Positions 1 to 33,904 of a DNA stretch of 33,904 bases are shown one piece after another. Position 1 is the first letter of the stretch; the number at the start of each line of letters is the position of its first letter. The notes under the pieces are model-generated. The model saw nothing but the letters and a program-made list of their open reading frames with translations, was not told the origin of the DNA and ran no database searches. This DNA is from a virus. The DNA lies in IMG/VR virus record IMGVR_UViG_3300025419_000117, positions 1 to 33,904 of that record; one strand, 5' to 3'. Made by a program: the position numbers and the translations under genes.

Positions 1-411
1 TTACGACAACGTCAGCGTCAACAGATCTGTTTCGCTGCCCGCGAAACCGGATCCTTGCAGAATGCGCTTCCAGTTCTTTCCGGTTTCGTTCGGCTGCAGC
101 TCTACAAACGCCGTTACATTTTTCAACACGAGCGATTGTGCGGCATTGATGCCTGTGATCTTTAGAAAAATTGGAGTTGCTGCGGCTTCGTACCCGCGAA
201 GCGTTGCATACGGCGTATCGGTCAGGTCTTTACAGACGATCGTAAAGTCGACCTGCTTGCCAGTCGCGCCGGCGCGTCCGGCCGCATCTTCCTCGGTCGG
301 AGTTTTAAATGTGATCTTTGATTCCTTCATCACGCCCGGAAGCTCCGTGCCTGGGAAAGAATTTGTCGCAGCAAATTCGAACTTGCTGAGGCCGCCTGGA
401 AATAATATCAT
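1..411 (-). CDS. Tail-tube-like virion protein, short form
   Basis: 136 aa. It is a paralogue of the next gene upstream (488-1348). Both share the stretch KTPTEE near the N-terminus, a VKNV...VE(L/F)(Q/E)xNE(T/I)GK block near the C-terminus, and a final GSG(F/L)A(G/V)SE(T/S)DL(L/I)xL motif. The gene lies last in a leftward run after gp36, gpG and gp37 homologues, where transposable phages encode tail sheath or tube proteins, so a tail-tube role is inferred from position and not from a recognised domain. Its stop codon is the first three bases of the window, so the operon probably continues to the left. It could instead be a tail-terminator or minor tail subunit. Confidence 0.6.
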   Translation of the reverse strand: MILFPGGLSKFEFAATNSFPGTELPGVMKESKITFKTPTEEDAAGRAGATGKQVDFTIVCKDLTDTPYATLRGYEAAATPIFLKITGINAAQSLVLKNVTAFVELQPNETGKNWKRILQGSGFAGSETDLLTLTLS

Positions 412-487
412 GATATGCTCCTTTTATTAATTGTTTTTGTTTTTACTAAATTACTCAATGGCTCATTGGCTCAATTGCTCAATGGCT

Positions 488-1348
488 TTAAACATTTAGA
501 TTTATCAAATCACTTTCGCTCACGGCTAAACCGCTGCCTGTCACTTTCATCGCATTGAACTTGCCGATCTCATTCGCTTCGAATTCAACGACGGGAGGAA
601 CGTTCTTCACAATGACATTATCGGCTATACCGCGCACGTCATCGATAAATAAATTAAACGCGCCTTTATCAACCACCATTTTTACACCGACCGAAATAAT
701 TGCAGTATCCGATCCGGGGTTCGCCAGGGTCAAAGCGATCTTTGTCCAGGCGTTTGCAACAAGAGCGGGAATGTTCAGCGACTCGAGAGGCGATGCACAA
801 TTTGCCGTGTCGTCTAAAAGCAATTGCAAATCGCTGGCATTGATCGTGATGCTGCTCTTTATCCAGAGTGAGATCTCTTTTCGAGTCGACAGATCTAAAG
901 CCGTTATCGCTTCCGTCGCAAGGATAGTTCCCGCCGCCACGGCATCACCCACAGCCAGCTTCGCAGCGTGACTTCCGACTTTGCAATCCGTGTCTGCAGT
1001 CGATGTAACGTTTGCCGCGACATTTTCATCCCACGCATCTTCGCAATCTTCAATCAGGATTCCGCCGCCCAATCCGATATAACGGAAATTCAAGAGCGTG
1101 CCGGCAAGCTCTGCAGCTTTCAGCAATGCATAAGCGGACCCGGCAGCGTTATCCACGTTTGCGCTGCGGATGCTCAGATCCATTTGCTTCAGCACACCGT
1201 GGTTCGTCCCATCCGCAAATTCCTCAGTCGGTGTCTTTGGTACGATACTCGTGCCGGCTTTTAAAAGTGCAGTGATTTCATGCGCGTTCGTAAAGTTCAC
1301 ATCGCTGTCGAACTCCACCAAACTATATCCGCCTCTTACTGTTTTCAT
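488..1348 (-). CDS. Tail-tube-like virion protein with inserted jelly-roll-like domain
   Basis: 286 aa. Residues 1-96 and about 244-286 match the 136-aa protein encoded at 1-411. Residues about 97-243 are an insertion. That insert has the rhythm of a carbohydrate-binding or concanavalin-like jelly roll: ISLWIKSS, a W-x-K-I-A-L-T-L strand, a S-V-G-V-K strand, and a terminal LFIDDVRGI strand typical of CBM-like sandwiches. Known phages decorate tail tubes and heads with Ig-like or lectin-like inserts. A surface-exposed glycan-binding role here is inference. It lies directly downstream of the gp37-like gene. Confidence is good that the two genes are paralogues and moderate for the fold. Confidence 0.6.
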   Translation of the reverse strand: MKTVRGGYSLVEFDSDVNFTNAHEITALLKAGTSIVPKTPTEEFADGTNHGVLKQMDLSIRSANVDNAAGSAYALLKAAELAGTLLNFRYIGLGGGILIEDCEDAWDENVAANVTSTADTDCKVGSHAAKLAVGDAVAAGTILATEAITALDLSTRKEISLWIKSSITINASDLQLLLDDTANCASPLESLNIPALVANAWTKIALTLANPGSDTAIISVGVKMVVDKGAFNLFIDDVRGIADNVIVKNVPPVVEFEANEIGKFNAMKVTGSGLAVSESDLINLNV

Positions 1349-1386
1349 AATTTCATCCTTCCTTTTCTATTCACTCTTTATCGTAC

Positions 1387-1405
1387 GGGCGAGGTCACCT
1401 CGCCC
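1387..1405. repeat. Palindromic GGGGC-type repeat, intergenic
   Basis: GGGCGAGGT-C-ACCTCGCCC followed by CTAC, in the 65-bp gap between two tail genes. It shares outer arms with the repeats at 2474, 9413 and 22212 while its core differs. Such palindromes are common in bacterial chromosomes and here suggest long residence in a host genome. Confidence 0.7.
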
Positions 1406-1413
1406 CTACTTTA

Positions 1414-1845
1414 TTAATCGTACACCGAGAACACCACGGCATAGACCACAATCCCGACACCGCCGTCGACTGGCGCAATCGATGTTAATCCAAAGGTTAC
1501 AGGCTCGCCATCGACCATTAATGATTTCCCATCGTACAGATCTTTAATGTCATCTATAATAGATAGACAAGTACGCTGGGCTTTATATTTTTGCAGGAGT
1601 GTCGCGGCTCCGACGATAAGTATAAATTGATGCTCCAATGTTCCGCTTCCACCTGCAGCATCGCGTTCCGTCTCAACAGGTTTTGGCATGCGATACGATC
1701 CGATCACGAAGGGGGCAAGCATAATTAATTCCTGAAGTGTCTTTGCAGTAAACTCACCTTCCATAACGTCGACGGTCTTCAATCCAGTGACTTTCGCTTT
1801 CACGTCCGCTATTAACGCATCTTGTGTATTTGCAATCGAGATCAT
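1414..1845 (-). CDS. Mu gp37-like tail protein (DUF1834 family)
   Basis: 143 aa from the ATG at 1845; a TTG four codons earlier (1857) is an alternative start. The N-terminal IANTQDALIADVKAKVTGL helix, the following PFVIGSYRMPKP segment and the C-terminal alternating hydrophobic strand (VYAVVFSV) match the DUF1834/gp37 family of Mu-like phages, a small protein thought to act at tail assembly or head-tail joining. Its position between a gpG-like gene and the tube-like genes agrees with Mu-like order. Assignment is from family pattern and synteny. Confidence 0.6.
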   Translation of the reverse strand: MISIANTQDALIADVKAKVTGLKTVDVMEGEFTAKTLQELIMLAPFVIGSYRMPKPVETERDAAGGSGTLEHQFILIVGAATLLQKYKAQRTCLSIIDDIKDLYDGKSLMVDGEPVTFGLTSIAPVDGGVGIVVYAVVFSVYD

Positions 1846-1867
1846 TTTCTTTTCCAATCCCCTCTTT

Positions 1868-1905
1868 CAATCCCCTCTCCTCTTAGGAGAGGGTGAGGGT
1901 GAGAT
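1868..1905. repeat. CTCCCC hairpin repeat, copy 1
   Basis: CCCTCTCCT (1873-1881) pairs with AGGAGAGGG (1885-1893), followed by TGAGGGTGAG. It lies between the gp37-like start and the end of the gpG-like gene. It is one of seven copies in the window, all in the same orientation irrespective of the gene strand. Confidence 0.7.
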
Positions 1906-1907
1906 TC

Positions 1908-2378
1908 TCATGTTATCATATACTTTTGCACAATTTGTCCAAACGTCTCAACACTCTCCGGAGGCGAGTATGTATAATCGCGCCCGGGGACCGTCACTTC
2001 CTTTTTCTGGATCCAGCCTACACCAGGAATAAAAAATTTCAAGAACGGTTTATTCTTCGCTTTGATCGTTCCGCCTTCTGCGAGGATCCTTGCACGTGCT
2101 TGCATTGCGCTTCCGGGTCCCGCTTCAACACTATCAGACGTTGCATTGAAGGTCATCGAATTATAAAACGCGCCGGTATCTCGCAGCGTTTGTCCGCCAT
2201 GCATTTTAACACGGATAGACTCCGGCCACTTGTCCGGGCGGCCGCCAACTTCAATGTTCTTCTGATAATCGCCGACCATCATCATCCCGATTTCTTTCAG
2301 CGGCTTCGAAAGATCGTACGCCCGCGCCAGCATCTGGCCGAGAGTTCGATTGAGATTTGTAAAATTTGAACTACCCAT
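1908..2378 (-). CDS. Virion morphogenesis protein, Mu gpG-like
   Basis: 156 aa. It carries the hallmarks of the phage virion morphogenesis family (P2 gpS / Mu gpG): a W-P-E-S segment, the GGQTLRDTGAFYNSM block (family pattern L.dTG.L..S), ARILAEGG, and a C-terminal VPGRDYTY segment (family pattern P.R.F). The family acts in tail completion and head-tail joining. The gene follows an unknown small gene and precedes gp37, as in Mu-like tail modules. Length and motifs are complete. Confidence 0.8.
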   Translation of the reverse strand: MGSSNFTNLNRTLGQMLARAYDLSKPLKEIGMMMVGDYQKNIEVGGRPDKWPESIRVKMHGGQTLRDTGAFYNSMTFNATSDSVEAGPGSAMQARARILAEGGTIKAKNKPFLKFFIPGVGWIQKKEVTVPGRDYTYSPPESVETFGQIVQKYMIT

Positions 2379-2410
2379 TACTTCTTCCGTTTTCCTTCCC
2401 TTCCGAAATT

Positions 2411-2448
2411 TCCTCCCCTTACCAAGGGGAGGATTAAGGAGGGGTTAT
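2411..2448. repeat. CTCCCC hairpin repeat, copy 2
   Basis: TCCTCCCCTT (2411-2420), loop ACC, AAGGGGAGGA (2424-2433), then TTAAGGAGGGGTT. It fills the gap between the gpG-like start and the stop of the 2453-2866 gene. Confidence 0.75.
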
Positions 2449-2452
2449 CACG

Positions 2453-2866
2453 TTACTTCTTCACGTTCTTTTTGGGCGGAACATGTTCCGCCCCTACAGT
2501 TTCTATTTCATTATCCTCGATCACGGATTCTTTTATCGCATCGACCGATGCGCCGGTAAGCTTGCAATACAGCGATATAATCACTGGATTTCCGATCGGC
2601 AGTTGTTCTTGCTCGCTCAAGCGTTCATAATGCTTTTTGAGTATTGACCTTTCAAGCTTACCGAAGGAGACATCTTTATCTTTTGCTTTTTTCTCATTCC
2701 AAACGAGTCCGGACTTTTCATTGCTTTTCAATTGTATGCGCCGCGCTTCATCATTTTTTATTTCCACCTTCTCGCGTATCATCGGCAGAGCGACAGCATT
2801 TTCTATGCTGCCGGCAGATGGCAAATTATTTAAGATCACAAGCCGCTCAAAAATCGATAGTTTCAC
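2453..2866 (-). CDS. Unknown phage protein with repeat-derived C-terminus
   Basis: 137 aa, start GTG at 2866 with an AAGGAG site seven bases upstream. The body is charged and mostly helical (ERLVILNNLPSAGSIENAVALP, then a lysine-rich middle), and I do not recognise a family. The last residues, VGAEHVPPKKNVKK, are encoded by a palindromic repeat (GGGCGGAACA followed by its complement, 2474-2493), so the native C-terminus was probably replaced or extended by repeat insertion. Between the fibre/lipoprotein region and gpG, a tail-assembly role is possible but unsupported. Confidence 0.5.
   Translation of the reverse strand: MKLSIFERLVILNNLPSAGSIENAVALPMIREKVEIKNDEARRIQLKSNEKSGLVWNEKKAKDKDVSFGKLERSILKKHYERLSEQEQLPIGNPVIISLYCKLTGASVDAIKESVIEDNEIETVGAEHVPPKKNVKK
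2474..2493. repeat. Palindromic GGGGC-type repeat inside a coding region
   Basis: Perfect 20-nt palindrome (GGGCGGAACA plus complement), followed on the plus strand by CCTACA. On the minus strand this reads GTAGGGGC...GCCC, the same frame of flanks as the repeats at 1387, 9413 and 22212 but with a different core. It encodes the AEHVPP peptide at the C-terminus of the 2453-2866 product. Confidence 0.7.
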
Positions 2867-2930
2867 TGGTTTCTCCTTTTTAACTTGACATTGGCATGGT
2901 CAATTATTCATTTCCATCCTTTTCTCTCTT

Positions 2931-3359
2931 GTGTTTGTAGGTTGCGAGAAAAGCAATCCGGTTTCAACTACTATAACTCAAAAAGATACTGTCTTTGTTA
3001 AAGATTCCACTTTATGTTTTTGTGATAGATTCTTCCACATCAAAATATTTGAGGGAAAGATTAACCAAGGGGGTGTAACTGCTCCAATGACGGCGCAGGT
3101 TTTTAAAAATACTTTCTCGGCAGAACCAATTTGGACTCGAATCGGTATCGGTCAATATCTTTTTCAACTTACCAATGAATTTCCCGTGAACAGTACATTC
3201 ATTCAAATAACGAATGGTTGGTACACTGGAAAGCCCGGTACTGTTTCTTATGATCATACACCACCATCCACCATAGCAATATACACATTCAACAGTGAAG
3301 GAGAATTAGCGGACAATATCTTATTTGAAGCGATGTTATCCATTACAGTTTACAAATAA
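2931..3359 (+). CDS. Putative lipoprotein moron, start region damaged or unusual
   Basis: 142 aa from a GTG at 2931, opposite in strand to all neighbours. The first residues, FVGCEKSNP, form a lipobox, and upstream codons in the same frame read as a good lipoprotein signal peptide (LFISILFSLVFVGC), but no ATG, GTG or TTG precedes it before a stop at 2886. An ATG at 2896 is one frame off, so a single-base indel near 2900 could have detached the start. The rest (KDTVFVKDST, then a beta-rich body) resembles short lipoproteins of the Bacteroidota/Ignavibacteria type. It is more AT-rich than the flanks and sits between fibre and tail genes. A lysogenic-conversion moron is the best guess. A TTGACA at 2885 could be its -35 box. 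Confidence 0.5.
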   Translation: MFVGCEKSNPVSTTITQKDTVFVKDSTLCFCDRFFHIKIFEGKINQGGVTAPMTAQVFKNTFSAEPIWTRIGIGQYLFQLTNEFPVNSTFIQITNGWYTGKPGTVSYDHTPPSTIAIYTFNSEGELADNILFEAMLSITVYK

Positions 3360-3388
3360 TGTTGCGTTTCAGTTTCATTGGTTTATTC

Positions 3389-5080
3389 TTATACTACTAA
3401 AAAGTAGTTCGTAACACCGTTAATTATTATTGGTATGGAAGAAAGTCGATGATTCACCGAGCCTCCTGACGTTGTTGCCACATATCTATCCTCTGGCCCT
3501 CCACCGCTAAAACTTGCCCCCTGAGATGCTGGTGCATAACTACCTGCCACTTGTGCTCCAACTTCAGAATATGTGTAAGAAGGCTTTGTAGCCGCCTTCG
3601 CCCATGCATAGACATCGCTTGCATCGCGAGCATCAGAAAGACGGTAATCGGATGTGCCACAAGCTCCTACATCGCTATAGGATAAGGCAGTACCGTTGAT
3701 TTTATATTGACCCCCAGAGTTAAGATTTATGTAACTTGAACCGTTAATCGGGCCGTAAAATACATGCATCTTAGATGCCTCATAATAAATATTGGCACTT
3801 ATTATAGTCAAAACATCCCCAGAGTATATATCTAACTGATGTAATATAGGATCTGGATTCTGATAGCCTCTGATATATCCACAAGCCGAACCTGCTTCAT
3901 CATAAAAATTAATCTGATTATTAGTTCCAACATCCACCCTCTTTCCACTTGCCGCCGTTTGAAGCGTAAATGCTGTCAGCGTTCCCGCCGTCACTTGTCC
4001 TGCGGTAATATTTCCTGCATATACTCCTGTACCATCCATATACACCGACACAATATCCCACGTCGTGCCATTCCAACGATTCATTTTATATTGACCGGTA
4101 ACATATGTGTTGAACCAAAAATCTCCGATCGATGGCGATCCCGGCGCCGAACTTCCATAGTAAGTTTTGTTCCCAAGATCACCACCGGTTATAAAACCAG
4201 CATCATTATTAAATCCGGAAATATTGATCGATCCTTGATTCGAGAATGTAAGTTCGCCCTTGATATAACAATTGCCCTCCAGATAAATTTTGTTCGCATA
4301 AAGACCATATCCAGATAATGCTCCCCACGTTGCCGACGTGATACCTGCAAGATTTCCAAATCTTGCTTTCTCAATACAGCCAGTTGCGGGATGTCCCATC
4401 CATATCACCGTCTGTGCATATGGACTATTGGCGCCATTGACTCCATCGACAGCGGTAACTTCATAATAACCGTTTCCACTCACGCCATAATCGAGAGCAA
4501 TCGTTCCCTTAGGAATCGTTCCGGAGCCAGTGCCGGCATTGGGTGCTGCAGACCGTGTGAAACTATACGTCTGCGTTGTGGGGTTTGCATTTGCATTCCG
4601 CGATGTGTACGTAACCGCTCCCCATACGTCCGCAACGGTGATCGTTGTATTATCGGCGCGACTCATAATCCGCAAACGAACAATATCTCCATTGGCAAAA
4701 ACATGTCCGGTAAATCCGGCAAATTCCTGTACAACTAATGGAGACGATGCACCGGCTGTCGGGATTATAAAATTAGCCGCTACCGGAGTGCTTGATGGAG
4801 AGATAATTTCCGAACCATTCAACGCTCTTTCTTGATCGACCACAAAAACTTTTATACGCATTTGATCTGCATAGAGGTATCGGAAGTCTCCCTCGCCGGC
4901 AGCGGATATTCTATAGCCAGTCATTTGCGAAACATAACTATTGCTGCTTATACCGCCGCAATTTGTTATCGCATTGTCGGCAGAGCTGCCAACGGTTATC
5001 ATCGCAAAACTGAATTGACCCGCTCCCGGATCCTTAAATGTTGCCTTGCGCCCTGTCTTATTAAATATTGGAATTTTCAT
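3389..5080 (-). CDS. Tail fibre / receptor-binding protein
   Basis: 563 aa. The N-terminal third is beta-rich. The middle has fibre-type collar motifs (YYGSSAPGSPSIGDFWFNT, then NRWNGTTWDIVSVYMDGTGVYAGNITAGQVTAGTLTA), a pattern widespread in tail-tip J-like and fibre proteins. After about residue 470 comes a shaft-like SDYRLSDARDASDVYAWAKA repeat seen in long fibres. It probably reads host-surface receptors. It lies downstream of the gp36 homologue, an unusual place because Mu keeps fibres at the end of the tail module. The C-terminus abuts the lipoprotein region, so fibre and lipoprotein may be a variable host-range or exclusion segment. Confidence 0.65.
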   Translation of the reverse strand: MKIPIFNKTGRKATFKDPGAGQFSFAMITVGSSADNAITNCGGISSNSYVSQMTGYRISAAGEGDFRYLYADQMRIKVFVVDQERALNGSEIISPSSTPVAANFIIPTAGASSPLVVQEFAGFTGHVFANGDIVRLRIMSRADNTTITVADVWGAVTYTSRNANANPTTQTYSFTRSAAPNAGTGSGTIPKGTIALDYGVSGNGYYEVTAVDGVNGANSPYAQTVIWMGHPATGCIEKARFGNLAGITSATWGALSGYGLYANKIYLEGNCYIKGELTFSNQGSINISGFNNDAGFITGGDLGNKTYYGSSAPGSPSIGDFWFNTYVTGQYKMNRWNGTTWDIVSVYMDGTGVYAGNITAGQVTAGTLTAFTLQTAASGKRVDVGTNNQINFYDEAGSACGYIRGYQNPDPILHQLDIYSGDVLTIISANIYYEASKMHVFYGPINGSSYINLNSGGQYKINGTALSYSDVGACGTSDYRLSDARDASDVYAWAKAATKPSYTYSEVGAQVAGSYAPASQGASFSGGGPEDRYVATTSGGSVNHRLSSIPIIINGVTNYFLVV

Positions 5081-5092
5081 CTTATCTTTTCA

Positions 5093-5133
5093 CCTCCTCC
5101 CCTTATTTTCAAGGGGACGGCAGGGTGGGGTCA
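5093..5133. repeat. CTCCCC hairpin repeat, copy 3
   Basis: TCCCCTT (5098-5104) pairs with AAGGGGA (5111-5117), followed by CGGCAGGGTGGGGT. It occupies the gap between the fibre start and the stop of the gp36 homologue. Confidence 0.65.
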
Positions 5134-5604
5134 TTCCCATTTTATTTTTTTCTTCGCGCCAAAATATCCGCCCGTATTTGTTACGCTTGCAGGCGGAGTT
5201 ATGGCTCCGTCGATCACTGCTTTTCCGGCCACAACGTTCTGTAAAAATTTATCTGCATTGTCAAACATTTTGCGATATACATCCGGCACTTCACCGCCGG
5301 TATTCATCGCTCGCCGCTCGAAGAGTTTGAATGTTGCAAGGTCTGCGCTGAGACTTCTCGCCTTCGATGGAACAGGATTCATCGGAACTATATAGCGCTT
5401 GGCACAATAACTATTGACATGGTCATCAGCCCATTCTATTACCTGATCGATGACGGATTGAATAACGATTGTTTCCGAGTCGCCCGTGAGCTGGCGGAGC
5501 TGCTCGAGACTTATCCGTGCCGGAGAAATATCGCCGTCCGCAGATCCATCCTGCGTGCAGTAACCATCATACTGTGGATCAGCTTCTGTTTCTGGGTCTG
5601 CCAT
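5131..5604 (-). CDS. Mu gp36-like protein (DUF1320 family)
   Basis: 157 aa. The ISLEQLRQLTGD helix, the VIDQVIEWADDHVNSYCAKRY block and the following LSADLATFKLFERR helix match the DUF1320/gp36 family of Mu-like phages, which acts at the head-tail interface downstream of the major capsid. The family usually starts close to the first conserved helix; this copy has an acidic extension of about 25 residues (DPETEADPQYDGYC). A TAGGA site precedes the ATG. Confidence 0.75.
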   Translation of the reverse strand: MADPETEADPQYDGYCTQDGSADGDISPARISLEQLRQLTGDSETIVIQSVIDQVIEWADDHVNSYCAKRYIVPMNPVPSKARSLSADLATFKLFERRAMNTGGEVPDVYRKMFDNADKFLQNVVAGKAVIDGAITPPASVTNTGGYFGAKKKIKWE

Positions 5605-5627
5605 TGGTTATTCCTAAGTGTCAAAAA

Positions 5628-6725
5628 TTATGGAGGTGCCGTGAATGTCCATCCGGTATTACCACCGCTATCGGTGGAATGCGCACCGGCATAAAATGAA
5701 GCTTCGCCGGTTGCTATTGAATCGGAAATGTCCACATAATCCAAAGAAATTATTCCGCTCGGACAGTTTATCGTCCAAGTGCCGATTGGCACATCTGTTC
5801 TCCGTTGCAGTACAATCTTACGTCCAGAATTACCGGAAATCGTAAGACTATTAACTATATTAACTGAACCAGCATCAAACCACAAATCCCTTCTTGTTGC
5901 ATCTGATTTAACATTATTAAAGGTATTCGATCCTTCAATCTGATCGTCACCGGTTGATATTCCCGCAAACCAGAGATTATTATATGTTTTTCCGCCACCA
6001 TTAAAAGCAGTACAATCGTTATGCGTAAGTTTAACAGTTGAAGTTTGCGCAATAATTGTTACAACTTGTCCGTCACTTTCGCTAATCAACCACACATCTC
6101 CATTTGTCACATTTCCAGTAGCCTCCCATGTCCCAGAACCCATCCTGACGGTAGGTACATGTCCTGCCCAAGCGGTAAAATAAAACTTAGCAGCTTTTAC
6201 ATTGTGATTGTTTGCATCAAAAGTTCCATTATACAATCTAAATATCTTGGTGAGAACCATATCGTCCAGAAGGGATACATTACCACCATCAAATTCTATA
6301 TAAGGTATAATGCAACCATTGGATTTTATTGTTTTATCAATGGCATTATTTTTAAAAGTTATAAATGTATCATTGTTCCATGTTAAATTATTTTCAAATA
6401 TTGCTGAATTATAAATATTAAAATAATTACTAGTTCCAGTAATGTTGTAAGCACTCTCAACAATAGAAGTAAAATTTTGACAGTTTGCAGCCACATCGAG
6501 CGTGATCGTCCCGCTGCTTCCAAGTCCTGAATTCTTATCGATAAAAACATCGTCTGAATTCGTAGGAAGATTCCCTATCTCTGGCGAACCGCCCGATGTT
6601 AATGCCCAATGATTTTCATCGTCAGACCAGTCGCCATCTCCTCCTACCCAATATTTACCAGGTGCCGCAGGAGGCGCAGAAACTTCTTTTATTTTCTTTC
6701 CTATTTTTACACCAAGCCCTAACAT
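5628..6725 (-). CDS. Beta-helix surface protein (tail-spike-like)
   Basis: 365 aa. After a short basic start (residues 1-24), the segment KYWVGGDGDWSDDENHWALTSGG...LPTNSDDVFIDKNSG is a signature of secreted repetitive beta proteins: W-V-G-G-x-G-x-W, then P-T-x-x-D-D-V-F. It is followed by short beta strands typical of a right-handed beta-helix (F-x-N-N-x-T-W-N-N, I-x-F-D-G-G-N). It ends with FYAGAHSTDSGGNTGWTF, a common terminus for this class. It has no signal peptide, and its place between head and gp36 genes suggests a virion spike. Base composition is more AT-rich than its neighbours, consistent with acquisition as a host-range cassette. Confidence 0.55.
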   Translation of the reverse strand: MLGLGVKIGKKIKEVSAPPAAPGKYWVGGDGDWSDDENHWALTSGGSPEIGNLPTNSDDVFIDKNSGLGSSGTITLDVAANCQNFTSIVESAYNITGTSNYFNIYNSAIFENNLTWNNDTFITFKNNAIDKTIKSNGCIIPYIEFDGGNVSLLDDMVLTKIFRLYNGTFDANNHNVKAAKFYFTAWAGHVPTVRMGSGTWEATGNVTNGDVWLISESDGQVVTIIAQTSTVKLTHNDCTAFNGGGKTYNNLWFAGISTGDDQIEGSNTFNNVKSDATRRDLWFDAGSVNIVNSLTISGNSGRKIVLQRRTDVPIGTWTINCPSGIISLDYVDISDSIATGEASFYAGAHSTDSGGNTGWTFTAPP

Positions 6726-6733
6726 TCTTGTCC

Positions 6734-7060
6734 TTAATTATTATAAACGATTGCTTTGCCGCTTGTTAGTGTGATTGCGGTAAATCCAATCATCACTATT
6801 GTGCCGGCTGCAACAGGTATCGTTGCCATCGAGCCTGTGAATCCGGTTGCCAACGTCATCGCAGCAATAACCGTATCGGTGAGCGCTTGAATCGCAAAGC
6901 AATTTAAGTTGGAGTGCGCATTTGTATCGGCAATAATTATTCCGCCATTCTGTCCAAGCTGGCGGCTTACTTCCACCACCTCGGCGTATGTCCCATCGCC
7001 CATGTCTTTGAATCTTCGAATAATATCTTCGCCGGGTCTTTTGTAGGTTAAATCTTTCAT
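6734..7060 (-). CDS. Small virion protein, unknown function
   Basis: 108 aa with a GAGGAG site before the ATG. The N-terminus is polar (MKDLTYKRPGEDIIRRFKDM). The C-terminal half is a beta-rich hydrophobic domain (DTVIAAMTLATGFTGSMATIPVAAGTIVMIGFTAITLTSGKAIVY) of a kind often found beside capsid or fibre genes. It starts nine bases before the beta-helix gene region in the same transcript and is probably a small spike- or head-associated protein. I do not recognise a named family. Confidence 0.5.
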   Translation of the reverse strand: MKDLTYKRPGEDIIRRFKDMGDGTYAEVVEVSRQLGQNGGIIIADTNAHSNLNCFAIQALTDTVIAAMTLATGFTGSMATIPVAAGTIVMIGFTAITLTSGKAIVYNN

Positions 7061-7110
7061 GGTTCATCTCCTCAATTAATAATCGCTCAATCTCACAATC
7101 GCACAATTTC

Positions 7111-7197
7111 TTACTTTAGAAATCCGGACCCACTCTCGCAGGACCGGACTTGAAGGAGGCTCACCGCATCATCCTGGGAGGACAATGCGTTCAGCAT
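7111..7197 (-). CDS. Possible 28-aa small protein
   Basis: ATG at 7197 preceded five bases upstream by AGGAG, reading 28 codons (MLNALSSQDD... to ...SGSGFLK) to a TAA at 7111. It lies between the major capsid stop and the next gene start. The DNA can also fold: TCCGG (7123-7127) with CCGGA (7144-7148), and CGCAT (7165-7169) with ATGCG (7185-7189) enclosing TCCT-GGG-AGGA. The signal could therefore be a structured intergenic RNA and not a peptide. The ribosome site favours translation. Confidence 0.35.
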   Translation of the reverse strand: MLNALSSQDDAVSLLQVRSCESGSGFLK

Positions 7198-7226
7198 CCT
7201 TTCTCCTAATCTCCTCTCTTTTAATT

Positions 7227-7262
7227 CTCTCCCCCTTTTCTAGGGGGAGAAACAGAGGGGGT
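7227..7262. repeat. CTCCCC hairpin repeat, copy 4
   Basis: TCTCCCCCT (7228-7236) pairs with AGGGGGAGA (7242-7250), followed by AACAGAGGGGGT, just after the stop of the major capsid gene on the minus strand. Confidence 0.75.
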
Positions 7263-8264
7263 TTATGTATTCGAAACTTTAATCGAATACGGCCATAAAC
7301 CGAACGCTGCGTTGAACCGCGCTTCGTTCGAGAATTGATACTCAGCTCGCGTGAATACCGATTCCGATTGCGGATCGTTTAGCATTACGAGGTGCGGTTC
7401 TTTGCGCATCTGCAATACAAACGGTCGGATCCGGTTGCCGACATAATCCAAATACCAATCGTCGGTATCCGTCAAGTAAGAATCTACTTGATAGGGGAAC
7501 GCACCTTTTAAAAGGTTGTCGGTCTGAAGAATTATATTCGCATTATACAACAGCTCGAACACGCCTTCAAGATCCGGTGGAATTGTGCAGAGGACTTGCA
7601 GCTTCCCGGGTGTGCGGATAAATGGCTTGCCTTGATCGGTCAAATATCTGCGAAGCGTTGTGCGCGCAGTCATCAAATCGGCAGTCACTTGAGCTAACGT
7701 ATGTCCGGTCCCGGTGAGGAGATTGCTCTGATTTCCGCTCTTGCCGGTATTATGATTCGTTGCATAGAAATCGTTGCCGTCGTAGCACAGCGTCGATGTT
7801 CCCGCAATGCGTAAATCGGTTATAAGTGTATCCTGCTTATATGTTCCCTCGTCTGCCATCTGGGGAATCAAGATGGCATATTTTCCGAGCCGGTCGTCTT
7901 CAATATCGTTGCGCCGCACGCCGATCGTAACTTCAAAATCTTTGTTCGGCACGCTGAATGTGAAACCGCGAATATCTTTTACAAATTTATCGCCTAACCA
8001 TTCGCGCATCATCGGTGTATCACCGAGCCATTGATAATCCTCGCTCGCACCTTCCGAATTCACCTTCATCGCAAACGCCGGCCACTTCGGCTGCAGCGCC
8101 TCCAATGCCTGATTAAACAGTGCATTGAAATTCTTTTGTAAGGCAACCAGCCCTGCAGCGCTCACGACCGTTCCGAAAACCATCACGCCCATGCGCCCGG
8201 AAGGACTCACCAGGCAGGCTACTAAAGCCAGAGCGATCAACGTCCATTTCATAAATCGTTTCAT
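7263..8264 (-). CDS. Major capsid protein, Mu gpT-like, with hydrophobic N-terminal extension
   Basis: 333 aa. The block from about residue 43 (QKNFNALFNQALE... then YQWLGDTPMMREWLGD... FSVPNKDFEVTIGVRRNDIEDDRLGKY) is the Mu gpT major head subunit pattern, and the C-terminus is full length. The first 42 residues are unusual: MKRFMKWTLIALALVAC gives a basic start, a hydrophobic core and a lipobox-like LVAC (14-17), then a second hydrophobic stretch (26-42). The start at 8264 has a strong AAGGAG site, whereas the internal ATGs (codons 25 and 28) have none, so the extension appears to be translated. The gene follows the decoration gene, as in Mu-like head operons. Confidence 0.85.
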   Translation of the reverse strand: MKRFMKWTLIALALVACLVSPSGRMGVMVFGTVVSAAGLVALQKNFNALFNQALEALQPKWPAFAMKVNSEGASEDYQWLGDTPMMREWLGDKFVKDIRGFTFSVPNKDFEVTIGVRRNDIEDDRLGKYAILIPQMADEGTYKQDTLITDLRIAGTSTLCYDGNDFYATNHNTGKSGNQSNLLTGTGHTLAQVTADLMTARTTLRRYLTDQGKPFIRTPGKLQVLCTIPPDLEGVFELLYNANIILQTDNLLKGAFPYQVDSYLTDTDDWYLDYVGNRIRPFVLQMRKEPHLVMLNDPQSESVFTRAEYQFSNEARFNAAFGLWPYSIKVSNT

Positions 8265-8321
8265 ACTTCTTTCTCCTTATAATTGTTGTTTTGTTTTATT
8301 TATAATCATGATAAAGCCTCT

Positions 8322-8351
8322 CCCTTCCCTCCCCTATAGGGGAGGGAAGGG
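8322..8351. repeat. CTCCCC hairpin repeat, copy 5 (perfect palindrome)
   Basis: Perfect inverted repeat with 15-bp arms (CCCTTCCCTCCCCTA and its complement) and no loop, followed by TGGGGT. It lies in the gap between the decoration and capsid genes. Confidence 0.8.
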
Positions 8352-8367
8352 TGGGGTTAAGATTCTT

Positions 8368-9309
8368 TTATACATCCGTTGTAATTAAAATCGTAACCGT
8401 ACAGCCGGTTACTGCATCTTGCGAGTTAGCCGTTACCCCAAAGTTTATATCGCTTCCAACTGCAACGGTATTCGCGCCTGTAGGTGTGAGCGCGAATATT
8501 GTTCCTGCAGCAGACCCGGCAAACGTTAACGTAAACGCTCCTGTCGTGATTGCGACCGTTGCAATCTTACCGGTGAGAGTTGGGCTGCCGGTTGTCAATG
8601 CAGCTTTCAGACACGCTTGCAATTTCGTGATATGCCCTGCCACAGGAGATGCGATGTGATACACTGCCGATCCATTGAGCAATGCAACATCGAGAGTCAA
8701 CGCGACAAGGTTTGCACCGAGATTACTGCGTGCCGTGAGAGCCGTTACATCGCTCAGATTATTTGCCGCAACGACATCACCATCGGATGAATGCGTGTTT
8801 TTGAATTCTACCCAGACACCGTTCCCATCGAGGTCGCGGACGTATCCGGCAATCGGACGCGTAGCGCCGCCGCCGCCCGTGGCTGTCTTTGCTACCGTAT
8901 GATCGTCATACACATAACATGTATCGCCGATTTCTGCAACCGTCACAAGATCAGATGCCCAATTGTCAAGATAGGCCATGCCTTCTTTTACACGAATTTT
9001 TTTAACGCCCTGGGCGATGCCGGTCGAATCGGATTGCTCATCGGCAATACCAGCGCCGATCAAAGTGCTCAATGCCGATCCTTCCACAGCGTAACCCGCT
9101 ACATTCAGACAGACGATCGCTCCCTTGTAAATTATATGATTAGCTTCCTGACCGTAAACGAAGGTATTTCCTTCACGCCGATCGGTAAGCCGGTCAGAAT
9201 TAAGGACCGTCATCGCAAACGGAAACACCGTTCCGCCGGTCACTTTCTTAATCAGCAATGCCCCGCCGAAGAGCACCAGCATCCCAAGTAAAACTGTTAA
9301 TTGTCCCAT
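8368..9309 (-). CDS. Putative head decoration protein with N-terminal membrane-like segment
   Basis: 313 aa from the ATG at 9309, chosen because AAAGGAG lies just upstream; a longer reading to 9345 lacks a site. Residues about 3-20 (LTVLLGMLVLFGGALLI) form a membrane-type helix followed by KK. Residues 45-150 (GQEANHIIYKGAIVCLNVAGYAVEGS... IGAGIADEQSDSTG... WVEFKNTH) follow the small beta-fold of capsid cement proteins (DUF2190-like). The C-terminal 150 residues are a second beta-rich domain (LTLDVALLNGSAVYHIASPVAGHITKL...). It sits between protease and major capsid, the usual decoration-protein position. The hydrophobic start is odd for a head protein. Confidence 0.55.
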   Translation of the reverse strand: MGQLTVLLGMLVLFGGALLIKKVTGGTVFPFAMTVLNSDRLTDRREGNTFVYGQEANHIIYKGAIVCLNVAGYAVEGSALSTLIGAGIADEQSDSTGIAQGVKKIRVKEGMAYLDNWASDLVTVAEIGDTCYVYDDHTVAKTATGGGGATRPIAGYVRDLDGNGVWVEFKNTHSSDGDVVAANNLSDVTALTARSNLGANLVALTLDVALLNGSAVYHIASPVAGHITKLQACLKAALTTGSPTLTGKIATVAITTGAFTLTFAGSAAGTIFALTPTGANTVAVGSDINFGVTANSQDAVTGCTVTILITTDV

Positions 9310-9377
9310 ACTAAACTCCTTTCGCCAAAGGCGTGCCTTCGGCATAAAATGTGATTGAAGATTGTTTATTTTCTCTT

Positions 9378-9405
9378 GTAAGGGTTCAAAATTTTGAACC
9401 CTTAC
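9378..9405. repeat. 28-nt perfect palindrome
   Basis: GTAAGGGTTCAAAA and its exact complement, abutting a second palindrome at 9413. It lies between the protease/scaffold stop and the decoration start. On the minus strand it could form a 14-bp hairpin in the mRNA. Confidence 0.7.
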
Positions 9406-9412
9406 TCCTTAC

Positions 9413-9431
9413 GGGCAAGGTCACCTCGCCC
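9413..9431. repeat. Palindromic GGGGC-type repeat, imperfect
   Basis: GGGCAAGGT-C-ACCTCGCCC, nearly identical to the copy at 1387-1405 with one mismatch in the arms. It lies directly after the protease/scaffold gene. Confidence 0.65.
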
Positions 9432-10031
9432 CTATTCTACTTTATTATACTTCACCAATTGATCTTCCGTCACGCCCAATTTCTTGCCTATAGCTCTATC
9501 TTCCACGGTGATATTTTTCGCTGCAATTGTGTCTCCGCCTTCAGGCAGTCTGCCGATCGGCAACACAACCGGAGCGGATGCGAGGTATGTTTCGAACGCT
9601 TTAATATCCTTTGCGGCAAAGGCATGCATGGAATCTCTTGTAGCAGGAGTGATCTTGCCGTCGGCAACACCTTTTGCAATAATTGTATCCACCTGCGTAT
9701 TGATTTCTTTGTTCTTCAGCGCATCGATCTCAGCGTGAAGCGTCTGCACGGTTGCAGCATTTTCTTTCGCCGCAAGATAAATCGCGGACGCTTCCTCGAC
9801 CGTGGCGCCGTCTTTTGCGCAGATCACTTTTACGAGACCTGCTTTGGCGGCGATCTCGGTTTTGGCGCCGGCAATATACTCCAGCACATCCTTTGCTGCG
9901 ATCTCAGTCGTAGCAGCCAGTGCTGTCTTCACATTCGTTGCGAACTCTGCAAACTTCGCCGCAACCGTTTGCTCGTCTGCGCTCTCGGCGATTCCGAGAA
10001 ACGCACACAGTTTTTTAATGACTCCGTCCAT
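9432..10031 (-). CDS. Nested scaffold protein, Mu gpZ-like
   Basis: In-frame internal ATG at 10031 (Met182 of the protease) preceded by GGAAAGGAC, a good ribosome site. The product is 199 aa, beginning MDGVIKKLCAFLGI, then coiled alanine-rich helices (EIAAKDVLEYIAGAKTEIAA, ENAATVQTLHAEIDAL). In Mu, the scaffold gpZ is produced from an internal start in gene I in the same way. Expression here is inferred from the ribosome site and family precedent. Confidence 0.55.
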   Translation of the reverse strand: MDGVIKKLCAFLGIAESADEQTVAAKFAEFATNVKTALAATTEIAAKDVLEYIAGAKTEIAAKAGLVKVICAKDGATVEEASAIYLAAKENAATVQTLHAEIDALKNKEINTQVDTIIAKGVADGKITPATRDSMHAFAAKDIKAFETYLASAPVVLPIGRLPEGGDTIAAKNITVEDRAIGKKLGVTEDQLVKYNKVE

Positions 10032-10574
10032 AAGGGTGTCCTTTCCAAAAATGGTTTGATAAAGTTGACTTGCTGCAATGGGTTGTAATTCATCGATCAA
10101 AGGTTCGTTCGTGAGCGCGGCGTTAAAGATCATACACGGGTAAACTTCGCCCGTTACCTTGTCGGTCGCATTGAGCGCAAAAACAGGAGATGTATACTTA
10201 TATTCGTGATCCTGTAAATATTTGGTTGCCTTATCGGTCCACTCGCGCATATGCGCGCGCAATACTTTTTTGCCGTCCCGTACTATAGAGGAGAGGTTGT
10301 TAATCCAACCGGCAGCCGGAGCCTCGCCGCCCTTCAGCGTCTGATGCTCATAGTCTACGACGAGATCCCGCATCGGTGCGCGCTGCTTGCGCTGCGCAAA
10401 TTGCTTCACCGCGGAATCGATATGACTTGCGGTAATCGTAAATGGCTGGTTGTTCCCATTGACGTCTTTTGCCTTTGCATACGTCGCGCCTTCAATGAGC
10501 AAATCGTATTCCATCGGCACACCGGCGCCCCCGAGATCTATTTCGCTTCCGAATATTACAATTGCTTTTTTCAT
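9432..10574 (-). CDS. Head maturation protease, Mu gpI-like
   Basis: 380 aa. Residues 1-165 carry the Mu-like I protease signature: MRDLVVDYEHQT (69-79), APAAGWI (85-91), REWTDKATKYL and YKYTSPVF (120s), then NAALTNEPLI. The protein cleaves scaffold and itself during prohead maturation. The C-terminal half (from about 182) is a lysine/alanine-rich helical scaffold that can also be made separately from an internal start (next entry). It is first in the head operon after the lysis genes. Confidence 0.85.
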   Translation of the reverse strand: MKKAIVIFGSEIDLGGAGVPMEYDLLIEGATYAKAKDVNGNNQPFTITASHIDSAVKQFAQRKQRAPMRDLVVDYEHQTLKGGEAPAAGWINNLSSIVRDGKKVLRAHMREWTDKATKYLQDHEYKYTSPVFALNATDKVTGEVYPCMIFNAALTNEPLIDELQPIAASQLYQTIFGKDTLMDGVIKKLCAFLGIAESADEQTVAAKFAEFATNVKTALAATTEIAAKDVLEYIAGAKTEIAAKAGLVKVICAKDGATVEEASAIYLAAKENAATVQTLHAEIDALKNKEINTQVDTIIAKGVADGKITPATRDSMHAFAAKDIKAFETYLASAPVVLPIGRLPEGGDTIAAKNITVEDRAIGKKLGVTEDQLVKYNKVE

Positions 10575-10606
10575 TTTTCCGTCCTGGACTTTCTTTTATT
10601 CTTGAG

Positions 10607-10861
10607 TCATACTCCAAGCTCGCGATTCACTGTTTCCAATTCTTTTTTAGTGTCAGAATAAATCTTTTTCTTCCGCGCCACCATATTGAGGAGTATCTGC
10701 ACAGCCTCCGTATCGAGTTCGTCTACATAGTGCTGGTCCAAATCGTGCAGCGAGAAATGAAGCATAATAGCGTCTGCTGTGGTAGTAATTTCTACCTTGA
10801 GCGCTTTTAAATTCTTCTCAAGTTCTACCTTGCGTCCCAACAAAAAAGTTCTTCGTTCCAT
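10607..10861 (-). CDS. Small helical protein, lysis-cluster copy 2 of the 65-aa family
   Basis: 84 aa, highly helical with no membrane segment. Residues about 17-55 (NLKALKVEITTTADAIMLHF...D..YVDEL) align without gaps to the 65-aa proteins of the rightward cassettes (RIAALRVETD.AVKSLILQFSPID...YLAKL), sharing the L-K/R-V-E, HF/QF, D and Y positions. The leader (CTGAGGACAC before the start) is shared with the 11153-11422 gene, so the two lysis-cluster copies look like a duplication. It lies between holin and protease. Function unknown. Confidence 0.55.
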   Translation of the reverse strand: MERRTFLLGRKVELEKNLKALKVEITTTADAIMLHFSLHDLDQHYVDELDTEAVQILLNMVARKKKIYSDTKKELETVNRELGV

Positions 10862-10883
10862 GGTGTCCTCAGCTCAATTTGTA

Positions 10884-11156
10884 TTATTTTTTACTTTTCC
10901 TTTTCATCGCTTCAAACTTCCAATGCATAATCTTTTGTATATCCTGGTCCTGCAAAACTTTATTCAGCACCGCCTGCACGAGATGCTCGACGATAATGTC
11001 CATCAACCACTTGATTCGAAATGCCACATTGATCGTCAGCGTTATGAGTACCACCGCGCTGATGAGATAAAGCTTCAACAGATCTTCCAGCCAGGGCGTA
11101 AGCGCAATACTGAGCAGCATCGTTGCGTTGGCTATAATATAAGCGGCGCGGCTCAT
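10884..11156 (-). CDS. Putative holin or lysis-associated membrane protein
   Basis: 90 aa with one or two hydrophobic segments (AAYIIANATMLLSIALT, residues 4-20, and LYLISAVVLITLTINVAF, 29-46) and a lysine/arginine-rich tail (KFEAMKRKSKK). Size, topology and position next to an endolysin fit a class II holin. Its start overlaps the stop of the preceding helical-protein gene (ATGA-type coupling), indicating cotranslation. A spanin component is a less likely alternative. Confidence 0.55.
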   Translation of the reverse strand: MSRAAYIIANATMLLSIALTPWLEDLLKLYLISAVVLITLTINVAFRIKWLMDIIVEHLVQAVLNKVLQDQDIQKIMHWKFEAMKRKSKK

Positions 11157-11422
11157 CCACCGTTCTCTCCAAGCTCCTTCTGCAACTCCTCGATCTCGGC
11201 AGATATTCTCTTAAACTCTTTCATCTTCTTTTCAATCGTTGCAACGTTCACCTTCAACCGTTCTGGTATGAGGTTCTTGATATAATCGAGATCCCGATCG
11301 AGCGGTTCGAAGTGAAATAGAATCCCCTTCACAGCGGTATCGATCTCTATTCTGAGGACCTGAAGCCGTTGCCGGTATTCTTCCAAGCGTCCTAACATAT
11401 TTGTTCTGCTGGTTATACCCAT
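11153..11422 (-). CDS. Small helical protein, lysis-cluster copy 1 of the 65-aa family
   Basis: 89 aa. Residues about 16-55 (RLQVLRIEIDTAVKGILFHFEPLDRDLDYIKNLIPERLKV) align over 40 positions without gaps to the 65-aa proteins at 21022, 22771 and 25723, with about 15 identities including E, D, AVK, F, P, D, Y, L and P. The C-terminal 30 residues are coiled-coil-like (EKKMKEFKRISAEIEELQKEL). Translationally coupled to the holin. I know no function for the family; a holin regulator or lysis-timing protein is a possibility from position alone. Confidence 0.6.
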   Translation of the reverse strand: MGITSRTNMLGRLEEYRQRLQVLRIEIDTAVKGILFHFEPLDRDLDYIKNLIPERLKVNVATIEKKMKEFKRISAEIEELQKELGENGG

Positions 11423-11432
11423 TATTGTGTCC

Positions 11433-12095
11433 TCAGTTTAATTTATACTTTCGCATGAGTATAATAAGTTTCAGTGCATAGTCCAGATCGGCGGCGTAAT
11501 GTTTAGCAAGTTCACGTGCGAATTTCTCTGGAGAATTCCCCGGCTTGAAGGCGCTGCGATAAAGAGGCGAACCGGATATATAACGACCGTACATTTCGAA
11601 CGATTCCTCTATATTTTTGAATCTCGCAAACCGGACCATCTCCTGTATCGCAATTCCGTTTTGATACCGTGTGTCCCTCCGAATGACATAAGCAGGATAT
11701 GGCATGTATCTTCTCACCGCTGCCAAAGTTAAGCCTTGGTAATTCTGTGCTCCTAAATGACAAAGTCCCCATTTGCTTTCTAATATCCATTGAGCTATCA
11801 CCACGCCTTTCGGTATTGCATAAACAGTTTCGATGTGAGCCGCGAGAGCATAGACGGTGTCCGGAATCTTCCCCAGCTGAAATATTCCGGATTTGTTTCG
11901 ATCTCCGAAATACGCTGCCAGAACTGAGTCAGGTTCCGGATTCGTCCAACTCGTGATGGCGAAATCCAGAATTTCTTTTGAATCATCTTTGCCAATTTGT
12001 TCAGGCGGATACTTATATAAGAAGAGAAGGACAATGCCGCCGAGCGCAAAGCCAATGATCGTACCGGCTCCAAGCCATTTAAATTTTGATTGCAT
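11433..12095 (-). CDS. Endolysin, glucosaminidase (FlgJ/LytD-type) with N-terminal signal anchor
   Basis: 220 aa. Residues 8-27 (LGAGTIIGFALGGIVLLFLY) form a membrane anchor, so export is probably holin-independent as in SAR-type endolysins. The catalytic domain has AQWILESKWG (101-110) with the likely catalytic Glu106, followed by HLGAQNYQGL, the E-S-x-W-G...L-G-x-x-N-x-x-G pattern of N-acetylglucosaminidases that cut peptidoglycan. The C-terminus (FARELAKHYAADLDYALKLI) is the usual family tail. Its 5' third overlaps the long C-terminal reading of the HNH-AP2 gene. Confidence 0.75.
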   Translation of the reverse strand: MQSKFKWLGAGTIIGFALGGIVLLFLYKYPPEQIGKDDSKEILDFAITSWTNPEPDSVLAAYFGDRNKSGIFQLGKIPDTVYALAAHIETVYAIPKGVVIAQWILESKWGLCHLGAQNYQGLTLAAVRRYMPYPAYVIRRDTRYQNGIAIQEMVRFARFKNIEESFEMYGRYISGSPLYRSAFKPGNSPEKFARELAKHYAADLDYALKLIILMRKYKLN

Positions 12096-12604
12096 GAGAT
12101 CTCCGGTTGGATTAATGGTTCGGGGAAGTTGAGACGGGCGAAGACACCAGCAAACTTTTTCGCTTCTTCATCATATTTATGTGCAGCGAGAATGGCCGTA
12201 GGATAATCTCCTATCCTGCAAAGTTTCCCATTCTTCATAAGAGCCGCTCGATACTTCTTATTAATTTTATTATAACTCACTCCCTTAAACCCAGAAGTAT
12301 TGGTCGACATTATACCTCGATTAAATTGATCTTCAGATGCAGACGCAATTCGCATATTCGATCTTTGACAATTCAATCCATTCCCGTCTACAAAATCCAC
12401 ATGCATGTTCAATGGAGGATTCATTAAAATGATATGCAGATAAATTATTTTTTGTTTCCCATTTTTTCTTTCCCACGTGACTGCATACCATGGTGAGCGG
12501 GGAAAGATTCCCTTGGTGGCGCAAAATTTTCTTTGTGAGAGAGATTCGTAATCTTCATCGTCAACCAGAGCAACCTTTCCCCGCGACAATTCTATCTCTT
12601 TCAA
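11798..12604 (-). CDS. HNH-AP2 homing endonuclease, catalytically degenerate, overlapping endolysin
   Basis: 268 aa, TTG start at 12604 with GGAGG seven bases upstream. Residues 55-90 carry an HNH_3-type fold: H57 in YLHIIL, NPPLNMHVD, then FVDGNGLN...RSNMR. The family has His where this protein has Phe71, and other core positions are altered (Cys79), so cleavage is probably lost. Residues 100-158 form an AP2 DNA-binding domain (NTSGFKGVSYNKINKKYRAAL...IGDYPTAILAAHKYDEEAKKFAG). Family members normally end about here; this reading continues another 100 residues through the endolysin gene in another frame, implying a lost stop or a frameshift. Probably a decaying homing endonuclease. Confidence 0.6.
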   Translation of the reverse strand: MKEIELSRGKVALVDDEDYESLSQRKFCATKGIFPRSPWYAVTWERKNGKQKIIYLHIILMNPPLNMHVDFVDGNGLNCQRSNMRIASASEDQFNRGIMSTNTSGFKGVSYNKINKKYRAALMKNGKLCRIGDYPTAILAAHKYDEEAKKFAGVFARLNFPEPLIQPEISCNQNLNGLEPVRSLALRSAALSFSSYISIRLNKLAKMIQKKFWISPSRVGRIRNLTQFWQRISEIETNPEYFSWGRFRTPSMLSRLTSKLFMQYRKAW

Positions 12605-12619
12605 CTTTTCCTCCAGAAC

Positions 12620-12670
12620 AAAAAAAAATCGCCGAGTCTGCTTTCCTTATTTGGGAAACAAACTCGGCGA
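12620..12670 (-). terminator. Intrinsic terminator directly before the HNH-AP2 ribosome site
   Basis: TCGCCGAGT (12629-12637) pairs with ACTCGGCGA (12662-12670), with an inner TTTCC/GGAAA pair. On the minus strand it is followed by nine U residues (12628-12620) and then GGAGG six bases later. It would end transcripts coming from the repressor side just before the lysis cluster, so lysis and structural genes must start downstream or be antiterminated. Confidence 0.75.
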
Positions 12671-12734
12671 CTTATGATCGTCTGACCGAATATCTAAAGC
12701 TTATTTAAAAACATTTCCTCTTCTTATTTAACTT

Positions 12735-12772
12735 TCTCCCCCTTATTCGCAAGGGGGAGATGAAGAGGGGGT
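12735..12772. repeat. CTCCCC hairpin repeat, copy 6
   Basis: TCTCCCCCTT (12735-12744) pairs with AAGGGGGAGA (12751-12760), followed by GAAGAGGGGGTCGC. The gap 12605-12832 otherwise holds only the terminator and short AT-rich sequence. Confidence 0.75.
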
Positions 12773-12832
12773 CGCTACTAACTGCCTACAACGTACGATT
12801 CCCTATTTTAAAAGTCAAGTGCTATCATTGTT

Positions 12833-13183
12833 CTACCAGCCACTCTTAGATTTGCCTTCAAGTGCCTTATGGGAAGATAGTTTATTAAAAAATTCTGTAA
12901 TCAATTTTTGAGCTCCCCCACTTGTTATCAATCCTTCACCAGCCGTTGCGGTCCCGGATACTATAGTTCCTTCTCCTGATTTTGTAATTTTCAAAATTAT
13001 TTCCCGATTCGCAGGATAACTAAATAACGATGCTCTTGCAGAGATCATGCCAGTCTGAGGTGAGAATTCTTTTAGGGTTAAGCCGGCAATAGTTTGGATT
13101 ATTTCCCTGCAAGCATTCGCAACGACGCTCGCCTGAGAAGAATATTCCGCCGAAAATTCTGCTTTAGAATGACTGATAGCCAT
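12833..13183 (-). CDS. Unknown protein coexpressed with the repressor
   Basis: 116 aa with AGGAGG before the ATG; that site lies inside the last codons of the repressor gene, so the two are coupled. A predicted alpha/beta fold: AEYSSQASVVANACREIIQTIAGLTLKEF, then strands (REIILKITKSGEGTIVSGTATAGEG) and a final helix (GGAQKLITEFFNKLS). No membrane segment or known catalytic motif is visible. As part of the lysogeny operon it may help maintain or protect the prophage, but I do not recognise a family. Confidence 0.5.
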   Translation of the reverse strand: MAISHSKAEFSAEYSSQASVVANACREIIQTIAGLTLKEFSPQTGMISARASLFSYPANREIILKITKSGEGTIVSGTATAGEGLITSGGAQKLITEFFNKLSSHKALEGKSKSGW

Positions 13184-13185
13184 AA

Positions 13186-13608
13186 TTATTTCCTCCTCTT
13201 TTTGGTGATGTTGTATTTTGCTATCGTCTCCGCTACCATCGTAATGGGACGTAGAATAGAATCTAATTTTTCTATAGAATCAATTCCCCTTAATTTCACT
13301 TCGCGTAAGAACTCAAAATCTTCTTTACTCACGACCTTGTCTCCTTGTGCGTTTACAATCGTCCCTAATGCGACATTGAACTGATGATTAATTAATTCTC
13401 GACTCTTTCCGTATTGGAGCCAGATCATATCACATTTCATTCCTCTAAGCTTCTCTTCGAGTTTATTCCCCGGAATTCTTTTACCTGAGAGATAAGCATT
13501 AAGATTTTGAGGCCTGATACCGAGTTCCCTTGCGAAGGCAGCCATTGAGCCACTTCTTCTTTCTCCAAACTCGCGCAAACGTTGCCCTATTTCATGTTTT
13601 ATTGACAT
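13186..13608 (-). CDS. Phage repressor, XRE/CI-type helix-turn-helix
   Basis: 140 aa from the ATG at 13608 (a GTG at 13629 would add seven residues; neither has a clear ribosome site, and a leaderless mRNA starting at the GTG is possible). Residues about 1-60 (EIGQRLREFGERRSGSMAAFARELGIRPQNLNAYLSGKRIPGNKLEEKLRGM) form a Cro/CI-type HTH with a recognition helix near PQNLNAYLSG. The C-terminal part (SKEDFEFLREVKLRGIDSIEKLD...) is helical and may dimerise. It is divergent from the early operon and faces a palindromic operator, so it is the likely lysogeny repressor. Confidence 0.75.
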   Translation of the reverse strand: MSIKHEIGQRLREFGERRSGSMAAFARELGIRPQNLNAYLSGKRIPGNKLEEKLRGMKCDMIWLQYGKSRELINHQFNVALGTIVNAQGDKVVSKEDFEFLREVKLRGIDSIEKLDSILRPITMVAETIAKYNITKKRRK

Positions 13609-13629
13609 AAAACTTTTTGTATTATTCAC

Positions 13630-13658
13630 TTGACAGATAATACTAATTGTATTATCTT
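13630..13658 (+). promoter_or_regulatory. Early rightward promoter
   Basis: TTGACA at 13630-13635, a 17-bp spacer, and TATCTT at 13653-13658, sited 43 bp before the first early gene (ATG at 13701, site AAAGGAAG). The spacer contains the palindromic operator. The -35 is perfect; the -10 is a partial match. Confidence 0.6.
13636..13656. promoter_or_regulatory. Repressor operator: GATAATAC-TAATT-GTATTATC
   Basis: Perfect inverted repeat with 8-bp arms (13636-13643 and 13649-13656) and a 5-bp spacer, between -35 and -10 of the early promoter. A further half-site GTATTATT lies at 13619-13626, exactly 30 bp (about three helical turns) from the second arm, overlapping the repressor start region. 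Binding would block the early promoter and could autoregulate the repressor. Confidence 0.65.
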
Positions 13659-13700
13659 ACTTTTGGTCAAGGTTCACTTGTAAACCATCAAAGGAAGTAT

Positions 13701-13910
13701 ATGAAACATAAACACAAAAAACAACGCCGACTTAATCGTGCGGCGCTCTTTTTGAAAATGCGCGGCAACGGTTGGAAGCAAAAAGAGATTGCCGTCCGAA
13801 TCGGTAAAAGCGCTCGCGGTGTCGGTCGTGCATTTCAAGGCACAATGCCATCGCTCCTTCCGGCTATAAATAAAATCATTAGCAAGCCATTCCAAAGGAA
13901 GGCGGCATGA
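13701..13910 (+). CDS. Small HTH protein, Ner/Cro-like early regulator
   Basis: 69 aa from the ATG at 13701 with AAAGGAAG upstream. A very basic start (MKHKHKKQRRLNR) precedes a helix-turn-helix (FLKMRGNGWKQKEIAVRIGKSARGVGRAFQG). First gene of the rightward operon, the position of Ner in Mu, which turns down early transcription and the repressor. The resemblance is of size, charge and place, not strong sequence identity. Confidence 0.55.
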   Translation: MKHKHKKQRRLNRAALFLKMRGNGWKQKEIAVRIGKSARGVGRAFQGTMPSLLPAINKIISKPFQRKAA

Positions 13911-14320
13911 AAGAGACAAATTTGCAATTCTTCAATCGCACTCACCCGAGCCGCATCTACACAAATAAAACTTTGGAAGGCGAGCGGCAATGCGCCGTCT
14001 GGGTTAATTCTCCGGATGACACAAAAAACATGCATGCCGGGAATCGCCTCTATGAATATTCTACATCCGATGGAAAAAAGATTTGGCTTTGCAAAACCTG
14101 TCTCGAAGATATGGCGAACATCTCGGCATCTACCGAATGGAAAGATCATACCGGAAAGATTATCAAAGGAAGAGAATACGTCGGAAAACAAGAATCGATT
14201 ATCCCGCTCGTCTCCGCCGCATTTGACAACGAGGGCAAATCCAACAACGTAACCCTGACTATAAATCATGGAAAAGACAATGTCGAAACTATCAAATATC
14301 CAGCTTGGCCTGCGCGATAG
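13907..14320 (+). CDS. Unknown early protein
   Basis: 137 aa, start overlapping the preceding stop (ATGA). Polar alpha/beta protein: THPSRIYTNKTLEGERQCAVWVNSPDDTKN, a CKTC pair near residue 63, then AFDNEGKSNNVTLTINHG. No family recognised. Coupled to the Ner-like gene, so expressed immediately after induction. Confidence 0.5.
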   Translation: MKETNLQFFNRTHPSRIYTNKTLEGERQCAVWVNSPDDTKNMHAGNRLYEYSTSDGKKIWLCKTCLEDMANISASTEWKDHTGKIIKGREYVGKQESIIPLVSAAFDNEGKSNNVTLTINHGKDNVETIKYPAWPAR

Positions 14321-14343
14321 GTTAAAAGGGGTTGAACCCTATA

Positions 14344-14362
14344 TGTTTGGAAATTCCAAACA
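14344..14362. repeat. 19-nt palindrome in the early operon gap
   Basis: TGTTTGGAA-A-TTCCAAACA, between the 13907 gene and the next HTH gene, next to a GGGGTTGAACCC element at 14328. The rest of the 120-bp gap holds the GGAGG ribosome site of the next gene. Confidence 0.55.
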
Positions 14363-14442
14363 TTGATTTTACAGGTGTTCCAGAGAGCACTTTGGGGTAA
14401 TTGGCATAATGATGCGGGTTCCCTTTTTGGAGGGCTTTTAAG

Positions 14443-14727
14443 ATGAATTTCACGCGAATTAAAGAACATTTCAAAGAGCTCGGTTTTGTCCAAAACAGAC
14501 TCGCCAAAGATCTGAAAATTTCTCGAACCGTTGTATCTAATTTCCTCGCCGGTCGTCGTGATCGGATTAGAAAAAGAGATTTTAAAAATATTTATAGATG
14601 GCTCGTCGATCACAATGTTATCATCATTAAGCCGCGCCCAAAACATGATTGTCCTGCTTGCGGCAAACCGCACACAATAAAAAAGAATCACGATCGTCAT
14701 CAGGAGCTCCTCAATGCCGAAAAATAA
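14443..14727 (+). CDS. XRE-family HTH protein with CxxC-xxH tail
   Basis: 94 aa, TTTTTGGAGG upstream. Residues 1-55 form a helix-turn-helix (FVQNRLAKDLKISRTVVSNFLAGRRDRIRKRDFKNIYRWL). A C-terminal CPACGKPH (about residues 69-76) could bind zinc. Probably a second early regulator or a DNA-binding accessory of transposition. Confidence 0.55.
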   Translation: MNFTRIKEHFKELGFVQNRLAKDLKISRTVVSNFLAGRRDRIRKRDFKNIYRWLVDHNVIIIKPRPKHDCPACGKPHTIKKNHDRHQELLNAEK

Positions 14728-15055
14728 ATCTATTCGTCTTCCTGTCTCCCCTTCTACCCATCTCCCGATCTGTAAATTCTGCGGTTGCTCAGATCCACTC
14801 GGCTATTTGCCGGAACATCTCTCCGCCGCTGAAATGCGCATCATCGTCACCAGGCTGCATGTAATAGCAAAAGAAATCTCTCCAAAAATATTCGCATCAC
14901 CCTCATCGATAGCACAAGTTCTAAGCGGACATCTCGACAGTGGATCCACATTCGATAAACTTGAAAAATATTTATTATCGCTCATCAAACAATCTAATCA
15001 ATGCACCGCGCCGGCGCAATCGGAAACTGTTAAGAATTCTCACGCATCGATATGA
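14714..15055 (+). CDS. Small DNA-binding-type early protein
   Basis: 113 aa, overlapping the previous gene by 14 bp, AGGAG site upstream. N-terminal CKFCGC cluster (about 21-26), then a helical domain whose second half (SPSSIAQVLSGHLDSGSTFDKLEKYLLSLI) reads like an XRE-type recognition helix and support helices. Function unknown; regulator by context. Confidence 0.45.
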   Translation: MPKNKSIRLPVSPSTHLPICKFCGCSDPLGYLPEHLSAAEMRIIVTRLHVIAKEISPKIFASPSSIAQVLSGHLDSGSTFDKLEKYLLSLIKQSNQCTAPAQSETVKNSHASI

Positions 15056-15393
15056 TCGATCATCATACGATACTTTATGGAATCATTGCGCAATGGGAAC
15101 TTGCCGAAAGGTTGCGGCGCGATGACCGCACCTTCGATGGCTGGAAATTTCTTGCAAATGCAATAGGACATAAAAGCGCATCGACTCTCCGCAATATGTG
15201 CCTCGAACGATCTACAAATAATTCTGCAAAACTCGGTTACGATGATTCTATTATCATCATGTCCATCACCAACGATTATAGACTTTTTTATGCTATGAAG
15301 ACACGGCTCATCGAACTGCGGCGCTCTGAGGCAGAGCGTCTCAATCAACTCAATTTATTTTCCGAGCCAATCCGCTCCCTGGAGATGCAATGA
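15052..15393 (+). CDS. Putative phage regulatory protein, CII/CP76-like
   Basis: 113 aa, coupled to both neighbours by overlapping starts. The core FDGWKFLANAIGHKSASTLRNMCLERSTNNSAKLGYDDSIIIMSITNDYRLF follows the pattern of the phage regulatory CII (CP76) family: lA..lG.ks..tLrn, then a Leu/Gly stretch and tgD..L. Directly before the transposase, it may modulate transposition-operon expression. Moderate confidence. Confidence 0.45.
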   Translation: MIDHHTILYGIIAQWELAERLRRDDRTFDGWKFLANAIGHKSASTLRNMCLERSTNNSAKLGYDDSIIIMSITNDYRLFYAMKTRLIELRRSEAERLNQLNLFSEPIRSLEMQ

Positions 15394-17297
15394 ACGAAGA
15401 ATTACAAATACCAATCGTGCCATCAAATAAAATCACTCCGGAAATTATCGCGCGTGTGAATACCTTTATGAGATTTGTAATCGTCAAAGAAGGTATCGGA
15501 GATGCGAGAAAACAATTAAGCGCGGCGACGGAGCTCACGGAGCCGACTATCCATTGGTATTGCATTCGCTTGAGACAAATGTTCCACCTCGCGCCTCGCT
15601 CTCCGCTCGCATCTATAGCAGCACATCCGCAGCTCAGGCAGGCATTGGAAGTTCTTTTCACGCGCAAGCAGCGCAGCGATAAAGCTTCATTGAGAAGTGG
15701 AGGCAATATCGTTGTGCTCTGGGGCGACGATTTAAAGCAAGTGAGCCTTGAACAGTATGTAATCTCTCAATATGGACACAAGGGACAATCGTCTCTCAAT
15801 GTCTACAACGCTCTTTGCAACGAGTCGGCCATCGGAAAAGTATTTTGCTTAACAGAAAACGGCATGATAAAATGCACACATGAAGAGCTTCCATCGCTCT
15901 CTACCATCGTTCGTTTTTTACGCGTGCGAAGAGACGATGCACTGAATCCGGATGCAGAAGAAGCGCGGGCAATACAACGATCCCGCATGTCGCAGAAACA
16001 ATTCGATGCCGTTAATTTTTTCGTGAGACAGAACCCAAACGAATTTCGCGTGCGCGGCTATCTCGAAATCGACGACACAGAAACCGATGTGCAGATACTT
16101 CGCACAAACGGACAGTCGGATCGATTCTGGTGCACGCACGTTGTCGATTTCCATTCCTCGCTCGGCTGTTCATACTATTTAAGTTACATGCCGAATGCCG
16201 AGACTGCCTCGCTTGCTCTCCGTAATGCTTTTCTCGGCAATCAAATTAAGATCGCAACGCCTGGAACAGACAAAGATGGAAATCCAGTTATAAATTATGT
16301 ATCACTTCCCAATGCTATGGACTTGCCCGATCATATCATGCTTGATTGGGGAAAAACATTTCACAATAAACAATTGAGCCGCGTCATGGGCGATATTGAA
16401 GCAACGGATTCACGCAAGACAGCCTTTAATAGGTTTTGCGAAATACATCGCTCCACACCTTATCATCCGCAAAGTAAACCGCACGTTGAACGATCATTCG
16501 GAGTGCTCAATCAGTTTTGGAAACTTCTTCCCGGATATACCGGCTCAAATTATTCCGGCAAACCTGAATCGTTGAAGGAAGAAATTAAGCAAGGCGTTTT
16601 ATTAGCCGAAGGCGATTTTATCCGCCTCTTCGAACTTGCATGGAATGTCTATAATAATAAACCGATGCGGCGTCTTAACGGACTAAGCCGCGTGCAATAT
16701 TATCTCGCGCGGAATCAACATCCGAAGCAGATGAGTGAACGAGTGCTTGACTTCCTGTTGATGAAGAATGATAAACATCCACAGGTGAGACAGGGGCACT
16801 TCACACTCAACACAATAGATTATTTTAGCCCCGACCTCGCCCGTCCGCGATATGAAAAGCAACGCTGCGATGTTTTTTACGATCCGCAAAACGCCGGTTT
16901 CGTTCACGTCTATTTTCAAGGGATATATGCAGCCACGGCGGTCAATAGCGATCTCATCGGACAGACACAGCGCGAGGCGATCGAAATCATTAAACAACGC
17001 GGACGTGAGGAAAGTATTTTACAAAAGAAAGTGAACGAGATCCGCATGGGCGGATCGCACCTGCAAGCAAAAGCAAATGCGTTCATGGGTATGATTCAAA
17101 ATGTCTCGCTCTTACCGATGGAACAAATTAACCGCAACTCAACACCGATTACTATTTTAACAAATATCGAACAGCAGGCAAGTGAAGTCGCTGGCGCTCA
17201 GCAGGAAGCCGAACGCATGGCAGAAATGGAAAAGAAGTCTCGCAGTAATAAGAAAGTGAAACTCGATTTAACATTGATTCAATCACGTATTGCATAA
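15390..17297 (+). CDS. Transposase, MuA-like DDE recombinase
   Basis: 635 aa. The retroviral-integrase-type core has the first Asp in YLEIDDTETD (D228 or D229), the second in HIMLDWGKTFHN (D319) and the Glu in SKPHVERSFGVLNQFW (E367), matching the D, D, E order of MuA. N-terminal DNA-binding helices precede it; the C-terminus is a lysine/glutamine-rich helix likely to contact MuB. GGAG lies just upstream of the ATG, which overlaps the previous stop. It carries out strand cleavage and transfer during lysogenic integration and lytic replication. Length is close to MuA (663 aa). Confidence 0.9.
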   Translation: MNEELQIPIVPSNKITPEIIARVNTFMRFVIVKEGIGDARKQLSAATELTEPTIHWYCIRLRQMFHLAPRSPLASIAAHPQLRQALEVLFTRKQRSDKASLRSGGNIVVLWGDDLKQVSLEQYVISQYGHKGQSSLNVYNALCNESAIGKVFCLTENGMIKCTHEELPSLSTIVRFLRVRRDDALNPDAEEARAIQRSRMSQKQFDAVNFFVRQNPNEFRVRGYLEIDDTETDVQILRTNGQSDRFWCTHVVDFHSSLGCSYYLSYMPNAETASLALRNAFLGNQIKIATPGTDKDGNPVINYVSLPNAMDLPDHIMLDWGKTFHNKQLSRVMGDIEATDSRKTAFNRFCEIHRSTPYHPQSKPHVERSFGVLNQFWKLLPGYTGSNYSGKPESLKEEIKQGVLLAEGDFIRLFELAWNVYNNKPMRRLNGLSRVQYYLARNQHPKQMSERVLDFLLMKNDKHPQVRQGHFTLNTIDYFSPDLARPRYEKQRCDVFYDPQNAGFVHVYFQGIYAATAVNSDLIGQTQREAIEIIKQRGREESILQKKVNEIRMGGSHLQAKANAFMGMIQNVSLLPMEQINRNSTPITILTNIEQQASEVAGAQQEAERMAEMEKKSRSNKKVKLDLTLIQSRIA

Positions 17298-17317
17298 CCT
17301 TTGAAAGAGGTTCGCAA

Positions 17318-18271
17318 ATGAGTTCTGTACGCTTAGAATTGATACACCGGGTTAATTTTACATCTGATTCTATCGGAGAAGTACGCCAACGCATCGAGCG
17401 TTTACGCGAAGAAGGCGAAATATCCCTTAAAGATCTCGAGAAGGGAACAAGTTATGCATCGAGCACTTGGAGCCAATATCTCAGCAACACCTACAAAGGC
17501 GATGCTTCGAATCTTGACGAACTTCTTATTCAGTTTTATCGCAAATGGGTACTTCGGAATACGATTATCAAAACGAACGTCGTTGAAGACATCCATGGCT
17601 TTATCGAAATTGCATGGATGCGCCGCCGCATCGGCGAGATCACCGGAAAATTCGGACGGGGAAAAACGAAGGGAGCCAGTTCTTATGTTGCCAAACATCC
17701 GGAGTATGCTGTGATGGTCCGCCTCACCGGAGTTTCTAACGCGAACGAACTCATCAGGCTCATCAGCGAGGAAATTGGAGTAACGGATATGCGCGGCAGC
17801 AGAAGCGATCGACTCCATTCACTTATTCGAAATTTGCAGCGCAAAAACCGCCTCATCATCATCGACGAGGCGGATAGATTGAAACCGGATTCTCTTTCTC
17901 TCGTGCAAGATATTCATGGCGACGATCAGGCAAATTGCGGTGTAATACTTATCGGAACGGACCGTTTGAACACCCTCCTCAGGCAGCCAGAACTTGGCTA
18001 TATGAACCGCCGCGTAAAAATGGAACTGAAAATTGACGACATCGACATCAAAGAATCCAAGAACATCGCAAACATGTACCCGCACGATCTTGATGACAAA
18101 CAAATGAAACAACTCTGGGATTTTTGTAAGAAACACTTTGGTGTCGGCAGTCTGGTAAATATTCTTGACAACGCCTACGATGTTATGGCGCTGAAGAATT
18201 TAAAGAAGATAGATGCCTCATGTGTCAATGAAGCATACACACATCCAGAACCAATACATATAGACGATTGA
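17318..18271 (+). CDS. MuB-like transposition ATPase
   Basis: 317 aa. N-terminal HTH-like region (DLEKGTSYASSTWSQYLSNTYKGD, 39-62) as in MuB, then an AAA+ core: Walker A GKFGRGKT (110-117), Walker B LIIIDEAD (179-186), sensor I VILIGTD. MuB binds target DNA, activates the transposase and gives target immunity. The gene follows the transposase by 20 bp and has an AAAGAGG site. Confidence 0.85.
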   Translation: MSSVRLELIHRVNFTSDSIGEVRQRIERLREEGEISLKDLEKGTSYASSTWSQYLSNTYKGDASNLDELLIQFYRKWVLRNTIIKTNVVEDIHGFIEIAWMRRRIGEITGKFGRGKTKGASSYVAKHPEYAVMVRLTGVSNANELIRLISEEIGVTDMRGSRSDRLHSLIRNLQRKNRLIIIDEADRLKPDSLSLVQDIHGDDQANCGVILIGTDRLNTLLRQPELGYMNRRVKMELKIDDIDIKESKNIANMYPHDLDDKQMKQLWDFCKKHFGVGSLVNILDNAYDVMALKNLKKIDASCVNEAYTHPEPIHIDD

Positions 18272-18279
18272 GGTGTAAG

Positions 18280-18471
18280 ATGGACGCATATTCTCGTCAA
18301 GATGTGATAGGAATGATAAATAATTTTGTGAATCGGGAAGGTCGCATTCCAATGCAGCATGAATTTCTTTCTGTGAACGGTTTGCCCGGGAGAAGCGTGT
18401 TGGCACGCAATACAAATAATATTGCAGATCGTCCTGTTCCCGGCGAAGCGACGAGGTTTACGACAATATGA
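18280..18471 (+). CDS. Truncated homing-endonuclease-associated repeat protein
   Basis: 63 aa from the ATG at 18280 (GAGGTG upstream). Residues 4-43 (SRQDVIGMINNFVNREGRIPMQHEFLSVNGLPGRSVL) match the first repeat of the proteins at 21216 and 22965 (family pattern I..i..f....GR.P...e....LPG.s...), but the F-G-S-W-N...A-G-L half is missing, replaced by an unrelated tail. Probably a fragment left by recombination. Its stop overlaps the GemA-like start (ATGA), so translation may be coupled. Confidence 0.5.
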   Translation: MDAYSRQDVIGMINNFVNREGRIPMQHEFLSVNGLPGRSVLARNTNNIADRPVPGEATRFTTI

Positions 18472-18968
18472 ATCGTCAATCTAATTTCTCCCCCTTACCA
18501 AGGGGGAGAGCAAGAGGGGGTCGCAATTTCTTAATCCAAAGAATCCACGTTCTCAAACGGGATCTCTCGCTCGACGATGAAACGTACCGGACCATCCTGC
18601 GATCTATCTCGGGCAAGGAATCCTGTGCGGACATCGATGATGAATATCTCAATCTCATCAAGCAGCAGCTGGAGAGCGTGCAGCAACGGCGGCAACTTGG
18701 ATCATCTCTCAAACTGAAGAACGAAAATGAGCATCGTAAAATCGCAAAACTAGGATTTCTCTTGGGTTGGTCATGGCATGATATTGCTGGTTTTTGTTTT
18801 AAACAAACTGGCAAACGATCTACACATACATGCGACAATTTGGGATTGCGTAAAATAATATCCGGCATGACAAATATAATAAATGATAAACTTGCAGACG
18901 GTTCACTCAAATTGGCACACAAAGATTTAGAAATATTTCTAAGGCACACTCAGCAATCTGACACTTAA
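18468..18968 (+). CDS. Mu gp16/GemA-like protein (DUF1018)
   Basis: 166 aa. Residues 22-60 (IQRIHVLKRDLSLDDETYRTILRSISGKESCADIDDEYLNLI) are the GemA/gp16 signature, followed by a LGFLLGWSWHDIAGFCFKQTGKRSTHTCDNLGLRKII segment typical of the family. In Mu, GemA affects host gene expression and DNA gyrase-linked processes. Residues about 7-18 (FSPLPRGRARGG) are translated from a palindromic repeat, and no better start exists after it, so the repeat seems to be built into the protein. Confidence 0.75.
   Translation: MNRQSNFSPLPRGRARGGRNFLIQRIHVLKRDLSLDDETYRTILRSISGKESCADIDDEYLNLIKQQLESVQQRRQLGSSLKLKNENEHRKIAKLGFLLGWSWHDIAGFCFKQTGKRSTHTCDNLGLRKIISGMTNIINDKLADGSLKLAHKDLEIFLRHTQQSDT
18487..18522. 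repeat. CTCCCC hairpin repeat, copy 7, inside GemA-like gene
   Basis: TCTCCCCCTT (18487-18496) pairs with AAGGGGGAGA (18500-18509), then GCAAGAGGGGGTCGC. In frame with the gp16-like gene and translated as SPLPRGRARGG. Confidence 0.8.
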
Positions 18969-18978
18969 CGGAGGAAAT

Positions 18979-19359
18979 ATGGACATCACCTCAATAGGCT
19001 TAACTATTATTATCATTGGTATCCTCGGTGCGGTACTCGTCAGAATTTTGCGCAAAAGTCACGATCAAACTATCATTCCTTTCGAATCACTGTACGATAA
19101 TGAACGCTTAGAGCAGCTCATAAACATCGCGGGCGGAGATTCCATCGCGCAGCTTGTGCGACTCTATAATATACGCGGCACAGATTTGGCATTTGCCAAT
19201 CAAAAAAACTCTTTCGATGTTCGCTCACTCACCCGGGACCGTATTATACTCTTTCAAGAGATTAACCGGCTTCGCCAATTACGACTTGAAAAAGAAAGTC
19301 AACTATTATCTCATTACACAAAAGTGGCGAGGGTACATCGCCCGGAAAGGTTTCTATGA
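18979..19359 (+). CDS. Small membrane-anchored early protein
   Basis: 126 aa with ACGGAGGAAAT before the ATG. One N-terminal membrane helix (IGLTIIIIGILGAVLVRIL, 6-24), then a cytoplasmic helical domain (LYDNERLEQLINIAGGDSIAQLVRLYN... RDRIILFQEINRLRQLRLEKESQLL). Function unknown; possibly host-takeover or superinfection exclusion. Confidence 0.5.
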   Translation: MDITSIGLTIIIIGILGAVLVRILRKSHDQTIIPFESLYDNERLEQLINIAGGDSIAQLVRLYNIRGTDLAFANQKNSFDVRSLTRDRIILFQEINRLRQLRLEKESQLLSHYTKVARVHRPERFL

Positions 19360-19715
19360 ACAACATCTTGAATCAATACGCCCGGCATTACATCGCAATG
19401 AAGGCACAGGAAAAAATCTGCGCCGATCTCAGCAAGCAGGTCATACGCGAACTTCGCAAGACCGAAGGCGGCGCCGTGGTCGAAGGCATCGAGCTGCACG
19501 TTTCGAATAATATCAAGCGTACCTATGCCAAAGACATCCAGGCATGCCTCGACGAGCTGAACTTCAAAATTGAAGAGCAGAAGAAAATTGCGACCGACGC
19601 CGGTAAGGTCACGGAGAAATACACTCCGTACGTGAAGGGATTTATTCCGAAGTCGAATGCGAAACAAATCCTTGCCCGTGTGTCGGATTACGCAAAACAT
19701 TTTGGCATTAAATGA
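19356..19715 (+). CDS. Unknown early protein
   Basis: 119 aa, coupled to the previous gene (ATGA overlap). Helical N-terminus (MNNILNQYARHYIAMKAQEKICADLSKQVIRELRK), a short beta segment (GIELHVSNNIKRTY), a second helical pair (ACLDELNFKIEEQKKIATDAG) and a basic C-terminus. DUF3164-type proteins occupy a similar place in Mu-like phages, but length and sequence do not fit that family, so no name is given. Confidence 0.5.
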   Translation: MNNILNQYARHYIAMKAQEKICADLSKQVIRELRKTEGGAVVEGIELHVSNNIKRTYAKDIQACLDELNFKIEEQKKIATDAGKVTEKYTPYVKGFIPKSNAKQILARVSDYAKHFGIK

Positions 19716-19806
19716 ACGATTTGCTTCTCAATATTGCAGTAATTTTTTAAACAGCCGAGGTTAAAAATACAGAACAATATATCAGCTTTATCCAAAGGAG
19801 ATTACC

Positions 19807-20223
19807 ATGCTTGAATTAGCACCTGAAGAACGCCGTGCGCAGATCATCCGAAACTGCGGCGCCATGCCAAACGGCGAGCGTCGGCCGCAATCCGGCATAA
19901 CACCACCACTCGTTTACTTCACAGATCCGCTCACAAAATCAACCTTGATTTTGTCAATCGAAGATGTAACCGTCGATAATGTGAGATGGAAGTTGCATGA
20001 ATCCAGAGTAAAATTTGGCATAGCGATCATCGAGCTTATCGAGCAGTTTAAACTCTTTATTCTTTCTCTCGAACGGACGAAGAATTTGCCGGAGCCGGTC
20101 GTGAACGCTGCGGCAAATGCTGCGGTGATGGAGATCTATTCATACGAATCGGCAAACTCCGCCGAAGGCGAATGCGTCTCTGGCGCAGATCCAGGATTTT
20201 ATAGAGAAGACCATGCCGCATAA
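19807..20223 (+). CDS. Unknown accessory protein
   Basis: 138 aa, AAAGGAGATTACC before the ATG. Strand-rich middle (PLVYFTDPLTKSTLILSIEDVTVDNVRWKLHES) then a helix (VKFGIAIIELIEQFKLFILSLERTK) and an acidic C-terminus. Overlaps the next gene by 11 bp. No family recognised. Confidence 0.5.
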   Translation: MLELAPEERRAQIIRNCGAMPNGERRPQSGITPPLVYFTDPLTKSTLILSIEDVTVDNVRWKLHESRVKFGIAIIELIEQFKLFILSLERTKNLPEPVVNAAANAAVMEIYSYESANSAEGECVSGADPGFYREDHAA

Positions 20224-20812
20224 ACTGAAATACACAGATCAACAGATGCTTGACCGCGCATGCGTGTTTTATAAAAAGAATAACAAACCTCCGCGCATCG
20301 CCGATTTTAACCCGGGTTTTGCCGTGACCGCCGCTAAAAGATTCGGCAGCTGGAATAACTACATCGATGCAGCACTGAAGATGCGTGCGAACTATCACAA
20401 TTGGAAACCGGAAGAATTAACGTTCCTCGTGCGCACGTTTTGGGAAAAGAATCATCGTTTCCCTGTGCAGAATGAATTGACGGAAGACGGCAGGGACATC
20501 GACAAGATTCTTATAAAACATTTCGGATCGATCAATAAATATTTTGAAAGTGCGATCGGCACAAGTCCGCGCGTGGAAATCCTTCGCGCAATAAAAGAAT
20601 TAACGCCTCCAGGCTGCCATGTCGCAACTCCTGCAGAGATCCTTGCGCAGATCCGCAAGAAGATTCCTTTTCCAACAAACCTTTGCTCATTCAATATGCG
20701 CACTCTTTCTGTCGATGGTTATGTAATGAGTGGGAAGTATGATAGAACTCGCTGGCACAAATTAACTCCTAAAGGTCGTGAGTTTTTAAAGTCTTTCGAG
20801 GCTTCGAAATGA
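20213..20812 (+). CDS. Homing-endonuclease-associated repeat protein with winged-helix C-terminus
   Basis: 199 aa. Two copies of the HNH-associated repeat (PF18780-type): residues 8-60 (QMLDRACVFYKKNNKPPRIADF... AAKRFGSWNNYIDAALKM) and 65-117 (LTFLVRTFWEKNHRFPVQNELTEDGRDIDKILIKHFGSINKYFESAIG). The C-terminal 75 residues resemble a winged helix (TPAEILAQIRKKIP... HKLTPKGREFLKSF). No HNH nuclease is present. Repeats of this family probably bind DNA, so this may be a regulator. It precedes the first leader-RNA cassette. Confidence 0.65.
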   Translation: MPHKLKYTDQQMLDRACVFYKKNNKPPRIADFNPGFAVTAAKRFGSWNNYIDAALKMRANYHNWKPEELTFLVRTFWEKNHRFPVQNELTEDGRDIDKILIKHFGSINKYFESAIGTSPRVEILRAIKELTPPGCHVATPAEILAQIRKKIPFPTNLCSFNMRTLSVDGYVMSGKYDRTRWHKLTPKGREFLKSFEASK

Positions 20813-21015
20813 TGCACTTGCTTTTCATATTCCTCCTTTGTAACTTGGTACCGCTAATACAATTGAGCGGTGCCCGGTCCGTAATTCCGGAATTTTCGTT
20901 TTTACGGGTAAATAAATCACTGGCTCACTCTCCAGAATTCCGCGAGGATCTGGGACGCTACTCAATTGGCGTTAGCAAGAGTGAGCCATTTTTTCATGCT
21001 AAAACAATTGAGGAG
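20813..21015 (+). ncRNA. Structured leader RNA, cassette 1
   Basis: Lies between the stop at 20812 and the 65-aa gene at 21022. Hairpin P1: GGTACCGCT (20847-20855) with AGCGGTGCC (20866-20874). P2: CCGTAA (20879-20884) with TTACGG (20902-20907). P3: an 11-bp outer stem TGGCTCACTCT (20921-20931) with AGAGTGAGCCA (20978-20988), enclosing CCAGA/TCTGG (20932-20936, 20949-20953) and a second inner hairpin (ACGC/GCGT, 20955 and 20969), followed by a U-rich TTTTTT run and then AGGAGG. The same three-part layout recurs at 22562 and 25505 with different stem sequences. Could be an attenuator or a separate small RNA. Confidence 0.7.
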
Positions 21016-21021
21016 GTCGCC

Positions 21022-21219
21022 ATGACCTGCAACAAACGCATCGCCGCGCTCCGTGTCGAAACGGATTGCGCTGTAAAAAGTCTCATCCTTCAATTCTCAC
21101 CGATCGACAAGCACCGTCGCTATCTCGCGAAACTCAATCCGGATAAAATAAAGCTCCATTTGTCCTGGATCGTCCGCAATCTAAAACAGATCGATGCGTT
21201 ACAAGGAGGTGTGAGATGA
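21022..21219 (+). CDS. 65-aa helical protein, cassette 1
   Basis: 65 aa from the ATG at 21022 (AGGAGG nine bases upstream). Sequence pattern NKRIAALRVETD-AVKSLILQFSPIDKHRRYLAKLNP followed by DKIKLHLSWIVRNLKQIDAL: two or three amphipathic helices. Nearly identical proteins occur at 22771 and 25723, and diverged relatives flank the holin (10607, 11153). An in-frame upstream extension to 20809 exists but crosses the structured RNA and is not conserved, so I reject it. Coupled to the repeat protein by ATGA overlap. Function unknown. Confidence 0.75.
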   Translation: MTCNKRIAALRVETDCAVKSLILQFSPIDKHRRYLAKLNPDKIKLHLSWIVRNLKQIDALQGGVR

Positions 21220-21728
21220 GAACTAAATCATTCTATTTTCATACCACTCGTTCAAAAAAGAATATTATTGAAGCAATTATCAATTTCCATTCTAAACATG
21301 GAATACCACCTAAAGGGAAAGACTTTAATTCGGATAATGATTTACCAGGGACGAGTACCGTTATCGAATATTTCGGAACCATGAACGAAGCGATTTTAGC
21401 GGCCGGGTTTATTCCAGAATCCTCTAAAAGACAAAATGGATTTAAATATTCAGACGAGGAAATGATAAGGTCTGTTCGCTCGATTGCGATAAAAATAGGT
21501 CACTTGCCGACGATTACTGAGTGGGATAAACGCCGTGATGCATACATGCCAACACGTTTGACTTATAAATTGCGCTTTAAAAAATGGCACATTGTTCTAA
21601 GAAAAACGGGATTGAAATTCTCAATTACAAGGTACATTCTTCGTGACATACTTTTTAAAATTGCTGGAACGATTATGTCTCTAGCGAGATATTTCGAACA
21701 ACCCGCTTCACCCAGGAGGAAACCATGA
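21216..21728 (+). CDS. Homing-endonuclease-associated repeat protein, cassette 1
   Basis: 170 aa. Two HNH-associated repeats: residues 13-68 (KKNIIEAIINFHSKHGIPPKGKDFNS...LPGTSTVIEYFGTMNEAILAAGFIP) and 76-133 (SDEEMIRSVRSIAIKIGHLPTITEW...TYKLRFKKWHIVLRKTGLK). A C-terminal amphipathic helix (ITRYILRDILFKIAGTIMSLARYFEQP) follows. No nuclease domain. Predicted DNA-binding; the paralogue at 22965 is closest, that at 25917 more distant. Confidence 0.7.
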   Translation: MRTKSFYFHTTRSKKNIIEAIINFHSKHGIPPKGKDFNSDNDLPGTSTVIEYFGTMNEAILAAGFIPESSKRQNGFKYSDEEMIRSVRSIAIKIGHLPTITEWDKRRDAYMPTRLTYKLRFKKWHIVLRKTGLKFSITRYILRDILFKIAGTIMSLARYFEQPASPRRKP

Positions 21729-21955
21729 TTGAATTACAAAAAACACCTTGCAACCACATCCATGACTTTACACCGATCGTCGAGGGCAACGAAACAGTTG
21801 GAATGATTTGCATCCTCGACGGCTGCGGATTTTCCGTTCGCGAGGATATGCATCGCAGTCATATCACTATTTCTGCAAATACCGATTTACAATTAAGCGA
21901 TGTCCTCCCTAATTTTTTCTCTTCTCATAACGGACAGAAGGGCGGGAGATTATAA
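21725..21955 (+). CDS. Small zinc-ribbon-like protein
   Basis: 76 aa, AGGAGGAAACC before the ATG. CNHIHDF (residues 9-15) and CILDGCGF (28-36) give a C-x2-H...C-x4-C pattern that could bind one zinc. Overlaps the next gene by one base. Mu Com, the translational activator of mom, is a small zinc-finger protein, but this protein lacks the spacing and sequence I would expect, so no equivalence is claimed. Confidence 0.45.
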   Translation: MIELQKTPCNHIHDFTPIVEGNETVGMICILDGCGFSVREDMHRSHITISANTDLQLSDVLPNFFSSHNGQKGGRL

Positions 21956-22143
21956 TGGAGTGCGTCAGCATCATCTCGGCCGATGATGGTTCCTGCTGCA
22001 CTATCCTCGTGCGAGACGGTGCGGACGTTGTTGAGTTGGCGGGAAAAAATAATGCCTGGCGGACTCTCTTGAAGGCAATAATTAAAATGAAGGCGTTGAA
22101 GTTTCAAAAATATATTCGACATGACAAGCTTCTCAAAAAATAA
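21955..22143 (+). CDS. Small unknown protein
   Basis: 62 aa, start overlapping the preceding TAA. Short beta segment (CVSIISADDGSCCTILVRDGADVVELAG) then a basic helix (NNAWRTLLKAIIKMKALKFQKYIRHDKLLKK). Overlaps the next gene by 23 bp. No family recognised. Confidence 0.45.
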   Translation: MECVSIISADDGSCCTILVRDGADVVELAGKNNAWRTLLKAIIKMKALKFQKYIRHDKLLKK

Positions 22144-22561
22144 TCTGCGCGCAGATCACATCCGGAGATTCGGACAAGCATCGGGTACGCCGCTGTTCGA
22201 CTCCGTTGTAGGGGCACGTCATGACGTGCCCGCTTCACCTCCTCGCCCGACAGAGATACAGCAAGCCCGATTTGAAGCCGCCCCAAAAGCCATTCCAACG
22301 GGCAATGATACTAAAAGGCTCGCGCGTACAATACAATTAGCCGAGGCGGTGCACCTGGCGGAAGACCAACAAAAGGTATTTGAACTACTTCTAAACGAGG
22401 GTCCAATGACAAATAAAGAGATGGGTGAACGGCTCGGAATGGATGCCAGCACTATCTCAGCGAGGAACAATGAACTTCGCGCATTTGGACTTATAAAAGA
22501 TGCAGGTAAAAGACAATGCCGCATTACAAGAATGATCGTTCATGCTTGGGACATAAGGTGA
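22121..22561 (+). CDS. Winged-helix protein with repeat-derived segment
   Basis: 146 aa. The C-terminal 70 residues are a MarR-like winged helix: DQQKVFELLLNEGPMTNKEMGERLGMDASTISARNNELRAFGLI. The N-terminal half is proline-rich; residues about 29-39 (VVGARHDVPAS) come from a palindromic repeat at 22212. No ribosome site at the ATG; coupled to the previous gene. Likely regulator of accessory genes. Confidence 0.55.
   Translation: MTSFSKNNLRADHIRRFGQASGTPLFDSVVGARHDVPASPPRPTEIQQARFEAAPKAIPTGNDTKRLARTIQLAEAVHLAEDQQKVFELLLNEGPMTNKEMGERLGMDASTISARNNELRAFGLIKDAGKRQCRITRMIVHAWDIR
22212..22231. repeat. Palindromic GGGGC-type repeat inside the winged-helix gene
   Basis: GGGCACGTCA and its complement, preceded by GTAG on the plus strand; same outer pattern as 1387, 2474 and 9413. 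Translated as VGARHDVP. Confidence 0.7.
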
Positions 22562-22764
22562 ACCACTTGCTTTTCAATATTAGAATTCTTAGCTTGCTGA
22601 CGTTCATAATCAGCAAGCGGTGCCCGGTCCGTCATTCCGGAATTTTCATTTACGGACCATTAATTTATTGGGCGAACCCTTCCGAATCCGTGAGGACCGG
22701 AGCACTTCTTGTTGAGTGTGAACATGGGTTCGCCGTTTTATGTTTCGTTCAAAACAACAAGGAG
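22562..22764 (+). ncRNA. Structured leader RNA, cassette 2
   Basis: Begins right after the stop at 22561. P1: GCTTGCTGA (22592-22600) with TCAGCAAGC (22610-22618). P2: GGTCCGT (22626-22632) with ACGGACC (22652-22658). P3: outer stem GGCGAACCC (22671-22679) with GGGTTCGCC (22726-22734), enclosing TCCG/CGGA (22681 and 22698) and CACTT/GAGTG (22703 and 22714), followed by GTTTTATGTTT and AGGAGG. 29 of 30 bases are shared with cassette 1 over 22618-22647 (20868-20897), yet in a different frame relative to the downstream gene; the P3 stems share pairing but not sequence. Confidence 0.75.
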
Positions 22765-22770
22765 GTCATC

Positions 22771-22968
22771 ATGACCAGATTCAAACGTATCGCCGCGCTC
22801 CGTGTCGAAACGGACTCTGCTGTAAAATCTTTAATACTTCAATTCTCACCGATCGACAAACACCGTCGCTATCTCGCGAAACTCGATCCGGCAAAAATCC
22901 AGCTTCACCTTTCGTGGATCGTGCGCAATCTAAAGCAGATCGATGCCCTGCAGGGAGGTGCAAGATGA
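22771..22968 (+). CDS. 65-aa helical protein, cassette 2
   Basis: 65 aa from the ATG at 22771 (AAGGAGG upstream). Matches the cassette 1 protein at about nine positions in ten (RIAALRVETDSAVKSLILQFSPIDKHRRYLAKLDP, then AKIQLHLSWIVRNLKQIDAL). Followed by the repeat-protein start overlapping its stop. The strong DNA identity to cassette 1 also suggests recent duplication of the cassette. Confidence 0.75.
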   Translation: MTRFKRIAALRVETDSAVKSLILQFSPIDKHRRYLAKLDPAKIQLHLSWIVRNLKQIDALQGGAR

Positions 22969-23462
22969 TTTTCCTCAGAACCAATCAAAATACACCCATG
23001 TCTAAGAAGGATATTATTGTTGCTATAAAGCGATTTGTTGAAAAAAATGGAAGACCTCCCACGAAAAAAGAATTAAATCGTGCGAACGAATTGCCAGGAT
23101 ACTCTACAATTGTCCGTCAGTTTAAAACGAAGAATGCAGCTATGTTGGCAGCTGGGCTTGTTCCAATACCCGCGAATAGAACATATAAGTTGAAATGGAC
23201 TGATGAGGAATTGATAAACTTCGTTATTGTTGTAGCAAAAAGAATTGGACACCTGCCGATGCTTACGGAGTTCGAAAAAAAGCGTGATCGTCACATGCCA
23301 ACAGGTTATACTTATTACGTGCGATTCAACAAATGGCAAATTGTTTTAAGAAAGACAGGGTTAAGATTTTCGATAACAAGATACCTCCTTCGCCGAAGCA
23401 TTCTTTCTCTCGCCGAGGGGATTTCTGCGTTGGCTGAATTTTTAGAGCAACCAAAATTATAA
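22965..23462 (+). CDS. Homing-endonuclease-associated repeat protein, cassette 2
   Basis: 165 aa. Repeats at residues 14-69 (KKDIIVAIKRFVEKNGRPPTKKELNRANELPGYSTIVRQF...MLAAGLVP) and 77-134 (TDEELINFVIVVAKRIGHLPMLTEFEKKRD...YYVRFNKWQIVLRKTGLR), then an ITRYLLRRSILSLAEGISALAEFLEQP tail shared with cassette 1. No nuclease residues. Likely DNA- or nucleic-acid-binding. Confidence 0.7.
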   Translation: MIFLRTNQNTPMSKKDIIVAIKRFVEKNGRPPTKKELNRANELPGYSTIVRQFKTKNAAMLAAGLVPIPANRTYKLKWTDEELINFVIVVAKRIGHLPMLTEFEKKRDRHMPTGYTYYVRFNKWQIVLRKTGLRFSITRYLLRRSILSLAEGISALAEFLEQPKL

Positions 23463-24238
23463 TGAGCCCTCAAATTGAAATAGTTACGGCAGTCATGGAG
23501 AAATACAAACTCCTCTGGGAAGCTATGTACCATAACTATTGGACGCCGAGTAGTATGAACATCACAGAAACCTTGGATATTTTAAAACCCGTTCTGCCCG
23601 GATTTGATCCTTATTCAAAGGAGGATCTTCTCAGGGCACTCGACGGTTTTTTCAGATGCAAAGAAGACTGGATGCTGAGTTGCAAACACTCTTATACAAC
23701 TTTCATCAAACATATTCCGAGATGGTTGCCGGCAAAAACCCCGCAACTCGTCGTTCCTCCTAAACCACAAGAAGGGGTTTATAACTGTCAGGATTGTGGA
23801 AACGAATTACAGCTAAGTGAGTTATGTTTAAAATGCTTCCCTCTCTGTAGCAATTGCGGATTCCAACACGCAGCATCTGAGACGTGCGAGGAAGTCGCAA
23901 AGCGCGAGGAGAGATTGAAAAGAATGTTCGGCTTTCCAGAGAAGCGCGGTCAATCGGCTAAGCCAAGTAAAGATATGAAAGATGTAGAAAAAAGATTTAC
24001 TACACAGCCAAGCCCGAATCATCATCCTACAGTGAAGCCATTAGCCCTTATGAATTATCTGGTAAAACTAATAACGCCAAAAGGCGGAACTGTTCTTGAT
24101 CCATTTATGGGAAGCGGAAGCACCGGTGTTGCCTGCCGGAATCTTGGAATGAATTTTATAGGAATTGAAAAAGAGCAAGAGTATTTAGACATCGCCCGCA
24201 AGCGTATTTTTTCAGATATGTTTGCCGTGACGACCTAA
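23462..24238 (+). CDS. Half-methyltransferase fused to a cysteine-rich domain
   Basis: 258 aa. Residues 186-246 are the C-terminal half of a beta-class N6-adenine/N4-cytosine methyltransferase: NHHPTVKPLALMNYL, then DPFMGSGSTG (213-222, SAM-binding motif I) and FIGIEKEQEYLDIARKRI. The catalytic (D/N/S)PP(Y/W) motif, expected in the N-terminal half, is absent. In its place are an unknown helical domain (1-100) and a zinc-ribbon region with four CxxC-like pairs (CQDC, CLKC, CSNC, plus lone Cys; 109-142). A SAM-binding regulator, or half of a split enzyme needing a partner, is possible. Otherwise a recombination relic. Confidence 0.55.
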   Translation: MSPQIEIVTAVMEKYKLLWEAMYHNYWTPSSMNITETLDILKPVLPGFDPYSKEDLLRALDGFFRCKEDWMLSCKHSYTTFIKHIPRWLPAKTPQLVVPPKPQEGVYNCQDCGNELQLSELCLKCFPLCSNCGFQHAASETCEEVAKREERLKRMFGFPEKRGQSAKPSKDMKDVEKRFTTQPSPNHHPTVKPLALMNYLVKLITPKGGTVLDPFMGSGSTGVACRNLGMNFIGIEKEQEYLDIARKRIFSDMFAVTT

Positions 24239-24322
24239 CGGTTACGCTTAACCTGCATACTGAAAGAACTTGAATAACAGATGAACCCGAAGCAAAGAAA
24301 ATATACTGATACGGAAAATTAC

Positions 24323-24356
24323 ACCAACGCCCATTATGTCAGGTTGAAGCGTTGGT
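24323..24356 (+). promoter_or_regulatory. Stem-loop at the Mom-like start
   Basis: ACCAACGC (24323-24330) pairs with GCGTTGGT (24349-24356), an 8-bp stem that occludes the TTG at 24352 and ends two bases before the ATG at 24358. No ribosome site is visible. Mu mom is translationally silenced by a hairpin over its start until Com binds, so a similar control is plausible but unproven. Confidence 0.5.
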
Positions 24357-24981
24357 TATGTTGCATACGCTTTTCAAATTGCGAGCGTTTTTTATGATAG
24401 CCCAACGCGCAGATAGTGTAAGAGTTACACATCCGTTATTCCAAGCGGAAGGTGGCGGCGTGATTCCGACCTCTGCGCTCCATTTACGCATAGTGGAAAT
24501 TAACAGGTACAGAGCAAGAGACTTAAATTTATTATGGCATAGCAGATTGCCAATATACAACACTGGATTTTGTCTGAACTCTATAATTTCGTTTGGTGCG
24601 GAATACGATGGAGTTATATACGCGATTGCAATATGGACTAATCCGGTTGCTCCCGCGTTACCACAGCATACTTGGTTGGAGTTGCGAAGAATGGCGATTG
24701 CACCAGACGCACCAAGATACACGGCAAGTCGGATGCTTGGGATAATGGCAAAACTTATTAAGAGTAAATTTCCTCAAATAATAAATTTAATCTCGTATCA
24801 GGACAAAGAGGTACATAAGGGAACGATATACAAGGCCGCAGGATGGAAAGCAATACAAGAACACAAAGGGGGTTCTTGGAATAGACCAAACGCGACAAAC
24901 AGTTGGAACGGAAAGAAAAGAACAAGACCTGATTTGAACAAAGCCACCGGAGCTAAGGTAAGGTGGGAGCGAGCAATTTGA
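24352..24981 (+). CDS. mom-like: Mom-like DNA modification protein (anti-restriction)
   Basis: 209 aa from TTG at 24352, or 207 aa from the ATG at 24358. The core WLELRRMAIAPDAPRYTASRML (about 108-129), then LISYQDKEVHKGTIYKAAGW (146-165), is the GNAT-like signature of Mu Mom and relatives, which convert adenines to a carbamoyl-type derivative and shield phage DNA from restriction. The N-terminal HPLFQAEGGGVIPTSALHL segment is, as I recall it, typical of the longer phage branch of this family. It lies next to a half-methyltransferase in an anti-restriction cargo block between cassettes 2 and 3. Confidence 0.65.
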   Translation: MVMLHTLFKLRAFFMIAQRADSVRVTHPLFQAEGGGVIPTSALHLRIVEINRYRARDLNLLWHSRLPIYNTGFCLNSIISFGAEYDGVIYAIAIWTNPVAPALPQHTWLELRRMAIAPDAPRYTASRMLGIMAKLIKSKFPQIINLISYQDKEVHKGTIYKAAGWKAIQEHKGGSWNRPNATNSWNGKKRTRPDLNKATGAKVRWERAI

Positions 24982-25008
24982 AGTATGACAACATAACAGG
25001 AGAAATTA

Positions 25009-25326
25009 ATGAACAAAGAAATACGACAACTCGACGATGCGATACTCGCAGAGATGCAACGAGAAAATAGAAACGGACTTAGTTTCCGCGAGATAAAAAA
25101 AATATGCAGAGCCGCGATACCATTTCTTGAATGCTACGGGAAAGAGGCATTAGACGGCAATCAGTTTATACACGAAGTTTTGGGCGCGATAGAGAATTTA
25201 GAGAATAATGGCATCGTCAAAGTGACTCGGCGCGGCAAATTTATTCTTCGCATCGATCTCACCGATCGCGGGAAAGAATTAATCAAGAACACAGTTTTCT
25301 CCGATCCGAAAGGACCTCATGCCTAA
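25009..25326 (+). CDS. Winged-helix DNA-binding protein
   Basis: 105 aa with CAGGAGAAAT upstream of the ATG. A winged-helix core: FREIKKICRAAIPFLECYG..., VLGAIENLENNGIVKVTRRGKFILRIDLTDRGKELI, where the last strand-helix is the wing. Probable transcriptional regulator of the cargo region. Overlaps the next start by 8 bp. Confidence 0.55.
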   Translation: MNKEIRQLDDAILAEMQRENRNGLSFREIKKICRAAIPFLECYGKEALDGNQFIHEVLGAIENLENNGIVKVTRRGKFILRIDLTDRGKELIKNTVFSDPKGPHA

Positions 25327-25504
25327 TATTTCGCTCCTCATAGAGCTGATTCAAAAGATTAATAAATCCACTTCGAAGGCCCATCTCGATCTTGATTACG
25401 ACGGGCGCGAGTTCCACTGGTCCGTAAAACAGCCCAACATAACTGCCTCTGAGTGGACTCCGAGTGAGTTGCGAGAAAAGAAAGAGACCTTCCACCCACA
25501 TTGA
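25319..25504 (+). CDS. Small unknown protein
   Basis: 61 aa, AAAGGACCTC before the ATG. Helical start (ISLLIELIQKINKSTSKAHLDL), a W-containing beta piece (EFHWSVKQP) and an acidic end (SEWTPSELREKKETF). Stop immediately precedes the third leader RNA. Confidence 0.45.
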   Translation: MPNISLLIELIQKINKSTSKAHLDLDYDGREFHWSVKQPNITASEWTPSELREKKETFHPH

Positions 25505-25711
25505 TTATGAACGACTTGACTTTGATACCGCCGCTTAGTAACTTTCTGATGTCCGAAATATACAGAAGCGGCAATACCGGTCCGAGAACCGGTGTCGTCA
25601 TTTTTATAGGCACCCGTGTGATCCGTAATCAATCGGATCGGAGTTGCTTCTGTAGCTCTTGGACGCGCGGGTGCTATTTATTATTCCCGCTAACTTTTGT
25701 CCAACAATTAC
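25505..25711 (+). ncRNA. Structured leader RNA, cassette 3
   Basis: P1: GCCGCTT with AAGCGGC (3' arm 25566-25572), with an alternative nested TTCTG/CAGAA pairing. P2: ACCGGT (25576-25581), loop CCGAGA, ACCGGT (25588-25593). P3: GCACCCGTGT (25610-25619) pairs with GCGCGGGTGC (25665-25674) allowing two G-U pairs, enclosing GATCCG/CGGATC (25620 and 25634) and a weak second inner hairpin, followed by TATTTATTATT and CAGGAGG. CCGGTCCG (25577) lies 146 nt before the start, against 148 and 147 nt in cassettes 1 and 2. Same architecture with almost no stem sequence shared. Confidence 0.65.
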
Positions 25712-25722
25712 AGGAGGGCATC

Positions 25723-25920
25723 ATGCCTCGCAATAAACGCATCGCCGCGTTACGTCTGGAGACAGACGCCGCAGTAAAAAGCCTCATCTTACAATTCTCA
25801 CCGATCGACAATCACTGTCGGTATCTTTCGAAGCTCGATCCGGGAAGAATTAAACTCCATTTATCTTGGATCGTTCGTAATCTTCAACAGATAAAAGCCA
25901 TGGAAGGAGGTGCGAGATGA
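25723..25920 (+). CDS. 65-aa helical protein, cassette 3
   Basis: 65 aa from the ATG at 25723 (CAGGAGGGC upstream). RIAALRLETDAAVKSLILQFSPIDNHCRYLSKLDP then GRIKLHLSWIVRNLQQIKAM; somewhat more diverged than cassettes 1 and 2. Coupled to the repeat protein by ATGA overlap. Confidence 0.75.
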   Translation: MPRNKRIAALRLETDAAVKSLILQFSPIDNHCRYLSKLDPGRIKLHLSWIVRNLQQIKAMEGGAR

Positions 25921-26402
25921 AGAAAATATATTCAAAAGAAATGATGATCGACGCAATATTAAAAAATTACAATGAAACAGGCAGAATCCCTCAGCAGGAA
26001 GAATGGAACGCATCAAACAGACATCCATGTCGAGAATTAATTCATCGAAGTTTTGGATCTTTTAATAATGCAATTACCGCCGCAGGCCTGATCCCTCGAA
26101 CATATTGGGTGAGTATTCCAAAAGACATTATGATAGAAAGGTTGCGTGTTTTCGCGAAGAAACTTGGAAGGTCACCATGTGTACAGGAAATGGACTGTTT
26201 ACGTCCTTCAAATGTTCCATGTCGAAAGACATATGAAGTCACTTTTGGTGGTTTTAAAAAAGCATTATTGGCGGCAGGATTAAAACCACCTGAATATGAC
26301 GACATTGATCCGTCAGAACGTGATACGATTCTTTTCGCACTTCGCATCCATCGTTTTATAAAACGGCTGATAAACCTTTTTAAGATTGATTCTCATTTTT
26401 AG
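25917..26402 (+). CDS. Homing-endonuclease-associated repeat protein, cassette 3
   Basis: 161 aa. Repeats at residues 6-60 (KEMMIDAILKNYNETGRIPQQEEWNASNRHPCRELIHRSFGSFNNAITAAGLIP) and 66-124 (KDIMIERLRVFAKKLGRSPCVQEM...KTYEVTFGGFKKALLAAGLKP), then a C-terminal helix rich in Ile, Arg and Lys (ILFALRIHRFIKRLINLF). It keeps the canonical F-G-S-F-N...A-A-G-L ending better than the other two. Last gene before the terminator. Confidence 0.7.
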   Translation: MKKIYSKEMMIDAILKNYNETGRIPQQEEWNASNRHPCRELIHRSFGSFNNAITAAGLIPRTYWVSIPKDIMIERLRVFAKKLGRSPCVQEMDCLRPSNVPCRKTYEVTFGGFKKALLAAGLKPPEYDDIDPSERDTILFALRIHRFIKRLINLFKIDSHF

Positions 26403-26455
26403 AGTGTATATATTTGTGGTAGATAAGATTTTGTTCTAGGGTTAGTCATCATACG

Positions 26456-26511
26456 ACGCCCATCCACCGTACATCAAAAATGTGCGGAACGGATGGGCGT
26501 TTTTATTTTTG
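26456..26511 (+). terminator. Strong terminator at the end of the early region
   Basis: ACGCCCATCC (26456-26465) pairs with GGATGGGCGT (26491-26500), with an inner CCGTACAT/ATGTGCGG stem, followed by TTTTTATTTTT. The GGAG site of the small terminase gene follows with no gap. The 26403-26455 stretch holds nothing else recognisable. Confidence 0.8.
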
Positions 26512-26521
26512 GAGCATGATT

Positions 26522-26980
26522 ATGGCATACAAATCTGAGAATCTCGAAGCTCACAGACTCTTTTTAGAAGAAGGAAAGAGTATAGAACAAATTGCAACCG
26601 CCATGCCTCATATTTCGATACAAACTATTTATCGATGGGCGGCAGATGGAGGATGGCAAAAAGAGAAAGAAGAAATCGCCATGACATCCGTTTCCACATC
26701 GAAACAGATGCTTCAAACGCTTGTTGTGCAGCTTGGCAGAATGATGGAGACTATCAAAACAACCGGCGTTATGAACTCAAGTGAAATTTATTCTATAAGA
26801 CAGCTTCTCCTTTCGGTCAAGGCTTTACAAAAAGACGTTGATTCTTATGGGGGCTTATTGTTGGCTATCGGGGAATTTACAGAATGGCTTGCCGAACGCG
26901 ATCCCGACGCACTTACAAAAATACAACCGCTTCTCGTCGAATTCGGCAATGCGATGTCTAAAAAATACGGCAAGAAATAA
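26522..26980 (+). CDS. Terminase small subunit (DUF1804-type)
   Basis: 152 aa from the ATG at 26522 (GGAG seven bases upstream; an ATG at 26516 is too close). HTH at residues about 8-38 (EAHRLFLEEGKSIEQIATAMPHISIQTIYRWAADGGW), then a helical region (MLQTLVVQLGRMMETI...IYSIRQLLLSVKALQKDV). The W-x-x-E/K pattern and helical tail match small terminases of Mu-like phages. It recognises phage DNA for packaging and lies directly before the large subunit. Confidence 0.7.
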   Translation: MAYKSENLEAHRLFLEEGKSIEQIATAMPHISIQTIYRWAADGGWQKEKEEIAMTSVSTSKQMLQTLVVQLGRMMETIKTTGVMNSSEIYSIRQLLLSVKALQKDVDSYGGLLLAIGEFTEWLAERDPDALTKIQPLLVEFGNAMSKKYGKK

Positions 26981-26981
26981 T

Positions 26982-28634
26982 ATGCTTACTCAACGCGATT
27001 TTGACAAACAATATACAGATCTGATGCAGCGCATTCAGAAACAAGCGACGCCATTTCCGAATGACAGCGCCGAGAAGAAGCGCGCGCGTATCGCTCGTGC
27101 TAAAGTCGACAAGTTCTTCTTCTGTATAACCTACCTGCCTCACTATTGCGAGACAAAAGAAGAATATCGGACGATCTGGAAGATTCCGGATGCTCCGCTG
27201 GATCCAGTCGACGCAGGTTTCGCTCCATTCCATCCAGAATTTTTTAAGATCGCAGAGCTGCCAAATATATTCTCCATCATCGCCGCGTTCCGCGAGAGTT
27301 CTAAAGATACATTGTTAGGCAAGGCCGATGTTTTGCATAAAATATTATTCAGAGACCGATGGTTTATACCGATAATTTGCAAGACTCAGGATAAAGCCGA
27401 GACGAAATGCGTTCCGATCAAACTCGAGTTGGAAATCAACGAGCGCATCAAGAACGACTTTGGCAAATTGCAGGGAAGCGTATTATGGGAGTTCGGCGAC
27501 TTCATCACCACCACCGGCCGCAAGGTAAAGGGATATGGACGCGAGCAATCGCTGCGCGGTGAGGAAAACTTTGGACACCGACCCGATCACATTATACTTA
27601 ACGACATTGACGATCCCACGAAGCCGGATTCTCCGGCACTCGTCCAAAAATTTATCGACAGTGTAAAGCAGGACATTCTCAAAGCAGTCAATTCTCCACA
27701 CTGGAGCGCATTGCTGCTTTGTAATTTCACAGTCAAAGGAAATATTATTGATGAGCTGATGACCGGAAAATACACGTCGCATTTTAACAAACGTATCTTC
27801 CGTGCACTCATCGAAAATCCGCTCGCAACAAAAGACGATCGCGCAATTGCCAAACAATGCCGCGAAGCCGGTTTTCCTGATAGCGAAAAGTCGAGTTGGC
27901 AATTTCGCCATCCAACATTGAAGCTCCTGCAGGACCGTAAGAACGATCCGGAGACGTTCCAACCCGAAATGCAGATGATGCCGCGTAGCCGGCGTGACCA
28001 GAAATTCAAAGATAATTATTTCCGCTATCATACGCGTGAGCAGCTCGCAGCGCGGACGTACACAAACTATACTTTCGTGGATCCATCTGCAAAGGACGCC
28101 GGTGATTACAAGGCTGTCATCACCGTTGGCGTTGCAGCGTTGCCGGATGGCACAATACATGTTCCGGTCCGTCGCGCTTGGATTCAACAGGGACCGATCG
28201 ACGAAATGATTGACGCGACATACCGCCAAAGACGCGAGTTCCATTCGAAACTTGTCGGCGTGGAAACAAATGGATTTCAAATCCTTCTTAAACGCGAATA
28301 CATGCGGCTTCAAAAGAAGTATAAAGAGATGCTGCCATTCTTCGAAGTCGTTCACACCGGAGAGAGTAAAGAGAGCCGCATCGAGCGGATCGTTCCATTC
28401 GTGAAAGAAGGAATTATCACATTCGATCAATCCGATCCCGATCAGGATTTGTTGATTCGGCAATGCAAAGCGTTTCCGCAAGGCGGACAAGTTTCTGCAG
28501 GCGGACTTGGTGATGACGGACCGGATACACTCGCCGGTTGCATTGAATTGATCGAAAAATTTCCGCACGCCGGTGAAGTAGCGTATGAGAGTATCTCAAA
28601 ACGCGAAGCCGTTTTTGAAAAAGGCACATGGTGA
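26982..28634 (+). CDS. Terminase large subunit
   Basis: 550 aa. ATPase half: Walker A-like region FRESSKDT (103-110), which departs from the usual GxGKS/T, and Walker B HIILNDID (203-210). Nuclease half: D367 in FVDPSAKDAGD, E428 in GVETNGFQ, and D511/D512/D515 in LGDDGPDTLAG, the three acidic metal-binding sites of the RNaseH-like nuclease. Packages DNA into the prohead. Overlapping readings further upstream are in another gene's frame and are not used. Two bases separate it from the small subunit. Confidence 0.85.
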   Translation: MLTQRDFDKQYTDLMQRIQKQATPFPNDSAEKKRARIARAKVDKFFFCITYLPHYCETKEEYRTIWKIPDAPLDPVDAGFAPFHPEFFKIAELPNIFSIIAAFRESSKDTLLGKADVLHKILFRDRWFIPIICKTQDKAETKCVPIKLELEINERIKNDFGKLQGSVLWEFGDFITTTGRKVKGYGREQSLRGEENFGHRPDHIILNDIDDPTKPDSPALVQKFIDSVKQDILKAVNSPHWSALLLCNFTVKGNIIDELMTGKYTSHFNKRIFRALIENPLATKDDRAIAKQCREAGFPDSEKSSWQFRHPTLKLLQDRKNDPETFQPEMQMMPRSRRDQKFKDNYFRYHTREQLAARTYTNYTFVDPSAKDAGDYKAVITVGVAALPDGTIHVPVRRAWIQQGPIDEMIDATYRQRREFHSKLVGVETNGFQILLKREYMRLQKKYKEMLPFFEVVHTGESKESRIERIVPFVKEGIITFDQSDPDQDLLIRQCKAFPQGGQVSAGGLGDDGPDTLAGCIELIEKFPHAGEVAYESISKREAVFEKGTW

Positions 28635-28681
28635 TTAATTCGTAGCCCAAAAGATAAAGTTAATAATAAAAGGAGTTCAGT

Positions 28682-29089
28682 ATGGCAATTAAACTTTCTA
28701 TCACCGCACGCAACGCGCGACTTGACGCTATCGAGACGGCTGCTGGAGCAACAGCGAAACTCTCGATTAGAACGGGAACCGCTCCGGCAGATTGTGCAAC
28801 CGCTGATAGTGGAACACTCGTTATTTCAATTACACTTCCATCGGACTGGATGAATGCCGCCGCTACCGGAGTAAAAACAAAACTTGGCACTTGGTCTGGT
28901 CCTGCAACAGGAGCGATGTCCACCGCGGGACATTTTAGAATATACGCCAACGACGGAACGACTTGCCATATTCAAGGTACTGCAAGTATCTCTGGCGATT
29001 CTCCGGATATGGTTTTAGATAATAACAATATAGCCATCGGCCAGACCGTGACTGTTTCGACATTCACATTGACCGATGCCAACGCATAA
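28682..29089 (+). CDS. Virion-associated beta protein
   Basis: 135 aa, AAGGAG before the ATG. Pattern RNARLDAIETAAGATAKLSIRTGTAPADCATADSGTLVISITLPSDWM... AGHFRIYANDGTTCHIQGTASISG... TVTVSTFTLTDANA is common in phages as a small beta-sandwich near head or tail genes. No function known. Confidence 0.6.
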   Translation: MAIKLSITARNARLDAIETAAGATAKLSIRTGTAPADCATADSGTLVISITLPSDWMNAAATGVKTKLGTWSGPATGAMSTAGHFRIYANDGTTCHIQGTASISGDSPDMVLDNNNIAIGQTVTVSTFTLTDANA

Positions 29090-29104
29090 TTAGAGGAGAT
29101 TATA

Positions 29105-29674
29105 ATGAGTCTACAAACATGGGTTGAGGTAATTGCATATCAAAATACGCCAGGGACATTGCTAAACACATACACCACGGCGAAGAGTGTAATAAATAAT
29201 AATGCGCTTGTCACGTTGCCGCCGAATTGGTGGCAGATCGGGAAGATGCTTCGAATTAAAATTCAAGGCAACATCAGTAACGTTACCACGTCGCAGAGAA
29301 CATTTACCTTTCAGATTATGATGGGAACAATAGTTGTATGGACATCCGGAGCAATCCTGACAACGACAACAGCGCACACGACGATTCCTTTTGAACTTGA
29401 GATATTACTACGATGTGAAGTTATTGGTTCGGCCACGACAGCAAAACTTATGGGACAGGGAATTCTTCGCGGAATTATGTTTGTTATATCCGGTGCAGTT
29501 GCTGATCCAACCGCCGGAGTCGGGACCATAATGTGTCCCAATACGGTAATGGCGCAAGGCGGAGGTTTTGATTCCACAATTGCAAATATACTTGATTTTT
29601 GGGTGGGATTATCGGCAAGCGAATCAACAACAGGAATTCAAGTCATTCAATACACTGCCGAGTCGTTAAACTAA
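29105..29674 (+). CDS. Virion-associated beta-sandwich protein
   Basis: 189 aa, GAGGAG site. Strand-rich: LPPNWWQIGKMLRIKIQGNISNV, RTFTFQIMMGTIVVW, PFELEILLRCEVIGSATTAKLMGQGILRG. Fibre or head-surface subunits with such P-x-N-W-W-x-x-G-x-x-L-R segments are common in tailed phages. Overlaps the next start. Confidence 0.55.
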   Translation: MSLQTWVEVIAYQNTPGTLLNTYTTAKSVINNNALVTLPPNWWQIGKMLRIKIQGNISNVTTSQRTFTFQIMMGTIVVWTSGAILTTTTAHTTIPFELEILLRCEVIGSATTAKLMGQGILRGIMFVISGAVADPTAGVGTIMCPNTVMAQGGGFDSTIANILDFWVGLSASESTTGIQVIQYTAESLN

Positions 29675-30027
29675 TGCCTGTCTCGGAAAATATTGGGTTG
29701 GGAAAAGGATTGAGCGAAAGTCGAATGCTCGTGCATGGAGTCGCAAAATTAGATTTTAAATGCACATTCAAATCGAAGCCAATGTTCTCCGATAAAAGTT
29801 ATAAAATCACAGGCACCACAAAAGATTCAAGCGGCAATGCACTCGCAGGATGTACAGTTCATCTTTTCGATGCAAGTGTCGATATATTAATAAGTATCGT
29901 ACAGTCTGACGCAAGCGGGGCTTTTATGTTTTTAGTGAGTCCCTCAACGACATGCTACATCTTAGCATATAAAACGGGAAGCCCGGATGTTGCGGGAACG
30001 ACAGTCAATACTTTAATGGCATTATAA
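29674..30027 (+). CDS. Virion protein with carboxypeptidase-regulatory-like fold
   Basis: 117 aa from the ATG at 29674, which overlaps the previous TAA. The C-terminal part KITGTTKDSSGNALAGCTVHLFDASVD...QSDASGAFMFLV is the classic carboxypeptidase-regulatory (Ig-like) domain pattern (G.v.D.sG.pl.g..V.l........t...G.f.f). Probably a surface or fibre component. Confidence 0.55.
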   Translation: MPVSENIGLGKGLSESRMLVHGVAKLDFKCTFKSKPMFSDKSYKITGTTKDSSGNALAGCTVHLFDASVDILISIVQSDASGAFMFLVSPSTTCYILAYKTGSPDVAGTTVNTLMAL

Positions 30028-31284
30028 ATGGTAGATGTTTTTTTATATCAGGGTTCGATAAATCCATACGATGTTACTCTCAGCGATCCAACCGTTGTAC
30101 GCGGTGGCGTTGGCGTTGAAATATTTGCGAATCTTACAAAAACTCTCGATGCAATATCATGTTCATCTTCCGTTGCAATTTCCGATAATGCCGCTCTCAA
30201 TAAATCCTTGGATGCTTGCGTAGGTTCGTCTTCAGTAACCATTGCAATCGCAATCGACCTAAGCAAGACTCTCGATACGCTGGTATGCTCGTCTGCTGTT
30301 GTAATCTCAGATAACGCGGCTCTCGATAAATCCCTGGGCGCATGCACAGGTTCGTCTTCGGTAACCATTGCAATCGCAATTGCTCTGAGCAAAACTCTCG
30401 ATGCGCTGGTATGCTCTTCTGCTGTTGTAATTCCCGAGAGTGCCGCTCTCAATAAACCCTTGGATGCTTGCACAGATTCATCTTCGGTAGCCGTTGCAAT
30501 CGCAACTGCTCTGAGTAAAACTCTCGATGCGCTGGTATGCTCTTCTGCTGTTGTAATTCCCGAGAGTGCCGCTCTCAATAAACCCTTGGATGCTTGCACA
30601 GATTCATCTTCGGTAGCCGTTGCAATCGCAACTACTCTGAGCAAAACTCTCGACGCGCTGGTATGCTCTTCTGTTGTTGTAATTCCCGAGAGTGCCGCTC
30701 TCAATAAACCCTTGGATGCTTGCACAGATTCGTCATCGGTAACCGTTGCAATCGCAACTACTCTGAGCAAAACTCTCGATGCATTAGTATGCTCTTCTGC
30801 TGTTGTAATTCCCGATAATATCTCTCTCGATAAATCCTTAGATACTTGCACAGGTTCGTCTTCAGTGGTTCTTGGAATTGTCGCGGCATTTAATAAAAGC
30901 TTATCAGATATTTCCCTCTCCTCCGATGTAGCAATAAGCACCGAGCACCTCCTTAATTTAAACTCGGAGTTGGGCTCAATCGGTTTATCTTCGCACATTA
31001 CCGTAGGCACATCCGGAGGAATAAATGAAACACTCGAAAGCATTGCGTTCCTTGCCGCAGTGATTATTCAAATACAAGCTTCTATTTCAAAAGATATTGA
31101 CACTGCCGTTTTAAATTCTTCTATCAAGACGATCTTTGGACCGAGTATCAATGCCGCGACGAGAATGTTCGAATCTTTTCCTGGTCGGAAGTTCGAATTT
31201 ACCACCGATCAAAGGATAAATGAAAACGCTCCCTTACGGAAATTTATTTTCGATTTTAACGGAATGCGCGATGAAAATATTTAA
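30028..31284 (+). CDS. Tandem 21-residue-repeat protein (putative fibre/adhesin)
   Basis: 418 aa. After a 35-residue head, about 16 tandem 21-residue repeats (pattern L-x-K-x-L-D-A-x-x-x-S-S-x-V-x-I-x-x-x-x-x) run to about residue 375; two 21-mers alternate to make a 42-residue super-repeat (126 bp). The last 45 residues are non-repetitive and end in FDFNGMRDENI. A solenoid-like beta shaft is inferred from the alternation of small polar and hydrophobic residues. It lies among virion genes before the portal, an unusual place for a fibre. Confidence 0.6.
   Translation: MVDVFLYQGSINPYDVTLSDPTVVRGGVGVEIFANLTKTLDAISCSSSVAISDNAALNKSLDACVGSSSVTIAIAIDLSKTLDTLVCSSAVVISDNAALDKSLGACTGSSSVTIAIAIALSKTLDALVCSSAVVIPESAALNKPLDACTDSSSVAVAIATALSKTLDALVCSSAVVIPESAALNKPLDACTDSSSVAVAIATTLSKTLDALVCSSVVVIPESAALNKPLDACTDSSSVTVAIATTLSKTLDALVCSSAVVIPDNISLDKSLDTCTGSSSVVLGIVAAFNKSLSDISLSSDVAISTEHLLNLNSELGSIGLSSHITVGTSGGINETLESIAFLAAVIIQIQASISKDIDTAVLNSSIKTIFGPSINAATRMFESFPGRKFEFTTDQRINENAPLRKFIFDFNGMRDENI
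30133..30888 (+). repeat. Tandem array of 63-bp units (126-bp super-repeat)
   Basis: Twelve well-conserved 63-bp coding units; neighbouring 126-bp pairs (for example those starting at 30385 and 30511) are nearly identical, which implies recent slippage or unequal recombination. Four further degenerate units follow to about 31150. Confidence 0.8.
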
Positions 31285-31558
31285 GCAAGTGGGCGAGGTA
31301 ATTCCACTCGCCATAAATTTTAAAAATATTTTGGATTCAATGCCTGGAACTCAGACTATAACGGATGGCGATGTGTCAGTTTTGAATGCAAACAAAAAGG
31401 ATGGGAACATATTAACACTCGTTAACAAAACAATTGGCACAACTCGGATCGATTCTACTCTCTCGGGTGGAACAAAGGGAAACATTTACATAGTTGTATT
31501 TACCGCAATAACGCAAAATTACAGGCTTCGCGAAGATGTTCTTGTAGAAATAATTTGA
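31271..31558 (+). CDS. Small virion-associated protein
   Basis: 95 aa from the ATG at 31271, overlapping the preceding stop. Beta-rich (TITDGDVSVLNANKKDGNILTLVNKTIGTTRIDSTLSGGTKGNIYIVVFTAI). This resembles small structural proteins often encoded beside fibre genes. No name assigned. Confidence 0.5.
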   Translation: MKIFKQVGEVIPLAINFKNILDSMPGTQTITDGDVSVLNANKKDGNILTLVNKTIGTTRIDSTLSGGTKGNIYIVVFTAITQNYRLREDVLVEII

Positions 31559-31559
31559 G

Positions 31560-31820
31560 ATGATTTCCAAACAACATATTAAAGCTTTTTTTATTGCGGC
31601 ACTCGCGTTTAAATTCCCTGTCGCATGGGGCAGGCGAAAGAGATGCAAGATGCTCAGTCTAAACGGATCCAAGCACAAATGGATCGTTAAATTCCTCGAT
31701 TTATTTTTTGATGTCAGACATCGGCAGGATGGCGGAATAGAATTGTGGTTTAATGAAAGAGAAAAAGTGCAGCAAAAAAGACGCCTCAGAAAGTTATTAA
31801 AGCGAATCGTTCGGGCATGA
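31560..31820 (+). CDS. Small basic protein, unknown
   Basis: 86 aa, very basic (WGRRKRCK, EREKVQQKRRLRKLLKRIVRA) with a hydrophobic N-terminal stretch (IKAFFIAALAFKFPVAW). Possibly membrane-associated. Coupled closely to both neighbours; no family recognised. Confidence 0.45.
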   Translation: MISKQHIKAFFIAALAFKFPVAWGRRKRCKMLSLNGSKHKWIVKFLDLFFDVRHRQDGGIELWFNEREKVQQKRRLRKLLKRIVRA

Positions 31821-31821
31821 A

Positions 31822-32475
31822 ATGCTTATTAAATTAAATAACATCTTCGGCATTGTGATTCTTCTCATTACAATCTCTGCACTCATTATACTCGTGTTGA
31901 GATTCCATGATTGCGTGAACTCTGAATCGTCTTCAGTATTTGTGCCTTCAGATAGTTCGTTCGCGCATGTTGTGAAGAGTAATCATAGACCGGCTTCCTT
32001 GCCCGCTTTCTTGGAAAGAACATCCTCTAAACCACCTACAAGATTGCCTAAGGGTGTGCCCGAGAGCGATGTGAAGAGCGTTTTAATCGTTGTTAAGTCT
32101 ATTCCTCTCAACGACTCAACGACTCATAGACTCATAGACTCAACGGCAATTATCACAACCAAAGATGGCAGCATCTATATCGACACAGCGCAAGTCAAGT
32201 CAGTCGAGATGATCGCCTATGAAGAGCCGATACTTCGGTTCGGCTCTTTCATTTCTCTCGGTGTCTCGATGTCGTTACAACATATCACGCTTGCCGTCGC
32301 CATCTCTCCACTGCAGATATGCGGAGTTGTCCAGTTCCCATTCCTCGCGCTCGATACCGAGGGAGTCGGTGCTGGTATCGCCGCACGTACGCGCGAGATC
32401 TCGTTTGGATTATTATATCACCAGCCGCTCACCGGCAATCGGCAATTGAAATTATCTATCACTTATAATCTCTGA
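31822..32475 (+). CDS. Membrane-anchored protein with periplasmic beta domain
   Basis: 217 aa. N-terminal membrane helix (FGIVILLITISALIILVLRF, 9-28), then a proline-rich linker (HRPASLPAFLERTSSKPPTRLPKGVPE), a short strand pair with DSTAIITTKDGSIYIDT, and a C-terminal domain of alternating strands (FGSFISLGVSMSLQHITLAVAISP... RQLKLSITYNL) reminiscent of a small beta-barrel or spanin-like periplasmic part. The linker is encoded partly by short tandem CGACTCAA-type repeats near 32110-32145. Spanin, exclusion or host-interaction roles are possible. Confidence 0.45.
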   Translation: MLIKLNNIFGIVILLITISALIILVLRFHDCVNSESSSVFVPSDSSFAHVVKSNHRPASLPAFLERTSSKPPTRLPKGVPESDVKSVLIVVKSIPLNDSTTHRLIDSTAIITTKDGSIYIDTAQVKSVEMIAYEEPILRFGSFISLGVSMSLQHITLAVAISPLQICGVVQFPFLALDTEGVGAGIAARTREISFGLLYHQPLTGNRQLKLSITYNL

Positions 32476-32482
32476 GGCGGTT

Positions 32483-33904
32483 ATGGCAAAGATCGTTGAC
32501 AACATAAAAGGCATCTTCAGCAAAAAAGATAAACAGCAATTGACCGAGACAATTCCGGTTGTTAGTATTAACGACCGCTTTTCGTCTTACCCGGGTCAAG
32601 GATTAACTCCTTACAGATTAGCTTCGTTACTAAAGGAAGCTGATACGGGAGATGTGTATCGGCAGATGGAACTCTTCAGTGAGATGCTCGAAAAAGACGC
32701 GAAGCTTTTGTCTGTATTTCAGGCACGGCAGCTTGCAGTCACTCGCCGGAATCAAAATGTCGTTCCTTTTTCCACCAAGCCCAAGGATCTCAAAATAGCC
32801 GAGGATGTCGAGATAGCATTTAAAGGTCTGAGGCATTGGAAACACATCATCGGTAATATTGCCGATTGTGTTCCGAAGGCGTTTTCGGTTAATCAAATTC
32901 ATTGGGTCTATAAAGACAATAAATATACTTTTGATGATATAACTTTTGTCGATCAAAAGAAATTTCGGTTCGGGAAGGTAACAGACCTCTACAGCGATCC
33001 CAATGAACTCCGAATGCGTATCGATCCGAATCGCATTGAATTTTACCGCGGCATTTTCAGTGATGAAGAATTGCAAGGCAGTCTCATAAATGGTGTGAGT
33101 CTTGAAAACGATCCTATAGTTCGTCAAAGATTCATTATTGCGAGGTCCCATGCGATGAGTGGACTTACATCGCGCTCGGCCCTTATGCGTCCGCTGACAT
33201 ATCTCTACCTTTTTAAAAATTACGACATCAAATGGTGGTTAAAATTTGCGGAAGTCTTGCTCGGTTACCGCATCGGTAAGTATGATACGAGCCAGCCCGA
33301 GGAAAAAGATTTGTTGATCAAGGCAATTAGTGGTCTTGCTGAAGATTCGGCTGCTGTCATTTCGAAAGATTCTATCATCGAGTTTGTCGAAATGGCTGGC
33401 AAAGCAACTTCGCATAAAGTTTATAGTGACCTGCAGAAATGGGTCGATGATTCCTATGGACAATTAGTGCTGGGTCACACCGGATCATCACAAGCAACAC
33501 CTGGCAAATTGGGCGGCGAGGACATGGCAAAAGAAGTAAAACAGGAATTTGTCGAGTCCGGCGCGGAAACCGTCGACGAGGCAATCTCAAACGATCTCTT
33601 TAAACCCTATGTCATCGCAAATTATGGTCCACAAGAAGGGTATCCTTATTGTCAAACCGATATTTCACAAGCACTTGACATGGAGAAGGAAACTAAAATA
33701 GATTTAAATCTTCAATCAATGGGATTCAAGCTGACAACGAGATATGTGAAAGAAAAATATGGTAGACCACTTCCAAATCCTGATGATCCTGAAGATACGG
33801 TACTCATTCCATCTCAAAAATCGGTGAACAATAACTTTCCACCAGCTGGAGGAGATCAAACGGTGGCTGCTGACGGGAAAAAAAAACTTCTAAACAGCCG
33901 GTAG
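32483..33904 (+). CDS. Portal protein, Mu gp29-like (DUF935)
   Basis: 473 aa to a TAG at the window end. LTPYRLASLLKEADTGDVYRQMELFSEMLEKDAKLLSVFQARQLAVTRR (about 41-89) and the later KWWLKFAEVLLGYRIGKYD block are characteristic of DUF935/gp29 portals. The portal forms the DNA-entry ring of the head and contacts the terminase. GAGGCGGTT lies before the ATG. In Mu, gpF (minor head) follows it; it would lie just beyond the window. Confidence 0.85.
   Translation: MAKIVDNIKGIFSKKDKQQLTETIPVVSINDRFSSYPGQGLTPYRLASLLKEADTGDVYRQMELFSEMLEKDAKLLSVFQARQLAVTRRNQNVVPFSTKPKDLKIAEDVEIAFKGLRHWKHIIGNIADCVPKAFSVNQIHWVYKDNKYTFDDITFVDQKKFRFGKVTDLYSDPNELRMRIDPNRIEFYRGIFSDEELQGSLINGVSLENDPIVRQRFIIARSHAMSGLTSRSALMRPLTYLYLFKNYDIKWWLKFAEVLLGYRIGKYDTSQPEEKDLLIKAISGLAEDSAAVISKDSIIEFVEMAGKATSHKVYSDLQKWVDDSYGQLVLGHTGSSQATPGKLGGEDMAKEVKQEFVESGAETVDEAISNDLFKPYVIANYGPQEGYPYCQTDISQALDMEKETKIDLNLQSMGFKLTTRYVKEKYGRPLPNPDDPEDTVLIPSQKSVNNNFPPAGGDQTVAADGKKKLLNSR

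Follow-up and report, generated by a model that had tools for sequence, protein, structure and literature searches.

The major capsid protein of an uncultured Mu-like phage carries, in front of the canonical start of its family (gpT), an N-terminal extension that is probably a genuine Sec-type signal sequence. Thirty-four other distinct gpT proteins are likewise extended, and the putative signals suggest that some tailed phages (this one and about three dozen relatives) deliberately route their head protein to the cell membrane. Capsid proteins with the HK97 fold are considered cytoplasmic, and our search of the literature on signal peptides of gpT or of tailed-phage capsids found no prior description. 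The DNA analysed (the window) is the whole of a 33,904-base IMG/VR virus record, IMGVR_UViG_3300025419_000117. The features under discussion are collected in Table 1.

Head genes of the window

The capsid gene is identified as a Mu-like gpT gene by both profile match and gene order. The genes for the gpI protease, the gpD-like decoration protein and gpT follow one another in the usual Mu-like order on the minus strand, and the capsid sequence matches the solved JBD30-type gpT (E=8.5e-34). Mu gpT, JBD30 gp38 and D3112 orf35 belong to the same family (PF10124, PHROG_371) and have a similar gene order (gpI, gpD-like, gpT, gp36), but they begin at the canonical start, and a signal extension of about 32-55 residues is absent from the family models. 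In the window, the alignment with PHROG_371 (major head protein) begins with capsid residue 34 at profile position 4 and that with the Pfam gpT model with residue 41 at profile position 3, so that approximately 32 residues lie outside the known family. The canonical gpT start corresponds to residues 32-34 in the alignment, and neither to Met25 nor to Met28; the window protein does not begin with its M-I-I-N type of sequence. Since this start is a variable and non-defining feature of the family, the extension does not exclude membership. The AlphaFold model of the capsid protein is poor (pLDDT 44.6) and the N-terminus cannot be placed in it.

Strong ribosome sites had been taken in the first-pass annotation to fix the starts of both head genes, and the calculated energies agree. 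The capsid ATG at 8264 (minus strand) has AAGGAG 8-9 nt upstream, with a duplex energy of -9.3 kcal/mol compared with -2.2 at Met25 and -3.4 at Met28. The decoration protein ATG at 9309 (minus strand) has AAAGGAG 6 nt upstream (-8.2 kcal/mol), and no ribosome site is evident before an alternative ATG at 9345 in the ORF list. An internal start in the capsid gene is rejected on the ribosome-site energies together with the loss of the canonical Met.

Table 1. Coordinates of head-gene features in the window and of signal-peptide genes in other loci
Feature	Coordinates	Strand	Basis
Major capsid protein, Mu gpT family, 333 aa	7263..8264	-	PF10124 E=6.8e-59, PHROG_371 E=1.5e-61
Capsid N-terminal extension, residues 1-32, MKRFMKWTLIALALVACLVSPSGRMGVMVFGT	8169..8264	-	Outside PHROG_371; recurs in L003, L004, L007 and others
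Hydrophobic core of the capsid signal-like segment, residues 9-19	8208..8240	-	h-region scan, mean Kyte-Doolittle (KD) 3.3; preceded by n-region of charge +3
Second hydrophobic segment, capsid residues 26-42, into the canonical gpT N-terminus	8139..8189	-	KD 17-residue mean 2.12 at residue 26
Capsid gene ribosome binding site, AAGGAG	8273..8278	-	Anti-SD duplex energy -9.3 kcal/mol
gpD-like head decoration protein, PHROG_1731 family, D3112 orf34 type	8368..9309	-	PHROG_1731 E=1.2e-35 from residue 33
Decoration protein N-terminal transmembrane-like helix, residues 4-20, then KK	9250..9300	-	KD 2.59; predicted N-out, C-in
Decoration gene ribosome binding site, AAAGGAG	9316..9322	-	Anti-SD energy -8.2 kcal/mol
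gpI head maturation protease (Mu-like_Pro), candidate processing enzyme	9432..10574	-	PF10123 E=2.2e-53, PHROG_328 E=1.4e-52
Signal-peptide gene, about 135 aa	L178:3975-4388
Signal-peptide gene, about 135 aa	L188:1982-2389
Signal-peptide gene, about 135 aa	L168:2504-2938
Signal-peptide gene, about 135 aa	L099:5271-5675
Signal-peptide gene, about 135 aa	L167:4269-4670

The hydrophobic, signal-like segments noted at the first pass on both the capsid and the decoration protein are real. Both are kept in two IMG/VR contigs of about 60% identity (L003 and L004), with diverged sequences and their own strong ribosome sites, which argues that those of the window are not due to chance. In the window capsid, a positive n-region and an uncharged hydrophobic h-region are both present, and the candidate signal peptidase I-type site (between VAC and LVS, or weaker) is the weakest of the set. 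The capsid extensions of L003 (MKRILLAVVLIAIVALPAFASAGQNNSGTVGIGILLGIGLLAGGVIAS) and L004 (MKKRIFSIAMLAILLTLPVFASTTSGTSAG) are clearer Sec signal peptides than that of the window, and the second hydrophobic segment is also stronger in L003. The earlier hint of a lipobox, LVAC, did not hold up. Only the window has this motif: its Cys is replaced by Ile or Phe in L003, L004 and L007, so that processing as a bacterial lipoprotein is unlikely.

In the decoration protein, the alignment with PHROG_1731 (virion structural protein) begins with residue 33 at profile position 1, leaving 32 extra residues. The model of the protein has a helix at residues 2-24 (pLDDT about 70 over residues 1-20), which is conserved in six phages of the window group and followed by a positive flank (KK[VI]TG type) in five of them. 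With the complete model (pLDDT 51.9), Foldseek gave weak matches to YSD1, SHP and lambda gpD (E 0.014-0.3); the best YSD1 and gpD matches of the core have probabilities of 0.98-0.99, although the resemblance is weak. The likeness to lambda gpD, YSD1 gp16 and the SHP decoration protein concerns the fold of the core. The window protein differs from them at both ends: the N-terminus is 32 residues longer and includes a membrane-type helix, and the C-terminus has an additional region of about 140 residues.

Membrane signals recur on more than one head-region gene. In five phages (L034, L136, L203, L217 and L272) the gpT start is standard, yet the gpD-like decoration protein, encoded upstream of gpT, has a signal peptide or membrane helix. 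A short distance downstream of gpT, five loci (L099, L167, L168, L178 and L188) have a gene of about 135 aa whose product carries a signal peptide. These products have Cys residues in common and no PHROG match, and may represent an additional protein of the head surface.

The two N-terminal hydrophobic segments might instead pack together, or on neighbouring subunits, at the capsid surface and stabilise the mature head without involving a membrane. Such packing would suit the window clade, where the capsid and decoration extensions occur together, and the N-arm hook of JBD30 gpT does reach above the spine helix of its neighbour where capsomers meet (PMC11445458). We nevertheless consider it improbable, given that 29 of the 35 extended gpT proteins are without a decoration helix and that five phages have the decoration segment alone. 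It would also leave unexplained the positive n-region and the AxA pattern described below.

Two observations were made elsewhere in the window. At 11798-12604 and 11433-12095 (both minus strand), an ORF that resembles, by eye, an HNH/AP2-type homing endonuclease and an endolysin gene (PHROG endolysin) overlap out of frame. The right-hand gene cluster includes a 418 aa protein of approximately 40-residue repeats (LSKTLDALVCSSAVVIPESAALNKPLDACTDSSSV...) at 30028-31284 (plus strand).

Occurrence and anatomy of extended gpT proteins

Genes for gpT were gathered from IMG/VR, GTDB genomes and annotated phages, using a decoration-protein query first and a capsid alignment second. In the scan of genome contigs, the first alignment gave no match and a broader alignment gave gpT matches. 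The start offsets are bimodal, being either canonical (0-13 residues) or extended by about 31-55 residues. Of the 218 distinct ORFs, 192 have offsets of 0-13 residues, and for 25 the start was called 31-55 residues upstream. Of these 25, 23 are clearly signal-like; L177 joins them when its upstream start is used, and L022 was called spuriously. In the standard gpT ORFs (277, including some near-duplicates), in-frame upstream signal-like sequence was found only in L029, which is a true extension missed by the start-caller. The extension turns up repeatedly in different gpT lineages, and its Sec-like character is clearer in relatives than in the window itself. Relatives start canonically or carry a full signal peptide; none supports the starts at Met25 or Met28 that the first-pass annotation had named as the alternative.

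Most gpT phages, Mu included, are without a signal extension. None of the 14 annotated phage records (Mu and 13 others) has an in-frame signal extension on gpT, and the Mu record notes that its gpT start was confirmed by amino acid sequencing. A sig_peptide annotated on the gpT of Salinibacter phage M31CR41-2 (L072) was rejected as an annotation artefact because the feature covers the whole CDS and the N-terminus is hydrophilic. The Tistlia exoproteome lists a gpT; there, the predicted Sec signal is on a Mu I-like protein, not on gpT (PMC4545795).

Sampling with the gpT Pfam model gave extensions in 10 of 28 scored loci of the Rhodocyclus family (including two known loci and one copy of a known locus), in 5 of 29 in the phylum of Rhodocyclus (Pseudomonadota, with the centre excluded) and in none of 29 in the phylum of a Geobacteraceae MAG (with the known case excluded), rates that are only rough since the best-scoring loci of each search were read. 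Hosts in culture with an extended gpT include Rhodocyclus tenuis and Zoogloea. The prophage of R. tenuis 2761 has a Mu-type portal, terminase, Mor regulator, gpI, a gpD-like protein, an extended gpT and gp36. Only one gpT is present in the window record and, likewise, a single extended gpT in each of three host genomes.

A separate observation concerns the order of segments within gpT. In one subfamily, profile positions 1-150, 221-287 and 152-217 follow one another along the gene and in the other they are collinear, a swap within the capsid protein. The difference was noted across the window gene (7263-8264) and G061, G081, G093, G230 and G293.

All 35 extended gpT proteins (window included) have an n-region with a charge of +1 to +3, then an uncharged hydrophobic core of 9-17 residues. 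An AxA-type site is present in most (frequently P-A-x-A). A short spacer then connects to a hydrophobic boundary, G-[LIM]-[IV]-[IV]-N, at the canonical start; the second residue ahead of the canonical core is Gly in 31 of the 35. A rule-based signal-peptide test was passed by 23 of 23 extended gpT proteins compared with 1 of 138 other genes with strong ribosome sites from the same loci, by 32 of 1,325 other genes in a wider locus set and by 9.8% of shuffles; this rule is our own approximation and was written after some of the sequences had been seen.

These features could be an artefact of start calling if translation really began at the canonical position or close to it, with the codons before it untranslated or decayed. 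The canonical Met is indeed kept in 9 of the 35, and the window contains internal ATGs. However, the remaining 26 have another residue, which excludes initiation exactly at the canonical position in most members, and the ribosome site is strong at the upstream ATG in nearly all 35 and weak inside. As hydrophobicity is, in addition, conserved in the coding frame only (see below), an artefact of this kind is extremely improbable.

Several members have textbook cleavable signals (for example, ...AEPAFA before GES in L324 and ...GDPAYA before GEA in L319), as might be expected if Sec exported gpT, or part of it, to the periplasm or cell surface for a role besides the shell (for example, as a decoy or surface layer). 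We give this little credence. In every record or genome checked, the one gpT present also has to form the head, and an unexported isoform starting at the canonical position is unlikely because the Met is absent there in most members.

Evolution of the extension

In the gpT pairs compared, the extension is 16-66% identical and the core 61-89%. The pN/pS of the extension is mostly 0.5-1.0 and that of the core much lower, with synonymous sites near saturation. Hydrophobicity of the extension is kept in coding frame 0 only (KD 2.75 versus 0.75 and 0.42). Such rapid divergence with hydrophobicity retained in-frame is as expected for a signal peptide. On a tree of 288 gpT cores, the presence of the extension requires approximately 17 state changes, at least 6 of them forced by well-supported branches, compared with 34.5 for shuffled labels. 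The extension has therefore been gained or lost repeatedly, gains and losses being counted together.

The extension might also be a removable hydrophobic propeptide of a cytoplasmic prohead (a delta domain or scaffold-binding segment), cut by gpI just before the canonical start, with only an incidental likeness to Sec signals. The gpI protease gene lies upstream of gpT, and a cut at the boundary with the conserved Gly (31 of 35) would leave a near-canonical N-terminus. The HK97 delta domain is likewise N-terminal and the gpT extension, too, is possibly removed by the phage protease, but the latter is short, hydrophobic and Sec-like and not charged and scaffold-like. Known delta domains are longer and charged, and the gpT extension, short (about 32-55 aa) and hydrophobic, is a poorer match to a classical delta domain. 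In the JBD30 procapsid, the N-arm of gpT is a helix that is rearranged on maturation (PMC11445458), which would suit a propeptide; a positive n-region and an AxA site well upstream of the boundary are, however, typical of Sec and unneeded for a scaffold peptide. We regard a cytoplasmic propeptide as unlikely.

A proposed membrane route for head assembly

The reading that we prefer is that the Sec-type signal would bring the gpT capsid precursor, while it is being made or afterwards, to the inner membrane of the host. In the window clade, the decoration protein would also be targeted to the membrane, through its N-terminal helix. Most likely, the precursor would remain at the cytoplasmic face of the membrane, anchored by its signal or folded into a hairpin together with the second hydrophobic segment; in phages outside the window clade, that segment often lacks the length of a clear membrane span. 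Heads would assemble at the membrane and be freed once the host signal peptidase or phage gpI cuts the segment off. Assembly at the cytoplasmic face is favoured because the shell has to close around DNA inside the cytoplasm and must be built by the one gpT available. Against the model, the protein behind a cleavable signal is normally exported, and export would preclude a cytoplasmic head unless translocation were halted. From the sequences, we would give the model as a whole (a Sec-type signal, inner-membrane targeting, head assembly there and then removal) a probability of about 0.5. Membrane targeting of the capsid precursor is the part that we infer strongly; the topology, the role in assembly and the identity of the protease are hypothetical.

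M13 procoat is a virion coat precursor with a Sec-type signal that is inserted in the inner membrane before assembly and, to our knowledge, a procoat-like capsid route is known only from filamentous phages. Procoat and extended gpT have no homology, and filamentous virions are extruded through the membrane whereas a gpT head has to take up its DNA in the cytoplasm. The proheads of T4 and SPN3US are assembled on the inner membrane and released after prohead proteolysis, and the reported membrane link of T4 is its portal gp20 with host YidC (PMC9026906). They provide a precedent for assembly on the membrane, but the T4 link is not a capsid-protein signal and these systems are not homologous to extended gpT. 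A broader proposal, which we hold to be doubtful, is that in many Mu-like phages (a large minority) the capsid precursor would be a procoat-like integral inner-membrane protein. HK97-fold heads would then be built from membrane-inserted subunits, with membrane contact possibly kept via the decoration protein.

The R. tenuis 2761 lysogen makes the question addressable in a cultured bacterium, if the prophage is inducible. A putative Sec-type signal on the sole capsid protein, repeatedly acquired or lost and found in 5 of the 29 scored Pseudomonadota loci, implies selection for membrane routing of head assembly. If true, this would provide a sequence handle on membrane-attached proheads such as those of T4 and SPN3US, and would tie the assembly of tailed-phage heads to the Sec or YidC machinery of the host.

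Follow-up and report, generated by a model that had tools for sequence, protein, structure and literature searches.

Three copies of a structured RNA of about 140 nt precede small genes in a Mu-like transposable phage, and judged from sequence this RNA is a real, apparently undescribed family. Its core is predicted to be a pseudoknot in essentially all copies, in which the loop of the second P3 hairpin (h2) and its 3' flank pair with the 5' end of the RNA; in most copies with a close downstream gene the h2 loop is also complementary to the Shine-Dalgarno sequence or start codon of that gene. The best-supported function, which we consider probable, is a cis-acting switch of translation start.

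The window analysed is the whole virus record IMGVR_UViG_3300025419_000117 (33,904 nt). It carries a transposase-like ORF (15390-17297), a MuB-like gene (17318-18271) and a gp16-like gene (18468-18968), all assigned from sequence and position, and the gene for the terminase large subunit (26982-28634). A terminase 94% identical to that of the window was found in the Ignavibacteriae MAG PLMS01000114, and the host is therefore probably a member of that group. All three elements are located in the early region, with MuB on one side and the terminase on the other, and each consists of a leader, a gene for a 65-aa protein and a gene for an HNH_repeat-type protein. A first-pass annotation of the DNA had described the three leaders with P1, P2 and branched P3 stems in front of the 65-aa genes, and the positions it gave are correct: the shared CCGGTCCG block (starts at 20874, 22624 and 25577) lies 148, 147 and 146 nt 5' of the respective ATGs, and the outer stems of P3 are fully paired with bases that differ between the three copies.

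Structure and distribution of the RNA

The predicted RNA spans 20850..20994 in copy 1, 22600..22741 in copy 2 and 25548..25685 in copy 3, all on the + strand. P2 occupies 20874-20890 in copy 1, where it has a UCCG loop, 22624-22640 in copy 2, and begins at 25576 in copy 3; the outer stem of P3 is formed by 20921-20931/20978-20988, 22671-22679/22726-22734 and 25610-25619/25665-25674, respectively. Hairpin h1 is a GNRA hairpin in copy 1 (20932-20953) and is present in copy 2. Copy 3 and the related copy L007, with 66% identity across 164 nt, are a diverged subtype in which h1 lacks the GNRA hairpin.

Folding energies of the three leaders compared with dinucleotide shuffles gave z values of -4.9, -2.9 and -4.4, with two leaders outfolding 200 of 200 shuffles and the third outfolding 199. 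In 20 homologues aligned with a covariance model, 93.1% of cells in P2, the P3 outer stem and h1 are paired versus 67% in shuffles, there are 116 double-change cells versus 33.7 in shuffles and at most 31 in slid-partner controls, and changes on both sides occur at 21 of 23 pairs. Because the alignment was itself fitted to the structure and is thereby biased towards it, the size of the effect is to be read with caution. The best-conserved unpaired letters are the h1 tetraloop (GNRA within CCGYGAGG) and the GCGTnnACA strand that joins h2 to P3; the UCCG loop of P2 is conserved too, less strongly. Covariation across the roughly 30 copies lends strong support to the earlier suggestion that selection acts on RNA structure.

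An exact-match DNA search with the shared block found nothing, and since close relatives of the 65-aa protein could not be detected, related phages were reached by way of the terminase. Model R1, built from copy 1 and one relative (L006), recovered copy 2 (53.3 bits, E 1.6e-10), L003 and L004, all outside its training set, with E values of 1e-10 to 1e-13; copy 1, within the training set, scored 101.8 bits (E 1.6e-22). With R2, copy 3 scored 20.2 bits (E 0.0075) and 13 of 391 host-class genomes were matched, including one match (L028) discarded as a simple repeat; a separate search with filters off gave copy 3 22.1 bits. A minus-strand match at L006:8945-9051 was also discarded, as spurious. 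R3 matched L007 (E 5e-5) and added copies from elsewhere in the phylum, from a multi-copy family and from viral contigs, for a total of about 30 in Ignavibacteria phages, prophages and chromosomes, with six in one genome (G032). The 49 viral matches to a short h1 pattern were mostly not the RNA, and only L063 and L073 were confirmed. Cassette 1 is missing from the corresponding place in L003 and L006, and therefore comes and goes. The RNA itself is distributed sporadically, as mobile DNA would be.

No match was obtained by blastn against named phages, and Rfam 15 returned no family at gathering score and no plausible match at permissive thresholds, in keeping with the first-pass annotation, which did not recognise the class. 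HDV-like and group I folds were dropped on a comparison of topology only, since their strand order or conserved positions do not fit.

Complementarity of the h2 loop to the RNA 5' end and to translation starts

The segment at the RNA 5' end that pairs with the h2 loop (the 5' copy) has a near-duplicate at the translation start (the 3' copy). In copy 1, the h2 loop CTCAATTG (20961-20968) and its flank TTAGCA (20972-20977) are complementary to the 5' copy, GCTAA (20853-20857) and CAATTGAG (20860-20867), and also to the 3' copy (20997..21016, + strand), TGCTAA and CAATTGAG followed by GAGG, which runs into the Shine-Dalgarno sequence GAGGAGG. The 5' copy is enclosed by P1 (20850-20871), a stem that is present as previously described but is only one among several alternative pairings of the 5' segment. 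Copy 2 has the 5' copy GTTCA (22602-22606) and CAGCAAG (22611-22617), the loop CTTGTTG (22708-22714) with flank TGAAC (22719-22723), and the 3' copy GTTCA and CAACAAG running into AAGGAGG (22747..22765, + strand). In copy 3 the corresponding elements are GTCC (25551-25554) and CAGAAGC (25563-25569), the loop TTCTGTA within 25646-25654 with flank TTGGAC (25659-25664), and GTCCAA and TACAGGA running into AGGAGG (25699..25717, + strand). The duplex with the RNA's own 3' copy ranked best of 22 for copy 1 (-21.7 kcal/mol) and copy 2 (-19.4), and second of 22 for copy 3 (-19.7). The three copies are mutually orthogonal, each loop matching its own site and not those of the other two; the copy 1 loop gave -17.2, -6.6 and -10.2 kcal/mol with the TIR of copies 1, 2 and 3.

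Pairing of the h2 loop and flank with the RNA's own 5' region had a mean of -23.9 kcal/mol versus -15.2 for cross-pairings, and with its own translation-start region -16.9 versus -12.2 (0/20,000 permutations in each case). We repeated the test on copies outside the formation of the hypothesis, namely eight discovered after the idea arose, seven of them with a gene; random pairings were as good in 1/50,000 for the 5' site and 7/50,000 for the translation start. The triple match of loop, 5' end and translation start covaries over unrelated sequences. The 3' copy extends as far as the start codon in L025, L029, L030, L031 and L050 (..GCACTATG and similar) and covers the ATG itself in L032 and L052. 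In many copies the 5' and 3' alternatives have similar energies, as a switch would lead one to expect.

In four copies (L025, L026, L030, L049) the translation-start duplex exceeds cross-pairings by a modest margin only, and five (L004, L018, L021, L022, L063) have no translation-start match; in L021 the gene starts 103 nt away, and neither L022 nor L063 has a gene directly behind. Copies of this kind, some of them geneless, indicate that the RNA does more than control translation start. Sequestration of the ribosome-binding site by an alternative structure is supported at the level of complementarity only.

Promoter, terminator-like stem and proposed switch

Of the 30 copies, 19 have the pattern TTG-N19-21-TAnnTT upstream, in most cases 51-62 nt from the core; shuffles gave 1.2 on average and 5 at most. 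For sigma-ABfr in Bacteroides, the consensus is TAnnTTTG at -7 with TTTG at -33 (PMC7366714), and the pattern upstream of the RNA matches this consensus. We predict an FCB-type promoter, TTG-N20-TAnnTT in the window copies, at 20818..20848 (TTG at 20818-20820, a 20-nt spacer and TAACTTGG at 20841-20848), 22567..22597 (TTG ... TAGCTTGC) and 25516..25546 (TTG ... TAACTTTC), all on the + strand. Because of these matches we read the conserved ACTTGCTTTTCA block in the window copies as promoter DNA, and the RNA should start near 20850, 22600 and 25548. The leaders had thus been located correctly at first, but their 5' ~40 nt are promoter DNA and not RNA. The earlier account had included neither the promoter nor the pseudoknot nor the complementarity to translation starts. 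At the other end, the arrangement of an intrinsic terminator, a G+C-rich stem and then a U-run, is present (20989-20994 in copy 1, U-rich 22735-22741 in copy 2), with a mean T fraction of 0.61 in the 10 nt 3' of P3 and weak U-runs in L003 and L024. The gene start lies 6-37 nt past the core in most gene-linked copies.

Together these parts would form an element of promoter, ~140-nt structured RNA and terminator-like end (P3 and U-run) that sits immediately 5' of an accessory gene's ribosome-binding site. The h2 loop and its 3' flank would serve as the switch strand. Paired with the first nucleotides of the RNA, it would close the pseudoknot and leave the translation start free; paired with the 3' copy over the Shine-Dalgarno sequence or start codon, it would block initiation. 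Since one loop fits the RNA's 5' end as well as the site of ribosome start on the gene, the element resembles a movable switch that turns protein production on or off. As transcription yields the 5' copy before the 3' copy, and the 5' copy often pairs more strongly, reaching the OFF state would need a trigger, and none has been found so far; the GNRA hairpin h1 together with the UCCG loop conserved in P2 would be the sensing or docking part. While the structure, covariation, promoter motif and double complementarity can be read from the sequence itself, the competition of the pairings, which state is ON, termination at P3, and triggering by translation or by a ligand or protein are all inferred. 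The first-pass annotation left the function open among an attenuator, a protein-binding leader and an independent RNA; the present evidence favours control of translation start, together with a terminator-like stem.

Only tentatively do we extend this to a mobile, re-programmable cassette, in which a promoter and an invariant pseudoknotted core would carry a single specificity loop. This loop and the 5' end would be rewritten together so as to fit the translation start of any gene that comes to follow, and several copies in one genome would act as switches insulated from one another but responding to one shared, unknown signal.

Trans-action and attenuation remain serious alternatives to a translation-start switch. 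The element could be a discrete small RNA gene, with promoter, ~140-nt RNA and terminator, whose h2 loop acts antisense in trans on a neighbouring or other mRNA, in spirit like a type I antitoxin. The promoter and terminator-like end of its own, the loop complementary to a translation start and the copies without an adjacent gene (L022, L063, L024) would all suit such a gene. We nevertheless think it unlikely, as every loop matches its own neighbour, the target in most copies is on the same strand, 10-30 nt further down, with no room for a second promoter between terminator and gene, and the loop in a free RNA would be occupied by the 5' copy.

A role mainly as transcription attenuator, with P3 and the U-run terminating unless leader-translating ribosomes or a bound factor prevent P3 and with the translation-start complementarity secondary, we judge distinctly unlikely. 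It leaves the covariation of loop and 3' copy down to the Shine-Dalgarno sequence or start codon unexplained, and some U-runs are weak, as noted above; a U-rich tract does follow a strong stem, however, and two phage copies (L024, L063) lie just 5' of terminase genes. Attenuation would also suit the open frame that passes through the core and P3 in 9 of the 12 terminase-linked or viral copies, starting 30-90 nt upstream (1.8 expected; tail probability 3e-6), versus only 2 of the 18 others, a split chosen after looking at the data. In L006, L018, L024 and L063 the frame stops 19-70 nt past the core. Under the preferred translation-start switch, the inference is that in phage operon transcripts ribosomes from the upstream gene pass through the RNA on this open frame, which would melt P3 and the blocking helix.

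For the three window copies, L007 and L017, an open frame runs from an NTG start across the RNA and stays in register with the small gene (shuffle probabilities 0.02-0.13 each), as would be expected if the leader encoded a conserved N-terminal extension of the small protein. We find this very doubtful: copies 1 and 2 carry the shared 36-nt block in different frames, in-frame stops occur in homologues elsewhere, and compensatory changes dominate. A conserved peptide frame over the leader had been named at the outset as grounds for rejecting selection on RNA structure; the frame is indeed open in phage leaders, but the peptide is not conserved. Scarcely credible is the end of a mobile element like HEARO/IscB or TnpB omega-RNA, with the 5' and 3' copies, which look like direct repeats, as target duplications and the left-edge NTGA (ATGA or GTGA in phage copies) as target site, for although relatives lack cassettes at the same sites, no HEARO (RF02033) or other Rfam family matches, Pfam gave no RuvC/HNH or TnpB nuclease in the cassettes (copies 1 and 3 scanned), target duplication does not predict an internal loop covarying with both flanks, the 5' block is promoter, and most chromosomal copies do not start at NTGA.

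Related systems and the genes behind the RNA

The timP mRNA of the TimPR type I toxin-antitoxin adopts mutually exclusive conformations, with a conserved structure that sequesters the ribosome-binding site and a long-range pseudoknot in the active form (PMC11228461). The phage RNA is alike in its predicted alternative conformations, ribosome-binding site sequestration and pseudoknot. The folds are unrelated, however; timP encodes a small inner-membrane toxin regulated by the antisense RNA TimR, whereas the 65-aa protein of the window is a predicted soluble helical hairpin, and the blocking strand of the phage RNA pairs with two near-duplicate sequences.

In riboswitch-type leaders with anti-SD / anti-anti-SD platforms, a strand changes partners, with the Shine-Dalgarno sequence as one of the two. 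The phage RNA likewise has a conserved core and a partner-exchanging strand, with the 3' copy at the translation start as expression platform, but it has no Rfam class, its genes suggest no ligand, and its competing partners are near-identical copies at the 5' end and the gene start. It shares with the HEARO / omega-RNA of IscB elements a structured, pseudoknotted form 5' of genes in mobile contexts, yet has neither a covariance match nor an IscB-like nuclease; no IscB/IsrB nuclease was found next to the RNA, the proteins being HNH_repeat or nothing in copies 1 and 3 and RadC, BRO or nothing elsewhere (flanks incompletely scanned). The lambda pR'-6S RNA-tR' late leaders also open an operon with a promoter, a short RNA and a terminator-like stem, like the two phage copies just before terminase; here no antitermination factor or site was recognised, and most copies of the RNA precede small accessory genes.

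One loop with two near-identical partners, one of them a translation start, makes a testable switching architecture, and three orthogonal copies in one phage together with about 30 before unrelated genes are a natural set for loop re-targeting. If the core senses a signal, the new question is which ligand or protein is involved, in a group that has received little study; if the loop can be re-programmed freely, it offers a ready-made design for insulated translational switches.

The 65-aa proteins (21022..21219, 22771..22968 and 25723..25920, + strand, each position range beginning with its ATG) are 77-89% identical to one another. An AlphaFold model of the copy 1 protein (mean pLDDT 81; helices 3-25, 28-37 and 40-62) predicts a soluble-looking three-helix hairpin of charged sequence and not a small hydrophobic membrane toxin. 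No direct relatives were detected in viral contigs, phage records or bacterial genomes. Resemblance to Rop was considered for the helical hairpin and is not claimed, because a PDB fold search with the model returned generic helical hairpins only (best E 0.73). Behind the 65-aa genes lie the HNH_repeat (PF18780) proteins of copy 1 (21216..21728, +, 170 aa; Pfam E 1.1e-19) and copy 3 (25917..26402, +; E 1.2e-21) and their homologue in copy 2 (22965..23462, +), which had no separate Pfam scan. PADLOC gave no meaningful defence-system match.

The conserved part of the element is the RNA, not the gene. What had been called a conserved small-protein cassette holds for the RNA, but the genes behind it vary and some copies are geneless (L022, L024 and L063 have no gene directly behind). 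L007 is arranged like copy 3, with a leader, a 70-aa gene and HNH_repeat, and in L003/L010, L004/L005 and L006 the RNA precedes a different small gene. Elsewhere it precedes a RadC-like JAB gene (L035, E 2.9e-40), a BRO antirepressor gene (L047, E 4.9e-18) and small proteins without a Pfam family.

Reading frame and neighbours of the RNA

The RNA is crossed by an open frame that runs in register with the gene behind it from an NTGA start, for a reason that remains unproven, in all three window copies (20809-21021, 22558-22770 and 25507-25722), in the related phage locus L007 (8406-8582) and in another RNA-bearing locus, L017. The genes neighbouring the RNA copy at 2305-2441 of the viral contig L073 look unlike those of Ignavibacteria phages, which suggests that the host range of the RNA is wider.

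Behind the RNA at three other loci, L029, L031 (genome G032) and L023, a small two-helix gene is followed by what appeared by eye to be a Phd-type antitoxin ORF. ORFs that likewise appeared by eye to encode IS1595-like transposases lie a few kb from L029-L031.

Partial and sub-threshold gene matches in the window

The DNA methylase ORF at 23462-24238 matched the N6_N4_Mtase profile in its C-terminal part only (137-220 of 221); the methyltransferase has possibly been truncated or split. At 24407-24478, where ARAGORN called no tRNA, a tRNA-like match scoring 22 bits, below the gathering threshold of 29, is possibly a tRNA remnant.

Palindromic repeats

A REP-like palindromic repeat, TAGGGNCACG...CGTGNCC, occurs once in the window (22209-22231, within the gene at 22121-22561) and three times in the related phage locus L003 (191-213, 9445-9467 and 11666-11688). 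Other palindromes, of the CCCCCTTAACAAGGGGGAGAC type, sit at gene junctions in L007 (about 8117-8143 and 9380-9400) and in L003 (about 3831-3853), the latter coinciding with the empty site of cassette 1, the window's first RNA copy with its 65-aa and HNH_repeat-type protein genes.
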